From an uncultured Microbacterium sp. (GTDB lineage Bacteria > Actinomycetota > Actinomycetes > Actinomycetales > Microbacteriaceae), in NCBI GenBank assembly GCA_913774665.1, contig CAJYHN010000014.1, forward strand, positions 1 through 64,000: a DNA stretch of 64,000 bases, given 5' to 3'. Under the pieces are notes generated by a model that was not told the DNA's origin, made no database searches, and saw only the letters and a program-made list of their open reading frames with translations. Below are positions 1 to 64,000 of this stretch, piece after piece (position 1 is the first letter of the stretch; each line of letters starts with the position of its first letter). Made by a program: the position numbers and the translations under genes.

Positions 1-40
1 CCAGGAGTCCGTGCGGCCCCCGGGGCCTGAGGCCCTGTAG
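1..40 (+). other. Possible tail of an upstream gene
   Basis: Two of the three plus-strand frames close here, with TGA at 28-30 and TAG at 38-40, just before a strong terminator. Either could end the gene upstream of the window, which by family logic would be the BMP-type substrate-binding lipoprotein of the nucleoside transporter. Too little is visible to choose a frame or to name it. Confidence 0.2.
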
Positions 41-47
41 AACAGAC

Positions 48-95
48 CCGCGGTCGCTCGGACCAGGAGGCCGAGCGACCGCGGTTTCTTTCCGT
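48..95 (+). terminator. Rho-independent terminator
   Basis: A perfect 14-bp stem (48-61 pairs with 71-84) with a 9-nt loop is followed by a T-rich run (GTTTCTTTCC). It should end the transcript entering from the left edge, so the ABC genes downstream use their own promoter. Confidence 0.85.
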
Positions 96-113
96 CTTCT
101 AAACGTCTTCGAA

Positions 114-119
114 TAGGGT
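114..119 (+). promoter_or_regulatory. Leaderless -10 box of the nucleoside ABC operon
   Basis: TAGGGT is followed by 7 nt and ATG at 127, the spacing expected when transcription starts at the start codon. It overlaps an upstream in-frame GTG at 118, which argues against that earlier start. Confidence 0.6.
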
Positions 120-126
120 GCACAGC

Positions 127-1644
127 ATGAAGCTCGAGCTCCGCGGCATCACCAAGCGGTTCGGGTCCCTGGTTGCGAACGACCACATCGATCTGGTCGT
201 TCAGCCTGGTGAGATCCACGCTCTCCTCGGAGAGAACGGTGCCGGTAAATCCACACTCATGAACGTCCTCTACGGCCTGTATCAGGCCGATGAGGGCGAG
301 ATCCTCCTGGACGACGTCGTCCAACGCTTCCGCGGCCCCGGCGACGCCATGGCCGCGGGAATCGGCATGGTGCACCAGCACTTCATGCTCATCCCCGTCT
401 TCACCGTCGCCGAGAACGTCATGCTCGGCCACGAGAACACCAAGGCCCTCGGCGCTCTCGATCTGAACGCGGCCCGCAAGCACGTGCGCGACGTCGCGCA
501 GCGCTTCGGCTTCGAGGTCGACCCCGACGCCCTCGTCGGCGACCTGCCCGTGGGCGTGCAGCAGCGTGTCGAGATCATCAAGGCTCTCTCGCGGGATGCC
601 AAGGTGCTCGTGTTCGACGAGCCCACGGCCGTGCTCACGCCCCAGGAGACCGACGAGCTCATGGGCATCATGCGGCAGCTGCGCGACGAGGGCACCTCGA
701 TCGTCTTCATCACGCACAAGCTCCGCGAGGTGCGCGAGGTCGCGGACCGCATCACCGTCGTCCGTCTCGGCAAGATCGTCGACGAGGCCGAGCCCACCGC
801 GAGCAACAGCGAGCTGGCCTCGCTCATGGTCGGTCGCGCCGTCGAGCTCACCGTGGTCAAGGACGCCCCGAAGGCGGCGGCATCCGGGGGTCTGTCCATC
901 CGGAACCTGCGCGTCGTCACCGCCGAGGGGACCGTCGTCGTCGACGACGTCGATCTCGACGTGCGTCCCGGCGAGATCGTCGCGATCGCGGGCGTCCAGG
1001 GCAACGGCCAGACCGAGCTCGTCGAGGCCATCGTCGGGCTCGCCGACGGCGTGACGGGCACCGTCGATCTCGACGGCACCGACCTCGTCGGCAAGAGCGT
1101 CCGCGCGATCCTCGACGCGGGCGTCGGGTTCGTGCCCGAGGACCGCAAAGAAGACGGACTGGTCGGCGGGTTTTCGGTCGCCGAGAACCTCATCCTCGAC
1201 CGCTCCTCCGACGCGGCATTCGTCTCCGGGGGGACGATCAAGCGCGCGGCTCTCAGCTCGTTCGCCCGTGACCGCATCGCGGAATACGACATCCGGACGC
1301 AGTCGGCATCCACCCCGGTCGGCACCCTCTCGGGCGGCAACCAGCAGAAGGTCGTCATCGCCCGCGAGATGAGCCGTCCGCTGAAGCTGTTCGTCGCCGC
1401 CCAGCCCACTCGCGGCGTCGACGTCGGCTCCATCGAATTCATCCACAAGCAGATCGTCGCCGCGCGCGATGCGGGCGTGCCCGTGATCGTCGTGTCGACG
1501 GAGCTCGACGAGATCGCCGCCCTCGGTGACCGCATCGCGGTGATGTACCGCGGCGGCATCGTGGGCATCGTGCCGGGGAACACCCCGCGCGAGGTCCTCG
1601 GGCTCATGATGGCGGGCGAGCAGCCCGCGGAGGAGACAGCGTGA
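127..1644 (+). CDS. Nucleoside ABC transporter, duplicated ATP-binding protein
   Basis: This is the ATPase of a BMP/NupNOPQ (YufNOPQ)-type nucleoside importer; it drives uptake through the two permeases encoded next. It has the usual ~505-residue two-cassette layout of the sugar/nucleoside ABC class. The N-terminal half has a canonical Walker A (GENGAGKST, ~residue 38) and signature VGVQQRVE. The C-terminal half has a degenerate Walker A (GVQGNGQTE) but a good signature LSGGNQQKV, typical of this class where one site is non-canonical. The start at 127 is chosen from the leaderless promoter. The stop overlaps the next gene by 4 bp. The neighbouring cdd, deoA and add genes support nucleosides as the cargo rather than sugars. 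Confidence 0.93.
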   Translation: MKLELRGITKRFGSLVANDHIDLVVQPGEIHALLGENGAGKSTLMNVLYGLYQADEGEILLDDVVQRFRGPGDAMAAGIGMVHQHFMLIPVFTVAENVMLGHENTKALGALDLNAARKHVRDVAQRFGFEVDPDALVGDLPVGVQQRVEIIKALSRDAKVLVFDEPTAVLTPQETDELMGIMRQLRDEGTSIVFITHKLREVREVADRITVVRLGKIVDEAEPTASNSELASLMVGRAVELTVVKDAPKAAASGGLSIRNLRVVTAEGTVVVDDVDLDVRPGEIVAIAGVQGNGQTELVEAIVGLADGVTGTVDLDGTDLVGKSVRAILDAGVGFVPEDRKEDGLVGGFSVAENLILDRSSDAAFVSGGTIKRAALSSFARDRIAEYDIRTQSASTPVGTLSGGNQQKVVIAREMSRPLKLFVAAQPTRGVDVGSIEFIHKQIVAARDAGVPVIVVSTELDEIAALGDRIAVMYRGGIVGIVPGNTPREVLGLMMAGEQPAEETA

Positions 1645-2969
1645 GCGGCCACATCCCGAGCACGGGCGCGACCGGGGACTCCGGTCTCCCGCCCGAGCAG
1701 CTGCCGACCGCATCCGGTCCGCTGACCGGTCACACCCCGGCCGAGACGCCCGCACCGCCCCGCACGAACCAGTTCCTCACCGAGCTGCTGCGTTCGTCGT
1801 GGGTCACCACGGTGCTCGCGGTCGTCGCGGCGATGATCGTCGGCGGCATCCTGATGGCCGCCACCAACGACCAGGTGCGCACGACGTCCGGTTACTTCTT
1901 CGCGCGTCCCGGCGACATGCTGGCCGCGATCTGGAACTCGGTCTACGGCGGGTACGAAGCGCTGTTCCGCGGCGCCGTGTTCAACTCCCGTGTCGCCGAC
2001 TTCGGCGCGCAGATCCGCCCCCTCACGAACACCCTCGGGTTCGCCGCTCCGCTGATCGCGGCCGGTCTCGGCGTCGCGCTGGCGTTCCGCGTCGGCCTGT
2101 TCAACATCGGTGGGCGCGGTCAGATCCTCATCGCGTGCGCGTTCGCCGGACTCGTCACCTTCAACCTCGACCTGCCGATGATCATCCAGCTGCCGCTGAC
2201 GCTCATCGTCGGTATCGCCGGGGGAGCGCTCTGGGGCGGGATCGTGGGTCTGCTGAAGGCGCGCACCGGCGCGCACGAGGTCATCCTCACGATCATGCTG
2301 AACTACGTCGCCTACTACCTGGTGACGTGGATGGTGCGTACTCCGGGCCTGCTGCAGCGCGCGGCCGGTGACCAGCCGATCTCGTCGGCCACCCCCGCGA
2401 ACGCGCAGTTCCCCGAGCTCTTCGGTCCTCAGTTCCCGCTGCTCGATCTCGGCTTCGTGTTCGTGATCGTCGCGACCGTTTTCGTCTGGTGGCTCATGGA
2501 GCGCTCGAGCCTCGGCTTCCGGCTCCGCGCGGTGGGGGAGAACCCCCACGCCGCGCGCGCCGCTGGCATCTCGGTGCCCCGCATGTACGTCTACGCGATG
2601 CTCTTCGCGGGAGGCCTTGCGGGCCTCGCGGGCATGAACCAGATCCAGGGTGCGGTGACCACGGGCTTCGACGGCCTCATCGACTCCGGCATCGGCTTCG
2701 ACGCCATCACCGTGGCCCTGCTCGGCCGCAGCCGTCCGTGGGGCGTGTTCGCCGCCGGCATCCTGTTCGGCGCCCTCAAGTCGGGCTCGTTCACCATGCA
2801 GGCGTCGCAGGGCATCCCGGTCGACATCGTGCTCGTCGTGCAGGCCCTCATCGTGCTGTTCATCGCGGCCCCGCCGCTCGTGCGCACGATCTTCTTCCTC
2901 CCCAAGAGCGAGGCCGAGCGCGCGGCCAAAGACCGGGCCAAGGCGGCCAAGAAGGCGGTGGCGGCATGA
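1641..2969 (+). CDS. Nucleoside ABC transporter permease (first subunit)
   Basis: A membrane permease of the BPD_transp_2 family (NupP/YufP-like), forming the channel with the next gene product. The first ~55 residues are hydrophilic and Pro/Thr-rich. About 9-10 hydrophobic helices follow, including the conserved stretch FNIGGRGQI and, near residue 300, the helix around AGGLAGLAGMNQ. The C-terminus is Lys/Ala-rich and cytoplasmic. The GTG start overlaps the ATPase stop by 4 bp and the stop overlaps the next ATG, so the three genes are translationally coupled. Confidence 0.92.
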   Translation: MSGHIPSTGATGDSGLPPEQLPTASGPLTGHTPAETPAPPRTNQFLTELLRSSWVTTVLAVVAAMIVGGILMAATNDQVRTTSGYFFARPGDMLAAIWNSVYGGYEALFRGAVFNSRVADFGAQIRPLTNTLGFAAPLIAAGLGVALAFRVGLFNIGGRGQILIACAFAGLVTFNLDLPMIIQLPLTLIVGIAGGALWGGIVGLLKARTGAHEVILTIMLNYVAYYLVTWMVRTPGLLQRAAGDQPISSATPANAQFPELFGPQFPLLDLGFVFVIVATVFVWWLMERSSLGFRLRAVGENPHAARAAGISVPRMYVYAMLFAGGLAGLAGMNQIQGAVTTGFDGLIDSGIGFDAITVALLGRSRPWGVFAAGILFGALKSGSFTMQASQGIPVDIVLVVQALIVLFIAAPPLVRTIFFLPKSEAERAAKDRAKAAKKAVAA

Positions 2970-4243
2970 CCGCGACGCATCTCGCGGATGACGCGATCAC
3001 GTTGACCACGGTGCGCGTGCGCCACCTCAAGCTGGCGGTGAGCCTCGCGGTCGTGACGGTGCTGCTCGCGCTGCTGTTCGCCCTCGTCCCGCGCGACGGG
3101 CAGAGCACCTTCCGCCTCGGCGACCCGGCCTCCGACATCGACCTCGGCAGCGTCGCGGTTCCCACCGCGGTCACCAGCTGGAGCGTGCTCGTCCTGCTGG
3201 TCCTGCTCACCGCGTGGTCGGTCTGGGATGCCGTGGGCTACCGCCGCACCCCGCTCTGGCTGCCGATCGTGTTCGGCGCCCTGGCCGTCTTCGCGTTCCT
3301 GGTGTGGGCCGCCGCCGACGGACTGGTCCCCGTGACCGGTCTGCTCTTCGGAGCGCTCTCGCTCTCGGTCCCGCTCATCTTCGGCGCCCTGGGCGGCGTG
3401 ATCGGCGAGCGTGTCGGTGTCGTGAATGTCGCGATCGAGGGGCAGTTCCTCTTCGGAGCGTTCAGCGCCGCCCTCGTGGCATCCCTCACCCGCAACCCCT
3501 TCCTCGGGCTCCTCGCGGCCATGGTCGGCGGCGTGCTCGTCGCGTTCGTCCTCGCGGCGTTCTCGATCAAGTACCTCGTCGACCAGGTCATCGTCGGTGT
3601 CGTGCTGAACGTGCTCGTCACGGGTCTGACCGGCTTCCTCTACGGTGCGCTGCTCGTGCCGAACGAGGAGGTGCTGAACCGCCCCGAGCGCTTCCCCCGC
3701 ATCGAGATCCCGCTGCTGGGCGACATCCCGATCATCGGACCGGTGCTGTTCAACCAGACCTTCATCGTCTACCTGATGTACGTCGTCGTCGCCGTGGTCG
3801 CGTGGGGTCTTTACCGCACGCGCTGGGGCCTGCGTCTGCGCGCGGTCGGCGAGCACCCCCAGGCCGCCGACACCGTCGGCATCAAGGTCAACTCCAGCCG
3901 CTTCTGGAACGTCTCGCTCGCCGGCGCCATCGCCGGCATCGGCGGGGCGTACTTCACGCTCGTCTCGGTCGGGCAGTTCACCAAGGAGATGACCGCCGGC
4001 CTCGGCTTCATCGCCCTCGCCGCCGTCATCTTCGGTCGCTGGGACCCGATCCGCGCGACGCTCGCGGCGCTGCTGTTCGGCTTCGCGACCAACCTGCAGA
4101 ACCTGCTGACCGTGCTTCGCACCCCGATCCCCAGCGAGTTCATGCTCATGCTGCCCTACATCGTGACGATCATCGCGGTGGCGGGTTTCGCCGGCCAGAT
4201 CCGGGGGCCTGCGGCCGCCGGAAAGCCCTACATCAAGGGCTGA
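2966..4243 (+). CDS. Nucleoside ABC transporter permease (second subunit)
   Basis: The second BPD_transp_2 permease (NupQ/YufQ-like), 425 residues. The ATG at 2966 overlaps the previous stop (ATGA). An N-terminal helix at ~25-45 precedes a compact set of helices with the family stretch GALGGVIGERVGVVNVAIEG (~135-155), which matches the FNIGGRGQI segment of the sister subunit. A longer open frame reaches upstream to 2489 but only through the neighbouring gene in another frame. It ends 36 nt before cdd, consistent with one operon for uptake and catabolism. Confidence 0.92.
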   Translation: MTATHLADDAITLTTVRVRHLKLAVSLAVVTVLLALLFALVPRDGQSTFRLGDPASDIDLGSVAVPTAVTSWSVLVLLVLLTAWSVWDAVGYRRTPLWLPIVFGALAVFAFLVWAAADGLVPVTGLLFGALSLSVPLIFGALGGVIGERVGVVNVAIEGQFLFGAFSAALVASLTRNPFLGLLAAMVGGVLVAFVLAAFSIKYLVDQVIVGVVLNVLVTGLTGFLYGALLVPNEEVLNRPERFPRIEIPLLGDIPIIGPVLFNQTFIVYLMYVVVAVVAWGLYRTRWGLRLRAVGEHPQAADTVGIKVNSSRFWNVSLAGAIAGIGGAYFTLVSVGQFTKEMTAGLGFIALAAVIFGRWDPIRATLAALLFGFATNLQNLLTVLRTPIPSEFMLMLPYIVTIIAVAGFAGQIRGPAAAGKPYIKG

Positions 4244-4279
4244 CCCCCTTCCCTTCACGAGAGGATCCACCACTCCACG

Positions 4280-4681
4280 ATGACCGACATCGACTGGGAC
4301 GAACTCCGTTCGGCCGCCACGGATGCCATGCACCGCGCCTACGCGCCCTATTCCCGATTCAAGGTGGGGGCCGCCGCGCTCGTCGCCGACGGACGGATCG
4401 TCTCGGGGTGCAACGTCGAGAACGCCTCCTACGGCGTGACGCTGTGCGCCGAGTGCGGACTGGTGTCCGACCTGCACATGAGCGGGGGTGGTCAGCTGGT
4501 GGCCTTCGTCTGCGTCGACGGTGAGGGACGCACCCTCATGCCGTGCGGTCGCTGCCGTCAGCTGCTGTTCGAGCACGCGATCCCGGGCATGCTGCTCGAG
4601 ACCGTCAGCGGCATCCGGACGATCGACGAGGTCCTGCCCGACGCCTTCGGTCCGCGCGACCTCGAGGAGGCGGCACGATGA
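4280..4681 (+). CDS. cdd: Cytidine deaminase
   Basis: Hydrolytically deaminates cytidine and deoxycytidine to uridine and deoxyuridine in the cytoplasm. At 133 residues it is the small homotetrameric type. The zinc site is intact: C56-A57-E58 (E58 is the proton shuttle) and C89/C92 in PCGRC. The substrate-binding stretch CNVENASYG (44-52) is also present. It sits directly behind the nucleoside transporter, and its stop overlaps the deoA start by 4 bp, so imported pyrimidine nucleosides pass straight into phosphorolysis. Confidence 0.97.
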   Translation: MTDIDWDELRSAATDAMHRAYAPYSRFKVGAAALVADGRIVSGCNVENASYGVTLCAECGLVSDLHMSGGGQLVAFVCVDGEGRTLMPCGRCRQLLFEHAIPGMLLETVSGIRTIDEVLPDAFGPRDLEEAAR

Positions 4682-5967
4682 GCGCCGAGCAGTACGACGC
4701 CGTCGACATCATCCGCGCCCAGCGCGACGGGCGGCCCATCACCGAGGGCGAGATCCGCTGGCTGGTCGACGCCTACACGCGCGGCTACGTGATGGACGCG
4801 CAGATGTCGGCGTTCACGATGGCGGTGCTGCTGAACGGCCTCGGCCGCGACCAGATCCGCGTGCTCACCGACGCGATGATCGCCTCGGGCGAGCGCATGG
4901 ACTTCGGCTCGCTCGGCAAGGTCACCGTCGACAAGCACTCCACCGGCGGCGTCGGAGACAAGATCACGCTGCCGCTGGCTCCGCTGGTCGCGGCGTTCGG
5001 CGTCGCCGTCCCGCAGCTCTCGGGCCGCGGTCTCGGCCACACCGGCGGAACGCTCGACAAGCTCGAGTCGATCCCCGGCTGGCGTGCGGCGCTGTCGAAC
5101 GACGAGATCATGGCGCAGCTGCGCGACGTGGGCGCGGTCATCTGCGCCGCGGGCACGGGCCTGGCCCCCGCGGACAAGAAACTGTACGCGCTGCGCGACG
5201 TGACGGGCACGGTCGAGGCCATTCCGCTGATCGCCTCGAGCATCATGTCGAAGAAGATCGCGGAGGGCACCGACTCGCTCGTGCTCGACGTGAAGTTCGG
5301 CTCCGGTGCCTTCATGCAGGACATCGACCGCGCGCGCGAGCTCGCTGAAACCATGGTGGCCCTCGGCACCGACTCCGGCGTGAACACCACGGCACTGCTC
5401 ACCGACATGAACACCCCGCTGGGCCTGGCCATCGGCAACGCCAACGAGGTGCGCGAATCGGTCGAGGTGCTCGCCGGTGGCGGCCCCGCCGACGTCGTCG
5501 AGCTCACGGTCGCCCTCGCCCGCGAGATGCTGACGCTGGCGGGCAAGCCCGACGCCGACGTCGAGGCCGCGCTGCAGGACGGCCGCGCGATGGACGTGTG
5601 GAACCGCATGATCCGCGCGCAGGACGGAGACCCGGATGCCGCCCTCCCGGCGCCCCGCGAGACGCACACCGTCGTCGCCGAGCGTTCGGGCGTCGTCTCG
5701 CGTGTCGAGGCCCTGCCCTTCGGCATCGGTGCCTGGCGCCTGGGCGCGGGTCGTGCGCGCGCCGAGGACGCCGTCGTGCACGCCGCGGGCATCGACCTGC
5801 ACGTCACCGTCGGACAGGCCGTGAGCGCCGGTCAGCCGTTGTTCACCCTGTCGGCGGACGATGAGTCGCGCTTCGAGCGTGCCCTCGACGCCGTCGCGGG
5901 TGCGCTGGAGATCGGCGACACCGCTCCTGCCGCGTCGCCGATCGTGCGCGAACGGATCACCGCGTGA
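4678..5967 (+). CDS. deoA: Thymidine phosphorylase
   Basis: Phosphorolysis of thymidine and deoxyuridine to the free base and deoxyribose-1-phosphate. The 429-residue protein carries the family signature SGRGLGHTGGTLDKLES (~119-135) and the phosphate-binding KHSTGGVGDK (~84-93), followed by the C-terminal PYNP domain. The ATG at 4678 overlaps cdd by 4 bp. A longer frame starting at 4543 lies inside cdd and is not used. The product feeds the phosphosugar mutase encoded at 19.4-21.1 kb if that enzyme works on pentoses. Confidence 0.96.
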   Translation: MSAEQYDAVDIIRAQRDGRPITEGEIRWLVDAYTRGYVMDAQMSAFTMAVLLNGLGRDQIRVLTDAMIASGERMDFGSLGKVTVDKHSTGGVGDKITLPLAPLVAAFGVAVPQLSGRGLGHTGGTLDKLESIPGWRAALSNDEIMAQLRDVGAVICAAGTGLAPADKKLYALRDVTGTVEAIPLIASSIMSKKIAEGTDSLVLDVKFGSGAFMQDIDRARELAETMVALGTDSGVNTTALLTDMNTPLGLAIGNANEVRESVEVLAGGGPADVVELTVALAREMLTLAGKPDADVEAALQDGRAMDVWNRMIRAQDGDPDAALPAPRETHTVVAERSGVVSRVEALPFGIGAWRLGAGRARAEDAVVHAAGIDLHVTVGQAVSAGQPLFTLSADDESRFERALDAVAGALEIGDTAPAASPIVRERITA

Positions 5968-7097
5968 TGGCATCCGGAAAGAAGGGCACCGTGGCATCCG
6001 AGGAGTTCCGCATCGGGCGGACGAAGATCGTCGATCTGCCGAAGGTCTCGCTGCACGATCACCTCGACGGCGGCCTGCGGCCCCAGACAGTTCTCGAGTT
6101 GGCGGACGAGATCGACCTCGACCTCCCCGCCGACGACGTGAAGAGCCTCGAAGCGTGGTTCTCGGACCACATCGACGGCGGTTCGCTCGAGGACTACCTC
6201 GAGAAGTTCTCGGTCACGGTCGGCGTCATGCAGACGCGCGAGGGGCTCGTGCGCACGGCCAAGGAGTTCGTCGAGGACCTCGCCGCCGATGGTGTCGTCT
6301 ACGGCGAGGTCCGCTGGGCGCCTGAGCAGCACCTCACCCGCGGCCTGAGCCTCGACGACGTCGTGGATGCCGTGCAGGAGGGCATCGAAGCGGGAGAGGA
6401 TGCCGCGGACGCCCGTGGGCGTGACATCCGAGTCGGTCAGCTGCTCACCGCCATGCGTCACACCGACAACTCGCGCGACATCGCCGAGCTCGCCGTGGCA
6501 TGGCGGGGACGCGGAGTGGTCGGCTTCGACATCGCCGGGCCCGAGGACGGGTTCCTCCCGTCGCGTCACCGTGAGGCGTTCGACTATCTCGCCCAGCAGT
6601 TCTTCCCCACCACGGTGCACGCGGGAGAGGGGGCGGGGCTGGCATCCATCCGGTCCGCTCTCATCGACGGGCGCGCGCTGCGTCTCGGGCACGGGGTGCG
6701 CATCGCCAACGACCTCGACGTCGTCTCGCGCGAGGGCGAGGAGGTGCAGGTCACCTTCGGCGACCTGGCGCGCTGGGTCCGGGACCGCGAGATCACGCTG
6801 GAGCTGTCGCCGACGTCGAACCTGCAGTCCGGCGCCGTGACGGCCTGGGGCGACACGATGGACGCCCACCCGTTCGACCTGCTGTACCAGCTCGACTTCT
6901 CGGTCACGGTGAACGTCGATAACCGCCTGATGAGCGCGACGACGCTGACCCGCGAGCTGGGCCTGCTGGCGCAGGCCTTCGAGTACGACCTCGGCGACCT
7001 CGAGGCGTTCCAGCTCAACGCGGCGGCGGGGGCCTTCCTCCCGGTCGAGGAGCGCGAGGAGCTCATCGAGATCATCTCGGAGGGTTTCGGGCGCTGA
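5967..7097 (+). CDS. add: Adenosine deaminase
   Basis: Deaminates adenosine and deoxyadenosine to (deoxy)inosine, the substrate for the purine nucleoside phosphorylase at 21.1-21.9 kb. Metal-binding H30-x-H32 (SLHDHLDGG) replaces the more common HVHLDG spacing residues. The later motifs VHAGEG and ELSPTSN are present. The usual DDP-type end motif reads VNVDNRLMS. ATG at 5967 overlaps the deoA stop; a GTG at 5964 is an equally coupled alternative adding one residue. It is the last gene of the salvage operon, followed by a strong terminator. Confidence 0.95.
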   Translation: MASGKKGTVASEEFRIGRTKIVDLPKVSLHDHLDGGLRPQTVLELADEIDLDLPADDVKSLEAWFSDHIDGGSLEDYLEKFSVTVGVMQTREGLVRTAKEFVEDLAADGVVYGEVRWAPEQHLTRGLSLDDVVDAVQEGIEAGEDAADARGRDIRVGQLLTAMRHTDNSRDIAELAVAWRGRGVVGFDIAGPEDGFLPSRHREAFDYLAQQFFPTTVHAGEGAGLASIRSALIDGRALRLGHGVRIANDLDVVSREGEEVQVTFGDLARWVRDREITLELSPTSNLQSGAVTAWGDTMDAHPFDLLYQLDFSVTVNVDNRLMSATTLTRELGLLAQAFEYDLGDLEAFQLNAAAGAFLPVEEREELIEIISEGFGR

Positions 7098-7110
7098 ACC
7101 GCGGTGTCGA

Positions 7111-7140
7111 GGCGCGCACCCGTTCGGGTGCGCGCCTTTT
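7111..7140 (+). terminator. Rho-independent terminator after add
   Basis: An 11-bp perfect stem (7111-7121 with 7126-7136) and a 4-nt loop are followed directly by TTTT. It closes the nucleoside operon 13 nt after the add stop. Confidence 0.9.
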
Positions 7141-7247
7141 GGCGTTCTGCGGGGGGTGGGCGGGGCTGGGCGGGGCCGTGCGGCGCTCTGCGGGGCTGGG
7201 CTGGGCTGGGCCGTGCAGGCCCGGGCCGGGCCGGGCCGCGCCGGCGG
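7141..7247 (+). repeat. G-rich low-complexity tract with quadruplex potential
   Basis: Runs of three or more G separated by 1-2 nt (about 7151-7175) give a textbook quadruplex pattern. They are followed by repeated GGGCT and GGGCC units. No coding signal is seen. It fills the space between the add terminator and repeat element A1. Confidence 0.6.
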
Positions 7248-7329
7248 GCGAAACTCCGGAGATCTGTGGCGGAGAGGCCGCTTAGGTGCCGATTCCGGTC
7301 ATGGCGGCGAGGTTTCTCAGGAGTTCGGC
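7248..7329 (-). repeat. Family A palindromic element, copy 1
   Basis: An 82-bp element bounded by GCGAAACTCC on the left and CAGGAGTTCGGC on the right (an imperfect inverted repeat with one T missing). Its internal pattern matches copies 3 and 4 only after reverse complementing, so it is inverted relative to them. It lies downstream of the nuclease gene. Confidence 0.65.
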
Positions 7330-7397
7330 ACGCGTCCGGGCTCGCGAGGGGAGGACGAGATTGGCCGTTGCGGATTGGACGGGGTCGACCGCGGCGC

Positions 7398-7479
7398 GCG
7401 AAACTCCGGAGAAATCGGCGCGCGGAGCCGACATCGGCGCCTGCGGCGGGGTGGGAGCGCGAGAAGTCAGGAGTTTCGA
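7398..7479 (-). repeat. Family A palindromic element, copy 2
   Basis: An 82-bp element with terminal repeats CGAAACTCC (7399-7407) and GGAGTTTCG (7470-7478). It has the same inverted orientation as copy 1. Its right end contains the last codons and stop of the nuclease gene, so element and gene share sequence. Confidence 0.7.
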
Positions 7480-8315
7480 CCGGGTGCGCCGTGGGTGAGG
7501 ATGCGCTCGAGCGCGGCGCGCACCCGGTCGGGGTGGTAGAGGATGTCCTCGGCGAGCAGTCGGAGCGTCGTATAGCCGCGTTCCAGTGCCGCCATGTCAC
7601 GGCGCCGGTCGTTCTTGTGCATCTGCCAGGTGCCGTGGAACCGCTCGCTGTCGCACTCGACGATGAGCCATCCGTTGATCAGGAGGTCGACGCGGCCCAC
7701 GCCGTCGATGCGGACCTGCAGCTCGACGCGACAACCGAGCGGACGCAATAACAGTCGCACGAGCGATTCGGTGCCCGCCTCGGCGCGCCGGTCCACCAGG
7801 CGACGCAGCACCTGGAAGCGGCGCGGAACCCGGGCGAACACCTCGTCGATGTCGGCCTCGCCGACCAACCCCAGGTGCCAGGCGCTATCGAGGGTGGCGA
7901 CCGCCGATCGCGGAGGTTGACAGCGGATCGCCTGGGCGAGGGCCTCCACGACGTCGACCGCGAGTCCGTCTCGCGCGGCCGATGACGCGCGCCAGTGGTA
8001 GACGACACCGCGGGGTGCGGGAGGCCGTCGACTGGCTGGAGGATCCTGCTGCACGTGACGGTCCGCCTGTCGGTGGATGAACACGCCGCGCGCGGCGAGG
8101 AGGCTGACGCAGTCGAGTCTCCCGCCGGCGCGGGCGGCTTCGACGAAGTCCTCCTGTGTGCCGGCCTCTACGAACCGCCCCTGTCGTACACGTACGAGGC
8201 TGCCGTCCGCGAGGGCACGGTCGAGTGTCCTGCGCGACCATCCGGCGGTGAGGAGCTCGCGCGTCGTCCACACTCGCTCGGGTCGCTCAGCGGGGCGGGG
8301 CGAGAGGGAGGCCAT
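7467..8315 (-). CDS. AbiEi-like winged helix / DUF559 Vsr-like nuclease protein
   Basis: A 282-residue protein of unknown role. Residues ~15-50 (from VWTTRELL to the VRVRQGRFV turn) resemble the winged-helix domain found at the N-terminus of AbiEi-type antitoxins. The C-terminal ~110 residues fit the DUF559/Vsr-like PD-(D/E)XK fold, with candidate acidic residues E183 (TESLVR), D210 (GRVDLLI), E220 and D222 (VECDSERFHG) and the basic/acidic R237-D240. The start at 8315 is fixed by a CAGGGT -10 box 6 nt upstream; the frame stays open to 8696 but that part holds repeats. No partner toxin or methylase is adjacent. It is bracketed by family A repeats on both sides. It could be a repair or homing nuclease, a defence protein or a regulator; function is not established. 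Confidence 0.75.
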   Translation of the reverse strand: MASLSPRPAERPERVWTTRELLTAGWSRRTLDRALADGSLVRVRQGRFVEAGTQEDFVEAARAGGRLDCVSLLAARGVFIHRQADRHVQQDPPASRRPPAPRGVVYHWRASSAARDGLAVDVVEALAQAIRCQPPRSAVATLDSAWHLGLVGEADIDEVFARVPRRFQVLRRLVDRRAEAGTESLVRLLLRPLGCRVELQVRIDGVGRVDLLINGWLIVECDSERFHGTWQMHKNDRRRDMAALERGYTTLRLLAEDILYHPDRVRAALERILTHGAPGRNS

Positions 8316-8321
8316 CAGCCC

Positions 8322-8327
8322 ACCCTG
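8322..8327 (-). promoter_or_regulatory. Leaderless -10 box of the family A nuclease gene
   Basis: CAGGGT on the minus strand lies 6 nt before the ATG at 8315, matching the leaderless pattern used by many genes here. Confidence 0.5.
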
Positions 8328-8391
8328 GCCGTCGCAGCCGCTCGACGGCGGCGGCGAGGGCCGCGGCTGTGGATAACGGGGCTGGGGAGGA

Positions 8392-8409
8392 CAGGTCGGG
8401 GCCGACCTG
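8392..8409. promoter_or_regulatory. Perfect 8-bp inverted repeat upstream of the nuclease gene
   Basis: CAGGTCGG, 2 nt, CCGACCTG forms a perfect palindrome about 65 bp upstream of the -10 box and 7 bp from element A3. Its symmetry fits a dimeric regulator site, possibly for the gene's own winged-helix domain; that is inference. Confidence 0.4.
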
Positions 8410-8415
8410 GCGTGT

Positions 8416-8497
8416 GCGAAACTCCTGAGTTTTCGGCGATTGCGGGATGTTGCGGGGTTTTCGGGGCGCGCAGGTGCGGGTTTTTCAGGAGTTTCGC
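8416..8497 (+). repeat. Family A palindromic element, copy 3
   Basis: An 82-bp element with perfect 12-bp terminal inverted repeats GCGAAACTCCTG (8416-8427) and CAGGAGTTTCGC (8486-8497). Inner parts (GAGTTTTCG near the left, GGGTTTTTCAGG near the right) match copy 4. It lies upstream of the nuclease gene. Confidence 0.8.
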
Positions 8498-8599
8498 TGG
8501 GGTTGAGGGTCCTTGGCCGGGGCTGCGGCCGGGGTGACCGCCCGGTCCGCCCGGTCCGGCCGGTCCGCCTCAGCCCGTCCCGGGGGCGATCCTGTGCGC

Positions 8600-8680
8600 G
8601 CGAAACTCCTGAGTTTTCGTCCGCGGCGGGCTGCTCGCGGGTTTCCGGGCATGTGCGTACGAGTTTTTCAGGAGTTTCGC
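8600..8680 (+). repeat. Family A palindromic element, copy 4
   Basis: An 81-bp element with perfect 12-bp terminal inverted repeats (8600-8611 and 8669-8680) in the same orientation as copy 3. Between copies 3 and 4 lies a short GGTCCGCCCGGTCC-like repeat stretch. The remainder of 8316-8750 shows no gene. Confidence 0.8.
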
Positions 8681-8750
8681 TCGAGCGGAGGGTCACCCGC
8701 CCCGCCCCGCCTCGCCCGCACCCCCACCCGGCCCCGGCCCCCGCCTCCGG

Positions 8751-9533
8751 CTACGGCCGCGGCAGAAAGCCCGCGAGCTGCTCCGCGATCACGCGGTCCA
8801 CCTCGGCCGGGTCGGCGGTCGGTGTGCCATCGCCGGGCTGCGGTCCGTAGGCGCCGAACGAGGCGTGCGAGGCGCCGGGGATCTCGACGAAGGTCGCACC
8901 CGGGGGGAGTTCGCCCTTGGCATCCGCGATTTTCTGCGGAGTGGACAGACCGTCCTCCGATCCCGCGAGGCTCAGCACGGGGAGTCCGGATGCCGAGAGG
9001 TCGTTCGCGCAGTACGAGGCGAACAGCACGAGGGCGTCGGCATCGGTCGCGAGCTGGCACGCGCGTACCCCGCCCAGCGAGTGCCCGCCCACCGCCCAGG
9101 TCGAGACGCCCGGGGCGAGATCGGTGAAGGTCGAGAGCGGGCGGGGGTCGAAGAACGCGAGGTTCAGCCACGGCTTCGTGATCACGATCGTCACGCCGTC
9201 GTCGACGACGGTGTCGGCGAAGGTGGCGATGTACCCCTCGGCCTCCACCTTGGCGCCCGGGATGAAGACCAGGCCCTGTCCCGTCGCCCCGGCGGTCGGT
9301 GCGAGCACGATCCCCGCGCCGTCGTCGGTGATGGTCAGCCCGGGGTTCGCTTCGGCTTCGGCGAGCGGGCCCGGTTCCGCGCCCATCACGCCGACCTGGC
9401 TGTAGATCAGGATGCCGCCGACGAGAAGGACCACGACGGCCCCCAGCCCACCGAGGAGCCAGCGCAGCCATCGCCGCCGGCGACGCGGAGCGGGGGAGGA
9501 ATCGGGGTCGGTGGAGGCGGTGCTGTCGGTCAC
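8751..9533 (-). CDS. Membrane-anchored alpha/beta hydrolase
   Basis: A 260-residue protein with an acidic N-terminus, an Arg-rich stop-transfer patch (17-24), one transmembrane helix (~25-45) and an extracytoplasmic alpha/beta-hydrolase domain. The catalytic triad is visible: nucleophile S152 in GGHSLGG, D194 in GSEDG, and H223 in GASHASFG. This is the dienelactone-hydrolase/abhydrolase_5 type; the substrate is unknown. The GTG at 9533 is preferred over a GTG at 9575 because a TACGCT -10 box sits 7 nt before it. It is monocistronic between the family A repeats and the mtl operon. Confidence 0.82.
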   Translation of the reverse strand: MTDSTASTDPDSSPAPRRRRRWLRWLLGGLGAVVVLLVGGILIYSQVGVMGAEPGPLAEAEANPGLTITDDGAGIVLAPTAGATGQGLVFIPGAKVEAEGYIATFADTVVDDGVTIVITKPWLNLAFFDPRPLSTFTDLAPGVSTWAVGGHSLGGVRACQLATDADALVLFASYCANDLSASGLPVLSLAGSEDGLSTPQKIADAKGELPPGATFVEIPGASHASFGAYGPQPGDGTPTADPAEVDRVIAEQLAGFLPRP

Positions 9534-9540
9534 GTCTTCG

Positions 9541-9546
9541 AGCGTA
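9541..9546 (-). promoter_or_regulatory. Leaderless -10 box of the hydrolase gene
   Basis: TACGCT on the minus strand is 7 nt upstream of the GTG at 9533. Confidence 0.5.
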
Positions 9547-9591
9547 TCGCCGGGCGCGCTGTGCGACCGGTTCACGCCGGACGGCGGAAAC

Positions 9592-9639
9592 CCGACACCG
9601 CCGACGGGCCGCCGGATGCGGCCGCGTCGGCGGTGTCGG
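9592..9639 (-). terminator. Terminator of the mannitol operon
   Basis: A perfect 14-bp inverted repeat (9592-9605 with 9626-9639) with a GC-rich 20-nt loop lies 5 nt past the mtlD stop. In the minus direction it is followed by GTTTCC. Confidence 0.75.
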
Positions 9640-9644
9640 GGGAG

Positions 9645-10796
9645 TCAGGCCGAGAGCGCCGCCTGGCGTGCGGCGACGATCTCGACGACGCGCGCGTGCA
9701 GCGGGTGGTCGGCGTCGAGGCCGGTCACCTCGGACGTGAACCCCTCGGCATCGGTCTCACGCAGCAGGCGCTGCAGCTCGACGGCCTGGGCGTCCTCGGC
9801 GTCCGAGAACTCGAGGGCGGCGGCCATGGCAGCGACCAGGGCGTCGACGGGCAGGCCCCGCTCCACGGCCTCGGCGGCGGGCCCGACGAACCGCTCGTGA
9901 CGCGAGAGCTTGCGCAGCGGCTGCCGGCCCACGCGCCACACGGTGTCGGGGAGGGCGTCGTTGCGGAAGCGGCGCAGGATCGTCGCGCGGTACTCGCCCT
10001 GCACCCCGGCATCCAGCTCGTGCTTCTCGACGAGCAGCGCGCTGGTCTCCTCTAGCGCAGCCTCGACCTTCGCCGCGATCTCGGGGTTCGCCAGGGCGTC
10101 CGAGATGCGCTCGATGCCCGCCTGCGCACCGAAATACGCGGTGGTGGCGTGCCCGGTGTTCACCGTGAAGAGCTTGCGCTCGATGTAGGGCTCGAGGTCG
10201 TCGACGAAGTGCGCCCCGGGGATGTGCGGGGGGTTGTCACCGAAGGGGGGCCGCTCGATCGCCCACTCGTAGAACGGCTCGACGGTGACGTCGACGCCGC
10301 CGCCGGACTGGGCCGGGACGATGCGGTCGACCGCGGTGTTCGCGAAGACCGAACGGGATGCCAAGGCATCCCAGGACTCGCCGGCGAGCTCGACCACGTG
10401 CTCGCGCAGCTGGTCGGTCGCCCCGATCGCGTTCTCGCACGCCATGATCTGCAGCGGGGGGAGCGACGGGTCGCGAAGCGCGAGACCCGCGACGATGTGC
10501 GGGGCGACGAACTTCAGGATCGTCGGCCCGACGGCGGTGGTCACCACGTCGGCGGTGGCGATCTCGTCGACGAGCGCTTCGGCATCCACCGAACTGTCGA
10601 TCGCGCGGAAGCCGGTCACCTCCGTGTCGACACCGCCCTCGCCCACCTCGTGGACGGTGTACGACGACGCCGCGTTGATCGACTCGACGAGGGCCGCCGA
10701 GACGTCGGAGAAGACGAGGTCGTACCCTCCCTCGTGCAGGAGCAGACCGACGAAGCCGCGACCGATGTTGCCGGCGCCGAAGTGGACGGCCTTCAT
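9645..10796 (-). CDS. mtlD: Mannitol-1-phosphate 5-dehydrogenase
   Basis: Oxidises mannitol-1-phosphate, the product of the mannitol PTS, to fructose-6-phosphate with NAD+. At 383 residues it has the normal length. The N-terminal Rossmann motif is GAGNIGRGF (residues 8-16). The central helical domain includes the catalytic-lysine region IERKLFTVNTGHATTAYF. The ATG overlaps the mtlF stop by 4 bp. It is the last gene of the PTS operon before its terminator. Confidence 0.96.
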   Translation of the reverse strand: MKAVHFGAGNIGRGFVGLLLHEGGYDLVFSDVSAALVESINAASSYTVHEVGEGGVDTEVTGFRAIDSSVDAEALVDEIATADVVTTAVGPTILKFVAPHIVAGLALRDPSLPPLQIMACENAIGATDQLREHVVELAGESWDALASRSVFANTAVDRIVPAQSGGGVDVTVEPFYEWAIERPPFGDNPPHIPGAHFVDDLEPYIERKLFTVNTGHATTAYFGAQAGIERISDALANPEIAAKVEAALEETSALLVEKHELDAGVQGEYRATILRRFRNDALPDTVWRVGRQPLRKLSRHERFVGPAAEAVERGLPVDALVAAMAAALEFSDAEDAQAVELQRLLRETDAEGFTSEVTGLDADHPLHARVVEIVAARQAALSA

Positions 10797-11230
10797 GCGT
10801 TGACGGAGCCCGAGAGGGCCTGGAAGAGCTCCTCAGCGGAGGAGGCGGCCTTCAGGCGCGCGACGTCGTCCTCCTCGGAGAACAGGATCGCGATCTGCGA
10901 GAGGATCTCGAGGTGCTCGTCGCCCTTGCCGGCGATGCCGATCACGAAGGTGACGGGCTCCCCGCCCCAGTCCACGCCGCCGTCGTAGCGGACGACCGAC
11001 AGGCCGGACTCGAGGATCGCCTGCTTGGTCTCGTTGGTGCCGTGGGGGATCGCGAGCTCGTTGCCCATGTACGTCGACACGGTCTCTTCGCGCGCCTGCA
11101 TGGCGGCGAAGTAGTCGGCGGTCACGGAGCCGGTGGCCTGCAGCAGGTCGGCGGCCTCTTTCATCGCCTCCTCGCGGGTGGCGCTCCCGGGGTGGATGCG
11201 GACGGATTCGATGCGGAGGACGTTCGACAT
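10793..11230 (-). CDS. mtlF: Mannitol PTS EIIA component
   Basis: A 145-residue cytoplasmic EIIA of the mannitol/fructose family. It accepts phosphate from HPr on H63 in the motif AIPHGTNE and passes it to the EIIB domain of MtlA. It is separate from EIICB here, unlike the fused EIICBA of enteric bacteria. It overlaps mtlD by 4 bp and is preceded by a 105-nt spacer with a hairpin. Confidence 0.95.
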   Translation of the reverse strand: MSNVLRIESVRIHPGSATREEAMKEAADLLQATGSVTADYFAAMQAREETVSTYMGNELAIPHGTNETKQAILESGLSVVRYDGGVDWGGEPVTFVIGIAGKGDEHLEILSQIAILFSEEDDVARLKAASSAEELFQALSGSVNA

Positions 11231-11288
11231 GGTTCTCGCCTTTCTCGTCGTGCTGTCCAGCCTCGCAAACCGCGGGCCGGACGGGAAG

Positions 11289-11325
11289 ACGCCAGGGGCC
11301 GGGCTGACGCACCGACCCCTGGCGT
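11289..11325 (-). other. Hairpin in the mtlA-mtlF spacer
   Basis: ACGCCAGGGG (11289-11298) pairs perfectly with CCCCTGGCGT (11316-11325). No T-tract follows on the minus strand, so it looks like an mRNA-stability or partial-attenuation hairpin that sets the mtlA to mtlF/mtlD ratio rather than a full terminator. Confidence 0.5.
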
Positions 11326-11335
11326 GCTAGGGGAA

Positions 11336-13000
11336 TTACTTGGCTTCGTGCTGAGCGCGCACCATCTCCACGACCTCGTCGTACTTCGGCGAGTTCATGA
11401 AGTTGTCGACCGACACGTGGAGCGAGTCGGGCGACTGCGCCTTGGCGCGATCGGTGAGCTGGTTCTGCGTGATGACCAGGTCGGCCGAGCCGTCGAGGTT
11501 CGCGATCGCCTGGTTGGTGACCGTGACGCCGTCGATGCCGGCCTTCTTGATCTTGTTGCGCAGGACGCTGGCGCCCATGGCCGAGGAGCCCATGCCGGCG
11601 TCGCAGGCGAACACGATGTTGTTCAGCTGCTTCGTCGTGACCGCTCCCGCGGCGCCGCCGAGGACGCCGTCGACGTCGCGGTCGGCCGCCTCCGTGGTGC
11701 CCGAGCCGGTGGTGCCGGCGGCGCGGGTGCGCAGGGCGCCGAGGGCGGAGGACTCCTTGCCCTTGTTGGCCGCGGTCTGGTCGATCGCGGCGGCGAAGCT
11801 GTCGCCCTCGGCCTCGGCGTCGCGCTTGCGGGAGGCCCGCAGGATGATGCCCGAGATGAGGAACGTCACCACCGCGGCGACGATCACCGAGAGGTAGACC
11901 ACGAGCACGTTCGCCACGCCACCGCCGGCGGCCGCGGCGGTGACCGCGATGATGCTGCCGGGAGCGGCCGGGAAGACCAGGCCGCCGCCGAAGATCATGT
12001 TGACCGCGACACCCGAGGCGCCACCCGCGATGAGCGCGAGGATCGTCATGGGCTTGGCGAGGGCGTAGGGGAAGTAGATCTCGTGGATGCCACCGAGGAA
12101 CTGGATCACGATGGCACCGGGGGCCGACGCCTTCGCCGCACCGACACCGAAGAAGGTGAAGGCGAGCAGCAGACCCAGGCCGGGGCCGGGGTTCGCCTCG
12201 ATGAGGAACAGGATCGACTTGCCGGTGTCGGCGGCCTGCTCGATGCCGAGCGGGGTGAACACACCGTGGTTGATGGCGTTGTTGAGGAACAGCACCTTGG
12301 CCGGCTCGACGATGATCGACAGCACCGGCAGCAGGTTGAACTGCACGAGGAACGCGACGATGCTGCCGAGAACCGCGCTGATGCCGAGGAAGACGGGACC
12401 GAAGGCGAAGAAGCCGACGATCGCGAGGATCATGCCGAGGATGCCGGCGGAGAAGTTGTTCACGAGCATCTCGAAGCCGGGGCGGATCTTGCCGTCCCAC
12501 AGCTTGTCCATCTGCTTGGTGATCCAGGCCGCGAGCGGGCCCATGATCATCGCGCCGAGGAACATCGGGATGTTGGTGCCGACGATCACGCCCATCACGG
12601 CGATGGTCGCCACGACGCCACCGCGGGCGCCGTAGACGATGCGTCCACCGGTGTTGGCGATGAGCAGGGGCAGCAGGTAGGTGATCATGACGCTGACCAG
12701 GCCGACGTAGCCCTGGTAGGTGCCGCCGTCGGCGTTCGCGGTCAGCGCGGTCGCCGCTCCCGGCCAGCCGATGGTCGCGGCGTCGCCGCCGCCGCCGATG
12801 ATCTCGGCGACCGGGGCCCAGTGCCAGCCGAACGGGCTCTTGGCACCGAAGAATCCGGCGGGGATGAAGAGCATGGTGATGAATCCCCATGCGATGAAGG
12901 CCGCGATGTTCGGCATGATCATGCCGGAGAGGAACGTGCCGAACCGCTGGACTGCGATCCGTGCCCCTCCCGGCTTCTTGGTGGGTGACGTCGTCGTCAT
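11336..13000 (-). CDS. mtlA: Mannitol PTS EIICB permease
   Basis: The membrane permease that takes up and phosphorylates mannitol. The 554-residue protein has an EIIC membrane domain (~1-345) with the substrate motif GGIHEIYFPY, a linker of ~100 residues, and a C-terminal EIIB domain (~455-554) whose phospho-cysteine lies in VFACDAGMGSSAMG. The ATG at 13000 follows AAGGAG at a good distance; the frame extends to 13189 without support. EIIA is the separate mtlF product. The upstream spacer to ptsI is only 91 nt, so co-transcription with ptsH/ptsI is likely. Confidence 0.95.
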   Translation of the reverse strand: MTTTSPTKKPGGARIAVQRFGTFLSGMIMPNIAAFIAWGFITMLFIPAGFFGAKSPFGWHWAPVAEIIGGGGDAATIGWPGAATALTANADGGTYQGYVGLVSVMITYLLPLLIANTGGRIVYGARGGVVATIAVMGVIVGTNIPMFLGAMIMGPLAAWITKQMDKLWDGKIRPGFEMLVNNFSAGILGMILAIVGFFAFGPVFLGISAVLGSIVAFLVQFNLLPVLSIIVEPAKVLFLNNAINHGVFTPLGIEQAADTGKSILFLIEANPGPGLGLLLAFTFFGVGAAKASAPGAIVIQFLGGIHEIYFPYALAKPMTILALIAGGASGVAVNMIFGGGLVFPAAPGSIIAVTAAAAGGGVANVLVVYLSVIVAAVVTFLISGIILRASRKRDAEAEGDSFAAAIDQTAANKGKESSALGALRTRAAGTTGSGTTEAADRDVDGVLGGAAGAVTTKQLNNIVFACDAGMGSSAMGASVLRNKIKKAGIDGVTVTNQAIANLDGSADLVITQNQLTDRAKAQSPDSLHVSVDNFMNSPKYDEVVEMVRAQHEAK

Positions 13001-13024
13001 TGCTGTGTCTCCTTGACTCGCTGC

Positions 13025-13087
13025 GCGGCTGGGGCCGCGGTGGGGGGTGCGGCTGGGGCCGCGGTGTCGATGGGGCGGAACCGCCCC
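13025..13087 (-). other. Hairpin-rich ptsI-mtlA spacer
   Basis: Two direct copies of an 18-bp unit (13025-13042 and 13049-13066) each fold as GCGGC-TGGG-GCCGC. A third hairpin GGGGCGG-AA-CCGCCCC lies at 13072-13087. Without T-tracts these more likely tune differential expression than stop transcription. Confidence 0.45.
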
Positions 13088-13091
13088 GGGT

Positions 13092-14777
13092 TTACGGGGT
13101 GTGGACGAGGGTGGAGGCGGCCTGGGCCGCCTCCCGGGCGGAGGCCGCGTCGTCCGCGGCCAGGGCGGCCTCGGCGATGCGGCGGGCATCGTCGAGAGTG
13201 TGGGTGAGAAGGGTCGCGCGCACGTCGGCGAGGGCCGTGGGGGCCATCGACAGCGTGGTGGCGCCGAGTCCGACGAGCACGACGGCGAGCATCGGGTCGG
13301 CGGCGGCTTCGCCGCAGATTCCGACGGGCTTGCCGTGCGTGCGGCCCGCCGCGCCGACCTCGCGGATGAGGCGGAGGACGGCCGGATGCCACGGGTCCTG
13401 GAACGACGCGACGGAGCCGAGCAGGCGGTCCGCGGCGAGCGTGTACTGCGTCAGATCGTTCGTGCCGATCGAGGCGAAGTCGGCGATCTCGAGGATCCGG
13501 TCGGCCAGGAGGGCCGAGGAGGGGACCTCGACCATGACGCCGGTCGTCTTCAGGCCGTAATCCTTCGCGAGGGCGGTGAAGTACCGGGTCTCTTCCACGG
13601 TCGAGACCATGGGTGCCATGACCCACAGGTCGGCGGGGCCCGCCTCGGACGCCCGGGTCGCGGCATCCGCTTCGGCGAGGGCCGTCAGCTGCTCGCGCAG
13701 GATGTCCTCGCTGGCGCGGAGGGCGCGCAGGCCGCGAAGGCCCAGCGCCGGGTTCTCTTCGTGCGCGTCGTTGAGGAACGGCAGGGGCTTGTCGGCACCG
13801 GCGTCGAGCACGCGCACGACGACCTTCTTGCCGGGGAAGGCGCTGAGCAGTTCGATGTAGGCCGCGCGCTGCTCCTCGACGGTGGGAGCCGAGCTGGAGC
13901 TGAGGAACAGGAACTCGGTGCGGAAAAGGCCCACACCCTCCGCGCCGAGCTCGACGGCCTCGGCGGCTCCGCCGGGCTTGCCGAGGTTGGCGAGCAGGGG
14001 CACCTTCGTCCCGTCGGCGAGGGCGCCGTCGGTGATGGGGGCGGATGCCGCGGCCTTGCGGGCATCGGCACGGTTGCGGGCGCGCTCGAGATCGTCGTCG
14101 CTCGGGTCGACGGTGACGACGCCGGCGGCGGCATCGACGATGACGGACTGTCCGTCGGCGAGGTCCTTCGCACCGGCGGCGCCCACGACCGCGACGATCG
14201 ACTTCTCGCGGGCCAGGATCGCGGTGTGCGAGGTGGGGCCGCCCTCGGTGGTGACCAGGGCCAGCACCTTGTCGAGGTCGAGCAGGGCGGTGTCAGCGGG
14301 GGCGAGGTCCTTCGCGACCAGCACGAAGGGGTGACCGGGGTCGGGGATGCCGGGGGCCGCCACGCCGCGGAGGCGGGCGATCACGCGCTGGGCGACGTCG
14401 TCGAGGTCGGCCGCGCGCTCGCCGAGATAGCCGCCGAGGGCCACGAGCTGCTCGCGGAACGAGGCGAAGGCGTCGTGCACGGCGAACTCGCCGGTCTTGC
14501 CGGCGGCCAGGCGGGAGTCGACCTCGGCCTCGAGCGTGGGGTCCTCGGCGATCATCGCCTGGGCCTCGAGCACGTCGCGGGCGGCGCCGCCGGCCTGCGC
14601 GCCGCGGGCTTCGAGCTCGCGGGCGACGGCGCCGATGGCCTCGCGCACGCGGGCCGTCTCGTCGTCGACGCTCAGTTCGCTCTTCGCGTCCTTCGGGGCG
14701 GGCAGGGGCTCGGCCATGCGCGCGATGGGTCCCTGGGCGACGCCCAGGCCGATTCCGACTCCACGGAGTTCCGTCAT
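13092..14777 (-). CDS. ptsI: PTS Enzyme I (PEP-protein phosphotransferase)
   Basis: The general PTS enzyme that takes phosphate from phosphoenolpyruvate and gives it to HPr. It has 561 residues. The phospho-histidine is H184 in GGPTSHTAIL. The PEP-binding C-terminal barrel carries GLFRTEFLF and, near the end, the GICGEAA motif with the catalytic cysteine. It is encoded inside the mannitol operon, between ptsH and mtlA, with only 15 nt to ptsH. Confidence 0.96.
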   Translation of the reverse strand: MTELRGVGIGLGVAQGPIARMAEPLPAPKDAKSELSVDDETARVREAIGAVARELEARGAQAGGAARDVLEAQAMIAEDPTLEAEVDSRLAAGKTGEFAVHDAFASFREQLVALGGYLGERAADLDDVAQRVIARLRGVAAPGIPDPGHPFVLVAKDLAPADTALLDLDKVLALVTTEGGPTSHTAILAREKSIVAVVGAAGAKDLADGQSVIVDAAAGVVTVDPSDDDLERARNRADARKAAASAPITDGALADGTKVPLLANLGKPGGAAEAVELGAEGVGLFRTEFLFLSSSSAPTVEEQRAAYIELLSAFPGKKVVVRVLDAGADKPLPFLNDAHEENPALGLRGLRALRASEDILREQLTALAEADAATRASEAGPADLWVMAPMVSTVEETRYFTALAKDYGLKTTGVMVEVPSSALLADRILEIADFASIGTNDLTQYTLAADRLLGSVASFQDPWHPAVLRLIREVGAAGRTHGKPVGICGEAAADPMLAVVLVGLGATTLSMAPTALADVRATLLTHTLDDARRIAEAALAADDAASAREAAQAASTLVHTP

Positions 14778-14792
14778 GGTGCTGTGTTTCCT

Positions 14793-15068
14793 TTACTCGG
14801 CGTCGTGGTCGGTGGTCAGGAGCTCCGCGAGGCGCTCCAGCGTCGCTTCGGCGTTGTCGCCGTCGGCGGTGAGGGTCACATAGTCGCCCTGCTCGAGTCC
14901 GAGCGCGATGATCCCGAGGATGCTGGCGGCGTTGATCGGCTTGCCGGCGTCCTTGGCGAGGGTCACGGGGATGCCGGCGTCCTTCGCCGCCTGGGCGAAG
15001 AGCTTCGCGGGGCGGGCGTGCAGGCCGTGCGACGATCCGATGCGGACGGTGCGGGTCAAGTGGGGCAT
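14793..15068 (-). CDS. ptsH: PTS phosphocarrier protein HPr
   Basis: A 91-residue HPr relaying phosphate from Enzyme I to EIIA proteins. The active histidine is H17 in HGLHARPA. A serine (S49, NAASILG) sits where Firmicutes carry the regulatory Ser46, but no HPr kinase gene is visible in this window and actinobacteria generally lack one. It lies between an EIIB gene and ptsI in one operon. Confidence 0.95.
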   Translation of the reverse strand: MPHLTRTVRIGSSHGLHARPAKLFAQAAKDAGIPVTLAKDAGKPINAASILGIIALGLEQGDYVTLTADGDNAEATLERLAELLTTDHDAE

Positions 15069-15086
15069 GGTGTCCTCTCCGTCGAT

Positions 15087-15413
15087 TCAGATCGTGTCCG
15101 CGGTCTGACGCGAACGCAGGGCGTCCTCGACCAGCGCGAGGGTTCGGGTGCCGCTCTGGTCGGCGAAGACGTCGTCGGGCAGCAGGACGACGGTGACGCC
15201 CCGCGGGGCGGCCTCGAGGCGGATGCTCTCGAGCTCGGGTGCCAGGTGCGGACCCACGAGCACGAGGTCGGCGGCGTCGAGGTCGATCGGGAGAGAGCGC
15301 GAGGTTCCCGCCGAGGCGGAGTAGTCCAGGCCCTTCTCGTGCGCAGCACGACGGACGCGTTGCGCGACGAACGTGCTCGACGCACCCGCTCCACACACCA
15401 CGAGGATCCTCAT
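15087..15413 (-). CDS. Stand-alone PTS EIIB-like protein
   Basis: A 108-residue protein with the EIIB phospho-loop VCGAGASSTF (C7 is the likely phospho-cysteine), closest in pattern to lactose/cellobiose-type EIIB. It is the first gene of the ptsH-ptsI-mtlA-mtlF-mtlD unit. MtlA already has its own EIIB domain, so this copy may serve another permease or signal to the regulator MtlR, whose EIIB-like domain and PRDs are phosphorylated by PTS proteins in related systems. ATG at 15413 is supported by an AAAGG ribosome site. Confidence 0.85.
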   Translation of the reverse strand: MRILVVCGAGASSTFVAQRVRRAAHEKGLDYSASAGTSRSLPIDLDAADLVLVGPHLAPELESIRLEAAPRGVTVVLLPDDVFADQSGTRTLALVEDALRSRQTADTI

Positions 15414-15435
15414 CGACCGGCCTTTCTTCCTCTCG

Positions 15436-15465
15436 ATTGTCCGCACCTGTCTCACAGCGGACAAC
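15436..15465. promoter_or_regulatory. Divergent mtl promoter with overlapping palindrome
   Basis: TTGTCCGC (15437-15444), 12 nt, GCGGACAA (15457-15464) is a perfect 8-bp inverted repeat. Read on the minus strand it gives TTGTCC, a 17-nt spacer and GACAAT, i.e. -35 and -10 boxes for the PTS operon about 23 nt before its first ATG. Read on the plus strand it gives TTGTCC, 17 nt and GACAAC toward mtlR. The same symmetric site would therefore hold both core promoters and is a candidate operator of MtlR. Confidence 0.6.
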
Positions 15466-15602
15466 CAGGTTCGTTTCCCACCCCCCGGAACGCGGATTCT
15501 GCAGCCGCCTCCTGCGCGCGTCGTCCCGAGCCGCGCCCGGTGCGGACGGGCGTGAAAGGATGGACGGAACGCTGCCAACCGGGGCAGTGCGGAGGACGGA
15601 TC

Positions 15603-17531
15603 GTGACGACCAAGGCTCGCCAAGACCGCCTGCTGGCCCTGTTGCTGCGGGACGGGGAGTGGTCCACCGCGGCGTCCCTCGCCGACGCCCTCGGGGTCAC
15701 CCCGCGCAGTATCCGCTCCTATGTCACGGCGATCAACGCCCGTGTCCCCGGCGGAGCCGCCATCGAGTCGGGACCCCTCGGCTACCGCGCCGGGACCGAC
15801 GCCGCCGCAGCCCTTCGGGCCTTGACCGGAACGGATGCCGGCACCCCCCGCGACCGCCTGCACACCCTCGTCCGGCGGCTTCTGGACTCCGCCGACGGCA
15901 TCGACGTCTTCGACACGGCGGACGCCCTGCACGTGAGCGCCGCGACCCTCGAGGCGGATCTGTCACGCGTGCGGGGACTGCTCGGCGGAACCGAGCTGAC
16001 CCTCGAGCGCTCGGCATCCACCGCCCGTCTGCGTGGAACAGAGGTCGCCCAACGCCGACTGCTGTCCAAGCTCGCGCACGACGAGATGGACGCCGGACTC
16101 TTCGACCTCGATGCCCTGCGGCGCACGCTCGGCGAGCAGTCAGTGGGCGCCCGGGCGTTCGGGCCGTTCAAAGCCGAGCTCGTCGCCGAGCTCGGCGCCC
16201 TCGGCTATTACGTCAACGAGATCGGCATCGGCGACGTGGTGATGCACATCGCGATCGCCGCCGACCGCACCACGCGCGATCGGGCCCTCGGCTCCCCGGG
16301 AGGGGATTCGTCGGATGCCGCGGCCGCCGTCGTCGCGCTGCTCGACCGGCTGACGGTCAAGCACATCGGCGTGCAGCTCGGCTCGGGCGACCTGCGGCAC
16401 CTCGCGACCCTCGTGCTGACCCGCATCGTCGCCCCCGGCTCCCCGGCCGGCGACGACGTGCGCTCGCGCCTCGACCCGGCCGTCGAGGTGGCCGTCCGGC
16501 GGGTCGTCGAGAACGCGGCATCCGAGTTCCTCGTCGACATCGCCCACGACGACTTCATCCTGCGCCTCGCGCTGCACGTGCAGAACCTGCTGCACCGCTC
16601 CCGCGAGCAGGCGTGGTCGCGCAACCCGCTCACGCGGTCGCTGAAGTCGACGTACCCGATGATCTTCGAGGTCGCGGTCTACATCGCCAAGGGGCTGCAG
16701 GACGGCCTCGGCATCCCGATCCTGGACGACGAGATCGCTTACATCGCGATGCACGTCGGAGGCCGCCTCGAACGCAGCCGCCGCGCCGATCAACTGCTGA
16801 CGGCGACGATCGTGTGCCCCGGCTACTACGAGCTGCACGAACTTCTGCGTTCGAGCGTCGACCGCTCGCTCGGTCAGGCGATCGAGGTCGTGGGCGTCGA
16901 GACGCGCATCGACCCGGCGTGGGACTCGATCGAGACCGACCTGGTGCTGACGACCATCGACCCGCCGCGGCCGGGCGACCGGTTCGTGCGGATCCAGCCG
17001 TTCCTCACGGACGCCGACGTCGAGCGCGTGCAGGCCGCTGCCGGGCGTATCCGCCGCGGGCGGCGTCTGGCGCGCCTGCGGGCCGAGCTCGAACGGTACT
17101 TCGCGCCCGAGGCTTTCGTGCGGGGGCTGGATGCCGCCGACGGCGAGGCCGGCGTCATCCGACGCCTCGGCGGGATGCTCGTGGAACAGAGCGTGATCGA
17201 CGACGCCTACGTGGCTCGGGCCGTGGAGCGCGAGGCCATCTCGTCCACCGCTTTCACCGACGCGCTCGCCGTGCCCCACGCGATGGGCATGACCGCGACC
17301 CAGACCCGCATCGCCATCGGCATCGCCGACCCCTCGATCGCGTGGGGCGAGGGACGCGTGCAGGTCGTGGCGCTCGTGGCCTTCAGCGAGACCGACCGCG
17401 AGGCCTTCCAGACGGTGTTCGAGCAGTTCGTCGAGGTGTTCAGCGAGCGCGACAGCGTGCAGCGCATCGTGCGGCGGGCGGTGTCGTTCCCCGCGTTCCT
17501 CGATGAGCTGGTCGCGGTGATCGACGGCTGA
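15603..17531 (+). CDS. mtlR: MtlR-type PRD-containing transcriptional activator
   Basis: A 642-residue regulator of the mannitol operon. Domains in order: HTH_11-type winged helix (~1-60), a second Mga-like HTH (~80-155), PRD1 (~185-290, histidines H215 and H266), PRD2 (~295-395, H325 and H383), an EIIB-like domain with C405 (TIVCPGYYE), and an EIIA domain with H559 (AVPHAMG). PTS phosphorylation of these sites controls activity in family members. GTG at 15603 is chosen because GGAGG lies 7 nt upstream; the frame is open far upstream but overlaps the divergent genes. It is transcribed away from the PTS operon it presumably activates. Nothing recognisable follows it before the family B repeats. 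Confidence 0.92.
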   Translation: MTTKARQDRLLALLLRDGEWSTAASLADALGVTPRSIRSYVTAINARVPGGAAIESGPLGYRAGTDAAAALRALTGTDAGTPRDRLHTLVRRLLDSADGIDVFDTADALHVSAATLEADLSRVRGLLGGTELTLERSASTARLRGTEVAQRRLLSKLAHDEMDAGLFDLDALRRTLGEQSVGARAFGPFKAELVAELGALGYYVNEIGIGDVVMHIAIAADRTTRDRALGSPGGDSSDAAAAVVALLDRLTVKHIGVQLGSGDLRHLATLVLTRIVAPGSPAGDDVRSRLDPAVEVAVRRVVENAASEFLVDIAHDDFILRLALHVQNLLHRSREQAWSRNPLTRSLKSTYPMIFEVAVYIAKGLQDGLGIPILDDEIAYIAMHVGGRLERSRRADQLLTATIVCPGYYELHELLRSSVDRSLGQAIEVVGVETRIDPAWDSIETDLVLTTIDPPRPGDRFVRIQPFLTDADVERVQAAAGRIRRGRRLARLRAELERYFAPEAFVRGLDAADGEAGVIRRLGGMLVEQSVIDDAYVARAVEREAISSTAFTDALAVPHAMGMTATQTRIAIGIADPSIAWGEGRVQVVALVAFSETDREAFQTVFEQFVEVFSERDSVQRIVRRAVSFPAFLDELVAVIDG

Positions 17532-17582
17532 CGCGGGGCGTCCTCGCCTGGCGCAGCGTGTCCGGGGTCTTCGCAGCCGCCC

Positions 17583-17826
17583 GGGGCGTGGTTGGTGGCC
17601 CCGGGGCGTGGTTCGTGGCCCTGGGCGGGGCGGGTCGGCGTTTGTGAGTGGTTTTGGGGCGTGGTTGGTGGCCCTGGGGGTGGCGGACCGGCGTTCTCAG
17701 CGGTTCTGGGGCGTGGTTGGTGGCCGTGGGCGCGGCGGGTCGGCCTTCTGGGCGGTTCTGGGGCGTGGTTGGTGGCCCCGGGGCGTGGTTCGTGGCCCTG
17801 GGGCCGGGTTGGTCGCCCTGAGGGGC
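17583..17826 (+). repeat. Family B repeat array, left flank
   Basis: Copies of GGGGCGTGGTTGGTGGCC begin at 17583, 17603, 17656, 17708, 17760 and 17780, plus a decayed copy near 17801. The spacing is 20, 53, 52, 52 and 20 bp, so the core is a ~52-bp tandem unit with an internal 20-bp half-unit. The interval 17532-17989 shows no gene. The array lies just downstream of the second nuclease gene. Confidence 0.8.
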
Positions 17827-17989
17827 TGCCCCGACGCCGGGGGGTGACGGAGCGATGTCGCGCCGCGGCGGACAGCTTGGCGACGTCTCCGTGAGGTCGC
17901 ACGCTGGGGCGGCTGCGCGTTCCCGGCCGCGGCCGACTCGAGATTCGTCGCTGAACCGCGGACTGGGCGTGCCCGTCACGCGGCGGAAT

Positions 17990-18955
17990 TCATGAACGCG
18001 GTCCGGGGCGTACGCCGAAGGCAGCAAGACGGCGGCCGAGAGCGGCAGCGTCGCTGATGTGCTCCCATCCCCATCGCACGACGTTGCGCCCGGTGGTGCC
18101 GCGAATCCAGTCCTCCCGCCGCTTCTCTGCTTCGACGATCTCGCGAGACGAGCGTCCGGATGCGTCTGCGAGCTCGCGGTACTTCACCTTGCCGTCGAAT
18201 TCTCCCCATGCATCCGCTTCATCGAGGCCGAAGTCGAGCCAGTAGGCCTTGCCCCGCGGCCCCTCGACGGCAACCTGCAGTGACGGCGAGGCGAAGCCCA
18301 GCTCGTCGAGTCGGATTCGGCTGATGCTCTCTCCCGGGCGCTGCGCCCGTCCGTCCGCGAACCCGAGAACGCGGCGTCCGCGGCCGCGCCCGCGCGGAGA
18401 GACATCGAGAGCGTCGAGCGCGGAGGCGCGAAACGTTTCAGCCTTGACCAGGTCGTAGGAACCGGGCGATGTCCATGCGATGGCGCGCAGAGCGGCGTCG
18501 GCCGCGGAGACGGCTGATTCACGCGATTCCCATCTCGCCACATCGGCGATGGTCCGAGTGAGGGACGTACACGCGATCCCGCTGATCTCGGTGATCTCAT
18601 CGTCGCTGAGGCTCCCGCGGTGCCGAACGACATCTGAAGCAGCGCCCGGTCGATTCTCGGGCGAGTAGACGTGGAGTCGCCCATCATCTGCGATCAGCGG
18701 GAGTCCATGGAGGGCCGCAGCAGTGCGACCCGCGAAGATCGGGCGCGAGCTGGCAAGGGCAGCGTAGGAGCGTGCTCGAACGACTACCTGCTCCTCGATC
18801 TTGAGATCCTGCACTTCAGAGGCGCGCGCGAACACACCGCGCCGCACAGCGATGAGTTGGCCCGCCTTCAGCGCGCGAGCGATCTGGCGGGAGTCCCATC
18901 CCAGATCCTCGAGGTCGCCACGACGACGCAGAGGAATGACGAATCCATTCGACAT
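17990..18955 (-). CDS. AbiEi-like winged helix / Vsr-like nuclease protein (second)
   Basis: A 321-residue protein with the same two-part layout as the one at 7.5-8.3 kb but little sequence identity by eye. Residues ~10-45 (DLEDLGWDSRQIARALK to VRRGVF) look like the AbiEi-type winged helix. The middle ~60-190 resembles the AbiEi-like central region. The C-terminus carries E209 (GESISRIRL), D241 (YWLDFGL), E252 and K256 (GEFDGKVKY) and R280/D282, a good PD-(D/E)XK pattern. The start at 18955 follows CACGAT by 6 nt. No toxin, methylase or transposase is adjacent. It is bracketed by family B repeats in inverted orientation. Role unknown. Confidence 0.72.
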   Translation of the reverse strand: MSNGFVIPLRRRGDLEDLGWDSRQIARALKAGQLIAVRRGVFARASEVQDLKIEEQVVVRARSYAALASSRPIFAGRTAAALHGLPLIADDGRLHVYSPENRPGAASDVVRHRGSLSDDEITEISGIACTSLTRTIADVARWESRESAVSAADAALRAIAWTSPGSYDLVKAETFRASALDALDVSPRGRGRGRRVLGFADGRAQRPGESISRIRLDELGFASPSLQVAVEGPRGKAYWLDFGLDEADAWGEFDGKVKYRELADASGRSSREIVEAEKRREDWIRGTTGRNVVRWGWEHISDAAALGRRLAAFGVRPGPRS

Positions 18956-18961
18956 GGCTTG

Positions 18962-18967
18962 ATCGTG
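18962..18967 (-). promoter_or_regulatory. Leaderless -10 box of the family B nuclease gene
   Basis: CACGAT on the minus strand is 6 nt before the ATG at 18955. It decides this start over an open frame reaching 19120. Confidence 0.45.
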
Positions 18968-19120
18968 GCGGCCGTAAGCGCCCTTCCACAGGCGGGAACG
19001 CCCCGACGGGGGACAGAGGGCGCAAAGCCGTCGCTGGGGAGGAACGGTGCACGCCATGGAGGCCTTCTCCCAAGGGGCGCGCGGCCGCGGGGCCCGGGGC
19101 GGGTTGACCTGCTCATCCAT

Positions 19121-19172
19121 GGCCCCGGGGCCACAGGTCGCGCCCCGGGGCCACGAACGGCGCCCCGAACCG
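19121..19172 (-). repeat. Family B repeat unit, right flank copy 1
   Basis: A 52-bp unit that, read on the minus strand, starts CGGTTCGGGGCG and contains GTTCGTGGCCCCGGGGCG, as in the left array. Its orientation is opposite to the left array. Confidence 0.7.
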
Positions 19173-19197
19173 GGGGCGAGCCGCCCCCCTTAGGGGT

Positions 19198-19245
19198 CGA
19201 CACGTCTCACCGCGACGCCACCGACACGTCTCACCGCGATGCCAC
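19198..19245 (+). repeat. 24-bp tandem repeat
   Basis: Two tandem copies (19198-19221 and 19222-19245) starting CGACACGTCTCACCGCGA differ at one base; a third partial copy follows as CGGCACGTC. They lie between the two right-flank family B units. No gene is seen in 18956-19382. Confidence 0.75.
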
Positions 19246-19317
19246 CGGCACGTCGGCAGCCCGTGTCTCGATAATGCTCGCGGCCCCCACCCGGAGGTGC
19301 ATTGGGTCCTCGTTGAC

Positions 19318-19369
19318 GGCCCCGGGGCCATCATTCACGCCCCGGGGCCACGGTTCCCGCCCCAAACCG
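19318..19369 (-). repeat. Family B repeat unit, right flank copy 2
   Basis: A 52-bp unit that on the minus strand starts CGGTTTGGGGCG and contains GTGGCCCCGGGGCGTG, matching the left array at 17755-17800 in inverse orientation. It ends 13 bp before the stop of the phosphosugar mutase gene. Confidence 0.7.
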
Positions 19370-19382
19370 CGAAAACGCGGCG

Positions 19383-21092
19383 TCAGCGCACCGACGCCAG
19401 CAGCTCCTCCGCGCCGGAGCGCAGCGCGGTCAGGCGGCGGCGGGCCTTCTTCGCCGATGAGCCGCGCACGTCGAGGTAGAGCTTGAGCTTGGGCTCGGTG
19501 CCGCTGGGGCGCACGATGAGGCGCGAGCCGTCGTCGAGCCAGAGCCGCAGCACGTCGCCCGGGGGCAGCCCGTCGACGCCGCGCAGCAGGTCGTCGATGC
19601 GCGCCACCGCGACCTCGCCCACCGCGGCGGGAGGCTGGGCGCGCAGGGCGGCCATGATCCCGGCGATCTCGCTGACGTCGCTCACGCGCACCGAGATCTG
19701 GTCGCTGGCGAACGCGCCGAACGTCTCGCGGAACTCCTGCAGCAGGTCGGCCACGGTCCGGCCCTGGGCGCGGGCCTCGGATGCCATGCCCAGAAGAGCC
19801 ACGGCGGCCGAGATCCCGTCCTTGTCGCGCACGGTGGTCGGGTTGACGAGGTAGCCGAGGGCCTCCTCGAAGCCGAACACGATTCCGGGGGCCCTCGAGA
19901 TCCACTTGAACCCCGTGAGGGTGGAGTGGAAGTCGAGACCGTAATGCTCGGCGACGGCCTGGAGTCCGGGCGACGACACCAGAGAGCAGGCGAGGGATGC
20001 CGGCACCCCGGCGTCTCCGCGTGGGTCACCGGAGGCGTCGCCCGCGGGGGAGGTGCCCGCGAGACGAGCCGCACGCCACCCCAGCAGCAGTCCGATCTCG
20101 TTGCCGGTCAGCCGACGCCACCCGCCCTCGGCGTCGGCGTCGGGGATCGCGACGGCTAGGCGATCGGCATCCGGATCGTTGGCGATGACGAGCTCGGCGT
20201 CCACGGCGCGCGCCGTCTCGAACGAGAGGTCCATGGCCCCGGGCTCTTCGGGGTTGGGGAACGCGACGGTCGGGAAGCGCCCGTCGGGGTGGATCTGCGC
20301 CTCGACGACCGTGGGGCGGGGGTATCCGGCCTCGGCCAGCACGGCCGAGACGGTCTCCCAACCGACGCCGTGCATCGCGGTGTAGACCCAGTTCAGGCCC
20401 TCGGCTCCCGCCGGGGCGGGCGCCACCGCTGCGGTCGCGGAGACGTACGCCTCGACGACCGATTCGGGGGCGTTGGCGTAGCCGACCGAGCGGGGGAGGG
20501 TGGTGATGTTGCCCTCGTCGGCGATCCGCTGGATGTGGGCCGCGATCTCGGCATCTGCGGGCGAGACGATCTGCGCCCCCTCGTCGTCGCCGCCGAGGTA
20601 GACCTTGTAGCCGTTGTCGTCGGGCGGGTTGTGACTCGCGGTGACCATGACGCCCGCGTCGGCGCCGAGGTGGCGCACGGCGAACGCCAGCACGGGGGTC
20701 GGCAGCAAGCGGGGGAGGAGAATCGCGTTCAGCCCCGCCCCGGCGAAGATCTCGACCGAGTCGCGCGCGAACACGTCGGAGTTGCGGCGTCCGTCGTACC
20801 CCACGACGACCGTCGGCGTCGTGCCGCCCGAGCGCTCGAGCAGGTACGCCGCGAACCCGGCCGCCGCCTGGGCGACGAGCACGCGGTTCATGCGGTTGGA
20901 GCCGGCGCCGAGGGTTCCGCGCAGGCCCGCGGTGCCGAAGGCCAGCCGCGTCGAGAAGCGATCCTCGAGGTCGGCCGCCGCCTCCGTATCGCCGTCCTCG
21001 ACGCGCGCGAGCAGCTCCGACAGTTCGTCGCGGGTCACGGCATCCGGATCCTGGGCGAGCCAGGCGCCGGCCGCGTCGACGTAGGCGCTCAC
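19383..21092 (-). CDS. Phosphosugar mutase (phosphoglucomutase/phosphomannomutase family)
   Basis: An alpha-D-phosphohexomutase of 569 residues, the long PgcA/PmmB-like type. The phosphoserine loop is TASHNPPDDNGYKVY, the metal loop region is NDPDADRLAVA, and the C-terminal phosphate-binding loop reads RPSGTEPKLKLY. GTG at 21092 overlaps the PNP stop by 4 bp. Coupling to a nucleoside phosphorylase suggests it may act as a phosphopentomutase, turning ribose-1-phosphate into ribose-5-phosphate, but hexose activity cannot be excluded. The open frame continues to 21515 only inside the neighbour. Confidence 0.9.
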   Translation of the reverse strand: MSAYVDAAGAWLAQDPDAVTRDELSELLARVEDGDTEAAADLEDRFSTRLAFGTAGLRGTLGAGSNRMNRVLVAQAAAGFAAYLLERSGGTTPTVVVGYDGRRNSDVFARDSVEIFAGAGLNAILLPRLLPTPVLAFAVRHLGADAGVMVTASHNPPDDNGYKVYLGGDDEGAQIVSPADAEIAAHIQRIADEGNITTLPRSVGYANAPESVVEAYVSATAAVAPAPAGAEGLNWVYTAMHGVGWETVSAVLAEAGYPRPTVVEAQIHPDGRFPTVAFPNPEEPGAMDLSFETARAVDAELVIANDPDADRLAVAIPDADAEGGWRRLTGNEIGLLLGWRAARLAGTSPAGDASGDPRGDAGVPASLACSLVSSPGLQAVAEHYGLDFHSTLTGFKWISRAPGIVFGFEEALGYLVNPTTVRDKDGISAAVALLGMASEARAQGRTVADLLQEFRETFGAFASDQISVRVSDVSEIAGIMAALRAQPPAAVGEVAVARIDDLLRGVDGLPPGDVLRLWLDDGSRLIVRPSGTEPKLKLYLDVRGSSAKKARRRLTALRSGAEELLASVR

Positions 21093-21922
21093 AAGGCGCC
21101 GATCACGCGGGCCAGCAGCGCGGAGATGACGGGCTCGGCCTCGCGGCCGGCCTCGAGCACTTCCTCGTGGCTGAGGGGCGTCTGCTGGATGCCGGCGGCC
21201 AGGTTCGTGATGAGCGAGAAGCCCAGGATCTCCATGCCGGCCTGGCGAGCGGCGATCGCCTCGAGGGCCGTCGACATGCCGACGATGTGGCCGCCGATGG
21301 TCTTGGCCATCTGCACCTCGGCGGGCGTCTCGTAGTGCGGCCCGCGGAACTGCGTGTACACGCCCTCGTCGAGCGAGGGGTCGATCGAGCGGGCGACGTC
21401 GCGCAGGCGCTTCGAGTACAGGTCGGTGAGGTCGATGAAGGTCGCGCCCTCGAGGGGCGAGTCGGCCGTGAGGTTGATGTGGTCGCTGATGAGCACGGGC
21501 TGGCCGGGCTTCCACGTCCCTCGGATGCCGCCGGCGCCGTTGGTGAGGATCATCGTCGTCGCACCCGTCGCGGCCGCGGTGCGCACGCTGTGCACGACCC
21601 GGCGCACGCCGTGGCCCTCGTAGTAGTGCGTGCGGGCGCCGATGACGAGGACGTTCTTGCCGCCAGGGGTGCGGACGCTGCGCAGAGTGCCGACGTGGCC
21701 CTCGAGGGCGGGCTTGCTGAAGCCGGTGACCTCGGTCGCGGGGAACGACGCCGTCTCCTCGCCGATGAGCTCGGCGGCGCGTCCCCAGCCCGACCCGAGG
21801 GTCACGGCGATGTCGTGGTGCTCGACGCCGGAGAGGCGGGCGATGTCGGCCGCCGCGGTCCGGGCGACCTCGAAGGGGTCGACGGCCGGGTCGTCGAGCG
21901 GGTGAGATGTGCTGTTGGACAT
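21089..21922 (-). CDS. punA: Purine nucleoside phosphorylase
   Basis: Phosphorolysis of inosine and guanosine (and deoxy forms) to base and pentose-1-phosphate. The 277 residues fit the trimeric PNP class. Visible motifs are the phosphate loop LGSGWG (42-47), HYYEGHG, the purine-site region TNGAGGI, and FRGPHYETPAE. It uses the product of add and shares an operon with the mutase. The ATG has a leaderless TAGAGT box 6 nt upstream. Confidence 0.95.
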   Translation of the reverse strand: MSNSTSHPLDDPAVDPFEVARTAAADIARLSGVEHHDIAVTLGSGWGRAAELIGEETASFPATEVTGFSKPALEGHVGTLRSVRTPGGKNVLVIGARTHYYEGHGVRRVVHSVRTAAATGATTMILTNGAGGIRGTWKPGQPVLISDHINLTADSPLEGATFIDLTDLYSKRLRDVARSIDPSLDEGVYTQFRGPHYETPAEVQMAKTIGGHIVGMSTALEAIAARQAGMEILGFSLITNLAAGIQQTPLSHEEVLEAGREAEPVISALLARVIGAL

Positions 21923-21928
21923 TCCCCC

Positions 21929-21934
21929 ACTCTA
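21929..21934 (-). promoter_or_regulatory. Leaderless -10 box of punA
   Basis: TAGAGT on the minus strand is 6 nt upstream of ATG 21922. It drives punA and the mutase, divergent from lpdA. Confidence 0.6.
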
Positions 21935-22026
21935 GAAACTGCGGGGCCCGCGGGCCAGACGGCGCACCTCGACGCCCAGCGTGTCGTGCCCAGCTGGGTG
22001 TCGCATCGGCATCCGCCCAGCGCTGA

Positions 22027-22032
22027 CAGAAT
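22027..22032 (+). promoter_or_regulatory. Leaderless -10 box of the lpdA-type gene
   Basis: CAGAAT is followed by 7 nt and the ATG at 22040. It overlaps an earlier in-frame ATG at 22031, which is therefore unlikely to be the start. Confidence 0.55.
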
Positions 22033-22039
22033 GGATGCC

Positions 22040-23491
22040 ATGGTGCAGAGCTTCGAGCGCAAGCAGTCCGTCGCGATCGTCGGCGGCGGCCCCGGCGGAT
22101 ACGAGGCGGCCCTCTCCGCCGCTCAGCTCGGCGCCGACGTCACCCTCGTCGAGCGCGCGGGCGTGGGCGGTTCGGCCGTCATCACCGACGTCGTGCCCTC
22201 GAAGACCCTCATCGCCACCGCCGACGCGGCCGTCGCGATCCGCAACGCCAGCAGCCTCGGTGTGCAGCTGTTCGCGAAAGACGATCGCGGCAAGCCGCTG
22301 ACCCCCGAGGTCGCCATCAACCTCGCCGCCGTCAATCAGCGTCTGCTCTCGCTCGCCCGGCAGCAGTCCGATGACATGCGTTCGTCGCTGCTCGAGGCGG
22401 GCGTGCGCATCATCTCGGGTCACGGCCGCCTCGACGGCAACGGCGCCGTGGTGGTGTCCACCGAGGCCGGCGGCACCGACTTCGACCGCATCGAGGCCGA
22501 GACCCTCGTCGTCTCGGTCGGAGCATCGCCGCGCGAGCTGCCGTCCGCGAAGCCCGACGGCGAGCGCATCCTCACCTGGACGCAGCTCTACAACATGAAG
22601 TCCGTGCCCTCCCACCTCATCGTGGTCGGCTCGGGCGTCACCGGCGCCGAGTTCGCCTCGGCGTACATGAACCTCGGTGCCAAGGTCACGCTCGTCTCGA
22701 GCCGCGATCAGGTGCTGCCCGGGGAGGATCAGGATGCCGCGGCCGTCCTCGAGCGCGTCTTCCAGCGCGGCGGCATGACCCTTTTGGCGAAGGCGCGGGC
22801 CGACTCGGTCGTCAACACCGGCGAGGGCGTCACCGTCACCCTGTCGGACGGCCGCACCATCGAGGGCAGCCACTGCCTGATGGCGGTCGGGTCGATCCCC
22901 AACACCGCCGGCATCGGGCTCGAGCAGGCGGGGGTGCAGATGACGGCATCCGGTCACATCCGCGTCAACCGCGTCGCGCGCACGTCCGTGCCCAACATCT
23001 ACGCCGCGGGCGACTGCACGAACTTCTACCCCCTGGCATCCGTCGCCTCGATGCAGGGGCGTCAGGCGATCTTCCACGCGCTCGGCGACATCGTGATCCC
23101 GCTCGAGACGCGCCGCATCACGGCCAACATCTTCACGGCGCCCGAGATCGCGACCGTCGGTTTCAGCGAGCAGGACGTCACCGAGGGCCGCATCGCCGGA
23201 AAGGTGCGCAAGCTCCCGCTCTCGGCGAACCCCCGCGCCAAGATGCAGGGCATCACCGACGGCTTCGTCAAGCTCATCGCCCGCGAGGGCAGCGGCACGG
23301 TCATGGGCGGTGTCATCGTCGGCCCGAAGGCGTCCGAGCTGATCTACCCGATCGCGATCGCCGTCGAGCGCCGCCTCACCGTCGACCAGGTCGCCCGAGT
23401 GTTCGCGGTGTACCCCTCGCTGACCTCGAGCATCACCGACGCCGCGCGGGCCATGCACATCGTCGACCGTGACGACCCCGGCGAGGACTGA
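22040..23491 (+). CDS. lpdA: NAD(P)H-quinone dehydrogenase, LpdA type
   Basis: A flavoprotein of the pyridine nucleotide-disulphide oxidoreductase family, 483 residues. FAD-binding GGGPGG lies at 15-20, the NAD(P)-binding GSGVTG near 198, the second FAD motif near YAAGDCT, and a C-terminal dimerisation domain. The redox-active CxxxxC of lipoamide dehydrogenases is absent: residues 43-55 read GGSAVITDVVPSK. This matches the mycobacterial Rv3303c (LpdA) type, which reduces quinones rather than lipoamide. It is monocistronic, divergent from punA. Confidence 0.9.
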   Translation: MVQSFERKQSVAIVGGGPGGYEAALSAAQLGADVTLVERAGVGGSAVITDVVPSKTLIATADAAVAIRNASSLGVQLFAKDDRGKPLTPEVAINLAAVNQRLLSLARQQSDDMRSSLLEAGVRIISGHGRLDGNGAVVVSTEAGGTDFDRIEAETLVVSVGASPRELPSAKPDGERILTWTQLYNMKSVPSHLIVVGSGVTGAEFASAYMNLGAKVTLVSSRDQVLPGEDQDAAAVLERVFQRGGMTLLAKARADSVVNTGEGVTVTLSDGRTIEGSHCLMAVGSIPNTAGIGLEQAGVQMTASGHIRVNRVARTSVPNIYAAGDCTNFYPLASVASMQGRQAIFHALGDIVIPLETRRITANIFTAPEIATVGFSEQDVTEGRIAGKVRKLPLSANPRAKMQGITDGFVKLIAREGSGTVMGGVIVGPKASELIYPIAIAVERRLTVDQVARVFAVYPSLTSSITDAARAMHIVDRDDPGED

Positions 23492-23522
23492 GCCCTCCCG
23501 GATGCCGCGGCTCCCGGCATCC

Positions 23523-23576
23523 GTGCTCCGGCGTCTGTGCTCCGGCGTCTGTGCTCCGGCGTCCGTGCTCCGGCGG
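23523..23576 (+). repeat. 14-bp tandem repeat
   Basis: Four tandem copies of GTGCTCCGGCGTCT-like units start at 23523, 23537, 23551 and 23565, 30 bp after the lpdA stop. Confidence 0.85.
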
Positions 23577-23610
23577 TGGCGTGCCTGCGCCGGTGCGCGC
23601 CCCCTCCGTC

Positions 23611-23679
23611 GCGATAAACGTCGTTCCTCTCGAGGAACGCGGTGTCGTGGCGTGTCTCGCTCGGGATGCCGTTTATCGC
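23611..23679 (+). repeat. Family C palindromic element, copy 1
   Basis: A 69-bp element with perfect 10-bp terminal inverted repeats GCGATAAACG and CGTTTATCGC. It has an internal hairpin GTTCCT-CTCG-AGGAAC (23623-23638) and the core GTGTCTCGCTCGGGATGCC. Confidence 0.85.
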
Positions 23680-23794
23680 TGCTTCCCCGCCTCGCTGTCT
23701 CGCCGCTTCTTCGCCCGGGTGCGCTCTGCGGGACGCCGACCTTTCCCGCTCTCCGGCCGACGGCCTGGAGGCGCCGGCGTGCGCCCTGTCGCAC

Positions 23795-23863
23795 GCGATA
23801 AACGCCGTTCCTGTCGAGGAACGCGACGTCGTGGCGTGTCTCGCTCGGGATGCCGTTTATCGC
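23795..23863 (+). repeat. Family C palindromic element, copy 2
   Basis: The second 69-bp copy, in direct orientation 184 bp from the first. Differences fall mainly in the internal hairpin loop (CTCG to GTCG) and the stretch after it, while the stems are kept. The rest of 23492-23963 holds no recognisable gene. Confidence 0.85.
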
Positions 23864-23915
23864 GGCTTCCCCGCCTCCCCGGGTCCTCCCCGGGCTCGCC
23901 CCGCCCCGAACGACG

Positions 23916-23950
23916 CACGGCGCCGCACCCCGGAGGGGTGCGGCGCCGTG
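23916..23950 (-). terminator. Long perfect hairpin between converging genes
   Basis: A 16-bp perfect stem (23916-23931 with 23935-23950) closes a 3-nt loop, 13 nt past the stop of the carboxylase gene. There is no T-tract on either side. It likely ends transcription of the carboxylase gene and blocks read-through from lpdA. Confidence 0.6.
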
Positions 23951-23963
23951 ACGAAGGCGGGCG

Positions 23964-25730
23964 TCAGCTGATCAGCAGCAGCTGGTGACCGGCCGAGACC
24001 GTCGTGCCAGGGTTCGCGTCGATCGAGGCGATCGTGCCGTCCTTGTGCGCCTGAATGGGCTGCTCCATCTTCATCGCCTCGAGGACCACGACCAGGTCGC
24101 CCTTGACGACCTGCTGGCCCTCCTCGACGGCGATCTTGACGACGGTGGCCTGCATCGGCGACTTCACCGCGTCACCGGTGGCGCCAGCCGTCGGCGAGGC
24201 GCCGTGGGCGCGGCGGGACGGGGGAGCGGCGGCCGGACGCCCGACCTGCGGGGCTGCGGCCGTGATGCGATCGGGCAGGCTCACCTCGAGGCGCTTGCCG
24301 CCCACCTCGACGACCACCGTGTGACGGCCGGCCGCTGCGGCGGGGGCTTCGAGCTCGCCGTCCCACGCGGGGATGTCGTTGACGAACTCCGTCTCGATCC
24401 AGCGCGTGAAGACGCCGAACACGCCATCCTCGGCAGTGAAGGCGGGGTCGCGGACGACCTTGCGGTGGAAGGGGATGACGGTGGGCATGCCGGCGACCTC
24501 GAACTCGTCGAGCGCACGGCGGGAGCGCTCCAGGGCCTCGGCGCGGTCGCGGCCGGTGACGATGATCTTCGCGAGCAGCGAGTCGAAGGCGCCCGAGACG
24601 CTGTCGCCCGCGGTGACGCCGGAGTCGAGACGGATGCCGGGACCGCCGAACGTCTTGAAGACGTGGATCGGGCCGGGCTGAGGGAGGAACCCGCGCCCCG
24701 GGTCTTCGCCGTTGATGCGGAACTCGATCGAGTGGCCGACGGGGGCGGGGTCGTCGTAGCCGAGCTCTTCGCCCTCGGCGACGCGGAACTGCTCGCGCAC
24801 GAGGTCGATACCGGTGACCTCTTCGGAGACGGGGTGCTCGACCTGCAGGCGGGTGTTGACCTCGAGGAACGAGATCGTTCCGTCGGCGCCGATGAGGAAC
24901 TCGCAGGTTCCGGCACCGACGTAGCCGACCTCCTTGAGGATGGCCTTCGACGCCGAGTACAGGATGGCGTTCTGCTCATCGGTCAGGAACGGCGCGGGGG
25001 CCTCTTCGACGAGCTTTTGGTGGCGACGCTGCAGCGAGCAGTCGCGGGTGGAGACGACCACGACGTTGCCGGCGGCATCCGCCAGGCACTGCGTCTCGAC
25101 GTGACGCGGCTTGTCGAGGTACTTCTCGACGAAGCACTCGCCGCGGCCGAAGGCCGCGACCGCCTCGCGCGTGGCCGACTCGAACATCTCGGCCACCTCG
25201 CCGAGCTCGCGCGCGACCTTGAGCCCGCGTCCGCCGCCGCCGTACGCGGCCTTGATGGCGATCGGCAGGCCGACTTCGTTGGCGAACGCGATGACCTCGT
25301 CGGCGCCCGAGACGGGGCCGGGGGTTCCGGGAGCGAGCGGGGCGCCGACCTTCTCGGCCACGTGGCGCGCGGTGACCTTGTCGCCAAGCGCCTCGATGGC
25401 ATCGGGCGAGGGGCCGATCCAGATGAGGCCGGCCCCGATCACGGCGCGCGCGAAGTCGGCGTTCTCGGCGAGGAAGCCGTAGCCGGGGTGCACGGCGTCG
25501 GCGCCGGAGCGGCGGGCGACCGAGAGGATCTTCTCGATCGACAGGTAGGTGTCGGCGCTGGTCGCACCCTCGAGGGCGTAGGCCTCGTCGGCGAGACGGG
25601 TGTGCAGGGCGTCGCGGTCCTGATCGGCGTAGACGGCGACGGAGGCCTTCCCCGAATCACGGGCGGCGCGGATGACTCGGACGGCGATCTCGCCGCGGTT
25701 GGCGACAAGGACCTTGGCGATCTTCGGCAT
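23964..25730 (-). CDS. accA3: Acyl-CoA carboxylase alpha subunit (biotin carboxylase plus BCCP)
   Basis: A 588-residue AccA3/BccA-type subunit. The N-terminal biotin carboxylase (~1-450) has [13 protein letters not shown] at the start, the ATP-grasp loop GGGGRGLKV, and [15 protein letters not shown]. The C-terminal biotin carrier domain (~515-588) carries the biotinylated lysine in EAMKM. It carboxylates biotin for the AccD-type beta subunit encoded at 31.4-33.0 kb, giving malonyl- or methylmalonyl-CoA for lipid synthesis. A TAGGCT box lies 6 nt before the ATG. Confidence 0.95.
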
Positions 25731-25736
25731 CCTCCC

Positions 25737-25742
25737 AGCCTA
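25737..25742 (-). promoter_or_regulatory. Leaderless -10 box of the carboxylase alpha gene
   Basis: TAGGCT on the minus strand is 6 nt from ATG 25730; the spacer GGGAGG could also serve as a ribosome site if transcription begins earlier. Confidence 0.5.
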
Positions 25743-25807
25743 GCGAGGGGGCACCCCGGCCTTTTGACCCTCCTCGATAAGAAACGCCGAAAAACGTGTG
25801 AGGGAGT

Positions 25808-26455
25808 CTACGAACGGTTCCACAGGGCGGTCCACGAACCACCCAGTTCGCGCACGAGGCGACGGACCGTCGAGAGCGACATGCCCACCACCGTCGAGGG
25901 GTCTCCGTCGACGCGTTCGATGAACGCCCCGCCGAGGCTGTCGACGGTGAACGCCCCCGCCACCAGCAGCGGTTCGCCGGTGGCGACGTACGCGGCGATC
26001 TCGTCGTCGTCGACGTCGGCGGCGAAGGTCACCGAGGCCTCGGCCACGGCGTGGGCCTCCTGCGGCGGTGCACCGGGGGAGAGGCGGAAGACGCTGTGTC
26101 CGGAGTGCAGCACCCCGGTACGCCCCCGCATCCCGCGCCAGCGCGCGGTCGCGGCATCCGGGGTGTACGGCTTCCCCAGGATCTCGTCGCCGAGGGCGAA
26201 CATCGAGTCGCCGCCGACGACGAACCCGTCGAAGTCGGGCTCCTCCGCGCGCAGGCGGTGGGCGACGTCGGCCGCCTTGCGGCGTGCGAGCAGCAGCACG
26301 TGCTCGGCAACGGGGAGGCGCCGGGCCTCGGCCGCCTCGACCTCGGCGATCACGGCCTCTTCGTCGACCTGGGGTGCCCGCGCCTCGGGCTCGATGCCCG
26401 CTTGACGCAGCAGCATGAGACGAGCGGGAGAAGTGGATGCCAAGCACACGCGCAT
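25808..26455 (-). CDS. maf: Maf-family nucleoside triphosphate pyrophosphatase
   Basis: A 215-residue Maf/HAM1-like house-cleaning phosphatase that hydrolyses non-canonical or pyrimidine NTPs to NMPs. The N-terminal substrate loop is STSPARLMLLRQAG (8-21). The family's catalytic-Asp region appears as VGGDSMFALGDEILGKP. It has its own leaderless promoter and lies between the two acyl-CoA carboxylase loci, as in mycobacteria. The exact nucleotide specificity is not readable. Confidence 0.9.
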   Translation of the reverse strand: MRVCLASTSPARLMLLRQAGIEPEARAPQVDEEAVIAEVEAAEARRLPVAEHVLLLARRKAADVAHRLRAEEPDFDGFVVGGDSMFALGDEILGKPYTPDAATARWRGMRGRTGVLHSGHSVFRLSPGAPPQEAHAVAEASVTFAADVDDDEIAAYVATGEPLLVAGAFTVDSLGGAFIERVDGDPSTVVGMSLSTVRRLVRELGGSWTALWNRS

Positions 26456-26461
26456 GCGACA

Positions 26462-26467
26462 ACGCTA
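26462..26467 (-). promoter_or_regulatory. Leaderless -10 box of maf
   Basis: TAGCGT on the minus strand is 6 nt before ATG 26455. Confidence 0.5.
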
Positions 26468-26541
26468 CCCACGCTCGGGAGCGGCGGTCTCGGCGCGCCC
26501 GCCCCCGGCGGTCTCCCTGCCGCGTATGACAGGCTCGGGGG

Positions 26542-27801
26542 ATGCACGACGGCGACCTCATCGAACTCGACATCACCGGCATCGCCCACGGCGGTGTCTT
26601 CGTCGGACGGCACGAGGGGCGGGTCGTCTTCGTCTCGGACACGATGCCCGGCGAGCGCGTCCGCGCGCGGTTGACCGACACCCGCAAGAAGGCGTTCTGG
26701 CGGGCCGAGGCCGTCGAGGTGGTGGATGCCGCTCCCCAGCGCCGTCCGCACGTCTGGCGTTCGGCCGACATCGATGTGGACCCCGCGGAACGCGTGGGCG
26801 GGGCCGAGTTCGGTCACATCGACCTCGCTCACCAGCGCGCCCTCAAGGAGCGCGTGGTTCGCGAGGCCATGGAACGCGTGGGCCGGCTCGAACTGCCGGT
26901 CGACGTGCGCCCTGCCGGCGACGCCGATCACCCCGAGTCCGCCGACGGAACCGGCTGGCGCACGCGCGTGAGCCTCCACGTCGACGACCGGGGTCGGGTG
27001 GGCGCCTTTGCCGCCCGAACGCACCACGTCGTCGAGACCCCCGACTTCCCTCTCGCGACCGAGGCCGTCGCGCGCGCGGCCGCCGAGGTGCGCGGGGGAG
27101 CGCGCCCCGGGCGCATCGACCTCGTTCAGCCGGCGGACGGACGCGTGCGCGTCCTGCCACGGCCCGAGGGCGAGCGATCGACCGCTGCCCCCGAGGTCGT
27201 CGACGAGATCGTCGGTGAGCGCGTCTTCCGCGTCGATGCGGGCGGGTTCTGGCAGGTGCACCGCCTCGCCGCGCCCACACTGACCTCTCTCGTCACGGCG
27301 GAGCTCACCGCTTCGGTCGAGGCGCTCGATCCCGAGGCGATGCATCTCGACCTCTACGGCGGCGTCGGTCTCTTCGCCGCAACGCTCGCCGAGCTCGGCG
27401 GATCGTCGACGCGCGTGGTGAGCGTGGAGTCCGACCCCCGGGCGACGGAGCACGCCGGCGAGAACCTCGCCGAATGGGTCGGTGCCCGGGCCGAGACGGC
27501 GCGGGTCGACCGCTACGTCCAGAACCTGGGCGCGAGCGCCTCCGCGCGCGAACGCGAGCGCCTGGAGCGCGGAGTCGTGCTGCTGGACCCGCCGCGGGCG
27601 GGTGCCGGCCGGGCCGCGGTCGAGGGCATCGCCGCGCTGTCGCCGTCCGCCGTCGTCTACGTCGCGTGCGACCCCGTGGCCCTCGCTCGCGACCTGGCAC
27701 TGTTCGCCGAGCTCGGATACCGCGCCGAGCGCGGCATCCGGGGTGTCGACCTCTTCCCGAACTCGCACCACGTCGAGGCCGTCACGGTGCTGCGCCGCTG
27801 A
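26542..27801 (+). CDS. TRAM-domain class I SAM-dependent RNA m5U methyltransferase
   Basis: A TrmA/RlmCD-family enzyme of 419 residues, probably making 5-methyluridine in tRNA or rRNA. An N-terminal TRAM/OB domain (~1-60) is followed by an RNA-contact region. The SAM motif is DLYGGVGLFAATLAELG. The catalytic region has LDPPRAG and the nucleophilic cysteine in YVACDPVALARDL, and the C-terminal general base is in SHHVEAVTVL. The iron-sulphur cysteine cluster of RlmD is not present. It is a single gene, divergent from maf; the target RNA is unknown. Confidence 0.9.
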   Translation: MHDGDLIELDITGIAHGGVFVGRHEGRVVFVSDTMPGERVRARLTDTRKKAFWRAEAVEVVDAAPQRRPHVWRSADIDVDPAERVGGAEFGHIDLAHQRALKERVVREAMERVGRLELPVDVRPAGDADHPESADGTGWRTRVSLHVDDRGRVGAFAARTHHVVETPDFPLATEAVARAAAEVRGGARPGRIDLVQPADGRVRVLPRPEGERSTAAPEVVDEIVGERVFRVDAGGFWQVHRLAAPTLTSLVTAELTASVEALDPEAMHLDLYGGVGLFAATLAELGGSSTRVVSVESDPRATEHAGENLAEWVGARAETARVDRYVQNLGASASARERERLERGVVLLDPPRAGAGRAAVEGIAALSPSAVVYVACDPVALARDLALFAELGYRAERGIRGVDLFPNSHHVEAVTVLRR

Positions 27802-27848
27802 CGCGCCGGATCGCGCGACCTTCACCCGCGCGGCGGCCCCCGCGCAGA

Positions 27849-27854
27849 TACGAT
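27849..27854 (+). promoter_or_regulatory. Leaderless -10 box of the two-component operon
   Basis: TACGAT is followed by 6 nt and ATG 27861. This decides against the in-frame ATG at 27855. Confidence 0.55.
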
Positions 27855-27860
27855 ATGGGG

Positions 27861-28529
27861 ATGACGCGCGTCGCCCTCATCGATGACCACGAGTCGGTCC
27901 GACTCGGGCTGGAGGCCGCCCTCGCGCGTACCGAGGCCACCGAGGTCGTCTTCTCGGGCGCGAATGTCGCGTCGTACCTGTCCTGGCGTCAGGCCGCGGC
28001 CGCGAACCCCGCCGACGTCGTGGTGCTCGACCTGACGCTCGGTGACGGCACCACGGTCTCCGAGAACGTCGACCGCGTCGTCCGCGACGGCTCCAGCGTC
28101 ATCATCCACAGCGTCGCCGACCGTGCCGCGGCGGTGCGCGAGGCACTCGCCGCGGGTGCCGCGGGGATCGTCAGCAAGTCGTCGCCGACGCACGAGGTGC
28201 TGGGTGCCATCAGCACCGTCGCCCGGGGCGAGGTGCTCGACAACGTCGAGTGGGCGAGCGCCGTCGAAGGCGATCGGGAATTCGCCGACGCGCAGTTGTC
28301 CGCACGCGAGCGCGAGGTTCTGCGCCTGTACGCCGCGGGCCTCCCCCTCAAGGCCGTCGCCGACCGTCTCGGCGTCGCCTATTCGACCGCCAAGGAGAAC
28401 ATCACCCGCGTCCGCGTGAAGTACGTCGAGGTGGGGCGCCCGGCACCGACGAAGGTCGACCTGCTGCGGCGCGCCATGGAGGACGGCATCCTGCAGGACG
28501 CACCCGATGATGCTCCCCGCCATGGCTGA
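27861..28529 (+). CDS. NarL/LuxR-family response regulator
   Basis: A 222-residue regulator. The receiver domain (~1-120) has acidic residues D8/D9, phospho-acceptor D57 (VVVLDLTLGDG) and the conserved lysine in IVSKSSP. The C-terminal LuxR-type HTH (~152-215) begins LSAREREVLRLYAAG. It should bind DNA as a dimer once phosphorylated by the kinase encoded next. Its stop overlaps the kinase gene. Target genes are unknown. Confidence 0.92.
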   Translation: MTRVALIDDHESVRLGLEAALARTEATEVVFSGANVASYLSWRQAAAANPADVVVLDLTLGDGTTVSENVDRVVRDGSSVIIHSVADRAAAVREALAAGAAGIVSKSSPTHEVLGAISTVARGEVLDNVEWASAVEGDREFADAQLSAREREVLRLYAAGLPLKAVADRLGVAYSTAKENITRVRVKYVEVGRPAPTKVDLLRRAMEDGILQDAPDDAPRHG

Positions 28530-29778
28530 GAATCATCGGTCCGTGCTCGACGAAGCCTGGGGGAGGATCCCCCACACCCGAGAGGGACAGGCGGAGCAGG
28601 GCTCGTTCACGCAGACGCGGATCGAGCGCGTCATCACGCTGATCGTGGGCCCGGGCTCTCTCGTGCTGGGGCTGCAGGCGTTCGTCGCCGCGTTCGGCCC
28701 GGGAGACGAGGCGGCCGGGTGGCACATGCCTCTCGTCCTCGCCGTTTTCCTGCCGCTGGTGGCGATGATCATCGCGTGTACCGTGGGACGCTTCGCGCGG
28801 GTGTTCTCGGGCGTCTTCGCGGTCGTCTTCATGCTCGCCCTCGCGTTCTGGCCCGTCGCGACGGCCGGCGGACCCACACCCGTCCCCACCGAGAACCCCT
28901 GGATCTTCTACCTCATCAACGTCGCCACGGTCGCCACCGTGGTCGCATTCCCCCTCGCGCTGCAGATCGTCTGGACGGTCGCCGCACCGCTGCTGTTCGG
29001 AGTGGTGCGTCTGCTGCAGGCCGGCGGGCGGGCGGAGTTCATCCTGCCGATCTCGCTCGACGTCTCGTTCGCACTGATCCTCGGCAGCGTCCTGGTGACC
29101 CTCGGCTGGATGTACCGCTCGATCGCCGCGAACGTCGACCAGGCCCGGGCGGCGGCGGTGTCGAGCTACGCGGCCGCGGCCGCGACGGCCGCGACCGAGC
29201 ACGAGCGGGTCGCGGTGGCGGCTCTCATGCACGACAGCGTCCTGGGCGCCCTGCTCGCGGCGGACCGCGCCACGACGCCGCGCGAGCGGACTCTCGCCGT
29301 CAGCATGGCGCGCGAGGCGCTGACCCGGTTGGCGAACGCCGAGAAGGACTCCCTGGAAGGAAGCGACGAGCCGGTCCCCGCGCTGCGCCTGGCCGACGAC
29401 ATCGAGGCCGCCGCTCGCGAGCTCGGGGTCGACCTGACCGTCGTCCGCCACGTCGACGAGGGCACACCGCACGTACCCGGGCGGATCGCCCGCGCTCTCG
29501 TGCTCGCGGCGATGCAGGCCGTCGCCAACGCCGTACAGCACGCCGATGCGCAGGGCCTCGCGGTGCAGTTGACGGGCTACACCTCCCCGGGGAGCGTGTC
29601 GGTCCGCGTGCGCGACACGGGTCCCGGATTCGACGTCGCCGCCATCCCGGCCGACCGCCTCGGCATCCGTGGCTCGATCAACGCGCGACTGGCGGCGGTG
29701 GGCGGTCGCAGCGAGATCGACTCGCATGCAGGTGGCACCACGGTGACGCTCGAGTGGGAGAGCGGAGACCGCTGGTGA
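28522..29778 (+). CDS. Membrane sensor histidine kinase (NarL-partner type)
   Basis: About 418 residues with five to six transmembrane helices (~30-195) and little periplasmic loop, so it may sense a membrane or intramembrane signal. The phospho-histidine is near residue 237 in the motif MHDSVLGALL, as in kinases that pair with LuxR-type regulators. The HATPase domain has N-box NAVQHA and G-box DTGPGFD, then GIRGSINARLAAVGG. ATG 28522 is chosen; ATGs at 28507 and 28510 are alternatives. It overlaps both neighbours, so the three genes are coupled. Confidence 0.88.
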   Translation: MAENHRSVLDEAWGRIPHTREGQAEQGSFTQTRIERVITLIVGPGSLVLGLQAFVAAFGPGDEAAGWHMPLVLAVFLPLVAMIIACTVGRFARVFSGVFAVVFMLALAFWPVATAGGPTPVPTENPWIFYLINVATVATVVAFPLALQIVWTVAAPLLFGVVRLLQAGGRAEFILPISLDVSFALILGSVLVTLGWMYRSIAANVDQARAAAVSSYAAAAATAATEHERVAVAALMHDSVLGALLAADRATTPRERTLAVSMAREALTRLANAEKDSLEGSDEPVPALRLADDIEAAARELGVDLTVVRHVDEGTPHVPGRIARALVLAAMQAVANAVQHADAQGLAVQLTGYTSPGSVSVRVRDTGPGFDVAAIPADRLGIRGSINARLAAVGGRSEIDSHAGGTTVTLEWESGDRW

Positions 29779-30809
29779 CCGTTCGCGCCATCCTGTCGGT
29801 CATCGGACTGGCCTTCACCGCCTACCTCGCCGCGCGAGGCCTCATCTGGACCTCTCCCGAGACCGTCGAGCGCGGGTGGCTCATCGTGGCGGCCCTGGTG
29901 CTCTACCTCCCGGTGACGTGGCTGTGGATCTTCGCAATCGGCGCTCGGGGCCGGCGAGGGCAGCCGGCACCGACGTCGGGTGGGCGACTGCCCGCCTGGG
30001 GCGTCGCGCTCGCGCTCGTGGTGGCGATCGCCGTGTCGAACGCGCCGTTCCTCGCGGTGACCGAGGCCGGTCGCACTCAGCCCTTCGTCACATGGGTGAT
30101 CGGCGGTGTCGGCGCGCTCATGACCATCGTCATGGTGCGGCGCCGGCCCATCGTCGCGTGGGTCGGGATGCTGATCCTCGCCCTGTCGACATCGTTCTGG
30201 TTGGGACCGCTGCAGGCTCTCAGCCTCGGCCTGGTCGGCTCGATCGTGTGGGTGACCGCGGCGCAGCTGGTGACCATCGCTCTCGACCGCGCGGCGCGGG
30301 ACGCCGAGCGTCTCGCCGAGCTCCAGCAGGCGGCATCCGCGTGGCAGGCCTCGCAGAGCGGCCGGCAACGAGAGCGTCGACTTCACGTGCAGCGTGCGCT
30401 GCAGGCGGCCGGCCCCATCCTCGCCCGCACCATCGAGAACGGTGGCAACCTGCGCGCGGCCGACAAGCAGGCTGCGCGACGCGCCGAGGCCAGCCTGCGC
30501 GACGAGCTGCGGGGCAACCGCCTGCTCGACGACGACGTGCGGGCCGAGATCGACGCCGCGCGCCGCCGGGGGTCCGCGGTGAGTCTCTTCGACGAGGGCG
30601 GTCTCGAGGGGCTCGGCGCCGGCGACCTGAAGGTCATCCGGTCGGAGCTGGCGGGCATCTTGCGGGAGTCCGTGTCGGAGCGCGTGATCATCCGCACCTC
30701 CCCGCACCACGAGATCGCCGTCACGATCGTCGGGCGCTCGAGCGGTGACAGCGCCGGGGGAGACGACGACCAGGTCGACCTCTGGCGCGAGATCCGTCGC
30801 CCGCGCTGA
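29775..30809 (+). CDS. Membrane protein encoded with the two-component system
   Basis: A 344-residue protein that I do not recognise. The N-terminal half has about six hydrophobic helices (~5-165). The C-terminal half (~170-344) is soluble, highly charged and mostly helical (AERLAELQQAASAWQAS, RRAEASLRDEL), ending with a short beta-rich part and an acidic DDDQVDLW. No kinase, receiver or HTH motif is seen. The GTG overlaps the kinase stop by 4 bp, so it is likely an accessory sensor or modulator of this system. Confidence 0.75.
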   Translation: MTVRAILSVIGLAFTAYLAARGLIWTSPETVERGWLIVAALVLYLPVTWLWIFAIGARGRRGQPAPTSGGRLPAWGVALALVVAIAVSNAPFLAVTEAGRTQPFVTWVIGGVGALMTIVMVRRRPIVAWVGMLILALSTSFWLGPLQALSLGLVGSIVWVTAAQLVTIALDRAARDAERLAELQQAASAWQASQSGRQRERRLHVQRALQAAGPILARTIENGGNLRAADKQAARRAEASLRDELRGNRLLDDDVRAEIDAARRRGSAVSLFDEGGLEGLGAGDLKVIRSELAGILRESVSERVIIRTSPHHEIAVTIVGRSSGDSAGGDDDQVDLWREIRRPR

Positions 30810-30948
30810 CCCACGATGGGCAGCGCTGTCGACCGCGAACGCGGGCGTGATCGAGCCGCGCTGCGTTCGCGCACACCCGCGGCCGGCGGCGACGACGTGA
30901 GGGGGGTTCCGTCGACGCTGCCATGCCCTCCGCGGGGGAAGAGGATGA

Positions 30949-30983
30949 GGGTGAGGGGCGGCGAATGCGCCTGCCCCTCACCC
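30949..30983 (+). terminator. Hairpin between converging operons
   Basis: An 11-bp perfect stem (30949-30959 with 30973-30983) lies in the 324-bp gap between the two-component operon and the convergent accE gene. A second weaker repeat, GCGAACGC/GCGTTCGC, is at 30835-30870. No T-tracts are present, so termination is inferred. No gene or other signal is seen in 30810-31133. Confidence 0.45.
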
Positions 30984-31133
30984 GTGCGAACGGTTACCCG
31001 AAAACCGTCCGCGTGGTCGAATCCGGCTCTAAGAAGCGGTCCGACCGAACGCGTGATGCGTTCCAGCTCCTCCAGTATTCGACAGTGTCCCTCGCCCGTC
31101 TGTAGGTATTTCGGGGGACATTTCGAACGGGTG

Positions 31134-31370
31134 TCAGCCGGTGAAGCCGTGCCAGCCGGCGGTGCGGTTCAGCGGGGTGCGCAGACCCCGTGCCGACAGC
31201 TCCCACCGGGAGCGTGGCGTCTCGTCGGGAACCGTGGCGTCGGCCACCTCGCGCGCGTACGACTCGCTGACCACGACGATCGCCGCGGCCAGCTCCTCCT
31301 CGGTGGGCGTGCCGCGTACGACCTCCGCGACGAGGGGTCGAGGGGCGCCGGCGTCGACGGTGTCGCTCAC
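31134..31370 (-). CDS. accE: Acyl-CoA carboxylase epsilon subunit
   Basis: A 78-residue small subunit of the actinobacterial acyl-CoA carboxylase; family members stabilise the alpha-beta complex. It has the typical short form: a variable N-terminus, then [23 protein letters not shown], and a C-terminal W/R-rich tail (SRWELSARG). GTG 31370 overlaps the beta-subunit stop by 4 bp. A longer frame reaching 31811 lies inside the beta gene and is rejected. Confidence 0.88.
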
Positions 31371-32956
31371 AGCGGGATGTTCCCGTGCTTCTTCGCGGGC
31401 AGGCTCGCCCGCTTGTTGCGCAGCGCCCGCAGCGCCTTGGCGATCGACACGCGCGTCTGCGCCGGCTCGATGATCCCGTCGAGCTCGCCGCGCTCGGCGG
31501 CGAGGAAGGGGGATGCCACGTTGTACGTGTACTCGTTCGCCAGGCGCGTGCGCACGGCCGCGACGTCTTCGCCGGCCTCTTCTGCGCGCTTGATCTCGCC
31601 GCGGTAGAGGATGTTGACCGCGCCCTGCCCGCCCATGACGGCGATCTCGGCCGTGGGCCACGCGAGGTTGATGTCGGCACCCAGCTGCTTGGAGCCCATG
31701 ACGATGTAGGCACCGCCGTAGGCCTTGCGCAGGATCACGGTGACCAGGGGCACCGTGGCCTCGGCGTAGGCGTACAGCAGCTTCGCGCCACGGCGGATGA
31801 CACCGGTCCACTCCTGGTCGGTGCCGGGGAGGTAGCCGGGCACGTCGACGAGGGTGACGATCGGCACCGAGAAGGCGTCGCAGAACCGCACGAAGCGGCT
31901 GGCCTTCTCGCCCGCGTCGATGTTGAGGGTTCCGGCCATCTGCGAGGGCTGGTTGGCGATGATGCCGACCGTGCGGCCCTCGATCCGGCCGAAGCCGATC
32001 ACGATGTTGGGAGCGAACAGCGGCTGCACCTCGAGGAACTCCGCCGCGTCCACGATGCCGTCGATCACGGTGTGGATGTCGTACGGCTGGTTCGGGGAGT
32101 CGGGGATGACGGTGTTCAGCGAGCGATCGGCATCCGTCGTCTCGAATTCGAAGGGGGTGTCGTAGACCGGGATCTCGGCGAGGTTGTTGTCGGGAAGGTA
32201 GCTGATGAGGCCGCGTGCGTAGTCGATCGCGTCGTCCTCGTCGTCGGCGAGGTAGTGCGCGACGCCCGAGCGGGTGTTGTGGGTGTGGGCTCCGCCGAGC
32301 TCCTCCATGCCGACGTCTTCGCCGGTGACGGTCTTGATCACGTCGGGTCCGGTGACGAACATCTGGCTGGTCTTGTCGACCATGATGACGAAGTCGGTGA
32401 GGGCGGGGGAGTACACCGCTCCGCCGGCGGCGGGCCCCATGATGATCGAGATCTGGGGGATGACCCCGGATGCCGCGGTGTTCAGGCGGAAGATCTCGCC
32501 GTACTTGCCGAGGGCGACGACGCCCTCCTGGATGCGGGCTCCGCCGGAGTCGAGGATGCCGATGATCGGGATGCCGCTGCGCAGCGCCAGCTCCATCACC
32601 TTGATGATCTTGTCGCCGGCGACCTCGCCGAGCGACCCGCCGAAGGTCGAGAAGTCCTGCGCGTACACCGCGACGGTGCGGCCGTGGATCGTGCCGGTGC
32701 CCGTGACCACCGAGTCGCCGTAGGGGCGCGACTTGTCCATGCCGAACGCGGAGGTGCGGTGGCGCACGTACTCGTCGAGCTCGACGAAGGAGCCGGGATC
32801 GACCAGCATCTCGAGCCGCTCACGGGCGGTGAGCTTGCCCTTCGCGTGCTGCTTGTCGCGGGCGGCGGCTTCGGCGTCGACGACCGCCTCCTGGAACCTG
32901 TTGCGCAGGTCCGCGATCTTGCCGGCGGTGGTGAAGAGATCGGGCTGGTCGGTCAC
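31367..32956 (-). CDS. Acyl-CoA carboxylase beta subunit (carboxyltransferase)
   Basis: A 529-residue AccD/PccB-type carboxyltransferase that transfers CO2 from carboxybiotin to acetyl- or propionyl-CoA. Crotonase-like oxyanion motifs are visible ([23 protein letters not shown] in the N-domain; MGSKQLGAD and [12 protein letters not shown] in the C-domain). It pairs with the AccA3-type subunit at 24-25.7 kb and with the coupled epsilon subunit. Substrate preference cannot be read by eye. GTG 32956 has TAGGGT 7 nt upstream; the frame's ATG at 33040 has no such support. Confidence 0.95.
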
Positions 32957-32963
32957 GCTTTCC

Positions 32964-32969
32964 ACCCTA
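32964..32969 (-). promoter_or_regulatory. Leaderless -10 box of the carboxylase beta-epsilon operon
   Basis: TAGGGT on the minus strand is 7 nt before GTG 32956. Confidence 0.6.
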
Positions 32970-33102
32970 GCGACAGCGTCGGCGCCCGTCTTGGAGGGTG
33001 CGCACAAGCGAATGCGCGAGGCGCTGTGGCATCCGCCCATGTTCTGTCTCGTCCGGCCGCCGCGTCGAGCGCAAGAGGATGCCGTGGACCCGGCGCGTTC
33101 TC

Positions 33103-33108
33103 TAGGGT
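33103..33108 (+). promoter_or_regulatory. Leaderless -10 box of birA
   Basis: TAGGGT is 6 nt upstream of ATG 33115 and overlaps an upstream in-frame GTG at 33109. Confidence 0.6.
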
Positions 33109-33114
33109 GTGCTC

Positions 33115-33897
33115 ATGCCGATCCCCGCCGCCGGATACCCGCTCGCCGCCGCCCACAGCCCGCGCGTGCAGGTCGTCGAGACGACCGACTCCACGAACGC
33201 CGACGTGATCGCGGCGGTCTCCGCCGATCCCGAGGGCTGGCCCCACCTGTCGCTGCTCGTGACCGACGACCAGCGCGCCGGGCGCGGGCGGCTCGATCGC
33301 AGCTGGACGGCGCCGGCCGGAACAGCGCTGGCTGTGTCAGTCGTCGTCGATGCGGCGATGATCCCGATCGCGCAGCGCGGGTGGATCCCCCTGGTTGCGG
33401 GGGCCGCCATGACCCGTGCGGTGCGCGCGCAGCTCACCGGCCACGGCGGGACCGCCGAGCTGAAATGGCCGAACGACGTGCTCGTCGACGGCGGCAAGAT
33501 CTGCGGCATCCTCGCCGAGGTCGTTCCCGGGGCCCCCGACACGGTCGTGGTCGGGGCGGGCGTCAACACGCGGATGACCCGCGCCGATCTCCCCGTCACC
33601 ACGGCGACCTCGTTCGCCGCGATCGGCGCCGAGTGCGACGACGACCGTCTCCTCGCCGACTACCTCGACGACCTCGGCAAGATGCTCTCGCGTCTCGTGC
33701 ACGACGACGTCGAGCGCGTGCACTCCGAGATCGAGAAGCTCTGCGTCACCGTCGGCAAAGAGGTGACCGTTTCGCTGCCCGACGGCTCCACCCTCCAGGG
33801 CACGGCCACGCGCCTCGACCCGGACGGGCGCCTCGTCGTCGGGACCGGCACCATCGAGACCGTCGTCTCGGCCGGAGACGTGGTCCACGTCCGGTGA
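33115..33897 (+). CDS. birA: Biotin-[acetyl-CoA-carboxylase] ligase
   Basis: Attaches biotin to the carrier domain of the acyl-CoA carboxylase alpha subunit. The 260 residues contain the biotinyl-AMP loop GRGRLDR, the ATP/biotin site KWPNDVLVDGGKICGILAE, and a small C-terminal SH3-like domain. There is no N-terminal winged helix, so this is a ligase only and not a BirA-type repressor. It is divergent from the carboxylase beta gene, a functional pairing also known in mycobacteria. Confidence 0.94.
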   Translation: MPIPAAGYPLAAAHSPRVQVVETTDSTNADVIAAVSADPEGWPHLSLLVTDDQRAGRGRLDRSWTAPAGTALAVSVVVDAAMIPIAQRGWIPLVAGAAMTRAVRAQLTGHGGTAELKWPNDVLVDGGKICGILAEVVPGAPDTVVVGAGVNTRMTRADLPVTTATSFAAIGAECDDDRLLADYLDDLGKMLSRLVHDDVERVHSEIEKLCVTVGKEVTVSLPDGSTLQGTATRLDPDGRLVVGTGTIETVVSAGDVVHVR

Positions 33898-33944
33898 CGG
33901 CGAGGCCCTCCGCGTGGCACCGGCCCGCCGGGGCCCGCGCGTCG

Positions 33945-33950
33945 CACAAT
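33945..33950 (+). promoter_or_regulatory. Leaderless -10 box of the PH-domain gene
   Basis: CACAAT is followed by 6 nt and GTG 33957. Confidence 0.45.
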
Positions 33951-33956
33951 GAGACC

Positions 33957-34514
33957 GTGACCCAGCCGTCGAACTCGATCGGGCGCCCGCGGATGCCGGC
34001 GCCGGGAACGGCCGCGCCCGAGCTGCGCATCGCTCGACTGCGCTCGCACGCGCGGCGTCTGTTCTGGTCGGCGCTGCTGCTGATCGGCGTCGCGGGGGCG
34101 ACGGCCTTCTTCTACGACAACCTTCCCGCACCCTTCGAGAACTGGATGCTGCTGACCGCGGCGGGCGTGCTCGTCCTGCTGCTCGTGGTCATCCCCTACC
34201 TCGTGTGGCTCTCGCACACCTGGACCATCACGACGCGCCGCGTGATCGAGCGTTCCGGTCCGTTCGGGGCCAACCGACGCGAGGTCTCCCACGTGCGCGG
34301 GTACGCCATCGAGATGCGGCGCGGCATCCTGCAGCGGATGTGGGGCGCGGGCACGCTCTCGCTCTCGAACGGCGTGGAGCCTCCGCTGCGCCTGAAGAAC
34401 ATCCCGCACGCGGTGCTCGTCCACGAGACGCTCGTCGACCAGGTCGAGGTCAACCAGATCCTCGCCCACCGCGACGCGCAGACCCTCGGCTCCGGCGCCG
34501 TCGGCGGGCTCTGA
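33957..34514 (+). CDS. Membrane protein with bacterial PH domain
   Basis: A 185-residue protein with two transmembrane helices (~35-55 and ~62-85) and a bacterial PH (bPH2-type) domain from WTITTRRVIERSG (~92) to LSLSNG (~140). The N-terminus is Pro-rich and cytoplasmic. A similar small membrane protein lies between birA and purK in mycobacteria (Rv3278c, from memory). The biochemical function is unknown. Confidence 0.82.
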   Translation: MTQPSNSIGRPRMPAPGTAAPELRIARLRSHARRLFWSALLLIGVAGATAFFYDNLPAPFENWMLLTAAGVLVLLLVVIPYLVWLSHTWTITTRRVIERSGPFGANRREVSHVRGYAIEMRRGILQRMWGAGTLSLSNGVEPPLRLKNIPHAVLVHETLVDQVEVNQILAHRDAQTLGSGAVGGL

Positions 34515-34591
34515 CGGCACCGCGGCCACTTCCCGCCATCTCGATCGCGGAAGCCGTTCGGGTTCGGCTCGCGCCCCCGCGGGCGGCCCGA

Positions 34592-34597
34592 CAGAAT
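34592..34597 (+). promoter_or_regulatory. -10 box of purK
   Basis: CAGAAT lies 22 nt before ATG 34620. Unlike most neighbours, a short leader containing AAGGAG is left, so this gene appears to be conventionally led. Confidence 0.45.
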
Positions 34598-34619
34598 GGA
34601 TGCCGACGGAAGGAGCGGC

Positions 34620-35753
34620 ATGGCGCTGCGTGTCGGAGTGGTCGGTGGCGGACAGCTGGCGCGGATGATGATCGCGCCCGCCGTGGAGCTGGGGGTCGAG
34701 ATCCGCGTCCTCGCGGAGGACGAGGGCATGTCGGCGGCACTCGCCGCGACCGCCGTCGGCGACTACCGCGACGCCGAGACGGTGCTCGCCTTCGCCCGTG
34801 ACGTCGACGTCATCACCTTCGACCACGAGCACGTGCCGCAGGACGTGCTGGCGGCCCTGGTCGACGCCGGTGTCGCCGTCCACCCCGGACCCGCACCCCT
34901 CGGCGTCGCTCAGGACAAGCTCGTCATGCGCGCGAAGATGGCCGAGCTGGGGCTCCCTCAGCCCGACTGGGCCGCCGTGTCCACGGCATCCGATCTGCAG
35001 GAATTCCTCGACGCGCACGGCGGGCGAGCCGTGGTGAAGACGCCACGCGGCGGGTACGACGGCAAGGGCGTGCGGGTGGTCTCCGCCGCCACCGAAGCGG
35101 ACGACTGGTTCGCCGCGCTCGCCGAGGACGGCAACGGCGGCGCTCTGCTCGCGGAGGAACTGGTCGACTTCACCCGCGAACTGGCCCAGCAGGTCGCTCG
35201 ACGCCCCTCCGGCGAGGTGCGCGCGTACCCCGTCGTCGAGACCGTGCAGCGCGGAGGGGTCTGCGCCGAGGTCGTGGCTCCGGCTCCTCGCGCCGACGCC
35301 CGCGTCCAGCGCGTCGCGGCCGAGATCGGCGTCGCGGTCGCGGAAGGTCTGGGGGTGACCGGCATGCTCGCCGTCGAGCTGTTCGAGACGAGCGACCAGC
35401 GCATCCTCATCAACGAACTCGCCATGCGTCCGCACAACAGCGGTCACTGGACGCAGGACGGAGCGATCACGAGCCAGTTCGAGCAGCACCTGCGAGCGGT
35501 CCTCGACCTGCCCCTCGGATCGACGGATGCCGTGGCCCCGTGGACGGTCATGATCAACGTCCTGGGCGGCCCCGCCGAGGGCGGCCTCGACGAGCGGTTC
35601 GCCGCCGCCATGGCCGCGCACCCCGCCGCGAAGATCCACACCTACGGCAAGGCCCCGCGCCCGGGGCGCAAGGTGGGCCACGTCAACGTCATCGGCGAGA
35701 ACCTCGACGACGTCGTCTACGAGGGTCGCGCGGCCGCCGCGTTCTTCGACTGA
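34620..35753 (+). CDS. purK: N5-carboxyaminoimidazole ribonucleotide synthase
   Basis: An ATP-grasp enzyme that carboxylates AIR to N5-CAIR in purine synthesis. It has 377 residues. The N-terminal GGGQLARMM is at ~8-16, the ATP-grasp stretch is [15 protein letters not shown], and [14 protein letters not shown] forms the metal/ATP site. ATG 34620 follows AAGGAG at 6 nt; the upstream ATG at 34596 coincides with the promoter region. It is followed after 46 bp by purE, its partner in the pathway. Confidence 0.96.
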
Positions 35754-35787
35754 GCGCGCCGTTCCGAGATCTTCCAGCGAGCCGCCC

Positions 35788-35793
35788 TACCCT
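35788..35793 (+). promoter_or_regulatory. Leaderless -10 box of purE
   Basis: TACCCT is followed by 6 nt and GTG 35800. Confidence 0.5.
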
Positions 35794-35799
35794 GGACCG

Positions 35800-36315
35800 G
35801 TGACCCGGCCGCTGCATTCTTCCGAGACGCCCGTGGTCGGCGTCGTCATGGGCTCCGACTCCGACTGGCGCGTGATGAACGCCGCCAGCGAGGTGTTGAC
35901 CGAGTTCGGCATCCCGCACGAGGTCGAGGTGGTCTCCGCCCACCGCACCCCCGACAAGCTCGTCCGTTACGGGCGTGAGGCGCGCGGACGCGGGCTGCGC
36001 GCCATCATCGCGGGGGCCGGGGGAGCCGCGCACCTGCCCGGCATGCTGGCATCCGTCACCGCCCTCCCCGTCATCGGGGTTCCCGTGCAGCTGGCGACGC
36101 TCGACGGCCTCGACTCGCTGCTCTCGATCGTCCAGATGCCCGCGGGCATCCCGGTGGCGACCGTCTCGATCAACGGGGCGAAGAACGCCGGCCTCCTCGC
36201 CGCGCGGATCCTCGGCAGCGCCGACACCGCACTCGCCGAGCGCGTCGAGGCCTACGCGCGCGATCTCGAGGCGCAGGTCGAAGAGAAGAACCGACGCCTG
36301 AAGGACTCCCTATGA
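35800..36315 (+). CDS. purE: N5-carboxyaminoimidazole ribonucleotide mutase
   Basis: Class I PurE that converts N5-CAIR to CAIR. The 171 residues contain [10 protein letters not shown] (~17-26), [10 protein letters not shown] (the catalytic histidine loop) and [13 protein letters not shown]. The GTG start is supported by the leaderless promoter. The stop overlaps the LCP gene start by 4 bp, linking a purine gene to the cell-envelope cluster; the same order of purE and envelope genes is common in actinobacteria. Confidence 0.96.
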
Positions 36316-37775
36316 CGCTCGCCGCCGCCCGGCCCCGCTCTCGGGCGCACGTCGTCGAGCAGCGCCCGATGCGTCATCCCGACGCGACCTCGCGGGCGGT
36401 CATGACCCGTCGCGGGTGGTGGCTCGTGGCGCTCAACTTTCTGCTGCCCGGTTCCGCTCAGGTTCTGGCGGGCAACAGGCGCCTCGGCCGATTCGGCCTC
36501 GGCGCCACCCTGGTGATGTGGACGATCCTCGTGCTCACCGGTCTCGGAGCACTGCTCATGCCGAGCGGACTGTTCGCCCTGGCGACCGGATCGTTCATCC
36601 CCGACTTCCTGTCGTGGTTCCGGCCGCTGCCGCTGACGCTCGTGCAGATCGCGCTCATCGCGTACGCCGTGCTCTGGATCGTGCTGACCATCGACACGTT
36701 GCGGTTGGTCCGTCTCGTGAAGGTCGGGCCCCTGTCCCGCGTCGCCATCGCCGTCGTCGCTGTGGCGCTGCTCGTCGTCTCCGGCTCGGGCGCGGCGTGG
36801 GCGGCGCAGGCGGCGGGAACGACCCGCGACACCTTCTCGGAGCTGTTCGCGCAGTCCGCCCCCGTCGTCCCGCCGTCCGACGGGTACTACAACATCCTCC
36901 TTCTGGGCGCCGACTCCGGCGAGGGGCGCGACTCCATGCGCTTCGACAGCATCTCGGTCGTCTCGATCAACGCCGACACCGGCGCGACGACCATCACGGG
37001 CATTCCGCGCGACATGCCGCACTTCCCGTTCGCCCCGGGGCCGATGCAGGACGAGTACCCCGACGGGCACACCGGATACGCCAACGCGACCTGCGGCTGG
37101 GGGAGCGGCATCAACCAGCTCCGCACCGAGGTCGAAGTGTGCCAGGACGGCAACAAGCTCTACCCCGGGACGAAGGAGCGCGGGACGGAGCCCGGGATCG
37201 AGGCGACGAAGGACGCCGCCGAGGGGATCATGGGCATTCAGATCCCGTACTACGTGCTGATCGACATGAAGGGCTTCGCCGACCTCATCGACGCGCTCGG
37301 CGGCGTCGACATCGACGTCAAGGAACGCCTGCCCAAGGGCGGCCCCGCCTACGACGGTCAGCCGGTCGACGACTGGGCCTTCGGCTGGGTCGAGCCCGGC
37401 CAGCAGCACATGGACGGCGACACCGCGCAGTGGTACGCCCGCTCGCGGTACACGACGAGCGATTTCGACCGCATGCGCCGCCAGCGCGAGCTGCAGGAGG
37501 CGATTCTCGCGCAGACCACCCCGCAGAACGTGCTGACTCACTTCCAGGATGTCGCCACCGCGGGCACCAATATCGTGCAGACGGATCTGCCGCAGGGCCT
37601 GATCGCCCCGACCCTCGTGAACCTTGCGATGAAGGCGAAGGGCCAGCCGGTCGGGACGCTCGAGCTGACCCCGGCGGGTGGTGTCGACGAGTTCGACCCC
37701 GACTTCGCCCAGGTGCAGCAGATGGTGCACGACAGACTGCACCCGGCAACCGAGACGGAGGCGCCCTCCTCGTGA
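36312..37775 (+). CDS. LytR-CpsA-Psr (LCP) family glycopolymer ligase
   Basis: Probably transfers undecaprenyl-linked glycopolymer to peptidoglycan outside the membrane. The 487-residue protein has an N-terminal cytoplasmic arm, four hydrophobic helices (~35-165) rather than the usual one, and an extracytoplasmic LCP domain (~190-430). The domain shows [25 protein letters not shown] and the conserved IPRDM. Downstream motifs [22 protein letters not shown] and [16 protein letters not shown] are standard for the family. It opens the glycan region and overlaps the next gene by 4 bp. Confidence 0.93.
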
Positions 37776-38875
37776 CCGTGACCCTGCGCGTCGTGCTGGA
37801 CCAGCTCGTCGCCCCGACCTCCGTCGACCTCGCCGAGGCATCCGCCTCGTTGACCGAGGCCCTCATCGCCACCGCCCCCCGCGGATGCGACGTCGCTGCG
37901 ATCGTCCCCTCGCCCGGGATCGCCGACGGTGGCGCCATCGCCGGCCTGAGCTCTGAGACCCGTCTGTCGATGCGTCGCCGCGAGCTCGCGGCATCCTGGC
38001 AGCTCGGCGTCGCGCCCGGAATCGGCAAGGGGCTCATCCATTCGCCGACCCCGCTCGCGCCGCTCGTGCGCCACGACCGCGTCAACGAGACGCACCAGAT
38101 CGTGGTGACCCTGTGGGATCTGCGCGCGTGGGAGACCCCCGAGGAATTGCCCAGGGCCGAGGTCCTCGCCGCGCGCGCGCTGCTCTCGCGCGTGACCAAG
38201 CACGCGGACGCGGTGATCGTGCCCACGCACGCGATGGCCGAGCGCCTCGCCGAGGTGGCCAAGCCCAAGCTCGTCAAGAAACTGCGCGTGATCGGCGGCG
38301 CTCCCGCCGCGGGACTGCGCGTGCCCTCCGACGCCGTCGGGCGCCTGCGCGCCCTCGACCTGCCGCAGACCTTCGTCGCGACGGCCGGGGGGAGCGCGGT
38401 TTCCGACGCCCTCGGGAGCGGGTTCGCCGCCGTCGTCGCCGCGGGGTGGGAGGGCGACGTCGTCGTCCTCGACGTGCCCGAGGGGGACGAGCCCGCCGTG
38501 ATTGAGCTCGCCGCCGCTGCGGGGCTGGCGGAGGGGCGCGTACACGCCCGGGGCGCGCTCGACCGCTGGGACCGCGCGGCCGTGCTCTCGCACGCGGTGG
38601 TGTTCGTGGCCTCGTCCGCGCGCGCGGACTGGCCCTGGCGAGCGGTCGACGCCCTCGCCGTCGGCATCCCCGTCGCGGCGGTCGACGCCCCCGTGCTGCA
38701 CGAGGTGCTGGCGGATGCCGCGGCCTTCGCCCCGGCCGACGAGCTCGGTGCGGCGCTCTCCCGGGCCCTGGGGGAGGACGCCGAGCGCTTGCGTGTGCTG
38801 GCCGGCGACCGCGCCAAGGGATTCGCCTGGGGGGCCTCCGCCGACCGGGTGTGGGCGCTGCACGCGGAGCTGTGA
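37772..38875 (+). CDS. Glycosyltransferase, GT4-like
   Basis: A 367-residue protein resembling GT-B mannosyl-type transferases. It has an N-terminal acceptor domain with HSPTPLAPLVRH and DLRAWETPEE, a linker containing DAVIVPTHAMAERL (~145), and a C-terminal nucleotide-sugar domain. The usual EX7E region is weak (AVDALAVGIPVAAVDAPVLHEVL). GTG 37772 is coupled to the LCP stop. The sugar donor is unknown, but the LCP context points to wall glycopolymer assembly. Confidence 0.82.
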   Translation: MTVTLRVVLDQLVAPTSVDLAEASASLTEALIATAPRGCDVAAIVPSPGIADGGAIAGLSSETRLSMRRRELAASWQLGVAPGIGKGLIHSPTPLAPLVRHDRVNETHQIVVTLWDLRAWETPEELPRAEVLAARALLSRVTKHADAVIVPTHAMAERLAEVAKPKLVKKLRVIGGAPAAGLRVPSDAVGRLRALDLPQTFVATAGGSAVSDALGSGFAAVVAAGWEGDVVVLDVPEGDEPAVIELAAAAGLAEGRVHARGALDRWDRAAVLSHAVVFVASSARADWPWRAVDALAVGIPVAAVDAPVLHEVLADAAAFAPADELGAALSRALGEDAERLRVLAGDRAKGFAWGASADRVWALHAEL

Positions 38876-38887
38876 GGCGGGCGCCCC

Positions 38888-38893
38888 TATGCT
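38888..38893 (+). promoter_or_regulatory. Leaderless -10 box of a GT2 gene
   Basis: TATGCT is followed by 7 nt and ATG 38901. It overlaps the earlier ATG at 38889 and so fixes the start. Confidence 0.5.
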
Positions 38894-38900
38894 CGACAGC

Positions 38901-39848
38901 ATGACAGCGCGCGTCGGGATCGTCGTCCGTACCCGGCGGCGGCCGGACTTCCTTCGCCGCGCGCTGAGCGATATCGGTGCTCAGACGTTCGCAGAGCACC
39001 GTGTCATCGTGGTGAACGACGGGGGAGACCCCGGCGAGATCGAGGCGATCGTCGCGGAGGCCGCATTCGACGTCTCCGTCCTCCACATCGTCGACGGGCA
39101 GGGAGGACGGTGCGTCGCCGCGAATCGCGGCGTCCGCGAAGCCGGTACCGAGTACGTCGTGCTCCATGACGACGATGACCGGTGGCATCCCGAGTTCCTG
39201 TCCCGAACCGTCGCCTGGCTCGACGCGACGACTTCTGACGCGGCCGTCGCCGTGCCAACCGAGATCGTCTACGAAGAGAAGCGCGGCGGGGCGTGGGCCG
39301 AGGTCGGGCGTGCACCGTTCTGGGCGGGCATGCAACGTATCTCGCTGACCGAGATGCTCAGCGTCAACCGTGCCGTCCCCATCTCTGTGCTCTACCGGCG
39401 GTCGATCCACGACGAGATCGGCTGGTACGACGAGTCGCTCGACGCCGTCGAGGATTGGGATCTCTACCTTCGGATCCTCCGACACGGCGGGATCGGCTTT
39501 CTCCCCGGAGAAACGCTCGCTTTCTGGACGCAGAGACCGGATGCCGCCGGTCTCGACGCCAACAGCATGTTCGCCCTCACCGAGGCGCATGCCGCCGACG
39601 ATGCACGGGTGCGCGACCGGGCACTCGCGGAGTGGATCGGGCGTGAGGGCGACGGGTTGCCGTTGTATCTCGCTTCGCTTCATCGAGAGTTGACGAGCCA
39701 TATCGACGGGGCGATCGGTCACGCGTTGGAACGCTTCCGCGAGGAGATCCGCACGGACCTCCGCCGTGAAATCGACACGCACCAGCCGCTCTGGTCGCGT
39801 CTGCGGCGATGGCGTCGACGCATCGGCGGCGCGAGAGGGCGCACCTAG
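38901..39848 (+). CDS. Family 2 glycosyltransferase
   Basis: A 315-residue GT-A transferase. The nucleotide-binding start is VGIVVRTRRRPDFLRRAL, followed by VIVVNDGG, the metal motif LHDDDDRWHPEFL, and the acceptor-side motif DAVEDWDLYLRI (ED). The C-terminal ~70 residues are helical and charged and may contact other assembly proteins. It has its own leaderless promoter. The TAG stop is also the first half of the next gene's -10 box. Confidence 0.86.
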   Translation: MTARVGIVVRTRRRPDFLRRALSDIGAQTFAEHRVIVVNDGGDPGEIEAIVAEAAFDVSVLHIVDGQGGRCVAANRGVREAGTEYVVLHDDDDRWHPEFLSRTVAWLDATTSDAAVAVPTEIVYEEKRGGAWAEVGRAPFWAGMQRISLTEMLSVNRAVPISVLYRRSIHDEIGWYDESLDAVEDWDLYLRILRHGGIGFLPGETLAFWTQRPDAAGLDANSMFALTEAHAADDARVRDRALAEWIGREGDGLPLYLASLHRELTSHIDGAIGHALERFREEIRTDLRREIDTHQPLWSRLRRWRRRIGGARGRT

Positions 39849-39851
39849 AAT
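39846..39851 (+). promoter_or_regulatory. Leaderless -10 box of the 749-residue glycosyltransferase
   Basis: TAGAAT begins in the stop codon of the preceding gene and is 7 nt before ATG 39859. Confidence 0.55.
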
Positions 39852-39858
39852 CGGTGGA

Positions 39859-42108
39859 ATGCACGCAGGTCGGTTTCGATATGTCGTTCGCCGCCTTCGC
39901 GGGTCGAAGCTGCTGGGCTCGGCGATCCGGGGGGCGGACCGCTTCTGGTGGGCCCGAACGATCGCGCGTAGCACTCTCGTCGACCACGGCTACTACGCCG
40001 CCCAACTAGGCGTCAGGTGGGTTCCGCGGACGGCTGCCATCATGCATTACGTGACCCGCGGATTCCGTCGGGGGATGAGCCTGAACCCGCTCTTCGACGA
40101 CATCGTCGCCGGGGCGGAGCTGCCAGAGGTGCTTCGCGTGCCCGCTCTGTACGCGTACCTGCTGAGTGAGCGCGAGACCGTTCGCGTCCACCCCTGGTGG
40201 GACGCTGAGGAGTACGGCCGTGTGCACGGTGGCGCGGGGCTCGAGCACGCCTGGGCGAACATGGAGTCGGCAATCACCCTCCGGGCGGCGGGTCGATCGG
40301 TGACACTGTCCGTAGCAGAGGTGCGCCAGGTAGCCCTCCGCGGGGCGCGCTCCTGGCCTCGTCACCGCGCTCGCCCAGTGGTGCACCCCGCGACGGGCGC
40401 GAATGGCATCGTCCGACCGATTCAAGCTCGCGACCGCCGCTATGCACGCAAACTCTCGCAGGCCGCGTCCCGTGCCGTCGCCCCGCGGCACGAGGCAGTC
40501 GTGATCCCGCTCGTCGGCGTCGACGCGTCTCAGTGGGTGTCGGCTCACGTGCTCGCCACCGTCGTACCGGAAATCATTCTGCAGGGGCACCCTCGTCGGG
40601 CGGCCTGGACGCGAGTGATCGATGAAGCGAGCGCCGACCTGAACGTCCACACGGTGGTCGCCCTGGATCCCCGCGCGGAATTCACCGACGACGAGATCGA
40701 CGCACTGCTCGACGCGACCGATGACCGACATGTTGCGATGCCTGCGCAGCGAGCACACGATGGCACTGTTGATGGGCTTGGCGCGGCGGAGACGGGGGGA
40801 GCCGCGCCGTGGGCGATCCTTTGCGATCACCCCGTCGAGGACCTCGCCCCTCTTGATGCGATCATCTCGGCGCCGCTCCTGCACGGCAGGAGCCTCGCGC
40901 TCTCGCACGCGGTGTTGCGCGACGTGCTCGAAAGCGAGGCTCCCGTCTCCTGTGCCCAATTCGCTCGGGCGTTGAGACCCCGAGCGGGCGTGCGCGTCCT
41001 CACCACCGTCCGACCGGTCCTCGACGAACCGCTTCACATCTTCGACGAGAAGACACCGCGAGAGAGGGGCCGCACCGGCGACCGCCAGATCGCCGCTGCA
41101 ATCATCGAGCAGGTCGGCTTCGATCTGCTCGCGTGGCAGCCCGGCAACGGCGTCGCCATCGTGCCGTTCCTACGTTGGAGGCGCCCCCATCCGGACGCGC
41201 AGCGCTGGGCCATCAAAATCTGTGCGCCGGCCGGACGGCAGGGAGCCGTGTGGGGTGACATGCACTTCGCGCGGGGTCTCGCGTCCGCGTTGCGCCGACG
41301 CGGGCACACGGTCATCATCGATGCGTTCGACGCGCGGGATCGTCCGACGGCCTACCTCGACGACGTCAACATCGTCGTGCGTGGACCGTACCGCATAGAT
41401 CCGCTCAAGACCGGCATCAATCTGCAATGGATCATCAGCCATCCCGACGAGATCTCGCGGAACGAGCTGGTATCCTTCGACCGGGTCTTCGCGGCATCCG
41501 TCAGTTGGTCGGAACAGGTCGGCCGCCGTTGGGGCATCGAGATAACTCCCCTGTTGGAAGCGACCGACGTGGATCTCTTCACTCCCGGCGGTGTCGCCCG
41601 TACCGAGGAGATCGTGTTCGTCGGCACCGCGCGCGGCATCGCACGACCGAGCGTCGTGGCGCCGCTGAGAGCCGGCATCCCGGTTCGCGTCTACGGACCG
41701 GATTGGCGGCCGTTCATCCCTCACTCGGCCATTGCGGCGCGGGCGCTACCCCACGCAGACCTCGCTCGGCGCTACGAGTCGGCGTCGATTGTTCTCAACG
41801 ATCAATGGCCGGCGATGCGTCGTCACGGATTCATCGCCATGCGTCCCTTCGACGTGGTCGCCGTCGGGGGACGTGTGATCTCGGAGGACGTCGAAGGCAT
41901 CGGAGAGATCTTCGGCGGTGCGGTGGTCACCTACCGCGATGCGGAACATCTCGTCGAGTTACTGCGAACGGACCCCGAGACCCTCTTCCCCGATCGTGAG
42001 ACGCTGGCCCGTATCGCGGAGCGAGTCCGCAAGGAGCATTCGTTCGACGCGCGTGCGACCGTGTTGATAGAGGCGGCGCGGGACGCCGATCGCGGCCTTC
42101 GCCGTTGA
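39859..42108 (+). CDS. Large CgeB-like glycosyltransferase
   Basis: A 749-residue protein. The C-terminal third (~580-745) matches the glyco_trans_1_2 (CgeB/YkvP) type, with EEIVFVGTARG, VYGPDWRPF, and the donor-site segment MRPFDVVAVGGRVISEDVEG. The N-terminal ~150 residues contain an HGYYAAQLG...HYVTRGFRRGMSLNPLFD pattern typical of multidomain polymer glycosyltransferases. The middle ~200-450 is not recognised and may be a second, decayed GT-A module (VIPLVGVDASQWV, VVALDPRAEFTDDE). No transmembrane helix is seen. Probably adds one or two sugars to the surface polymer. Confidence 0.8.
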   Translation: MHAGRFRYVVRRLRGSKLLGSAIRGADRFWWARTIARSTLVDHGYYAAQLGVRWVPRTAAIMHYVTRGFRRGMSLNPLFDDIVAGAELPEVLRVPALYAYLLSERETVRVHPWWDAEEYGRVHGGAGLEHAWANMESAITLRAAGRSVTLSVAEVRQVALRGARSWPRHRARPVVHPATGANGIVRPIQARDRRYARKLSQAASRAVAPRHEAVVIPLVGVDASQWVSAHVLATVVPEIILQGHPRRAAWTRVIDEASADLNVHTVVALDPRAEFTDDEIDALLDATDDRHVAMPAQRAHDGTVDGLGAAETGGAAPWAILCDHPVEDLAPLDAIISAPLLHGRSLALSHAVLRDVLESEAPVSCAQFARALRPRAGVRVLTTVRPVLDEPLHIFDEKTPRERGRTGDRQIAAAIIEQVGFDLLAWQPGNGVAIVPFLRWRRPHPDAQRWAIKICAPAGRQGAVWGDMHFARGLASALRRRGHTVIIDAFDARDRPTAYLDDVNIVVRGPYRIDPLKTGINLQWIISHPDEISRNELVSFDRVFAASVSWSEQVGRRWGIEITPLLEATDVDLFTPGGVARTEEIVFVGTARGIARPSVVAPLRAGIPVRVYGPDWRPFIPHSAIAARALPHADLARRYESASIVLNDQWPAMRRHGFIAMRPFDVVAVGGRVISEDVEGIGEIFGGAVVTYRDAEHLVELLRTDPETLFPDRETLARIAERVRKEHSFDARATVLIEAARDADRGLRR

Positions 42109-42153
42109 CGGGATCGGCAGCCGGCCCCACAGGAGACGCGCGGCCCCGCCCCC

Positions 42154-42159
42154 TAAGCT
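42154..42159 (+). promoter_or_regulatory. Leaderless -10 box of the GT9 gene
   Basis: TAAGCT is followed by 6 nt and GTG 42166. Confidence 0.5.
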
Positions 42160-42165
42160 CGTTAC

Positions 42166-43404
42166 GTGCGCTCCCTCCTCCGACGAACGGTCTGGCAGAT
42201 CAACGCCGTCCGTAACCGTGATCCGCTCAGCCCGGCCCTGTTCGCTCGCCTGTTCGGCGCACGGGGACGACGCTCGTGGGATCCGACGACGGATCCGCGT
42301 CGGATCGTCCTGCTGCGAAGCGATGAGATCGGAGACACCGCGAGCACAGTGACCCTTCTCGCCGCGCTGCGAGAGCGTTGGCCCCGGGCGGTCATCCACC
42401 TCGTCGTGAAGCCGGGGCCGGCATCCATGTTCCACGCGCTGCCGACCGTGGACCGTGTCATCGAATGGGTGCCGGTGACCGATGGGTCCGCGCTCAAGCG
42501 CCAGCTCCTCACGGCCCGTCAGGGCCTGAGGCGGTTCGGACTCATGGGGTACGACCTCGCCATCCTTCCTCGGTGGGACTTCGACGACACGCCCATTCGT
42601 TTTCTGGCCGTCGCCACCCGGGCGCGATCCATCGTCGGCTTCAGCCCGGTCCCCGAGCGCGAGCCCGCGTGGCTCGGGCAGCAGGCCGCGCTCTTGACCG
42701 ATGAGATCTGGCGCGGCACGACGCCGCTGCGCACAGTGGACCAGCTGCACCGCATCGCCCAGTACCTCGGGGTGCCCTGGGCGCTGCATCGATCCTCCCC
42801 GGCGGGCATGGGGCTGTTCGACGCGCGTGACGCGGAGGTTGCTGCGGATCGCGCGGGAGCGGCGGAGGACACCGGCCATGTCATCGGCTTCGGTATCGGC
42901 GCGCGTGACGCCAAGCGTCAGTGGCCCGTCGAGGAACTGGCCGCCGTCGCCGAGCGATTGACCGCGCAGCGGCCGGTGTCGGTGCGCATTCTGGGTGGTT
43001 CGGTCGACAAGGAGCGAGGAGAGCGACTGCGCGCTCTTCTCGCGGCCCGCGGCATCCGCGGTGTGGATCTCACCGGCCGACTCAGCCTCAGCGAGAGCGC
43101 GGCTGCGATCGCCGGGTGCGAGGCCTTCTTGGGCAATGACTCCGGTCTGCAGCACATCTCGAGCAGCATCAACATTCCTACCGTCGTCGTCACATGTCAT
43201 CCGGCTTCAGGGTCCCCGTGGAGCGACAACGCCCCCGAACGATTCGGGCCCTGGTCCGATCGCAGCGCGGTGCTCCAGCCGGAGCGCCCGGCTGACGGGT
43301 GCGGTGATGAGTGCGTCGCACCCGAGCCGCACTGCATCCGGGCGGTCGGAGCCGAAGAGGCTGCCGAGACGCTCGAGCTTCTGCTCGCCGGCTCGTCACG
43401 CTGA
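42166..43404 (+). CDS. Family 9 glycosyltransferase (heptosyltransferase-like)
   Basis: A 412-residue GT-B enzyme of the ADP-heptose:acceptor heptosyltransferase family (RfaF/WaaF-like). The N-terminal domain has RRIVLLRSDEIGDTASTVTLL (~45-65), and the C-terminal domain has the donor-site pattern VIGFGIGARDAKRQWP and GCEAFLGNDSGLQHIS. It is followed by hldE and gmhA, and convergent gmhB is close by, so an ADP-heptose donor is a reasonable inference. The end carries three closely spaced cysteines (CGDECVAPEPHC). Confidence 0.88.
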   Translation: MRSLLRRTVWQINAVRNRDPLSPALFARLFGARGRRSWDPTTDPRRIVLLRSDEIGDTASTVTLLAALRERWPRAVIHLVVKPGPASMFHALPTVDRVIEWVPVTDGSALKRQLLTARQGLRRFGLMGYDLAILPRWDFDDTPIRFLAVATRARSIVGFSPVPEREPAWLGQQAALLTDEIWRGTTPLRTVDQLHRIAQYLGVPWALHRSSPAGMGLFDARDAEVAADRAGAAEDTGHVIGFGIGARDAKRQWPVEELAAVAERLTAQRPVSVRILGGSVDKERGERLRALLAARGIRGVDLTGRLSLSESAAAIAGCEAFLGNDSGLQHISSSINIPTVVVTCHPASGSPWSDNAPERFGPWSDRSAVLQPERPADGCGDECVAPEPHCIRAVGAEEAAETLELLLAGSSR

Positions 43405-43464
43405 CTTCGTTACGATCATCCGGTTCGCCCCTCACACCCTCTTTCGCACGTCTGGATACTCCGC

Positions 43465-44949
43465 ATGTCAGCACTGCCATCGATCACCCCGCAGCATGTC
43501 CTCGGGTTCGAGGGCGCTCGAGTCATCGTCATCGGCGACGCAATGCTCGACCGTTACGTCGACGGAGCGGTCGAGCGCATCTCACCGGAAGCGCCCATTC
43601 CCGTCCTGCGGGTGCGTAACGACCGGAGCGTCGCGGGCGGTGCAGCCAACGCCGCGATGAACATCGCCGCGCTGGGTGTGCGGACCACGCTGGTGGCTGC
43701 ATGGGCCGACGACGAAGCCGGTCGCGAACTCGCGCGGCTACTGGGTGCATCGGGCGTCGAGGCAGTCTCGGTGCGCCGGGGAACGGCGCCGACCATCGAG
43801 AAGCTGCGCGTGGTGGCGGGCGCCCAGCAGATCGTGCGCGTCGATCGCGAAGACACCCAGCCGTTGCCGGCCGGTGCCGCAGACGAAGCCTTCGAAGCCG
43901 TTCGAGCGGCTCTTTCCAGCGGTTCCGACCGTGTCGCGGTGGTCGTCTCCGACTACGCCAAGGGCATGCTCGACGAAGACCTCGTTCAGCGCGTCGTCGA
44001 ACTGGCGCGCGCCTCGAACGTCCCCGTCGTCGTAGACCCCAAGTCCGCTGACATTCGCAAGTACCGCGGGGCCAGCATTGTGAAACCCAACTTCACCGAG
44101 GCCCTGCAGATGGCTGGTCTCACGGCGAACGCGCCCGACGAACAGACGTTGGATGCCATCGCCGAGCGTCTGCTCGTGGACGGTATCTCGTCGCTGGCGG
44201 TTTCCTTGTCCGCCGCCGGTGTCGAGGTCATCGAGAAGACCGCGCGCACCCGTATCCCGACCCGCGCGCGATTGGTCGCCGATGTCTCCGGCGCCGGGGA
44301 CTCGGTCATCGCGGGTATCGCAGCCGGTATGGCGAGCGGTCTGACGACCTTGCAAGCTGTTCAGGTGGGCAATCTGGCGGCCGGAATTGCCTGTGGGCGT
44401 CCCGGAACTGCGGTGGTCTCCAGCGCCGACCTGCTGAACGAGCTGCTGGTCGAGTCTTCTCCCGAGGACCGTCCCGGCACCATCGAGGACTGGAACCAGC
44501 TCGCTCACCTCGTCTCTGTCGAGAAGTCCGCAGGCAAGACCGTCGTTTTCGCCAACGGTGTATTCGATCTATTGCACGCGGGCCATGTGGCTCTCCTCCG
44601 GGAGGCGCGGTCACTCGGCGATGTCCTCGTCGTCGGCGTGAATTCCGATGAATCCACGGCACGCTTGAAGGGCCCCACCCGCCCCCTGCAACCGCAGCAG
44701 GATCGCATGCACGTGCTCGAGGCGGTCCGTTACGTCGACTTCGTCACGGTATTCGGCGAAGACACCCCGCGAGAGCTGATCCGCGCGATCGAGCCCGACA
44801 TCATCGTCAAAGGGTCCGACTACCGGCCCGAGCAGGTCGTGGGCGGAGAGGATGCCAAGGCCTGGGGTGGCCGCGTGCACATCGTCAACCTCCTCGACGG
44901 CGTCTCGACGACCCGTCTCTCGCAAGGCCAGCAGGTTCGGCGCGGCTAA
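43465..44949 (+). CDS. hldE: Bifunctional heptose-7-phosphate kinase / heptose-1-phosphate adenylyltransferase
   Basis: A full two-domain HldE (RfaE) of 494 residues. The N-terminal PfkB-type kinase (~1-325) has GDAMLDRYVDG, RSVAGGAANAAMNIA and the catalytic DVSGAGDSVIAG. The C-terminal nucleotidyltransferase (~350-494) has FANGVFDLLHAGHVALLREA and VKGSDYRPEQVVGG. Together they convert D-glycero-D-manno-heptose-7-phosphate to the 1,7-bisphosphate and, after GmhB, to ADP-heptose. A possible GATACT box is at 43455-43460, but its 4-nt spacing is short. gmhA follows 32 nt downstream. Confidence 0.95.
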   Translation: MSALPSITPQHVLGFEGARVIVIGDAMLDRYVDGAVERISPEAPIPVLRVRNDRSVAGGAANAAMNIAALGVRTTLVAAWADDEAGRELARLLGASGVEAVSVRRGTAPTIEKLRVVAGAQQIVRVDREDTQPLPAGAADEAFEAVRAALSSGSDRVAVVVSDYAKGMLDEDLVQRVVELARASNVPVVVDPKSADIRKYRGASIVKPNFTEALQMAGLTANAPDEQTLDAIAERLLVDGISSLAVSLSAAGVEVIEKTARTRIPTRARLVADVSGAGDSVIAGIAAGMASGLTTLQAVQVGNLAAGIACGRPGTAVVSSADLLNELLVESSPEDRPGTIEDWNQLAHLVSVEKSAGKTVVFANGVFDLLHAGHVALLREARSLGDVLVVGVNSDESTARLKGPTRPLQPQQDRMHVLEAVRYVDFVTVFGEDTPRELIRAIEPDIIVKGSDYRPEQVVGGEDAKAWGGRVHIVNLLDGVSTTRLSQGQQVRRG

Positions 44950-44981
44950 CGCCGGAGCCGATCGAAGGAAGGGAGTCACCC

Positions 44982-45563
44982 ATGGGTGTTCTGCAGGAGA
45001 ATCTCAGAGACAACGCACGACGGATGTCCGTTCTCGCGGACGACGAGGCGTTCGGGATCGCTTTCGATCGCGCAGCGGAGATCATGGTGTCATCGCTGCG
45101 CGGCGGCGGCACGCTCTTGGCATGCGGCAACGGGGGATCGATGACGAACGCGCAGCACTTCGCCGAGGAGCTGACCGGCCGCTTTCGAGGCAACCGCCCG
45201 CCGCTTCGGGCGATGGCGATCTCCGATCCGTCGCACCTCACGTGCGTGGCGAACGACTATGGGTACGAGTACGTCTTCTCGAAGTTCGTCGAGGCCTTCG
45301 CTCGCCCCGGTGACGTGCTTCTCGCCCTGTCGACGAGCGGAAAGTCGCCGAACGTGCTCCGTGCGGCAGAGGCGATGAAGTCGGCCGGGGGACTTGTGGT
45401 GGCATCGTCTGCCACGGCGGCGTCACCGATCGGAGCGCTCGCGGACGTCGTGATCGAACTCGGCGGCAGCCGATGGGCAGACCGGGTGCAGGAGTCGGAG
45501 CTCGTCGTCATCCACTCGCTCATGCAGGCCATCGAGGACGCGTTCGGCTACTCAGCCGAGTGA
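44982..45563 (+). CDS. gmhA: Sedoheptulose-7-phosphate isomerase (SIS family)
   Basis: First step of heptose synthesis, from sedoheptulose-7-phosphate to D-glycero-D-manno-heptose-7-phosphate. The 193-residue SIS-domain protein has the phosphosugar loop CGNGGSMTNAQHFAEELTG (~48-66) and LSTSGKSPNVLRA (~116-128). An AAGGGAG ribosome site precedes ATG 44982. The end overlaps the convergent gmhB end by 16 bp, so the plus and minus transcripts share sequence there. Confidence 0.94.
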   Translation: MGVLQENLRDNARRMSVLADDEAFGIAFDRAAEIMVSSLRGGGTLLACGNGGSMTNAQHFAEELTGRFRGNRPPLRAMAISDPSHLTCVANDYGYEYVFSKFVEAFARPGDVLLALSTSGKSPNVLRAAEAMKSAGGLVVASSATAASPIGALADVVIELGGSRWADRVQESELVVIHSLMQAIEDAFGYSAE

Positions 45564-46144
45564 TCGTCCAACGCTCGTTGGACCTCCGTCGCAAAAGCAG
45601 CCAAGCTCGATGAGGTGTGGTCGGCAGCCGGGTCGTGGTCGGTGTGTATGCGCACCGTTGCGCCGCCGCCGTTACGGACGGCGAGCCGACGTCCCATTTC
45701 GACATCCGAGGCCGTGTCTCCGACCATGACCGACAGGGACCCGTCGAGGTCGGGGTTCTCCCCGAGGTAGCCGGTCGCCATTCCCGGCGCCGGTTTACGG
45801 CATTCGCAGCCTTCTGCCTCGAGATGAGGGCAATAACGGATGTCATCGATGCGACCGCCGGCGTCTTCGATCGCGCGAACCATCCGCAGATGCACACGCT
45901 CGAGATCCTCACGAGTCATCAGCCTTTTGCCGATGCCCTGTTGATTCGTGACGACGACTATGCGCGGCGACCAGTGGGCGAGCACCCGAAGAGCCTCGAG
46001 AGCGCCGGGCTCGAAACGAAATTCATCCCAGGTGCGGACGTAGCCGCCCCAGATGCGTGTGTTGATGACGCCGTCGCGGTCGAGGAAGAGACACCACGGG
46101 CGACCGACCCTGCGGCGGACGACGTCATCGATGGCCGCCGTCAT
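45548..46144 (-). CDS. gmhB: D,D-heptose 1,7-bisphosphate phosphatase (HAD-IIIA)
   Basis: A 198-residue HAD phosphatase that removes the 7-phosphate of heptose-1,7-bisphosphate. Motif I is LFLDRDGVIN, motif II is VVTNQQGIGK, the zinc-binding pattern CPHLEAEGCECRKP is typical of GmhB, and motif IV is MVGDTASDVEMG. ATG 46144 is chosen to start MTAAIDD; an ATG at 46174 lies inside the upstream gene. It is the last gene of a minus-strand operon with the aminosugar genes. Confidence 0.92.
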   Translation of the reverse strand: MTAAIDDVVRRRVGRPWCLFLDRDGVINTRIWGGYVRTWDEFRFEPGALEALRVLAHWSPRIVVVTNQQGIGKRLMTREDLERVHLRMVRAIEDAGGRIDDIRYCPHLEAEGCECRKPAPGMATGYLGENPDLDGSLSVMVGDTASDVEMGRRLAVRNGGGATVRIHTDHDPAADHTSSSLAAFATEVQRALDDHSAE

Positions 46145-46170
46145 GCCTGTCCGCCGTCGTCCGCTCGCAC

Positions 46171-47085
46171 TCAAGAGCTGGCCAGTTCGCGGAACTCTTC
46201 GTAGTCGCGGATGTAGTCCGCGTCGTCGTAGGGGTGCGAGGCGAACACGATAAGAACGGCGTCGGCACTGTAGTCGTACTGAGTGCCCCAGGTCATCTTC
46301 GGCATGTACAGACCCAGCGAAGGATCATCAAGCACGTAGACGCTGCGCTGGGTACCGTCATCGACGATGCACGAGACGCTTCCCGTCAGACAGACCAGAA
46401 ACTGCTCGCACTGCCGATGCGCGTGCTCTCCGCGTACCTCTTTGGAGGGCACGCCGTGGACGAAGAACACACGTCGCGGATCGAAAGGGAGGTCGCCGGG
46501 GAGATCGATCGGCAAGAGCGCGCCACGAATGTCGCTGACCGTACGCAGGCGGGTCAGGCCAGCGGAGATGCTTGCGCTCGGTGTCGTCTCGGGGCTCTGG
46601 CCGCCTGCCGTCTCGGTGTACCCGGCGATACGCGCGGGGTTTCCGACCACAATCGCGTACGGGGGGACATCCTTCGTGACGACGGCCCCCGCGCCGATCA
46701 TGGCCTTACGCCCGATGCGGACGCCCGGCAGGATCACGGCTCCGCCGCCGAGCGACGCCCCGTCTTCTATAACCGTCGTGGCGAAGACTTCCGGGTACTG
46801 CTTGCTGCGGGGGAACGGGTCGTTGGTGAAGGTCACGTTCGGTCCGACAAACACATCGTCGCCCAATCGGATGCCGTCCCAGACCTGCACCCCGGACTTG
46901 AGAGTCACTCGGTCACCGATGCGGACATCGTTCTCGACGAAGACGTGATCGTTGATGTTGACGTCCTCGCCGATCACAGCGCCGGGGAGCACATGCGAGA
47001 AGGCCCATACCCGGGTACCGTCCCCGACCATCGTGCTCTCACAGATGCCCTGCTCATGGACGAAGAACCGCGTCGATTCATTCAT
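46171..47085 (-). CDS. WxcM-like fused acyltransferase / dTDP-sugar 3,4-ketoisomerase
   Basis: A two-domain protein of 304 residues. The N-terminal half (~1-155) is a left-handed beta-helix acyltransferase with hexapeptide repeats (VIGEDVNINDHVFVENDV, GGGAVILPGVRIG, GAGAVVTKDVPPYAIVVGNPA). The C-terminal half (~175-300) is an FdtA/QdtA-type cupin ketoisomerase with HAHRQCEQFLVCLTG and YMPKMTWG. This is the arrangement of Xanthomonas WxcM. It likely isomerises dTDP-4-keto-6-deoxyglucose to the 3-keto sugar and later N-acylates the 3-amino product. AAGGAG precedes ATG 47085. Confidence 0.9.
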   Translation of the reverse strand: MNESTRFFVHEQGICESTMVGDGTRVWAFSHVLPGAVIGEDVNINDHVFVENDVRIGDRVTLKSGVQVWDGIRLGDDVFVGPNVTFTNDPFPRSKQYPEVFATTVIEDGASLGGGAVILPGVRIGRKAMIGAGAVVTKDVPPYAIVVGNPARIAGYTETAGGQSPETTPSASISAGLTRLRTVSDIRGALLPIDLPGDLPFDPRRVFFVHGVPSKEVRGEHAHRQCEQFLVCLTGSVSCIVDDGTQRSVYVLDDPSLGLYMPKMTWGTQYDYSADAVLIVFASHPYDDADYIRDYEEFRELASS

Positions 47086-47485
47086 CTGGACTCTCCTTGC
47101 GTGGTGTAAAGACGATCCGACCCGCCACAAAGCCCAAGGGCGCGGTCACGACGACGCTGAGCGCGTTCGCATATGCGGGCCAGTTCAGTGCATGGATGCC
47201 GGCGATGACGACCAGCCCGATCAAGAAGATGACGAGGTAACACAGCGCGTAAGAGATCGCCGCTCGCGCTGATCCGTCGTTGGTGAAGACCCACCTCGCC
47301 GCGAAGACGGTCGAATATGCCAGTCCCAGGGCAAACGAGATCGTGTAGGCCAGCCAGCCCGGCATGAGATAGCTGAGACCGACGAGCAGGGCAGTGGTGA
47401 CGAGGGTGTTCGTCGCTCCGACCAGGAGGAATCGCCATGCGGCTTGCCCCGTTGTGCGACGACCTCCCGGTGCGAGAGTCACCAC
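47078..47485 (-). CDS. GtrA-family membrane protein
   Basis: A 135-residue protein with four transmembrane helices (~18-130) and the GtrA features FLLVGATNTLV and RWVFTND. Family members move polyprenyl-phosphate sugars across the membrane or support that step. It overlaps the adjoining GtrB-like glycosyltransferase gene and the WxcM-like gene by 7-8 bp, so the pair likely makes and flips a polyprenyl-linked sugar for side-chain addition. Confidence 0.87.
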   Translation of the reverse strand: MVTLAPGGRRTTGQAAWRFLLVGATNTLVTTALLVGLSYLMPGWLAYTISFALGLAYSTVFAARWVFTNDGSARAAISYALCYLVIFLIGLVVIAGIHALNWPAYANALSVVVTAPLGFVAGRIVFTPRKESPDE

Positions 47486-48408
47486 TCCTCGCGCTTCATC
47501 ACGATCGAGATGGGGCGCTGCTTGGTGTTGTCGAAGATCCGCCAGACGTATGCCCCGACGATGCCGATCGATGTGATGGTCAGGAAGGTTGAGAACAGGA
47601 TCGTCAACATGAGGGGAACATAACCGGGCTCGTTGATCTGCCCGGCAAGGTAATAGCCGAGGATCACGATCGCGGCGATGACGACCAAGAAACCTCCGAG
47701 CAGTCCCCCGACCAGGAGCACGTCGAGCGGGATATTTGTAAAGGCAAATACGCTATCCAGGAGGTACTTGACCCGCTTCCGCAGGGTCCACTGGCTCTCG
47801 CCGTCCTCGCGCGCTTGGCGCTCGTACGGGATCTCCCCCCGACGGAAGCCCACCCAGTACAGCTGGGCGACGAGGCTGGAATTGGCCTCCGTCATCTGGA
47901 CCAGCTGTCGGGCGACGGTGCGTGTGCAACCGAACACGTCGACCCCGCCGGGGGGCATGTCGCGGGCAATGAACCGTCGGTACATGCTCCAGAACGTCCG
48001 CGCTCCGACGCTGGACAGTGCGGGATCAGCCCGGGCCGTGCGGCGCCCAACGACCACGTCAAGGGCGCCGGTCGAGAGCGCTCGCGCGAATTCGATCATG
48101 AGCTCGGCCGGCTCCTGCAGATCGGCGGCCATGACCCCGATTGCCTCGCCTCGAGCGGCCTCCAGGCCGCTGCGGATCGCGGCGAATGATCCGAAGTTGC
48201 GCGAGTGCTGCAGGAGCTGAGAACGGAAGCGCGCACCGGGTAGGGCAGCAACCAACGCATCGTACGAACCGTCGGGCGAGCCGTCGACGACGAACACCAC
48301 CTCGGTGTCCGTAGGGAGCTCTCCCATCAGTCCTTCGAGCCGAGATACGAGGGCGGGGATGTTCTCCTCGTTCCCGTAGACGGGAATGACAATCGAGAAC
48401 GCCGTCAC
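47479..48408 (-). CDS. GtrB/DPM1-like polyprenyl-phosphate glycosyltransferase
   Basis: A 309-residue GT2. The N-terminal catalytic domain (~1-225) has SIVIPVYGNEENIPAL, VFVVDGSPDGSYDAL and MAADLQEPAELM. Two C-terminal transmembrane helices (~235-295) end in a short basic tail. It probably transfers a nucleotide sugar to undecaprenyl phosphate for the adjacent GtrA protein. GTG 48408 overlaps the aminotransferase stop by 4 bp. Confidence 0.88.
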   Translation of the reverse strand: MTAFSIVIPVYGNEENIPALVSRLEGLMGELPTDTEVVFVVDGSPDGSYDALVAALPGARFRSQLLQHSRNFGSFAAIRSGLEAARGEAIGVMAADLQEPAELMIEFARALSTGALDVVVGRRTARADPALSSVGARTFWSMYRRFIARDMPPGGVDVFGCTRTVARQLVQMTEANSSLVAQLYWVGFRRGEIPYERQAREDGESQWTLRKRVKYLLDSVFAFTNIPLDVLLVGGLLGGFLVVIAAIVILGYYLAGQINEPGYVPLMLTILFSTFLTITSIGIVGAYVWRIFDNTKQRPISIVMKREEW

Positions 48409-49517
48409 CCGATGCTCCTCAGTACCCCGCAAACGCGGTCCACTTCATCGTCGGTCAGCTCGGGGAACAACGGCAGACTGAAGACCTCGTCACACGCCGC
48501 TTCGGTCTGCGCCTTGGGCGTAGCCGGAGCGTGTGCGGAGAAGGCTGCCTGCTTCCAGTCGGGAAGGGGGAAGTGCACATCGGTCGTCACTCCCGCGCTG
48601 CGCAGATGATCCCTGACCGCGTCGCGTTGCGGGCTGCGGCAGACGGCGAGGTGCGCGCCGTGGCCTTCGGCGGCGGGAAGGACCGTGAGGATTTCCGGGG
48701 CGATCTCGGCTCCGGCGGCGCGGTATCGCGCGATGATCTCCCGCCTTCGAGCGTTGAACCTGTCGACCAGGGGAAGGCGCAGGCGCAGGAACGCCGCCTG
48801 CATTTCATCGAGACGGGAGTTCGTCCCTCCGGGCAGCGTCGCGTCGTACTTCGTCGCCCAGCCGTACTGTCGCAGCTGACGGACGCGATCGGCGACTTCG
48901 CTCGAACGGGTGACGACAGCGCCACCATCCCCGACGGCGCCGAGATTCTTCGTTGGATAGAAACTGATGGTGGCCGCATCGCCGAAAGTCCCCGCGCGCC
49001 CGTCGCGAGAGTCGGCTCCGATGGCCTGAGCGCAGTCCTCGACGAGTGCAATACTTCTCTCGTCGCAGAGGGAACGCAGTTCCGCGATGTCACCGACGTG
49101 GCCGTAGAGGTGGGTGACGACGACGACCCCTACTTCGTGGTCGAGGACGTCGCGGACTGTGTCGGCTGTCAGACAGAGCGTTGTGGCATCCACATCCGCA
49201 TAGCGGGGGGTCAGGCCAGCGCGTTTGACCGCTGTTGACGTGTATCCACCAGCATTGCCCGCCGTGACGACAACCGAGCGGCCCGCGGGCATTACCGCCT
49301 TCACGGCCAGTTCGAGAGCGTCCGTTCCGTTGGCGACTCCTACCGCGTGATCGACGCCGACATACGCCGCGAGCTCGGACTCGAATGCGCGGTGGTGGGT
49401 GCCGTGCACCGCATAGCCCGAATCGATGACCTCGGCGGCTGCGCGCAGGAGAAGGTCACGATCTCGCCGCAAGCCCCGGGAGAGGTCATTGAAGGGGATC
49501 GCAGGATGTTCGCTCAT
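48405..49517 (-). CDS. DegT/DnrJ/EryC1 sugar aminotransferase
   Basis: A 370-residue PLP enzyme. The Schiff-base lysine is in ISFYPTKNLGAVGDGG. GVANGTDALELAV near residue 60 and VVTHLYGHVGDI are the other family hallmarks. With the WxcM-like ketoisomerase in the same operon it most likely acts as an FdtB/QdtB-type 3-aminotransferase making a dTDP-3-amino-3,6-dideoxyhexose. The dTDP-keto sugar precursor would come from rmlA/rmlB at the right end. GAAGGA precedes the ATG. Confidence 0.9.
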   Translation of the reverse strand: MSEHPAIPFNDLSRGLRRDRDLLLRAAAEVIDSGYAVHGTHHRAFESELAAYVGVDHAVGVANGTDALELAVKAVMPAGRSVVVTAGNAGGYTSTAVKRAGLTPRYADVDATTLCLTADTVRDVLDHEVGVVVVTHLYGHVGDIAELRSLCDERSIALVEDCAQAIGADSRDGRAGTFGDAATISFYPTKNLGAVGDGGAVVTRSSEVADRVRQLRQYGWATKYDATLPGGTNSRLDEMQAAFLRLRLPLVDRFNARRREIIARYRAAGAEIAPEILTVLPAAEGHGAHLAVCRSPQRDAVRDHLRSAGVTTDVHFPLPDWKQAAFSAHAPATPKAQTEAACDEVFSLPLFPELTDDEVDRVCGVLRSIG

Positions 49518-49580
49518 GAGTTCCTTCTGGGGACGAGATGCGTGGTGGCGCTGCCGCGTCCCCCGAGCATGTGGCTTCGA

Positions 49581-49622
49581 CGAGGCGCCCCGCCTCGCTG
49601 TCGACAGTGACGTTGCGCAACG
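49581..49622. promoter_or_regulatory. Palindromes in the aminotransferase upstream region
   Basis: The 231-bp gap 49518-49748 contains a hairpin CGAGGCG-CCC-CGCCTCG (49581-49597) and a perfect 12-bp palindrome CGTTGCGCAACG (49611-49622). They lie upstream of the minus-strand aminosugar operon and downstream of the next minus-strand gene. A regulator site or weak terminator is possible. No gene is seen in the gap. Confidence 0.3.
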
Positions 49623-49748
49623 GTCAGAGTCGGTGTCTTCCGCATCAGTGTATCGGCGCCTTTTGCGAACTCTTGTTCTCGTGCGCGTTCCTGCTCTTCT
49701 GAGAACGACTCACGCACGGCCCTTTCGGGCACCGTCTCCTACCCGGAT

Positions 49749-51527
49749 TCAGCCGACGTCACTCTGGGGAGTGTGAGGAACGATGTCCGCGATGGTCACG
49801 GAGTCGACGCACATGGTCCCGCCCTGCGTGTTGACCTGAAGATCACCGCCGATCGGCCCCGGGATGTACACCGCGACCGTTCCGGACTGCTCCGGCCGCT
49901 CGATCGTCGTCCATCCGTCACGAAAGAGAAAGGCTACGGACGTCCCCGAAGCGCGCGAGAACGAGAGGACCACGAACTTCCGGCCGTCGCTGTGGGCCTG
50001 CGGGACCGCGATATTTGTGCTCCCGTCGCTGCATTGGGTGTCGGACAGGGCGACCTCGGGATCAGCCATGGTCGCGGGGCCGGCTGATCCGTCGGGGCCT
50101 ACCACCCACGCGCCCTCGATCGAGGTCGTCGTGCGCACATCTTTCCAACCGAGGCTGGGAAGAGCGGCAGCCACCATGTCGTAAGGGTGAAGCGGAGGGA
50201 GGCCGAACGATTCGGGCAGTGGTGAGTCGATCAGGGGCGGGGCCGGGTGCGGCAGACTCGCGCGGAGCGATTCAACCCAGGCACGCGCGTTACGTCCCTC
50301 GTTACGGTCGATCGCGTTCGCGACACCGTGAGACCACGACCACGTCGAGAGCACGAAGATGACCACACCGGCGATGCCGACACCGACGCGCAAAGGACGG
50401 CCCGATCGCGTTGTCTCGGGGGGCTCGGATCGCCTCATACCTGCACGGAGCGCGACGACCAGCACGACGCCGATCGTCAGCCATAAAAGGGCGGAGCTTT
50501 CGAGCAGGTAACGCAGGTTGCGCCCGCCCGTAGGTCCGAGGATGTCAGCGCGGCGGGACACCGCTACGACGTTGGCGAGCACACCGATAAGGGCGAAGGC
50601 CCATACGCCGAGGTTCGAGCGATCGCGCAGAACCGTCCAGACGATGAAGGCGAGGAAGATCGCTGTCGTCGCAACGACGCGCGGATCGAGAAGGGAGGAG
50701 ACGACCTTCTCCATATCCAGACCGAAAAGCGACGGAATGAGCCCGCCCATGACGCTGTCGAGGATGAAGGCCAGAGAGGTGGGCAGGCTGGGCGAGGAGC
50801 CTGATTCCTCGACATACCCGCCGGTGAGGAAGACGACGACCTCGACTGCGGAGATCACGACCAGACCCGCCCAGAGGGGCCACGTCTTCAGGATGTTCCT
50901 CAGTCTTTCCGACACCGGAAGTCCACGCCAGACGACGAGGACGCACCACAAACCGATGTGGAGGGAGAACAGAAGATTCTTCTCGCTCATCGCGAGTGCG
51001 ACGACATACAGAGCGAGGGCAGCGACGAGGTGGCGGCGGCGGCGGTGTGTGACCCATCGGGTGGCGCACCCGAGTACCGCGAGCCCGAGCGCGAGGGCGA
51101 GCATATTCGTCAAGGTCGCCGCCCACCACAGCCGGGAGGTGAGGGGCCCCAGTGACAAAGTGAACGCCAGCGCGGCGATCACGTTGAATCGCGCCGTGCC
51201 GACGACAGCATCGAGTGCACGGGCGACGGCGACGAAAGCGCCGACGTTGATGAGCGCTGTCACGAAAAGCGCCGCGGACCAGGACAGTCCGAAGACCGAC
51301 AGGAACGCCGTAAGGAATGCAATGTAGCCGGGCACAAAGTGGCCGAACCACGAGCGTAGGAAGACCTGGGGCGTGATCGGGTTGAGCTGGAAGAACTCCG
51401 CGTACACGAAGTCGTCGCGGTGGAAAAAAGACCCGGCAGCGATCAGGACCGTGGCAAGTGCGACCAGCAGAGCCCCGATGACCAGTTCCCACCGGTTACG
51501 GTCGTTCACAACAAAACGCGCAATCAC
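49749..51527 (-). CDS. Polytopic membrane protein, GT-C-like
   Basis: A 592-residue protein with about 11 transmembrane helices over residues 15-400 and a C-terminal extracytoplasmic domain (~410-592). The early motif FHRDDFVYAEFF, an acidic pair in the first external loop after helix 1, is typical of GT-C glycosyltransferases that use polyprenyl-phosphate sugars. The ectodomain has two cysteines (DTQCSDG, GTMCVDS) and looks beta-rich. The GTG start is preceded by GGAGG. It could add a side-chain sugar outside the membrane; no close family is recognised. Confidence 0.75.
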   Translation of the reverse strand: MIARFVVNDRNRWELVIGALLVALATVLIAAGSFFHRDDFVYAEFFQLNPITPQVFLRSWFGHFVPGYIAFLTAFLSVFGLSWSAALFVTALINVGAFVAVARALDAVVGTARFNVIAALAFTLSLGPLTSRLWWAATLTNMLALALGLAVLGCATRWVTHRRRRHLVAALALYVVALAMSEKNLLFSLHIGLWCVLVVWRGLPVSERLRNILKTWPLWAGLVVISAVEVVVFLTGGYVEESGSSPSLPTSLAFILDSVMGGLIPSLFGLDMEKVVSSLLDPRVVATTAIFLAFIVWTVLRDRSNLGVWAFALIGVLANVVAVSRRADILGPTGGRNLRYLLESSALLWLTIGVVLVVALRAGMRRSEPPETTRSGRPLRVGVGIAGVVIFVLSTWSWSHGVANAIDRNEGRNARAWVESLRASLPHPAPPLIDSPLPESFGLPPLHPYDMVAAALPSLGWKDVRTTTSIEGAWVVGPDGSAGPATMADPEVALSDTQCSDGSTNIAVPQAHSDGRKFVVLSFSRASGTSVAFLFRDGWTTIERPEQSGTVAVYIPGPIGGDLQVNTQGGTMCVDSVTIADIVPHTPQSDVG

Positions 51528-51554
51528 GCTGGCGGACCTCCATGCATCCGCAAG

Positions 51555-51560
51555 ATCCTA
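51555..51560 (-). promoter_or_regulatory. -10 box of the GT-C-like gene
   Basis: TAGGAT on the minus strand lies 27 nt before GTG 51527, leaving a short leader with GGAGGT at 51536-51541. Confidence 0.45.
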
Positions 51561-51652
51561 TCCTTACCGTTGTCCGAGCTCCGGACGGCAGCCATGCCAG
51601 GCCGTCGCCGTGTCATTCGGCGAAGTTGCGGGCGTAGACGGTGCAGCTCGCC

Positions 51653-51658
51653 CATACT
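51653..51658 (+). promoter_or_regulatory. Leaderless -10 box of the lipoprotein gene
   Basis: CATACT is followed by 6 nt and ATG 51665. Confidence 0.45.
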
Positions 51659-51664
51659 GGGGGC

Positions 51665-52231
51665 ATGACGCGCGGCGAACGGAACACCTTCAAAATGGCA
51701 GACCGCCACGTACGGTGGGGACGGGTCTGCGCGACCGGTGTTGCCATAGCGGTGGCCGTCCTTCCGCTAAGCGCGTGCGCCACCCCTCAGAACGGTCCCG
51801 GCGCGGTGGCCTCTGCTTCGCCGACCGGCACCCCTGATGCATTCCCGCCGGAGACACCCACCCCGGTCGTTTCGCCGACGTCGACCGACGAGCCGAGTGC
51901 CGCTCCCTCGGATTCTCCTGCTCCGGCGCCGTCCGCGTCGAGTTCGACGATCACTGTCACGATCGCCAACTCGGGTACGGACGAGCAGGGGGTCTTCGCT
52001 TCCGGCCTCGTGACCGGCGCGACCGGCGGGGAAGGGACGTGCATGCTGACCGCGACCTCGACCGACGGACGGGTGCTCGAGGCTCAAGCCGCCGCACACG
52101 CCACGCCCGCCGCCCTGAACTGCGGCATCCTGCGGATCGCGGCCGCCCCCGGTGATTGGTCGCTCGTCCTCAGCTTCTCATCGTCGGCGTCGACGGGGTC
52201 GTCTGAGCCGGTTGCGGTCCGTCGATCGTGA
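51665..52231 (+). CDS. Secreted lipoprotein with Pro/Ser/Thr-rich linker
   Basis: A 188-residue protein. It has an n-region with several Arg, a hydrophobic segment (~21-33) and the lipobox LSAC with C38 as the lipidated cysteine. A Pro/Ser/Thr-rich linker (~45-95) is followed by a small beta-type domain (~98-185) with one cysteine pair (GTCML, LNCGIL). No enzymatic motif is seen. An internal ATG at 51695 would also keep the signal peptide. It overlaps the following LGFP-protein gene by 4 bp, so the two exported proteins are made together. Confidence 0.78.
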   Translation: MTRGERNTFKMADRHVRWGRVCATGVAIAVAVLPLSACATPQNGPGAVASASPTGTPDAFPPETPTPVVSPTSTDEPSAAPSDSPAPAPSASSSTITVTIANSGTDEQGVFASGLVTGATGGEGTCMLTATSTDGRVLEAQAAAHATPAALNCGILRIAAAPGDWSLVLSFSSSASTGSSEPVAVRRS

Positions 52232-54912
52232 CGTCGAACACGCGGCCACCCCGACGAAGAAGCCTCACCGCGGGCTTCGTCGTCCTCGTTTCGCTCATCG
52301 CGAGCCTCGTGGCAATCGTCGCCCCCGCTCAAAGTCCGTCGGCGTCCGCAGCGGACGCCAGCGCTTTCCAACCGGGCTATCTCATCTCGGATGCGAACTT
52401 CTTCGACTCATCGTCGATGTCGGCAGGAGACGTACAGAACTTCCTCAACTCGAAATTGAGCACCTGTCGTTCCACGAACGGCATCCCCTGCTTGAAGGAT
52501 TATTCACAGGTCACTCCGTCTCGCCCGGCAGATGCGTACTGTCGTGCCTTTCCCGGGGGGCAGATGAGCGCGGCCCAGCTCATTGTGGCGGTGTCGCAGG
52601 TGTGCGGGATCAGCCCCCGCGTGATCCTGGTCATGCTGCAGAAGGAGCAAGGACTCATCACCGAGACCTCTCCGAGCTCGTATCAATACACCGCGGCGCT
52701 CGGCCAGGGGTGTCCGGACGGCGCGCCCTGCGATCCCGCGTTTGCGGGGTTCTTCTACCAGATCTACGGCGCTGCTCGACAGATGCAGGTTTATATCAAG
52801 AACCCCAACTGGTTCGGGTACCAACTTGGCTGGAACAACATCCTGTTCCAAGCGAATCCGCCGGATCGTGCGGGCGTGTGCGGAACGAAGCGCGTCTTCA
52901 TCCAGAACGATGCCACCCGGGCGTTGTACGTCTACACGCCGTACACCCCGAACGACGCGGCGATGGCGAACTTGTACGGGACGGGCGACTTCTGTTCGGC
53001 GTACGGCAATCGCAACTTCTGGCGTCTCTACACCGACTGGTTCGGGGACCCGACCATGGGGCAGGTGACAGGCGAATATCTGACCGTGTGGAACTCGCTC
53101 GGGGGCGCATCCGGCGTTCTCGGCTCGCCGACGAGCACAGTCGTCTGCATCAACAATCGCTATTGCCAGCAGACTTTCACGGGCGGAACGATTTTCTGGT
53201 TCCCGGCTCGTGGCGTCTTCGGGGTACCCAGCGTCGTCGAGTCGATGTGGCGAAATCTCGGCTTCATCGATGGGAAGCCAGGATTGCCGACGGGAGTGCC
53301 GGTCTGCGCTTCGGACGGAACGTGCGCTCAGTCCTTCGACGGAGGCGTGATCTCCGCGGACAGCGTCGGTGGGTCCCTAGTTGGGCTTCATATTCAATAC
53401 ACCTGGTTGTCGGCAGGTGGGGTCAACATCGGCGGAGCACGCGGACCCGAGGTCTGTACGTCGACAGGGCAATGCGCTCAAACGTTCGCGCGGGGAGCAT
53501 TCTTCTCAGGTGGGCCTGCAACCGCGGTGACCGGGGGAATATTCACGGCATGGTCCGCGGCGGGCATGTCAGCAGGTGCGATGGGCTACCCGTCCTCTGA
53601 TGCCGTGTGTACGACTGCCGGCTGTACCCAACAATTCGGCGGGGGAATCATCGTCGCGTCGGGCTCGAACGCGCAAGCCATTCCGACTCTGATCGCTCAG
53701 CCTTACTTGGCGTCGGGGGGCGTGGGTGCTCTCGGAGCACCCCTCGCGGCGGCCTCCTGCGCCACGACCACCACGTGCTATCAGCTCTTCGAGCGGGCGC
53801 GTATCGATGTGTTGCCTGCTCGCGGTGCCATCGTCACCACGGGTGGTTTCCTCGACGCCTGGCGCGCCCTCGGGTTCGATCAAAGCGGAGTCGGTCTGCC
53901 GGTGGCGAACGCCACGTGTTCGCCCGTCACGTGCTCTCAGACCTTTGAGAAGGGAACCCTCGTCGGCTCACCGTCGAACGGCGTCGTCGCCGTCATCGGC
54001 CAGTACCGCGACGTGTGGAACGCCTCCGGGGGAGCCAGCGGCTCGCTGGGCCTCCCGCTCGTGGGCGATTCCTGCAACGGCCGAAATTGCTCGCAGACCT
54101 TCCAGCGAGGTGCGCTCGTATGGACACCTACATACGGCATGGTCACGATAGGCGCGCCGTTCCTGCAGGCATGGCAATCCCGTGGTTCGGGTGCGGGAGC
54201 ACTCGGTGCGCCGAAGGGCTCCGCCAGCTGTTCCTCGATCACCTGCTCGCAGCCTTTCGAGGGTGGGACATTGGTCGGCTCGCCCGCCAACGGGCTCGTC
54301 CTTGTCTACGGCCAATACCTCACGGTGTGGAACAACGCCGGCGGAGCAAGCGGATCGTTCGGACTTCCGCTGGCGAATGATTCCTGTAACGGCCGCAGCT
54401 GTTCGCAGCCCTTCCAGAACGGCACTCTTGTCTGGACGCCTGCGTCCGGAATGATCACCGTATCCGGATGGTTCCTCCAGCCGTGGAAAGCACAGGGATC
54501 GTCTGACGGTCCTCTCGGCGCGCCGACAGCGACGCCGATCTGTTCGTCCCTGACGTGCTGGCAGCAGTTCGAGGGCGGTGTGCTGTCGGGCTCGCCGTCG
54601 AACGGTGTAGTGCCGCTCTACGGTCAATACCGCGACTTGTGGATGGCGAACGGCGGGCCGACCGGCGCCCTGGGCCGCGTTCTCGCCCCGACTTCCTGCA
54701 ATGGTCGGTGGTGTGAGGCGGACTTCGACAACGGAGCGATCTTCTGGTCGCCTCAGACGGGTGCGAATGTGGTCGCCCCTCCGATTTACGCGCGTTGGAT
54801 GGCTGCGGGCGGACCATCTGGACGCTACGGTCTGCCGACGGGGTCTTCGCGCACGGTGAACGGTGCCACGACGCAGGACTTCCAGAACGGTAGCGTAACC
54901 GCGGTTTCCTGA
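52228..54912 (+). CDS. Secreted LGFP-repeat cell-wall protein with lysozyme-like N-terminus
   Basis: An 894-residue exported protein. It has a signal peptide (~1-42, cleavage near SASA-AD). An N-terminal domain (~45-275) contains ISPRVILVMLQKEQGLIT, a helix like that of lysozyme/transglycosylase folds with a candidate catalytic Glu. About eleven LGFP-type repeats follow (LGAPLAA, LGLPLVG, FGLPLAN, YGLPTGS). Most repeats hold a cysteine pair four residues apart (CNGRNC, CSSITC), suggesting one disulphide each. LGFP repeats bind the actinobacterial wall in known proteins. The GTG start overlaps the lipoprotein stop. Confidence 0.85.
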   Translation: MTSNTRPPRRRSLTAGFVVLVSLIASLVAIVAPAQSPSASAADASAFQPGYLISDANFFDSSSMSAGDVQNFLNSKLSTCRSTNGIPCLKDYSQVTPSRPADAYCRAFPGGQMSAAQLIVAVSQVCGISPRVILVMLQKEQGLITETSPSSYQYTAALGQGCPDGAPCDPAFAGFFYQIYGAARQMQVYIKNPNWFGYQLGWNNILFQANPPDRAGVCGTKRVFIQNDATRALYVYTPYTPNDAAMANLYGTGDFCSAYGNRNFWRLYTDWFGDPTMGQVTGEYLTVWNSLGGASGVLGSPTSTVVCINNRYCQQTFTGGTIFWFPARGVFGVPSVVESMWRNLGFIDGKPGLPTGVPVCASDGTCAQSFDGGVISADSVGGSLVGLHIQYTWLSAGGVNIGGARGPEVCTSTGQCAQTFARGAFFSGGPATAVTGGIFTAWSAAGMSAGAMGYPSSDAVCTTAGCTQQFGGGIIVASGSNAQAIPTLIAQPYLASGGVGALGAPLAAASCATTTTCYQLFERARIDVLPARGAIVTTGGFLDAWRALGFDQSGVGLPVANATCSPVTCSQTFEKGTLVGSPSNGVVAVIGQYRDVWNASGGASGSLGLPLVGDSCNGRNCSQTFQRGALVWTPTYGMVTIGAPFLQAWQSRGSGAGALGAPKGSASCSSITCSQPFEGGTLVGSPANGLVLVYGQYLTVWNNAGGASGSFGLPLANDSCNGRSCSQPFQNGTLVWTPASGMITVSGWFLQPWKAQGSSDGPLGAPTATPICSSLTCWQQFEGGVLSGSPSNGVVPLYGQYRDLWMANGGPTGALGRVLAPTSCNGRWCEADFDNGAIFWSPQTGANVVAPPIYARWMAAGGPSGRYGLPTGSSRTVNGATTQDFQNGSVTAVS

Positions 54913-55117
54913 CGGCGGAGTGGGCAGCCTCAACCAAGGTCGTGACGACGAGGATGCTAATCTTCTCGAGGCAGTGCCGCGCGCCGAGGGGGCTCGGATC
55001 CGCGTATTCGAGTGCCCGCGGCGACCGCCTCCACCTCTGCTTCCCGTTTGGCTGGCTCCTCTGCCTCCGGGGCTTTGCAGAGGAGGCGAGTCCTGGCTGG
55101 CATGTGGCACGGCTCTT

Positions 55118-55123
55118 TAGGAT
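55118..55123 (+). promoter_or_regulatory. -10 box of the coiled-coil/GT2/acyltransferase operon
   Basis: TAGGAT leaves a short leader carrying GAGAGG (55130-55135) before GTG 55146. Two in-frame ATGs at 55122 and 55125 overlap the box and are unlikely starts. The rest of 54913-55145 shows nothing recognisable. Confidence 0.45.
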
Positions 55124-55145
55124 GATGACGAGAGGTTTTCCCCGA

Positions 55146-55412
55146 GTGAGCGACGATCAGGTTCTATCGCCGGCAGCAGTCGAGGCGGTTTCGCTCGAAC
55201 GGGCGTTGAAAGACGTCGAGGTGGCGAACGCGAGGGTGATCGCCCTCACCCGCCAGGTTCTGGAGCGGGAGGAACGGGTAGCCGAACTCGAGTACGACGT
55301 CGTACAGCTCAAGCGTCTCCTCGATCCCCGACGCAAGATGGAGCATCTCTTCCGGAAGAACCATTCCCTCTACGTGATTGGTCGGCAGGCGAAGCGGATG
55401 CTGGGGCGGTGA
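55146..55412 (+). CDS. Small coiled-coil protein
   Basis: An 88-residue protein, not recognised. Residues ~15-60 form a continuous heptad-like helix (SLERALKDVEVANARV, LEREERVAELEYDVVQL). The last ~30 residues are strongly basic (DPRRKMEHLFRKNH, RQAKRMLGR) and could bind membrane or nucleotide-rich partners. The stop overlaps the GT2 start by 4 bp. A role as a scaffold, oligomeriser or length-control partner of the glycosyltransferase is inference. ATG 55125 is an alternative start. Confidence 0.65.
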   Translation: MSDDQVLSPAAVEAVSLERALKDVEVANARVIALTRQVLEREERVAELEYDVVQLKRLLDPRRKMEHLFRKNHSLYVIGRQAKRMLGR

Positions 55413-56536
55413 GCCGCAGCGTCGAACCCCGCGTTCTGCTCGCGGTCACCTTCTACAACGGTCGAGAATTCGCGCGGCGGACCATGGAGTCGATTGCTCG
55501 ACTCGATCACGAAGGGTTCACCCTCGACCTTCTGGTGCTCGATGACGCGAGCCCCGAGCACGGGTTCAGCGATCACCTGGCCGAACTGGCGCGTGAGACG
55601 GGTGCGACTTATTACCGCACCCCGCGCAATCTCGGCATCCCGCGGAATGTCAATTTGGGGCTCGCGACCGCACAGAATCTCGGGTACGACTACGTCGTGA
55701 TCTCGAACTCCGACGTCATCTACGCGCGGAACTCGGTTCAGATCCTGCTGGAAGCGCTTCGCGATCACCCCCAGGCGGCGTCGGCGACAGCATGGTCGAC
55801 CAATGTCGAGCCGTACTCCCTACCCTGCGGTACAGACCTGTATCTCGAGACGCAGCCGGTGGCCGACCTTATCGGTACGGCGTTGGAGGAACACTTCGGC
55901 CGAGATGTCATCGACATCCCGGCGGGAATCTCGTTCGCGATGATGGTTCCGGTTCCTGTTCTCCCGGCGGTCGGTCTCATGGATCCCGTCTTCGGGCGCG
56001 GGTACGGGGAGGAATCGGATTGGTCGGCTCGCGCCACCAGCGCCGGATTCGCCCACCTTCTCGTGACGGGAGCGTTCGTTTTCCATGCCGGCCGCGGCTC
56101 CACGTTGGCGGCGGGCCTCGTCTCGCAGACAGACATCGCCGACTGGACGAACCAGCACATCGTCGAACACCGCTCACCGATGTTCCGTTGGGACGTCGAT
56201 GGTTTCCTGCGCTCGGGTGTCCTCGAGGAGAACAAGCCCGCAGCAGTCGCCGCGATCATCCGTCGGGCGGCGGCGCAGAACGGTTACGTGCTTCTCGATG
56301 CATCGCGCGACTGGGTGGACGTCGACCCTTCGCTGGTGACGGTCACCATCCGTTCCCAGACCGATGAGATGTGCACGGCGCACTGGTCCGGTTTCACCAC
56401 TGAAGTGGACACCGACACCGGACACACAAAGGCGGCTATCTCGGCATTCTTCGGAGGAGCCGAACCGACGTACACGAACATCCCTCCCGCGACGTGGGAG
56501 GAATCCGAGCGGTTCGGGTATCCGGTCGGAATATGA
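55409..56536 (+). CDS. Family 2 glycosyltransferase, rhamnosyltransferase-like
   Basis: A 375-residue GT-A enzyme. Motifs are LAVTFYNGREFARRT, LLVLDDASPEHGF, the metal-binding VISNSDVIY, and GYGEESDWSARATSAGF (an acidic acceptor motif). The C-terminal ~110 residues form an extra domain of unknown role. The style resembles rhamnosyl- or galactofuranosyl-transferases, which would fit the rml genes nearby. It is coupled to the coiled-coil gene before it and the acyltransferase gene after it. Confidence 0.84.
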   Translation: MSRSVEPRVLLAVTFYNGREFARRTMESIARLDHEGFTLDLLVLDDASPEHGFSDHLAELARETGATYYRTPRNLGIPRNVNLGLATAQNLGYDYVVISNSDVIYARNSVQILLEALRDHPQAASATAWSTNVEPYSLPCGTDLYLETQPVADLIGTALEEHFGRDVIDIPAGISFAMMVPVPVLPAVGLMDPVFGRGYGEESDWSARATSAGFAHLLVTGAFVFHAGRGSTLAAGLVSQTDIADWTNQHIVEHRSPMFRWDVDGFLRSGVLEENKPAAVAAIIRRAAAQNGYVLLDASRDWVDVDPSLVTVTIRSQTDEMCTAHWSGFTTEVDTDTGHTKAAISAFFGGAEPTYTNIPPATWEESERFGYPVGI

Positions 56537-57780
56537 CGGTCGTGACCACGCTCGGTGCGGCATTCGACCCTCGGAAAAATTCCATCGGGTTCCTCCGATG
56601 GCTGATGGCCTTCATGGTCATTTTCTCCCACGCCGGCCCCGTTGCGGGCATCTTCGGCGCCGCGGACATCGGTGCCCAGTGGGGCGCTGAGACTTCGTTG
56701 GGCGGCGTTGCCGTCACCGGCTTCTTCTTCCTCTCCGGCATGCTCATCACGCGTAGCATGATGCGGTCGAAATCGCCGTTCCGTTATCTGTGGCACCGGG
56801 TCGTGCGCATCTACCCGGCGTGGTTCCTCATCCTCATTGTGACCGCCTTTCTGCTGGCACCGTTGGCGTGGATTCATACGCAGGGCAGTGTCCGCGGGTT
56901 TGCGTCATATCCGTACGACTCTCCGTGGACGTACGTGTACAACAACTTCACGCTCGTGCTGAACCAGTGGGCGATCGCTGGAACCGGCGCGCAGACGCAC
57001 GCCGTGCAGGTCGGTTACAACACCTGGAACGGCTCGGCATGGACTCTCATGTACGAGTTCGTCTGTTACCTGGGTGTTCTGGTGCTGGGCATCATCGGCG
57101 CCCTTCGCGGACGTATCATCGGCGCGGTGGTCGCTGGTCTCGTGATCATGCTGAGCACCTTTCAGGCGTTGCACATTGGCGATCTCGCTGGCGCGCTGCA
57201 GACATTGTCGAATCCGCAGGTCTTGCAGTTGGCCGCGCCCTTCGCATTCGGCACACTCGTTCAGCTGTACATCGAGAAGGTCCCCTTCGATGACAGGCTG
57301 GGGATTGCCATGCTCGTCATCGCCGCTCTGTGCTGGTGGCGGGGGGGCTGGTTCCTCTTCGGCCAGTATGCCTTCGCCTACGGGCTCGTCTGGTTCGGAA
57401 CGCGAGTGAAGGCGCTATCCGGGTGGGATCGGCACGCCGATCTCTCGTACGGCATCTACATCGCAGGGTGGCCCGTGATGTTTCTCGCGGCGGAGTACGG
57501 ACTTGCCTCGTTCGCGGGCGGGTTCTGGTATTTGCTGATCGTGATTGTCGTCGTGCACGTCTATGCCTACGCGAGCTACATGCTTTTCGAAAAGCCCGCC
57601 CTGGATCTGAAGCATTGGATGCCGCGATGGCTTGCCCGTATACGGGGACTGCCAGCCGTCGCTCCTGGTGGCGGTGGCGGAACCGGCATCCTGGTTCGCG
57701 CTCGATTCGTCCCGCTGATTCTGCTGCTGTTGGTGACCGCGGGCCTCATCATCGTCGGTGCAGTGCGTACCTGGGCGTAG
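56533..57780 (+). CDS. Acyltransferase family 3 membrane protein
   Basis: A 415-residue integral membrane acyltransferase (OafA/NodX type) with about ten helices. Family features are GFLRWLMAFMVIFSHAGP (catalytic His in helix 1), GGVAVTGFFFLSGMLIT, and RVVRIYPAWF. A Gly/Pro-rich loop (PGGGGGTG) precedes the last helix. It probably O-acetylates a sugar of the exported polymer. ATG 56533 overlaps the GT2 stop by 4 bp. Confidence 0.9.
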   Translation: MTVVTTLGAAFDPRKNSIGFLRWLMAFMVIFSHAGPVAGIFGAADIGAQWGAETSLGGVAVTGFFFLSGMLITRSMMRSKSPFRYLWHRVVRIYPAWFLILIVTAFLLAPLAWIHTQGSVRGFASYPYDSPWTYVYNNFTLVLNQWAIAGTGAQTHAVQVGYNTWNGSAWTLMYEFVCYLGVLVLGIIGALRGRIIGAVVAGLVIMLSTFQALHIGDLAGALQTLSNPQVLQLAAPFAFGTLVQLYIEKVPFDDRLGIAMLVIAALCWWRGGWFLFGQYAFAYGLVWFGTRVKALSGWDRHADLSYGIYIAGWPVMFLAAEYGLASFAGGFWYLLIVIVVVHVYAYASYMLFEKPALDLKHWMPRWLARIRGLPAVAPGGGGGTGILVRARFVPLILLLLVTAGLIIVGAVRTWA

Positions 57781-57807
57781 CCTGCGTACGTGTCGGAGGA
57801 GGACCTC

Positions 57808-58671
57808 ATGAAGAACATCGTCGTGATCACGGGAGCCGGTGGCTATGTCGGCAGGCACGTCACGAGGGCTGTCGCGGAGCTTGGTTACGAAGCCGTGGCG
57901 GTCGTCCGCCGCCATCGCGAGGGTGATCTCGACATGGCGACGCGTGTCGTCGAGGCCGATGTGCTCGCTCCGGGATTCGATATCGCGACCGTGGCGGCGT
58001 CCGATCAGATCGAAGCTGTCATTCACCTCGCGTGGCAGGATGGCTTCGTCCATAATGCCCCGTCTCACCTGGCCCGCCTGTCCGACCATTACCGGTTCCT
58101 GACCTCAATGGTGGATTCGGGCATCCACCGCATCGCAGCGCTCGGCTCGATGCATGAGATCGGTTATTGGGAGGGCGCCGTCACAGCGGAGACTCCCACG
58201 AACCCCGCGACCCTCTACGGAATCGCCAAGGACGCGCTGCGCCGATCGGCGATGCTCTCGATCGCGGATCGAGCGGAGTTCGTCTGGCTCAGGGCCTATT
58301 ACATCTTGGGCGACGACCGGCGTAACAGGTCGATCTTCGCCAAGCTGCTCGAGGCGTCCGACCGAGGCGAGAAAGTCTTCCCGTTCACGTCCGGACGGAC
58401 GCTGTACGACTTCATCGACGTCGCCGAACTGGGGCGTCAGATCGCGGTGGCGGCGACTGCTGACGGTGTGACAGGCATCGTGAACGTGTCCTCCGGCGAG
58501 CCCGAGTCCCTCGCGAGTCGTGTCGAGCGCTTCATCGCCGAGAACCGGCTCGATATCACCCTGCAGTACGGCGCCTTTCCCGACCGTCCGTACGACTCCC
58601 CGGGAATCTGGGGGGAAGCGGGCAAGATCCGCGCGCTCATGGCGCGCTCTCGCTTCCCTCACTCCGTGTGA
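57808..58671 (+). CDS. NAD-dependent epimerase/reductase (extended SDR)
   Basis: A 287-residue nucleotide-sugar SDR. It has the Rossmann motif GAGGYVGRH (~8-16), an active-site YxxxK in TLYGIAKDAL, and the internal motif FTSGRTLYDFIDVAELG. It might be the missing heptose epimerase, a 4-reductase or another dTDP-sugar enzyme; motifs do not decide. GGAGGAGG precedes ATG 57808. A leaderless TAGCCT box (57778-57783) placed 6 nt before an in-frame GTG at 57790 gives an alternative start six residues longer. Confidence 0.84.
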   Translation: MKNIVVITGAGGYVGRHVTRAVAELGYEAVAVVRRHREGDLDMATRVVEADVLAPGFDIATVAASDQIEAVIHLAWQDGFVHNAPSHLARLSDHYRFLTSMVDSGIHRIAALGSMHEIGYWEGAVTAETPTNPATLYGIAKDALRRSAMLSIADRAEFVWLRAYYILGDDRRNRSIFAKLLEASDRGEKVFPFTSGRTLYDFIDVAELGRQIAVAATADGVTGIVNVSSGEPESLASRVERFIAENRLDITLQYGAFPDRPYDSPGIWGEAGKIRALMARSRFPHSV

Positions 58672-58717
58672 TCGTGCCCTGAGCGGGTCCGGCGACCGGC
58701 ACAATTGTGCGGCAGGA

Positions 58718-59947
58718 TCAGCGTGAGCCGCTCGCGCTACCTTCGACATCGATGCGGAGGTATCCGGTTGCCCGCGGATCGAACTCCACGTTGAACGACG
58801 TCGCCTGCATGATGTTGTGCACATCGTTGCCGTCGCCGTCGATGAGGGTGGCGTTGACGAAGTATTTCCCGCCGCCGAGCGCGGGCTTCTTCAGGACAAA
58901 TGCCACCTCGCCTTTACCGTCGAGAGGCGGCATGGGCGTATCCAGCCAGTCGGTTCCCGTGACGAACATCTTCTGGCCCATCGTGTCATCGATCTGCACT
59001 CGACATCCCCAGGTTTTAAGACCGGTGGAGGTCACGGCGAGGCGGATTTCGAGGTCGTCGTCCGGTTGGAGCGCGGACCCTTCCTCCTTGCCGACGACGT
59101 GCGCGCTCACGCTGGTCACAGCGCTTTGCGGACGTTCGACTTCGGGCTCGGCAGCGTCCCGCTCGGCGACGCGACGCTCTTCAAGCAGGTCACGGAATCG
59201 GGCGACGGCCGTGGACGGCTTGCCATCGAAGAGAACCTTCCCCTGGTGCAGCAACACGCACCGCCCGCAGAGCTCCACGACCTGATCGAGCGAGTGCGTT
59301 ACAAGGATGATCGTGCGTCCCTGCTGTTGGAACTCGCGGATGCGATCCATGCATTTGCGCTGGAAAGCCTCGTCGCCCACGGCGAGGACTTCATCCACCA
59401 GAAGGACGTCGGGGTCTGTGTGGACTGCCACGGCGAACGCCAATCGCACGTACATGCCGGATGAATAGAACTTGACCTGGGTGTCGATGAAGTCGCCGAT
59501 AGATGCGAACGCGACGATGTCGTCGAATTGCGCCTCTGTCTCTTCGCGGCTGAGCCCGAGGACCGACGCATTGAGGAAGACGTTCTCTCGACCGGTGAGA
59601 TCGGGGTGAAAGCCCGCGCCCAACTCGAGGAGCGCGGCAAGGCGCCCGCGCTCCTCGACTGTGCCATCGGTGGCGTCTACGATCCCGCCGATGACCTTCA
59701 AAAGCGTGCTCTTGCCCGATCCGTTGTGCCCGATGAGGCCGATGGTCTCGCCCGCGTAGATGTCCAGATCGACGTCTCGCAGCGCCCAGAACTCTTTCTT
59801 GTGGCGGCGGCCGGCACGGCCGAGGGTGACGACTCGTTCCTTGATCGAAGAATCTTTGCGGATGGTGAACTTCTTTGAGACGCCACGGATGCGAGCGACC
59901 TCGGGGCGGGGGGAGTCGTTTGCCGGGACAGTGGGGGAAATCGGCAT
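58718..59947 (-). CDS. wzt: Wzt-like polysaccharide ABC exporter ATPase
   Basis: A 409-residue ATPase. The N-terminal ABC domain (~15-245) has Walker A GHNGSGKST, the signature KFYSSGMYVRLAFAVA, and Walker B VLLVDEVLAVGDE. The ~130-residue C-terminal extension (~275-400) is beta-rich, as in Wzt proteins whose end domain recognises the finished polysaccharide. It pairs with the adjoining Wzm-like permease (4-bp gap) to export a polyprenyl-linked polymer, and its gene converges with the SDR gene. Confidence 0.93.
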   Translation of the reverse strand: MPISPTVPANDSPRPEVARIRGVSKKFTIRKDSSIKERVVTLGRAGRRHKKEFWALRDVDLDIYAGETIGLIGHNGSGKSTLLKVIGGIVDATDGTVEERGRLAALLELGAGFHPDLTGRENVFLNASVLGLSREETEAQFDDIVAFASIGDFIDTQVKFYSSGMYVRLAFAVAVHTDPDVLLVDEVLAVGDEAFQRKCMDRIREFQQQGRTIILVTHSLDQVVELCGRCVLLHQGKVLFDGKPSTAVARFRDLLEERRVAERDAAEPEVERPQSAVTSVSAHVVGKEEGSALQPDDDLEIRLAVTSTGLKTWGCRVQIDDTMGQKMFVTGTDWLDTPMPPLDGKGEVAFVLKKPALGGGKYFVNATLIDGDGNDVHNIMQATSFNVEFDPRATGYLRIDVEGSASGSR

Positions 59948-59951
59948 GGGT

Positions 59952-60863
59952 TCACAGCTCCTGAGCGAAGTTGCCCTGCAGGCGGATGAAGACGCGATGG
60001 CACACCAGGAGTAGCACCAATCCGATGAGAAGAGCGATCGTCATGCGGAGGAGGAGCTCGCCGGGCCACTCGGCAGTATCGCCGGCTACCCAGAAGGCTC
60101 GCTGGAACCCAAGGACCGCGAGAGTGAGTGGGTTGTTGGTGTAGACGTCGAGGACGATGGGCGACGGGATGAGCGTCTTCGCCATCTGCCAGGAATAGAC
60201 GATCGGACTCGCCCAGAATAGGAGCATGGTGATGACTTCGACGAGATATTGCACATCGCGCAGATAGACATTGACCGCGCTGAACAACAGCGCGAATGCA
60301 GTCCCGTACACCACGATGAGTGCGATAGCCGGCACGGCGTAAGCAAGCTGCGCGTGCAGCGGCGGCTTCGCGACGAGAAGAGTGGCGGCCACCAGAACAA
60401 TGAGCTGAATGCCGAAGTTGAACAAGGCCGATCCGACACTCGAAAGGGGGAAGACCTCGCGGGGGAGGTAGACCTTTTTGACGAGTCCGGCGTTGGTCAG
60501 TACGGATCCGGTCCCGCCCACAACTATTTCCGTGAACAAACCGATCGCCGAGAGACCCGCGAAGACGTACACGGCGAAGTCGGGAATGCTTCGCGCGGCA
60601 CCGAGGAACTGTCCCATCACGATGAAGTACACGGCGAGCTGGATCAGCGGACGAATGAGCGACCAGAAGAATCCGAGAGTGGAATCTTTGTACCGTGCCT
60701 TCAGATCGCGACGCACGAGGAGGCTCAGCATCTCTCGGTGAGAGAAGATCGCGCGAATCGCTCCCCACCATGCTCCTCGACCGGTCACTGCTCCGACGGG
60801 CGTCAGCGGGGTTGCCGCCAACCGCTCCATGCGCAGCGCGGCTTGTTCATTTGCACGAGACAT
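59952..60863 (-). CDS. wzm: Wzm-like polysaccharide ABC exporter permease
   Basis: A 303-residue ABC-2 type permease with six helices. It has the family segment LVRRDLKARYKDSTLGFFWSLIRPL before helix 1 and a conserved polar stretch LVKKVYLPREVFPLSSVGSAL between helices. It forms the channel for the glycan with the Wzt-like ATPase. A TAGGAT box lies 8 nt before ATG 60863, so the exporter pair may be expressed independently of the rml genes upstream. Confidence 0.93.
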   Translation of the reverse strand: MSRANEQAALRMERLAATPLTPVGAVTGRGAWWGAIRAIFSHREMLSLLVRRDLKARYKDSTLGFFWSLIRPLIQLAVYFIVMGQFLGAARSIPDFAVYVFAGLSAIGLFTEIVVGGTGSVLTNAGLVKKVYLPREVFPLSSVGSALFNFGIQLIVLVAATLLVAKPPLHAQLAYAVPAIALIVVYGTAFALLFSAVNVYLRDVQYLVEVITMLLFWASPIVYSWQMAKTLIPSPIVLDVYTNNPLTLAVLGFQRAFWVAGDTAEWPGELLLRMTIALLIGLVLLLVCHRVFIRLQGNFAQEL

Positions 60864-60871
60864 CGCCCACG

Positions 60872-60877
60872 ATCCTA
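60872..60877 (-). promoter_or_regulatory. -10 box of the wzm-wzt operon
   Basis: TAGGAT on the minus strand is 8 nt before ATG 60863, near the leaderless spacing. Confidence 0.45.
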
Positions 60878-60927
60878 CAGGGGGTTTCTCTCAGACGTCT
60901 GGGCGGCCGAGGGGCGGTTGAAGCGCG

Positions 60928-64000
<3,073 letters not shown>

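Follow-up and report, generated by a model that had tools for sequence, protein, structure and literature searches.

Many Predicted AbiEi-Type Nucleases of Microbacterium Adjoin a Private Mirrored Pair of Short Sites

As read from their sequences, a private mirrored pair of short sites adjoins many members of a predicted nuclease family in the soil genus Microbacterium and some of its relatives. The window, meaning the whole 64 kb stretch of DNA analysed here, contains two genes (gene 1 and gene 2) with repeats on their flanks. On a modest balance of likelihood, the protein is a sequence-specific nuclease whose own paired targets form a population resident in the genome, and the system resembles RAYT/REPIN without being a member of that group. 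More tentatively, and at somewhat less than an even chance, AbiEi-EDxHD nucleases may be a widespread class of one-gene systems, each of which creates, maintains and replenishes paired targets of its own throughout the genome, with rival alleles ousting one another from fixed loci and leaving site populations orphaned. RAYT/REPIN is the best-known bacterial case of a nuclease living with dispersed repeats of its own; a second, unrelated enzyme with its own repeats would show that this lifestyle evolved more than once, and would hint at what a common protein group is for. Because each unit-bearing gene brings its own predicted target, one may be able to read cutting specificity off the sequence. 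Of 149 Microbacterium genomes, 144 have homologues at E ≤ 1e-10; in a sample of 297 genomes and 94 genera from the order, 143 genomes and 46 genera have them at E ≤ 1e-15. A search of titles and abstracts of open-licence papers, preprints excluded, returned no paper among the matches listed that joins DUF559, MTES_1575 or AbiEi nucleases with cognate repeats.

Genes and Repeats of the Window

Gene 1 (7467..8315, minus strand) encodes a putative protein of 282 aa, its start codon being inferred within an ORF open to 8696. Judging from Pfam and the predicted fold, this is likely an AbiEi-antitoxin-like DNA-binding module (residues about 15–175) fused to a nuclease domain of the Vsr/EDxHD-homing type (residues about 180–278). 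The Pfam matches to AbiEi_4 (E 1.5e-4) and the MTES_1575 REase model (E 8.5e-8) are both below the Pfam cut-off for gene 1 itself; MTES_1575 matches all 37 aligned members of the gene-1 family at E ≤ 0.01, and the DUF559 model matches 33 of the 37. Eight of the 45 rows tried for the family were dropped from a second alignment, a stop being named in one of them. The structure model of gene 1 (pLDDT 90) has the AbiEi antitoxin fold (6y8q) in its N-terminal two thirds and, in its C-terminal third, the fold that Vsr shares with the EDxHD homing endonuclease I-Bth0305I. Residues E183, D210, H227 and D236, assigned to the EDxHD set from residue order and fold, are invariant in the family alignment. 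PADLOC AbiEi models match both window genes (E 2.1e-5 and 3.2e-14), and an NCBIfam search gave a single weak match, far under cut-off.

Gene 1 lies between four head-to-head units of repeat A, two on each side, each unit consisting of GCGAAACTCCTGA and an inverted copy 68–69 bp further on. Unit 1 (7248..7329) has arms at 7248–7260 (+) and 7317–7329 (−) with 1 and 2 mismatches, and unit 2 (7398..7479) has arms at 7398–7410 (+) and 7467–7479 (−) with 1 mismatch each; the right arm of unit 2 overlaps the gene-1 stop. Upstream of the gene, the arms of unit 3 (8416..8497; 8416–8428 + and 8485–8497 −) and of unit 4, farther upstream (8600..8680; 8600–8612 + and 8668–8680 −), are exact. These eight arms make up all but two of the 10 matches to repeat A at up to 2 mismatches in the window, and the repeat is dispersed in its own genome at 37 sites, against 1 for a reversed-pattern control.

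Gene 2 (17990..18955, minus strand; 321 aa, start codon inferred) carries an AbiEi_4 N-terminus (E 1.8e-4) and a conserved E..D..ExDGxxKY C-terminus, and profile comparison identifies it as remotely homologous to gene 1 (hhalign probability 97.6, E 3e-12). None of the 18 gene-2 members scanned has a Pfam nuclease match; E209, D241, E252, D254 and K258 are invariant across them. A single-sequence structure model of gene 2 reached a pLDDT of 38 and was discarded. Seven plus-strand copies of repeat B (GGGGCGTGGTTNGTGGCC) lie downstream of the gene (17583..17817) in steps of 20 and 52–53, and four minus-strand copies lie upstream (19129..19363; copies at 19129, 19149, 19326 and 19346), so the repeat is oriented + to the left of the gene and − to its right. 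The matching tolerated as many as 4 mismatches; so permissive a setting yields 11 plus and 11 minus matches across the whole window. Repeat B is likewise dispersed in its own genome, at 38 sites versus 1 for the reversed-pattern control. A tRNA-Arg called by ARAGORN at 17542–17631 is probably an artefact, falling inside repeat B with no Rfam match. The repeats of gene 2 are tandem, unlike the head-to-head units of gene 1, and the window gene failed the head-to-head test with a best score of 11/14 on both sides. Of the single plan on which a preliminary description had placed both loci, the flanking repeat families stand for both genes, the Vsr-like fold is modelled for gene 1 only, and the leaderless character of the genes stays putative, their starts being ambiguous.

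Units Beside Homologues and Control Genes

Private head-to-head units were found upstream of 40 of 61 gene-1 homologues versus 9 of 441 control ORFs, the 60 homologue regions having been drawn from the better-scoring part of the homologue list; the other 21 of the 61 have no upstream unit at the threshold. Downstream units occur at 24 of the 61. At the same threshold, 45 of 80 named loci, a second set that overlaps the 60 earlier regions, have an upstream unit. In the gene-2 family, units occupy both flanks in 7 of the 30 homologues taken and in none of 428 controls. The excess of flanking inverted repeats over random genes is therefore present for both gene families, bearing out the earlier proposal of a nuclease with cognate repeats private to its clade.

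The family arms are inverted and 13–17 bp long (the arm catalogue covers 40 of the 61 loci, with arms of at least 13/14), and the unit is mostly upstream of the gene, often downstream too. The two arms keep a constant distance or one that differs by roughly a helical turn, with values of 68–70 and 76. Of the 30 best loci surveyed for units, 17 are outside the genus Microbacterium. Two arms from outside the genus (L409 and L411) contain GTAG.

The arms are conserved and the unit interiors largely are not. Orthologous units seemed to keep their arms better than the interior in most of 18 comparisons, a contrast that is ascertained because the units were found through their arms, and that is left unused as proof. 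Changes between the two arms were not compensatory beyond chance (41 and 20 units; 1 of 76 positions at p<0.01), and the reading of units as hairpins was rejected on this ground. Among 42 A-family units, 31 could be classified by the three bases just inside each arm; in 25 of these, A predominates at one arm and T at the other (p 9e-4), an asymmetry that breaks a longer stem.

Dispersed Arms and Turnover at the Gene

Arm sequence changes wholesale between close relatives. At two loci, the arms diverge in step with the nuclease once divergence of the neighbours is partialled out (partial Mantel p=3e-4; 24 of 26 and 17 of 20 loci used, arms at least 12/14), so the anticipated match of repeat and protein divergence is found, but gene-adjacent arms swap with the gene by linkage and this result alone is no proof of recognition. 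At locus I, the neighbours are homologous across genomes; in the window, gene 1 neighbours an adenosine deaminase and an alpha/beta hydrolase.

Arms read from the gene flank were found dispersed in the same genome in most cases tried, not all, and dispersal into other intergenic regions was seen in all three arm families tested. One gene-flank arm occurs in a single genome of the 149 from Microbacterium, with 11 copies, 4 of them at the gene. By in-house gene calls, 55 of 58 dispersed units are intergenic. With 2 locus entries called as intragenic set aside, convergent gene pairs are over-represented around the dispersed units, at 17 of 43 loci against 49 of 300 gaps; divergent pairs flank 7 of the 43 loci, compared with 83 of the 300 gaps. 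At one dispersed spot, beside rbfA and an HhH-GPD glycosylase gene, G000 and G016 carry the local arm and G118 a different one.

Some dispersed arms seem to have been left behind after an allele swap. Exact dispersed arms number 33 in G103, 17 in G016 and 12 in G011, and none adjoins a homologue found there. A arms occur in G092 (5) and G009 (3), where the best gene-1 matches stand at 34 and 33%. The arm GCACAACGTCGG is at the gene in five genomes, with 6 copies in G094 and just 3 in G067, near the background (0–6). A nuclease predicted between G011 units at C11:204.1–205.3 kb was absent, the gene there resembling an NAD-dependent epimerase, and neither window protein was matched at E ≤ 1e-5 in six other G011 regions. 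When five own-genome unit loci were compared with G083, a relative at 95% identity, one was unmatched, two persisted as variants and two were absent. None of the four alignable loci gave a clean empty site; the intergenic DNA is indel-rich, so the boundary of an absence was never sharp.

Proposed Mechanism and Alternative Explanations

We propose that the AbiEi part binds each arm, and that the upstream unit would serve as an autoregulatory operator, as in AbiE. Two protomers would sit at the two arms on one face of the duplex, so that their nuclease domains would meet between the arms; I-Bth0305I reportedly binds its target of nearly 60 bp as a dimer. A cut or nick between the arms could then lead to local duplication, deletion and recombination, over time arm pairs would be seeded and renewed elsewhere in the genome, and whole nuclease-plus-unit cassettes would take each other's place at a fixed position in the chromosome. 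Population-level behaviour would be RAYT/REPIN-like, but with a homing-type nuclease and an apparently duplex target. Among the hypotheses of the preliminary description, repeats as binding sites of the protein appear to fit best, and a homing-like cassette suits the fold of the nuclease as well as the seeming exchange of alleles at a fixed locus; a mobile unit spreading its repeats is suggested, but without a clean empty site at the four alignable loci.

The same arms could belong to a plain transcription factor, its AbiEi-like part binding dispersed operators to regulate host genes and itself, with the nuclease secondary. We consider this unlikely, though worth serious attention: PMC7319586 describes AbiEi proteins as autoregulating through promoter inverted repeats, the upstream unit is the commonest, and the rbfA/HhH-GPD spot carries an arm in all three genomes named above. 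However, the preference for convergent over divergent gaps, the invariant nuclease residues, the wholesale change of arms in close relatives and the arms seemingly left after allele swaps all argue against it. Fast allelic turnover at a fixed locus, an intact active site and the PADLOC AbiEi matches to both genes would also suit defence or self/non-self discrimination, in which the nuclease attacks incoming DNA carrying or lacking the arm pair and an arms race drives diversification. This is improbable, as the host genome itself contains many copies of the likely target, and a scan of seven neighbours in the window found metabolic or transport genes and no modification gene.

That the units are ordinary REPINs driven by a RAYT elsewhere, with the nuclease gene a bystander, is very improbable. 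Their geometry does match the inverted 16-mers 71 bp apart with a less conserved spacer described in PMC3116915, but private arms bracket the nuclease at locus after locus and track its sequence, a GTAG/CTAC tag lies within 6 bases of the arm in 1 of 40 loci (9% of random stretches), and compensatory changes are absent. Chance or ascertainment in GC-rich intergenic DNA is a reading that we regard as refuted, with hardly any probability left to it. At the loosest setting, 135 of 409 control genes do have 12-mers shared between their flanks, but stricter settings separate clearly (at least three shared 12-mers in 35 of 62 homologues versus 27 of 409 control genes), and the genome-wide counts with reversed-pattern controls are independent of the flanks.

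Comparison with Known Systems

The proposed nuclease-and-arms system shares with AbiE type IV toxin-antitoxin systems the AbiEi N-terminal fold (6y8q) and inverted repeats upstream of the gene, but has an added nuclease domain and sites dispersed through the genome; no adjacent AbiE nucleotidyltransferase toxin gene is found in the window. Vsr is a repair endonuclease that nicks T:G mismatches next to a methyltransferase site. The nuclease fold and the DUF559 matches are also a likeness to Vsr and to Caulobacter VsrA (DUF559), which PMC12907096 links to cytosine methylation, whereas the link here is to private arm pairs. With EDxHD homing endonucleases, the family has in common the catalytic fold and the E, D, H and D residues. 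It differs from I-Bth0305I in the fusion to an AbiEi module, and from EDxHD homing endonucleases generally in that the gene is free-standing between intact units, with no intron or insertion destroying the target.

The closest parallels in arrangement are with RAYT/REPIN systems of Pseudomonas and enterobacteria, in which one nuclease gene is flanked by its own inverted doublets and the repeats are dispersed extragenically, a trait also found here. Conserved arms with a variable spacer are shared as well, and the spacing is near, at 71 bp for GI REPINs (PMC3116915) and 68–70 and 76 here. The enzymes differ, RAYTs having a Y1 HUH domain where the present proteins have AbiEi and the Vsr/EDxHD fold; a Y1 HUH transposase domain is absent from the Pfam matches (AbiEi_4, MTES_1575, DUF559) and from the fold matches. 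The GTAG tag is no feature of Microbacterium arms, the arms here lack compensatory changes while their spacing shifts by about a helical turn, and copies number in the tens rather than the hundreds. If the proposed reading is true, the RAYT/REPIN way of life would have been invented a second time, independently, by a duplex-cutting homing-type nuclease.

Predicted Nuclease Genes and Flanking Repeats

Gene 1 (7467-8315, minus strand, 282 aa) encodes a predicted AbiEi-like module with a Vsr/EDxHD-type nuclease; in a profile search it matched AbiEi_4 and the MTES_1575 restriction-endonuclease model, each below its curated cut-off. For gene 2 (17990-18955, minus strand, 321 aa), about 10 kb away in the window, AbiEi_4 was the sole model matched; profile comparison identified homology with gene 1 (probability 97.6, E 3e-12), and the E..D..ExDGxxKY pattern is retained. 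When a gene caller had learned its codon usage from other Microbacterium genes, it found only part of gene 1 and missed gene 2, so both seem atypical in codon usage.

Gene 1 is flanked by four units, two per side, each consisting of two head-to-head arms of repeat A (eight arms in all), with arm-start spacings of 69, 69, 69, and 68. Gene 2 is flanked by a different repeat, B, on the plus strand on one side and the minus strand on the other. The genome from which the window derives contains 37 sites of repeat A and 38 of repeat B, versus 1 for the reversed-pattern control in each case. Clusters of A and B lie approximately 3-12 kb apart in four places of this genome (C8, C10, C13, and C14). A tRNA-Arg called by ARAGORN at 17542-17631, within the repeat B array, had no Rfam match and is probably an artefact.

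Distribution of the Arrangement

Homologues of gene 1 are present in 144 of the 149 Microbacterium genomes examined, and 20-kb regions at 60 of the better-scoring matches, plus the window, were sampled (61 regions). At a threshold of 13 or more matching arm bases out of 14, an inverted unit was identified upstream of 40/61 homologues, compared with 9/441 control ORFs from the same regions, 11/197 in a stricter control restricted to intergenic segments, and 3/610 in shuffled target sequences. Units occur on both sides in 13/61 cases (controls 0/428), flanks share at least three 12-mers in 35/62 (27/409), and one unit family occurs on both flanks together in 26/65 (10/346). The gene-2 family has units upstream in 12/30, downstream in 9/30, and on both sides in 7/30 cases, against 8/428, 10/428, and 0/428 controls; some members carry head-to-head pairs approximately 56-58 bp apart, others tandem arrays. 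At one gene-2 homologue (L208, genome G031), 41-bp tandem repeats lie on either side rather than head-to-head pairs, with one 11-mer in 11 copies.

Of the 94 genera sampled from the order, 46, Microbacterium among them, have homologues. At 6 of 17 loci examined outside the genus (L407, L408, L411, L419, L420, and L424), the two flanks share an arm, as judged by eye. One gene-1 orthologue (L128; G119:C1, ~168.8-169.6 kb) contains an in-frame TGA and neither flank holds a unit passing the threshold; in this single case, nuclease and units possibly decay together.

Association of Arms with the Nuclease

Arms are private and differ among loci, including GCGAAACTCCTGA, GTGCACAACGTCGG, CGTACCGTATTCAGTC and further sequences, and arm and protein distances are correlated over 40 loci (r 0.34, p 2e-4). 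Two syntenic positions hold most genes (26/61 and 20/61 regions), and at both the arms correlate with the nuclease once neighbour distance is removed (partial r 0.315 at the first and 0.614 at the second, p 3e-4 for both); with the nuclease removed, arms and neighbours show no correlation (0.077, p 0.16; -0.017, p 0.56). Linkage alone could explain the arm-nuclease correlation, because the tested arms adjoin the gene; dispersed arm copies cannot be explained in this way.

In the four genomes with a gene 1 sharing 80% identity or more with that of the window, one value being over a partial gene, the exact A arm has 20, 8, 28, and 13 copies; it is missing from 130/149 genomes. The second family, GCACAACGTCGG, has 20, 18, and 16 copies in three genomes whose gene carries it, only 6 (G094) and 3 (G067) in two others though the gene there carries it too, and at most 6 in the remaining genomes, save 12 in G011. 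The third, CGTACCGTATTCAG, taken solely from the gene flank in G018, has 11 copies in that genome, 4 of them at the gene, and none in the other 148.

Against strict pairing, A arms also occur in G103 (33 copies) and G016 (17), whose gene-1 orthologues are 55-58% identical and bear other arms, and in G092 (5) and G009 (3), where homologues are remote only. G011 is likewise mismatched for GCACAACGTCGG; a hidden nuclease was predicted in this genome, and the prediction failed. In G103, the gene-1 neighbours are 87-97% identical to those of the window but the nuclease only 57%, and we infer that the nuclease allele was replaced while the old sites stayed behind.

Unit Structure and Comparison with RAYT/REPIN

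The arms are near-invariant and unit interiors near random (mean pairwise identity 0.36 versus 0.32 shuffled), the few near-identical interior pairs belonging to units that are orthologous or adjacent. Among head-to-head A pairs no more than 200 bp apart, 39 are spaced at 67-69 and 3 at 78-80, with one overlapping pair at 6; spacing is 69-71 in 20/20 pairs of the second family and 64, 76 (four), 77, and 86 in the third. These 10-12 bp shifts suggest two proteins occupying one face of duplex DNA. By our own simple gene caller, 55/58 units are intergenic and 17/43 unit loci lie between convergent genes, versus 49/300 gaps (p 8e-4); convergent gaps constitute 30% of the background by bases, which makes the enrichment a modest one. 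Strand polarity is seen in 25 of the 31 A units that could be classified (42 examined): one arm is A-rich inside and the other T-rich. The intergenic region between rbfA and an HhH-GPD glycosylase gene contains units in both G000 and G016, and G118 has units with another arm there (L257, ~5500-5940; L250; L383), which may mark either a hotspot or a conserved function.

None of four alignable unit loci, from five queried in the closest genome compared, had a clean empty site, and neighbouring units with common interiors (L390) point to local duplication. PMC3116915 describes REPIN doublets as 16-mers in inverted orientation, at a distance of 71 bp for GI, that enclose a less well conserved spacer and are linked to a RAYT gene, an arrangement strikingly similar to the nuclease-flanking units. 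However, the enzyme here is unrelated to RAYT, compensatory changes between left and right arms do not exceed chance, and the GTAG tag is no feature of the arms (1/40 loci, within the genus), which together indicate likeness rather than membership; by analogy, the nuclease-repeat system is a putative functional counterpart of RAYT/REPIN.
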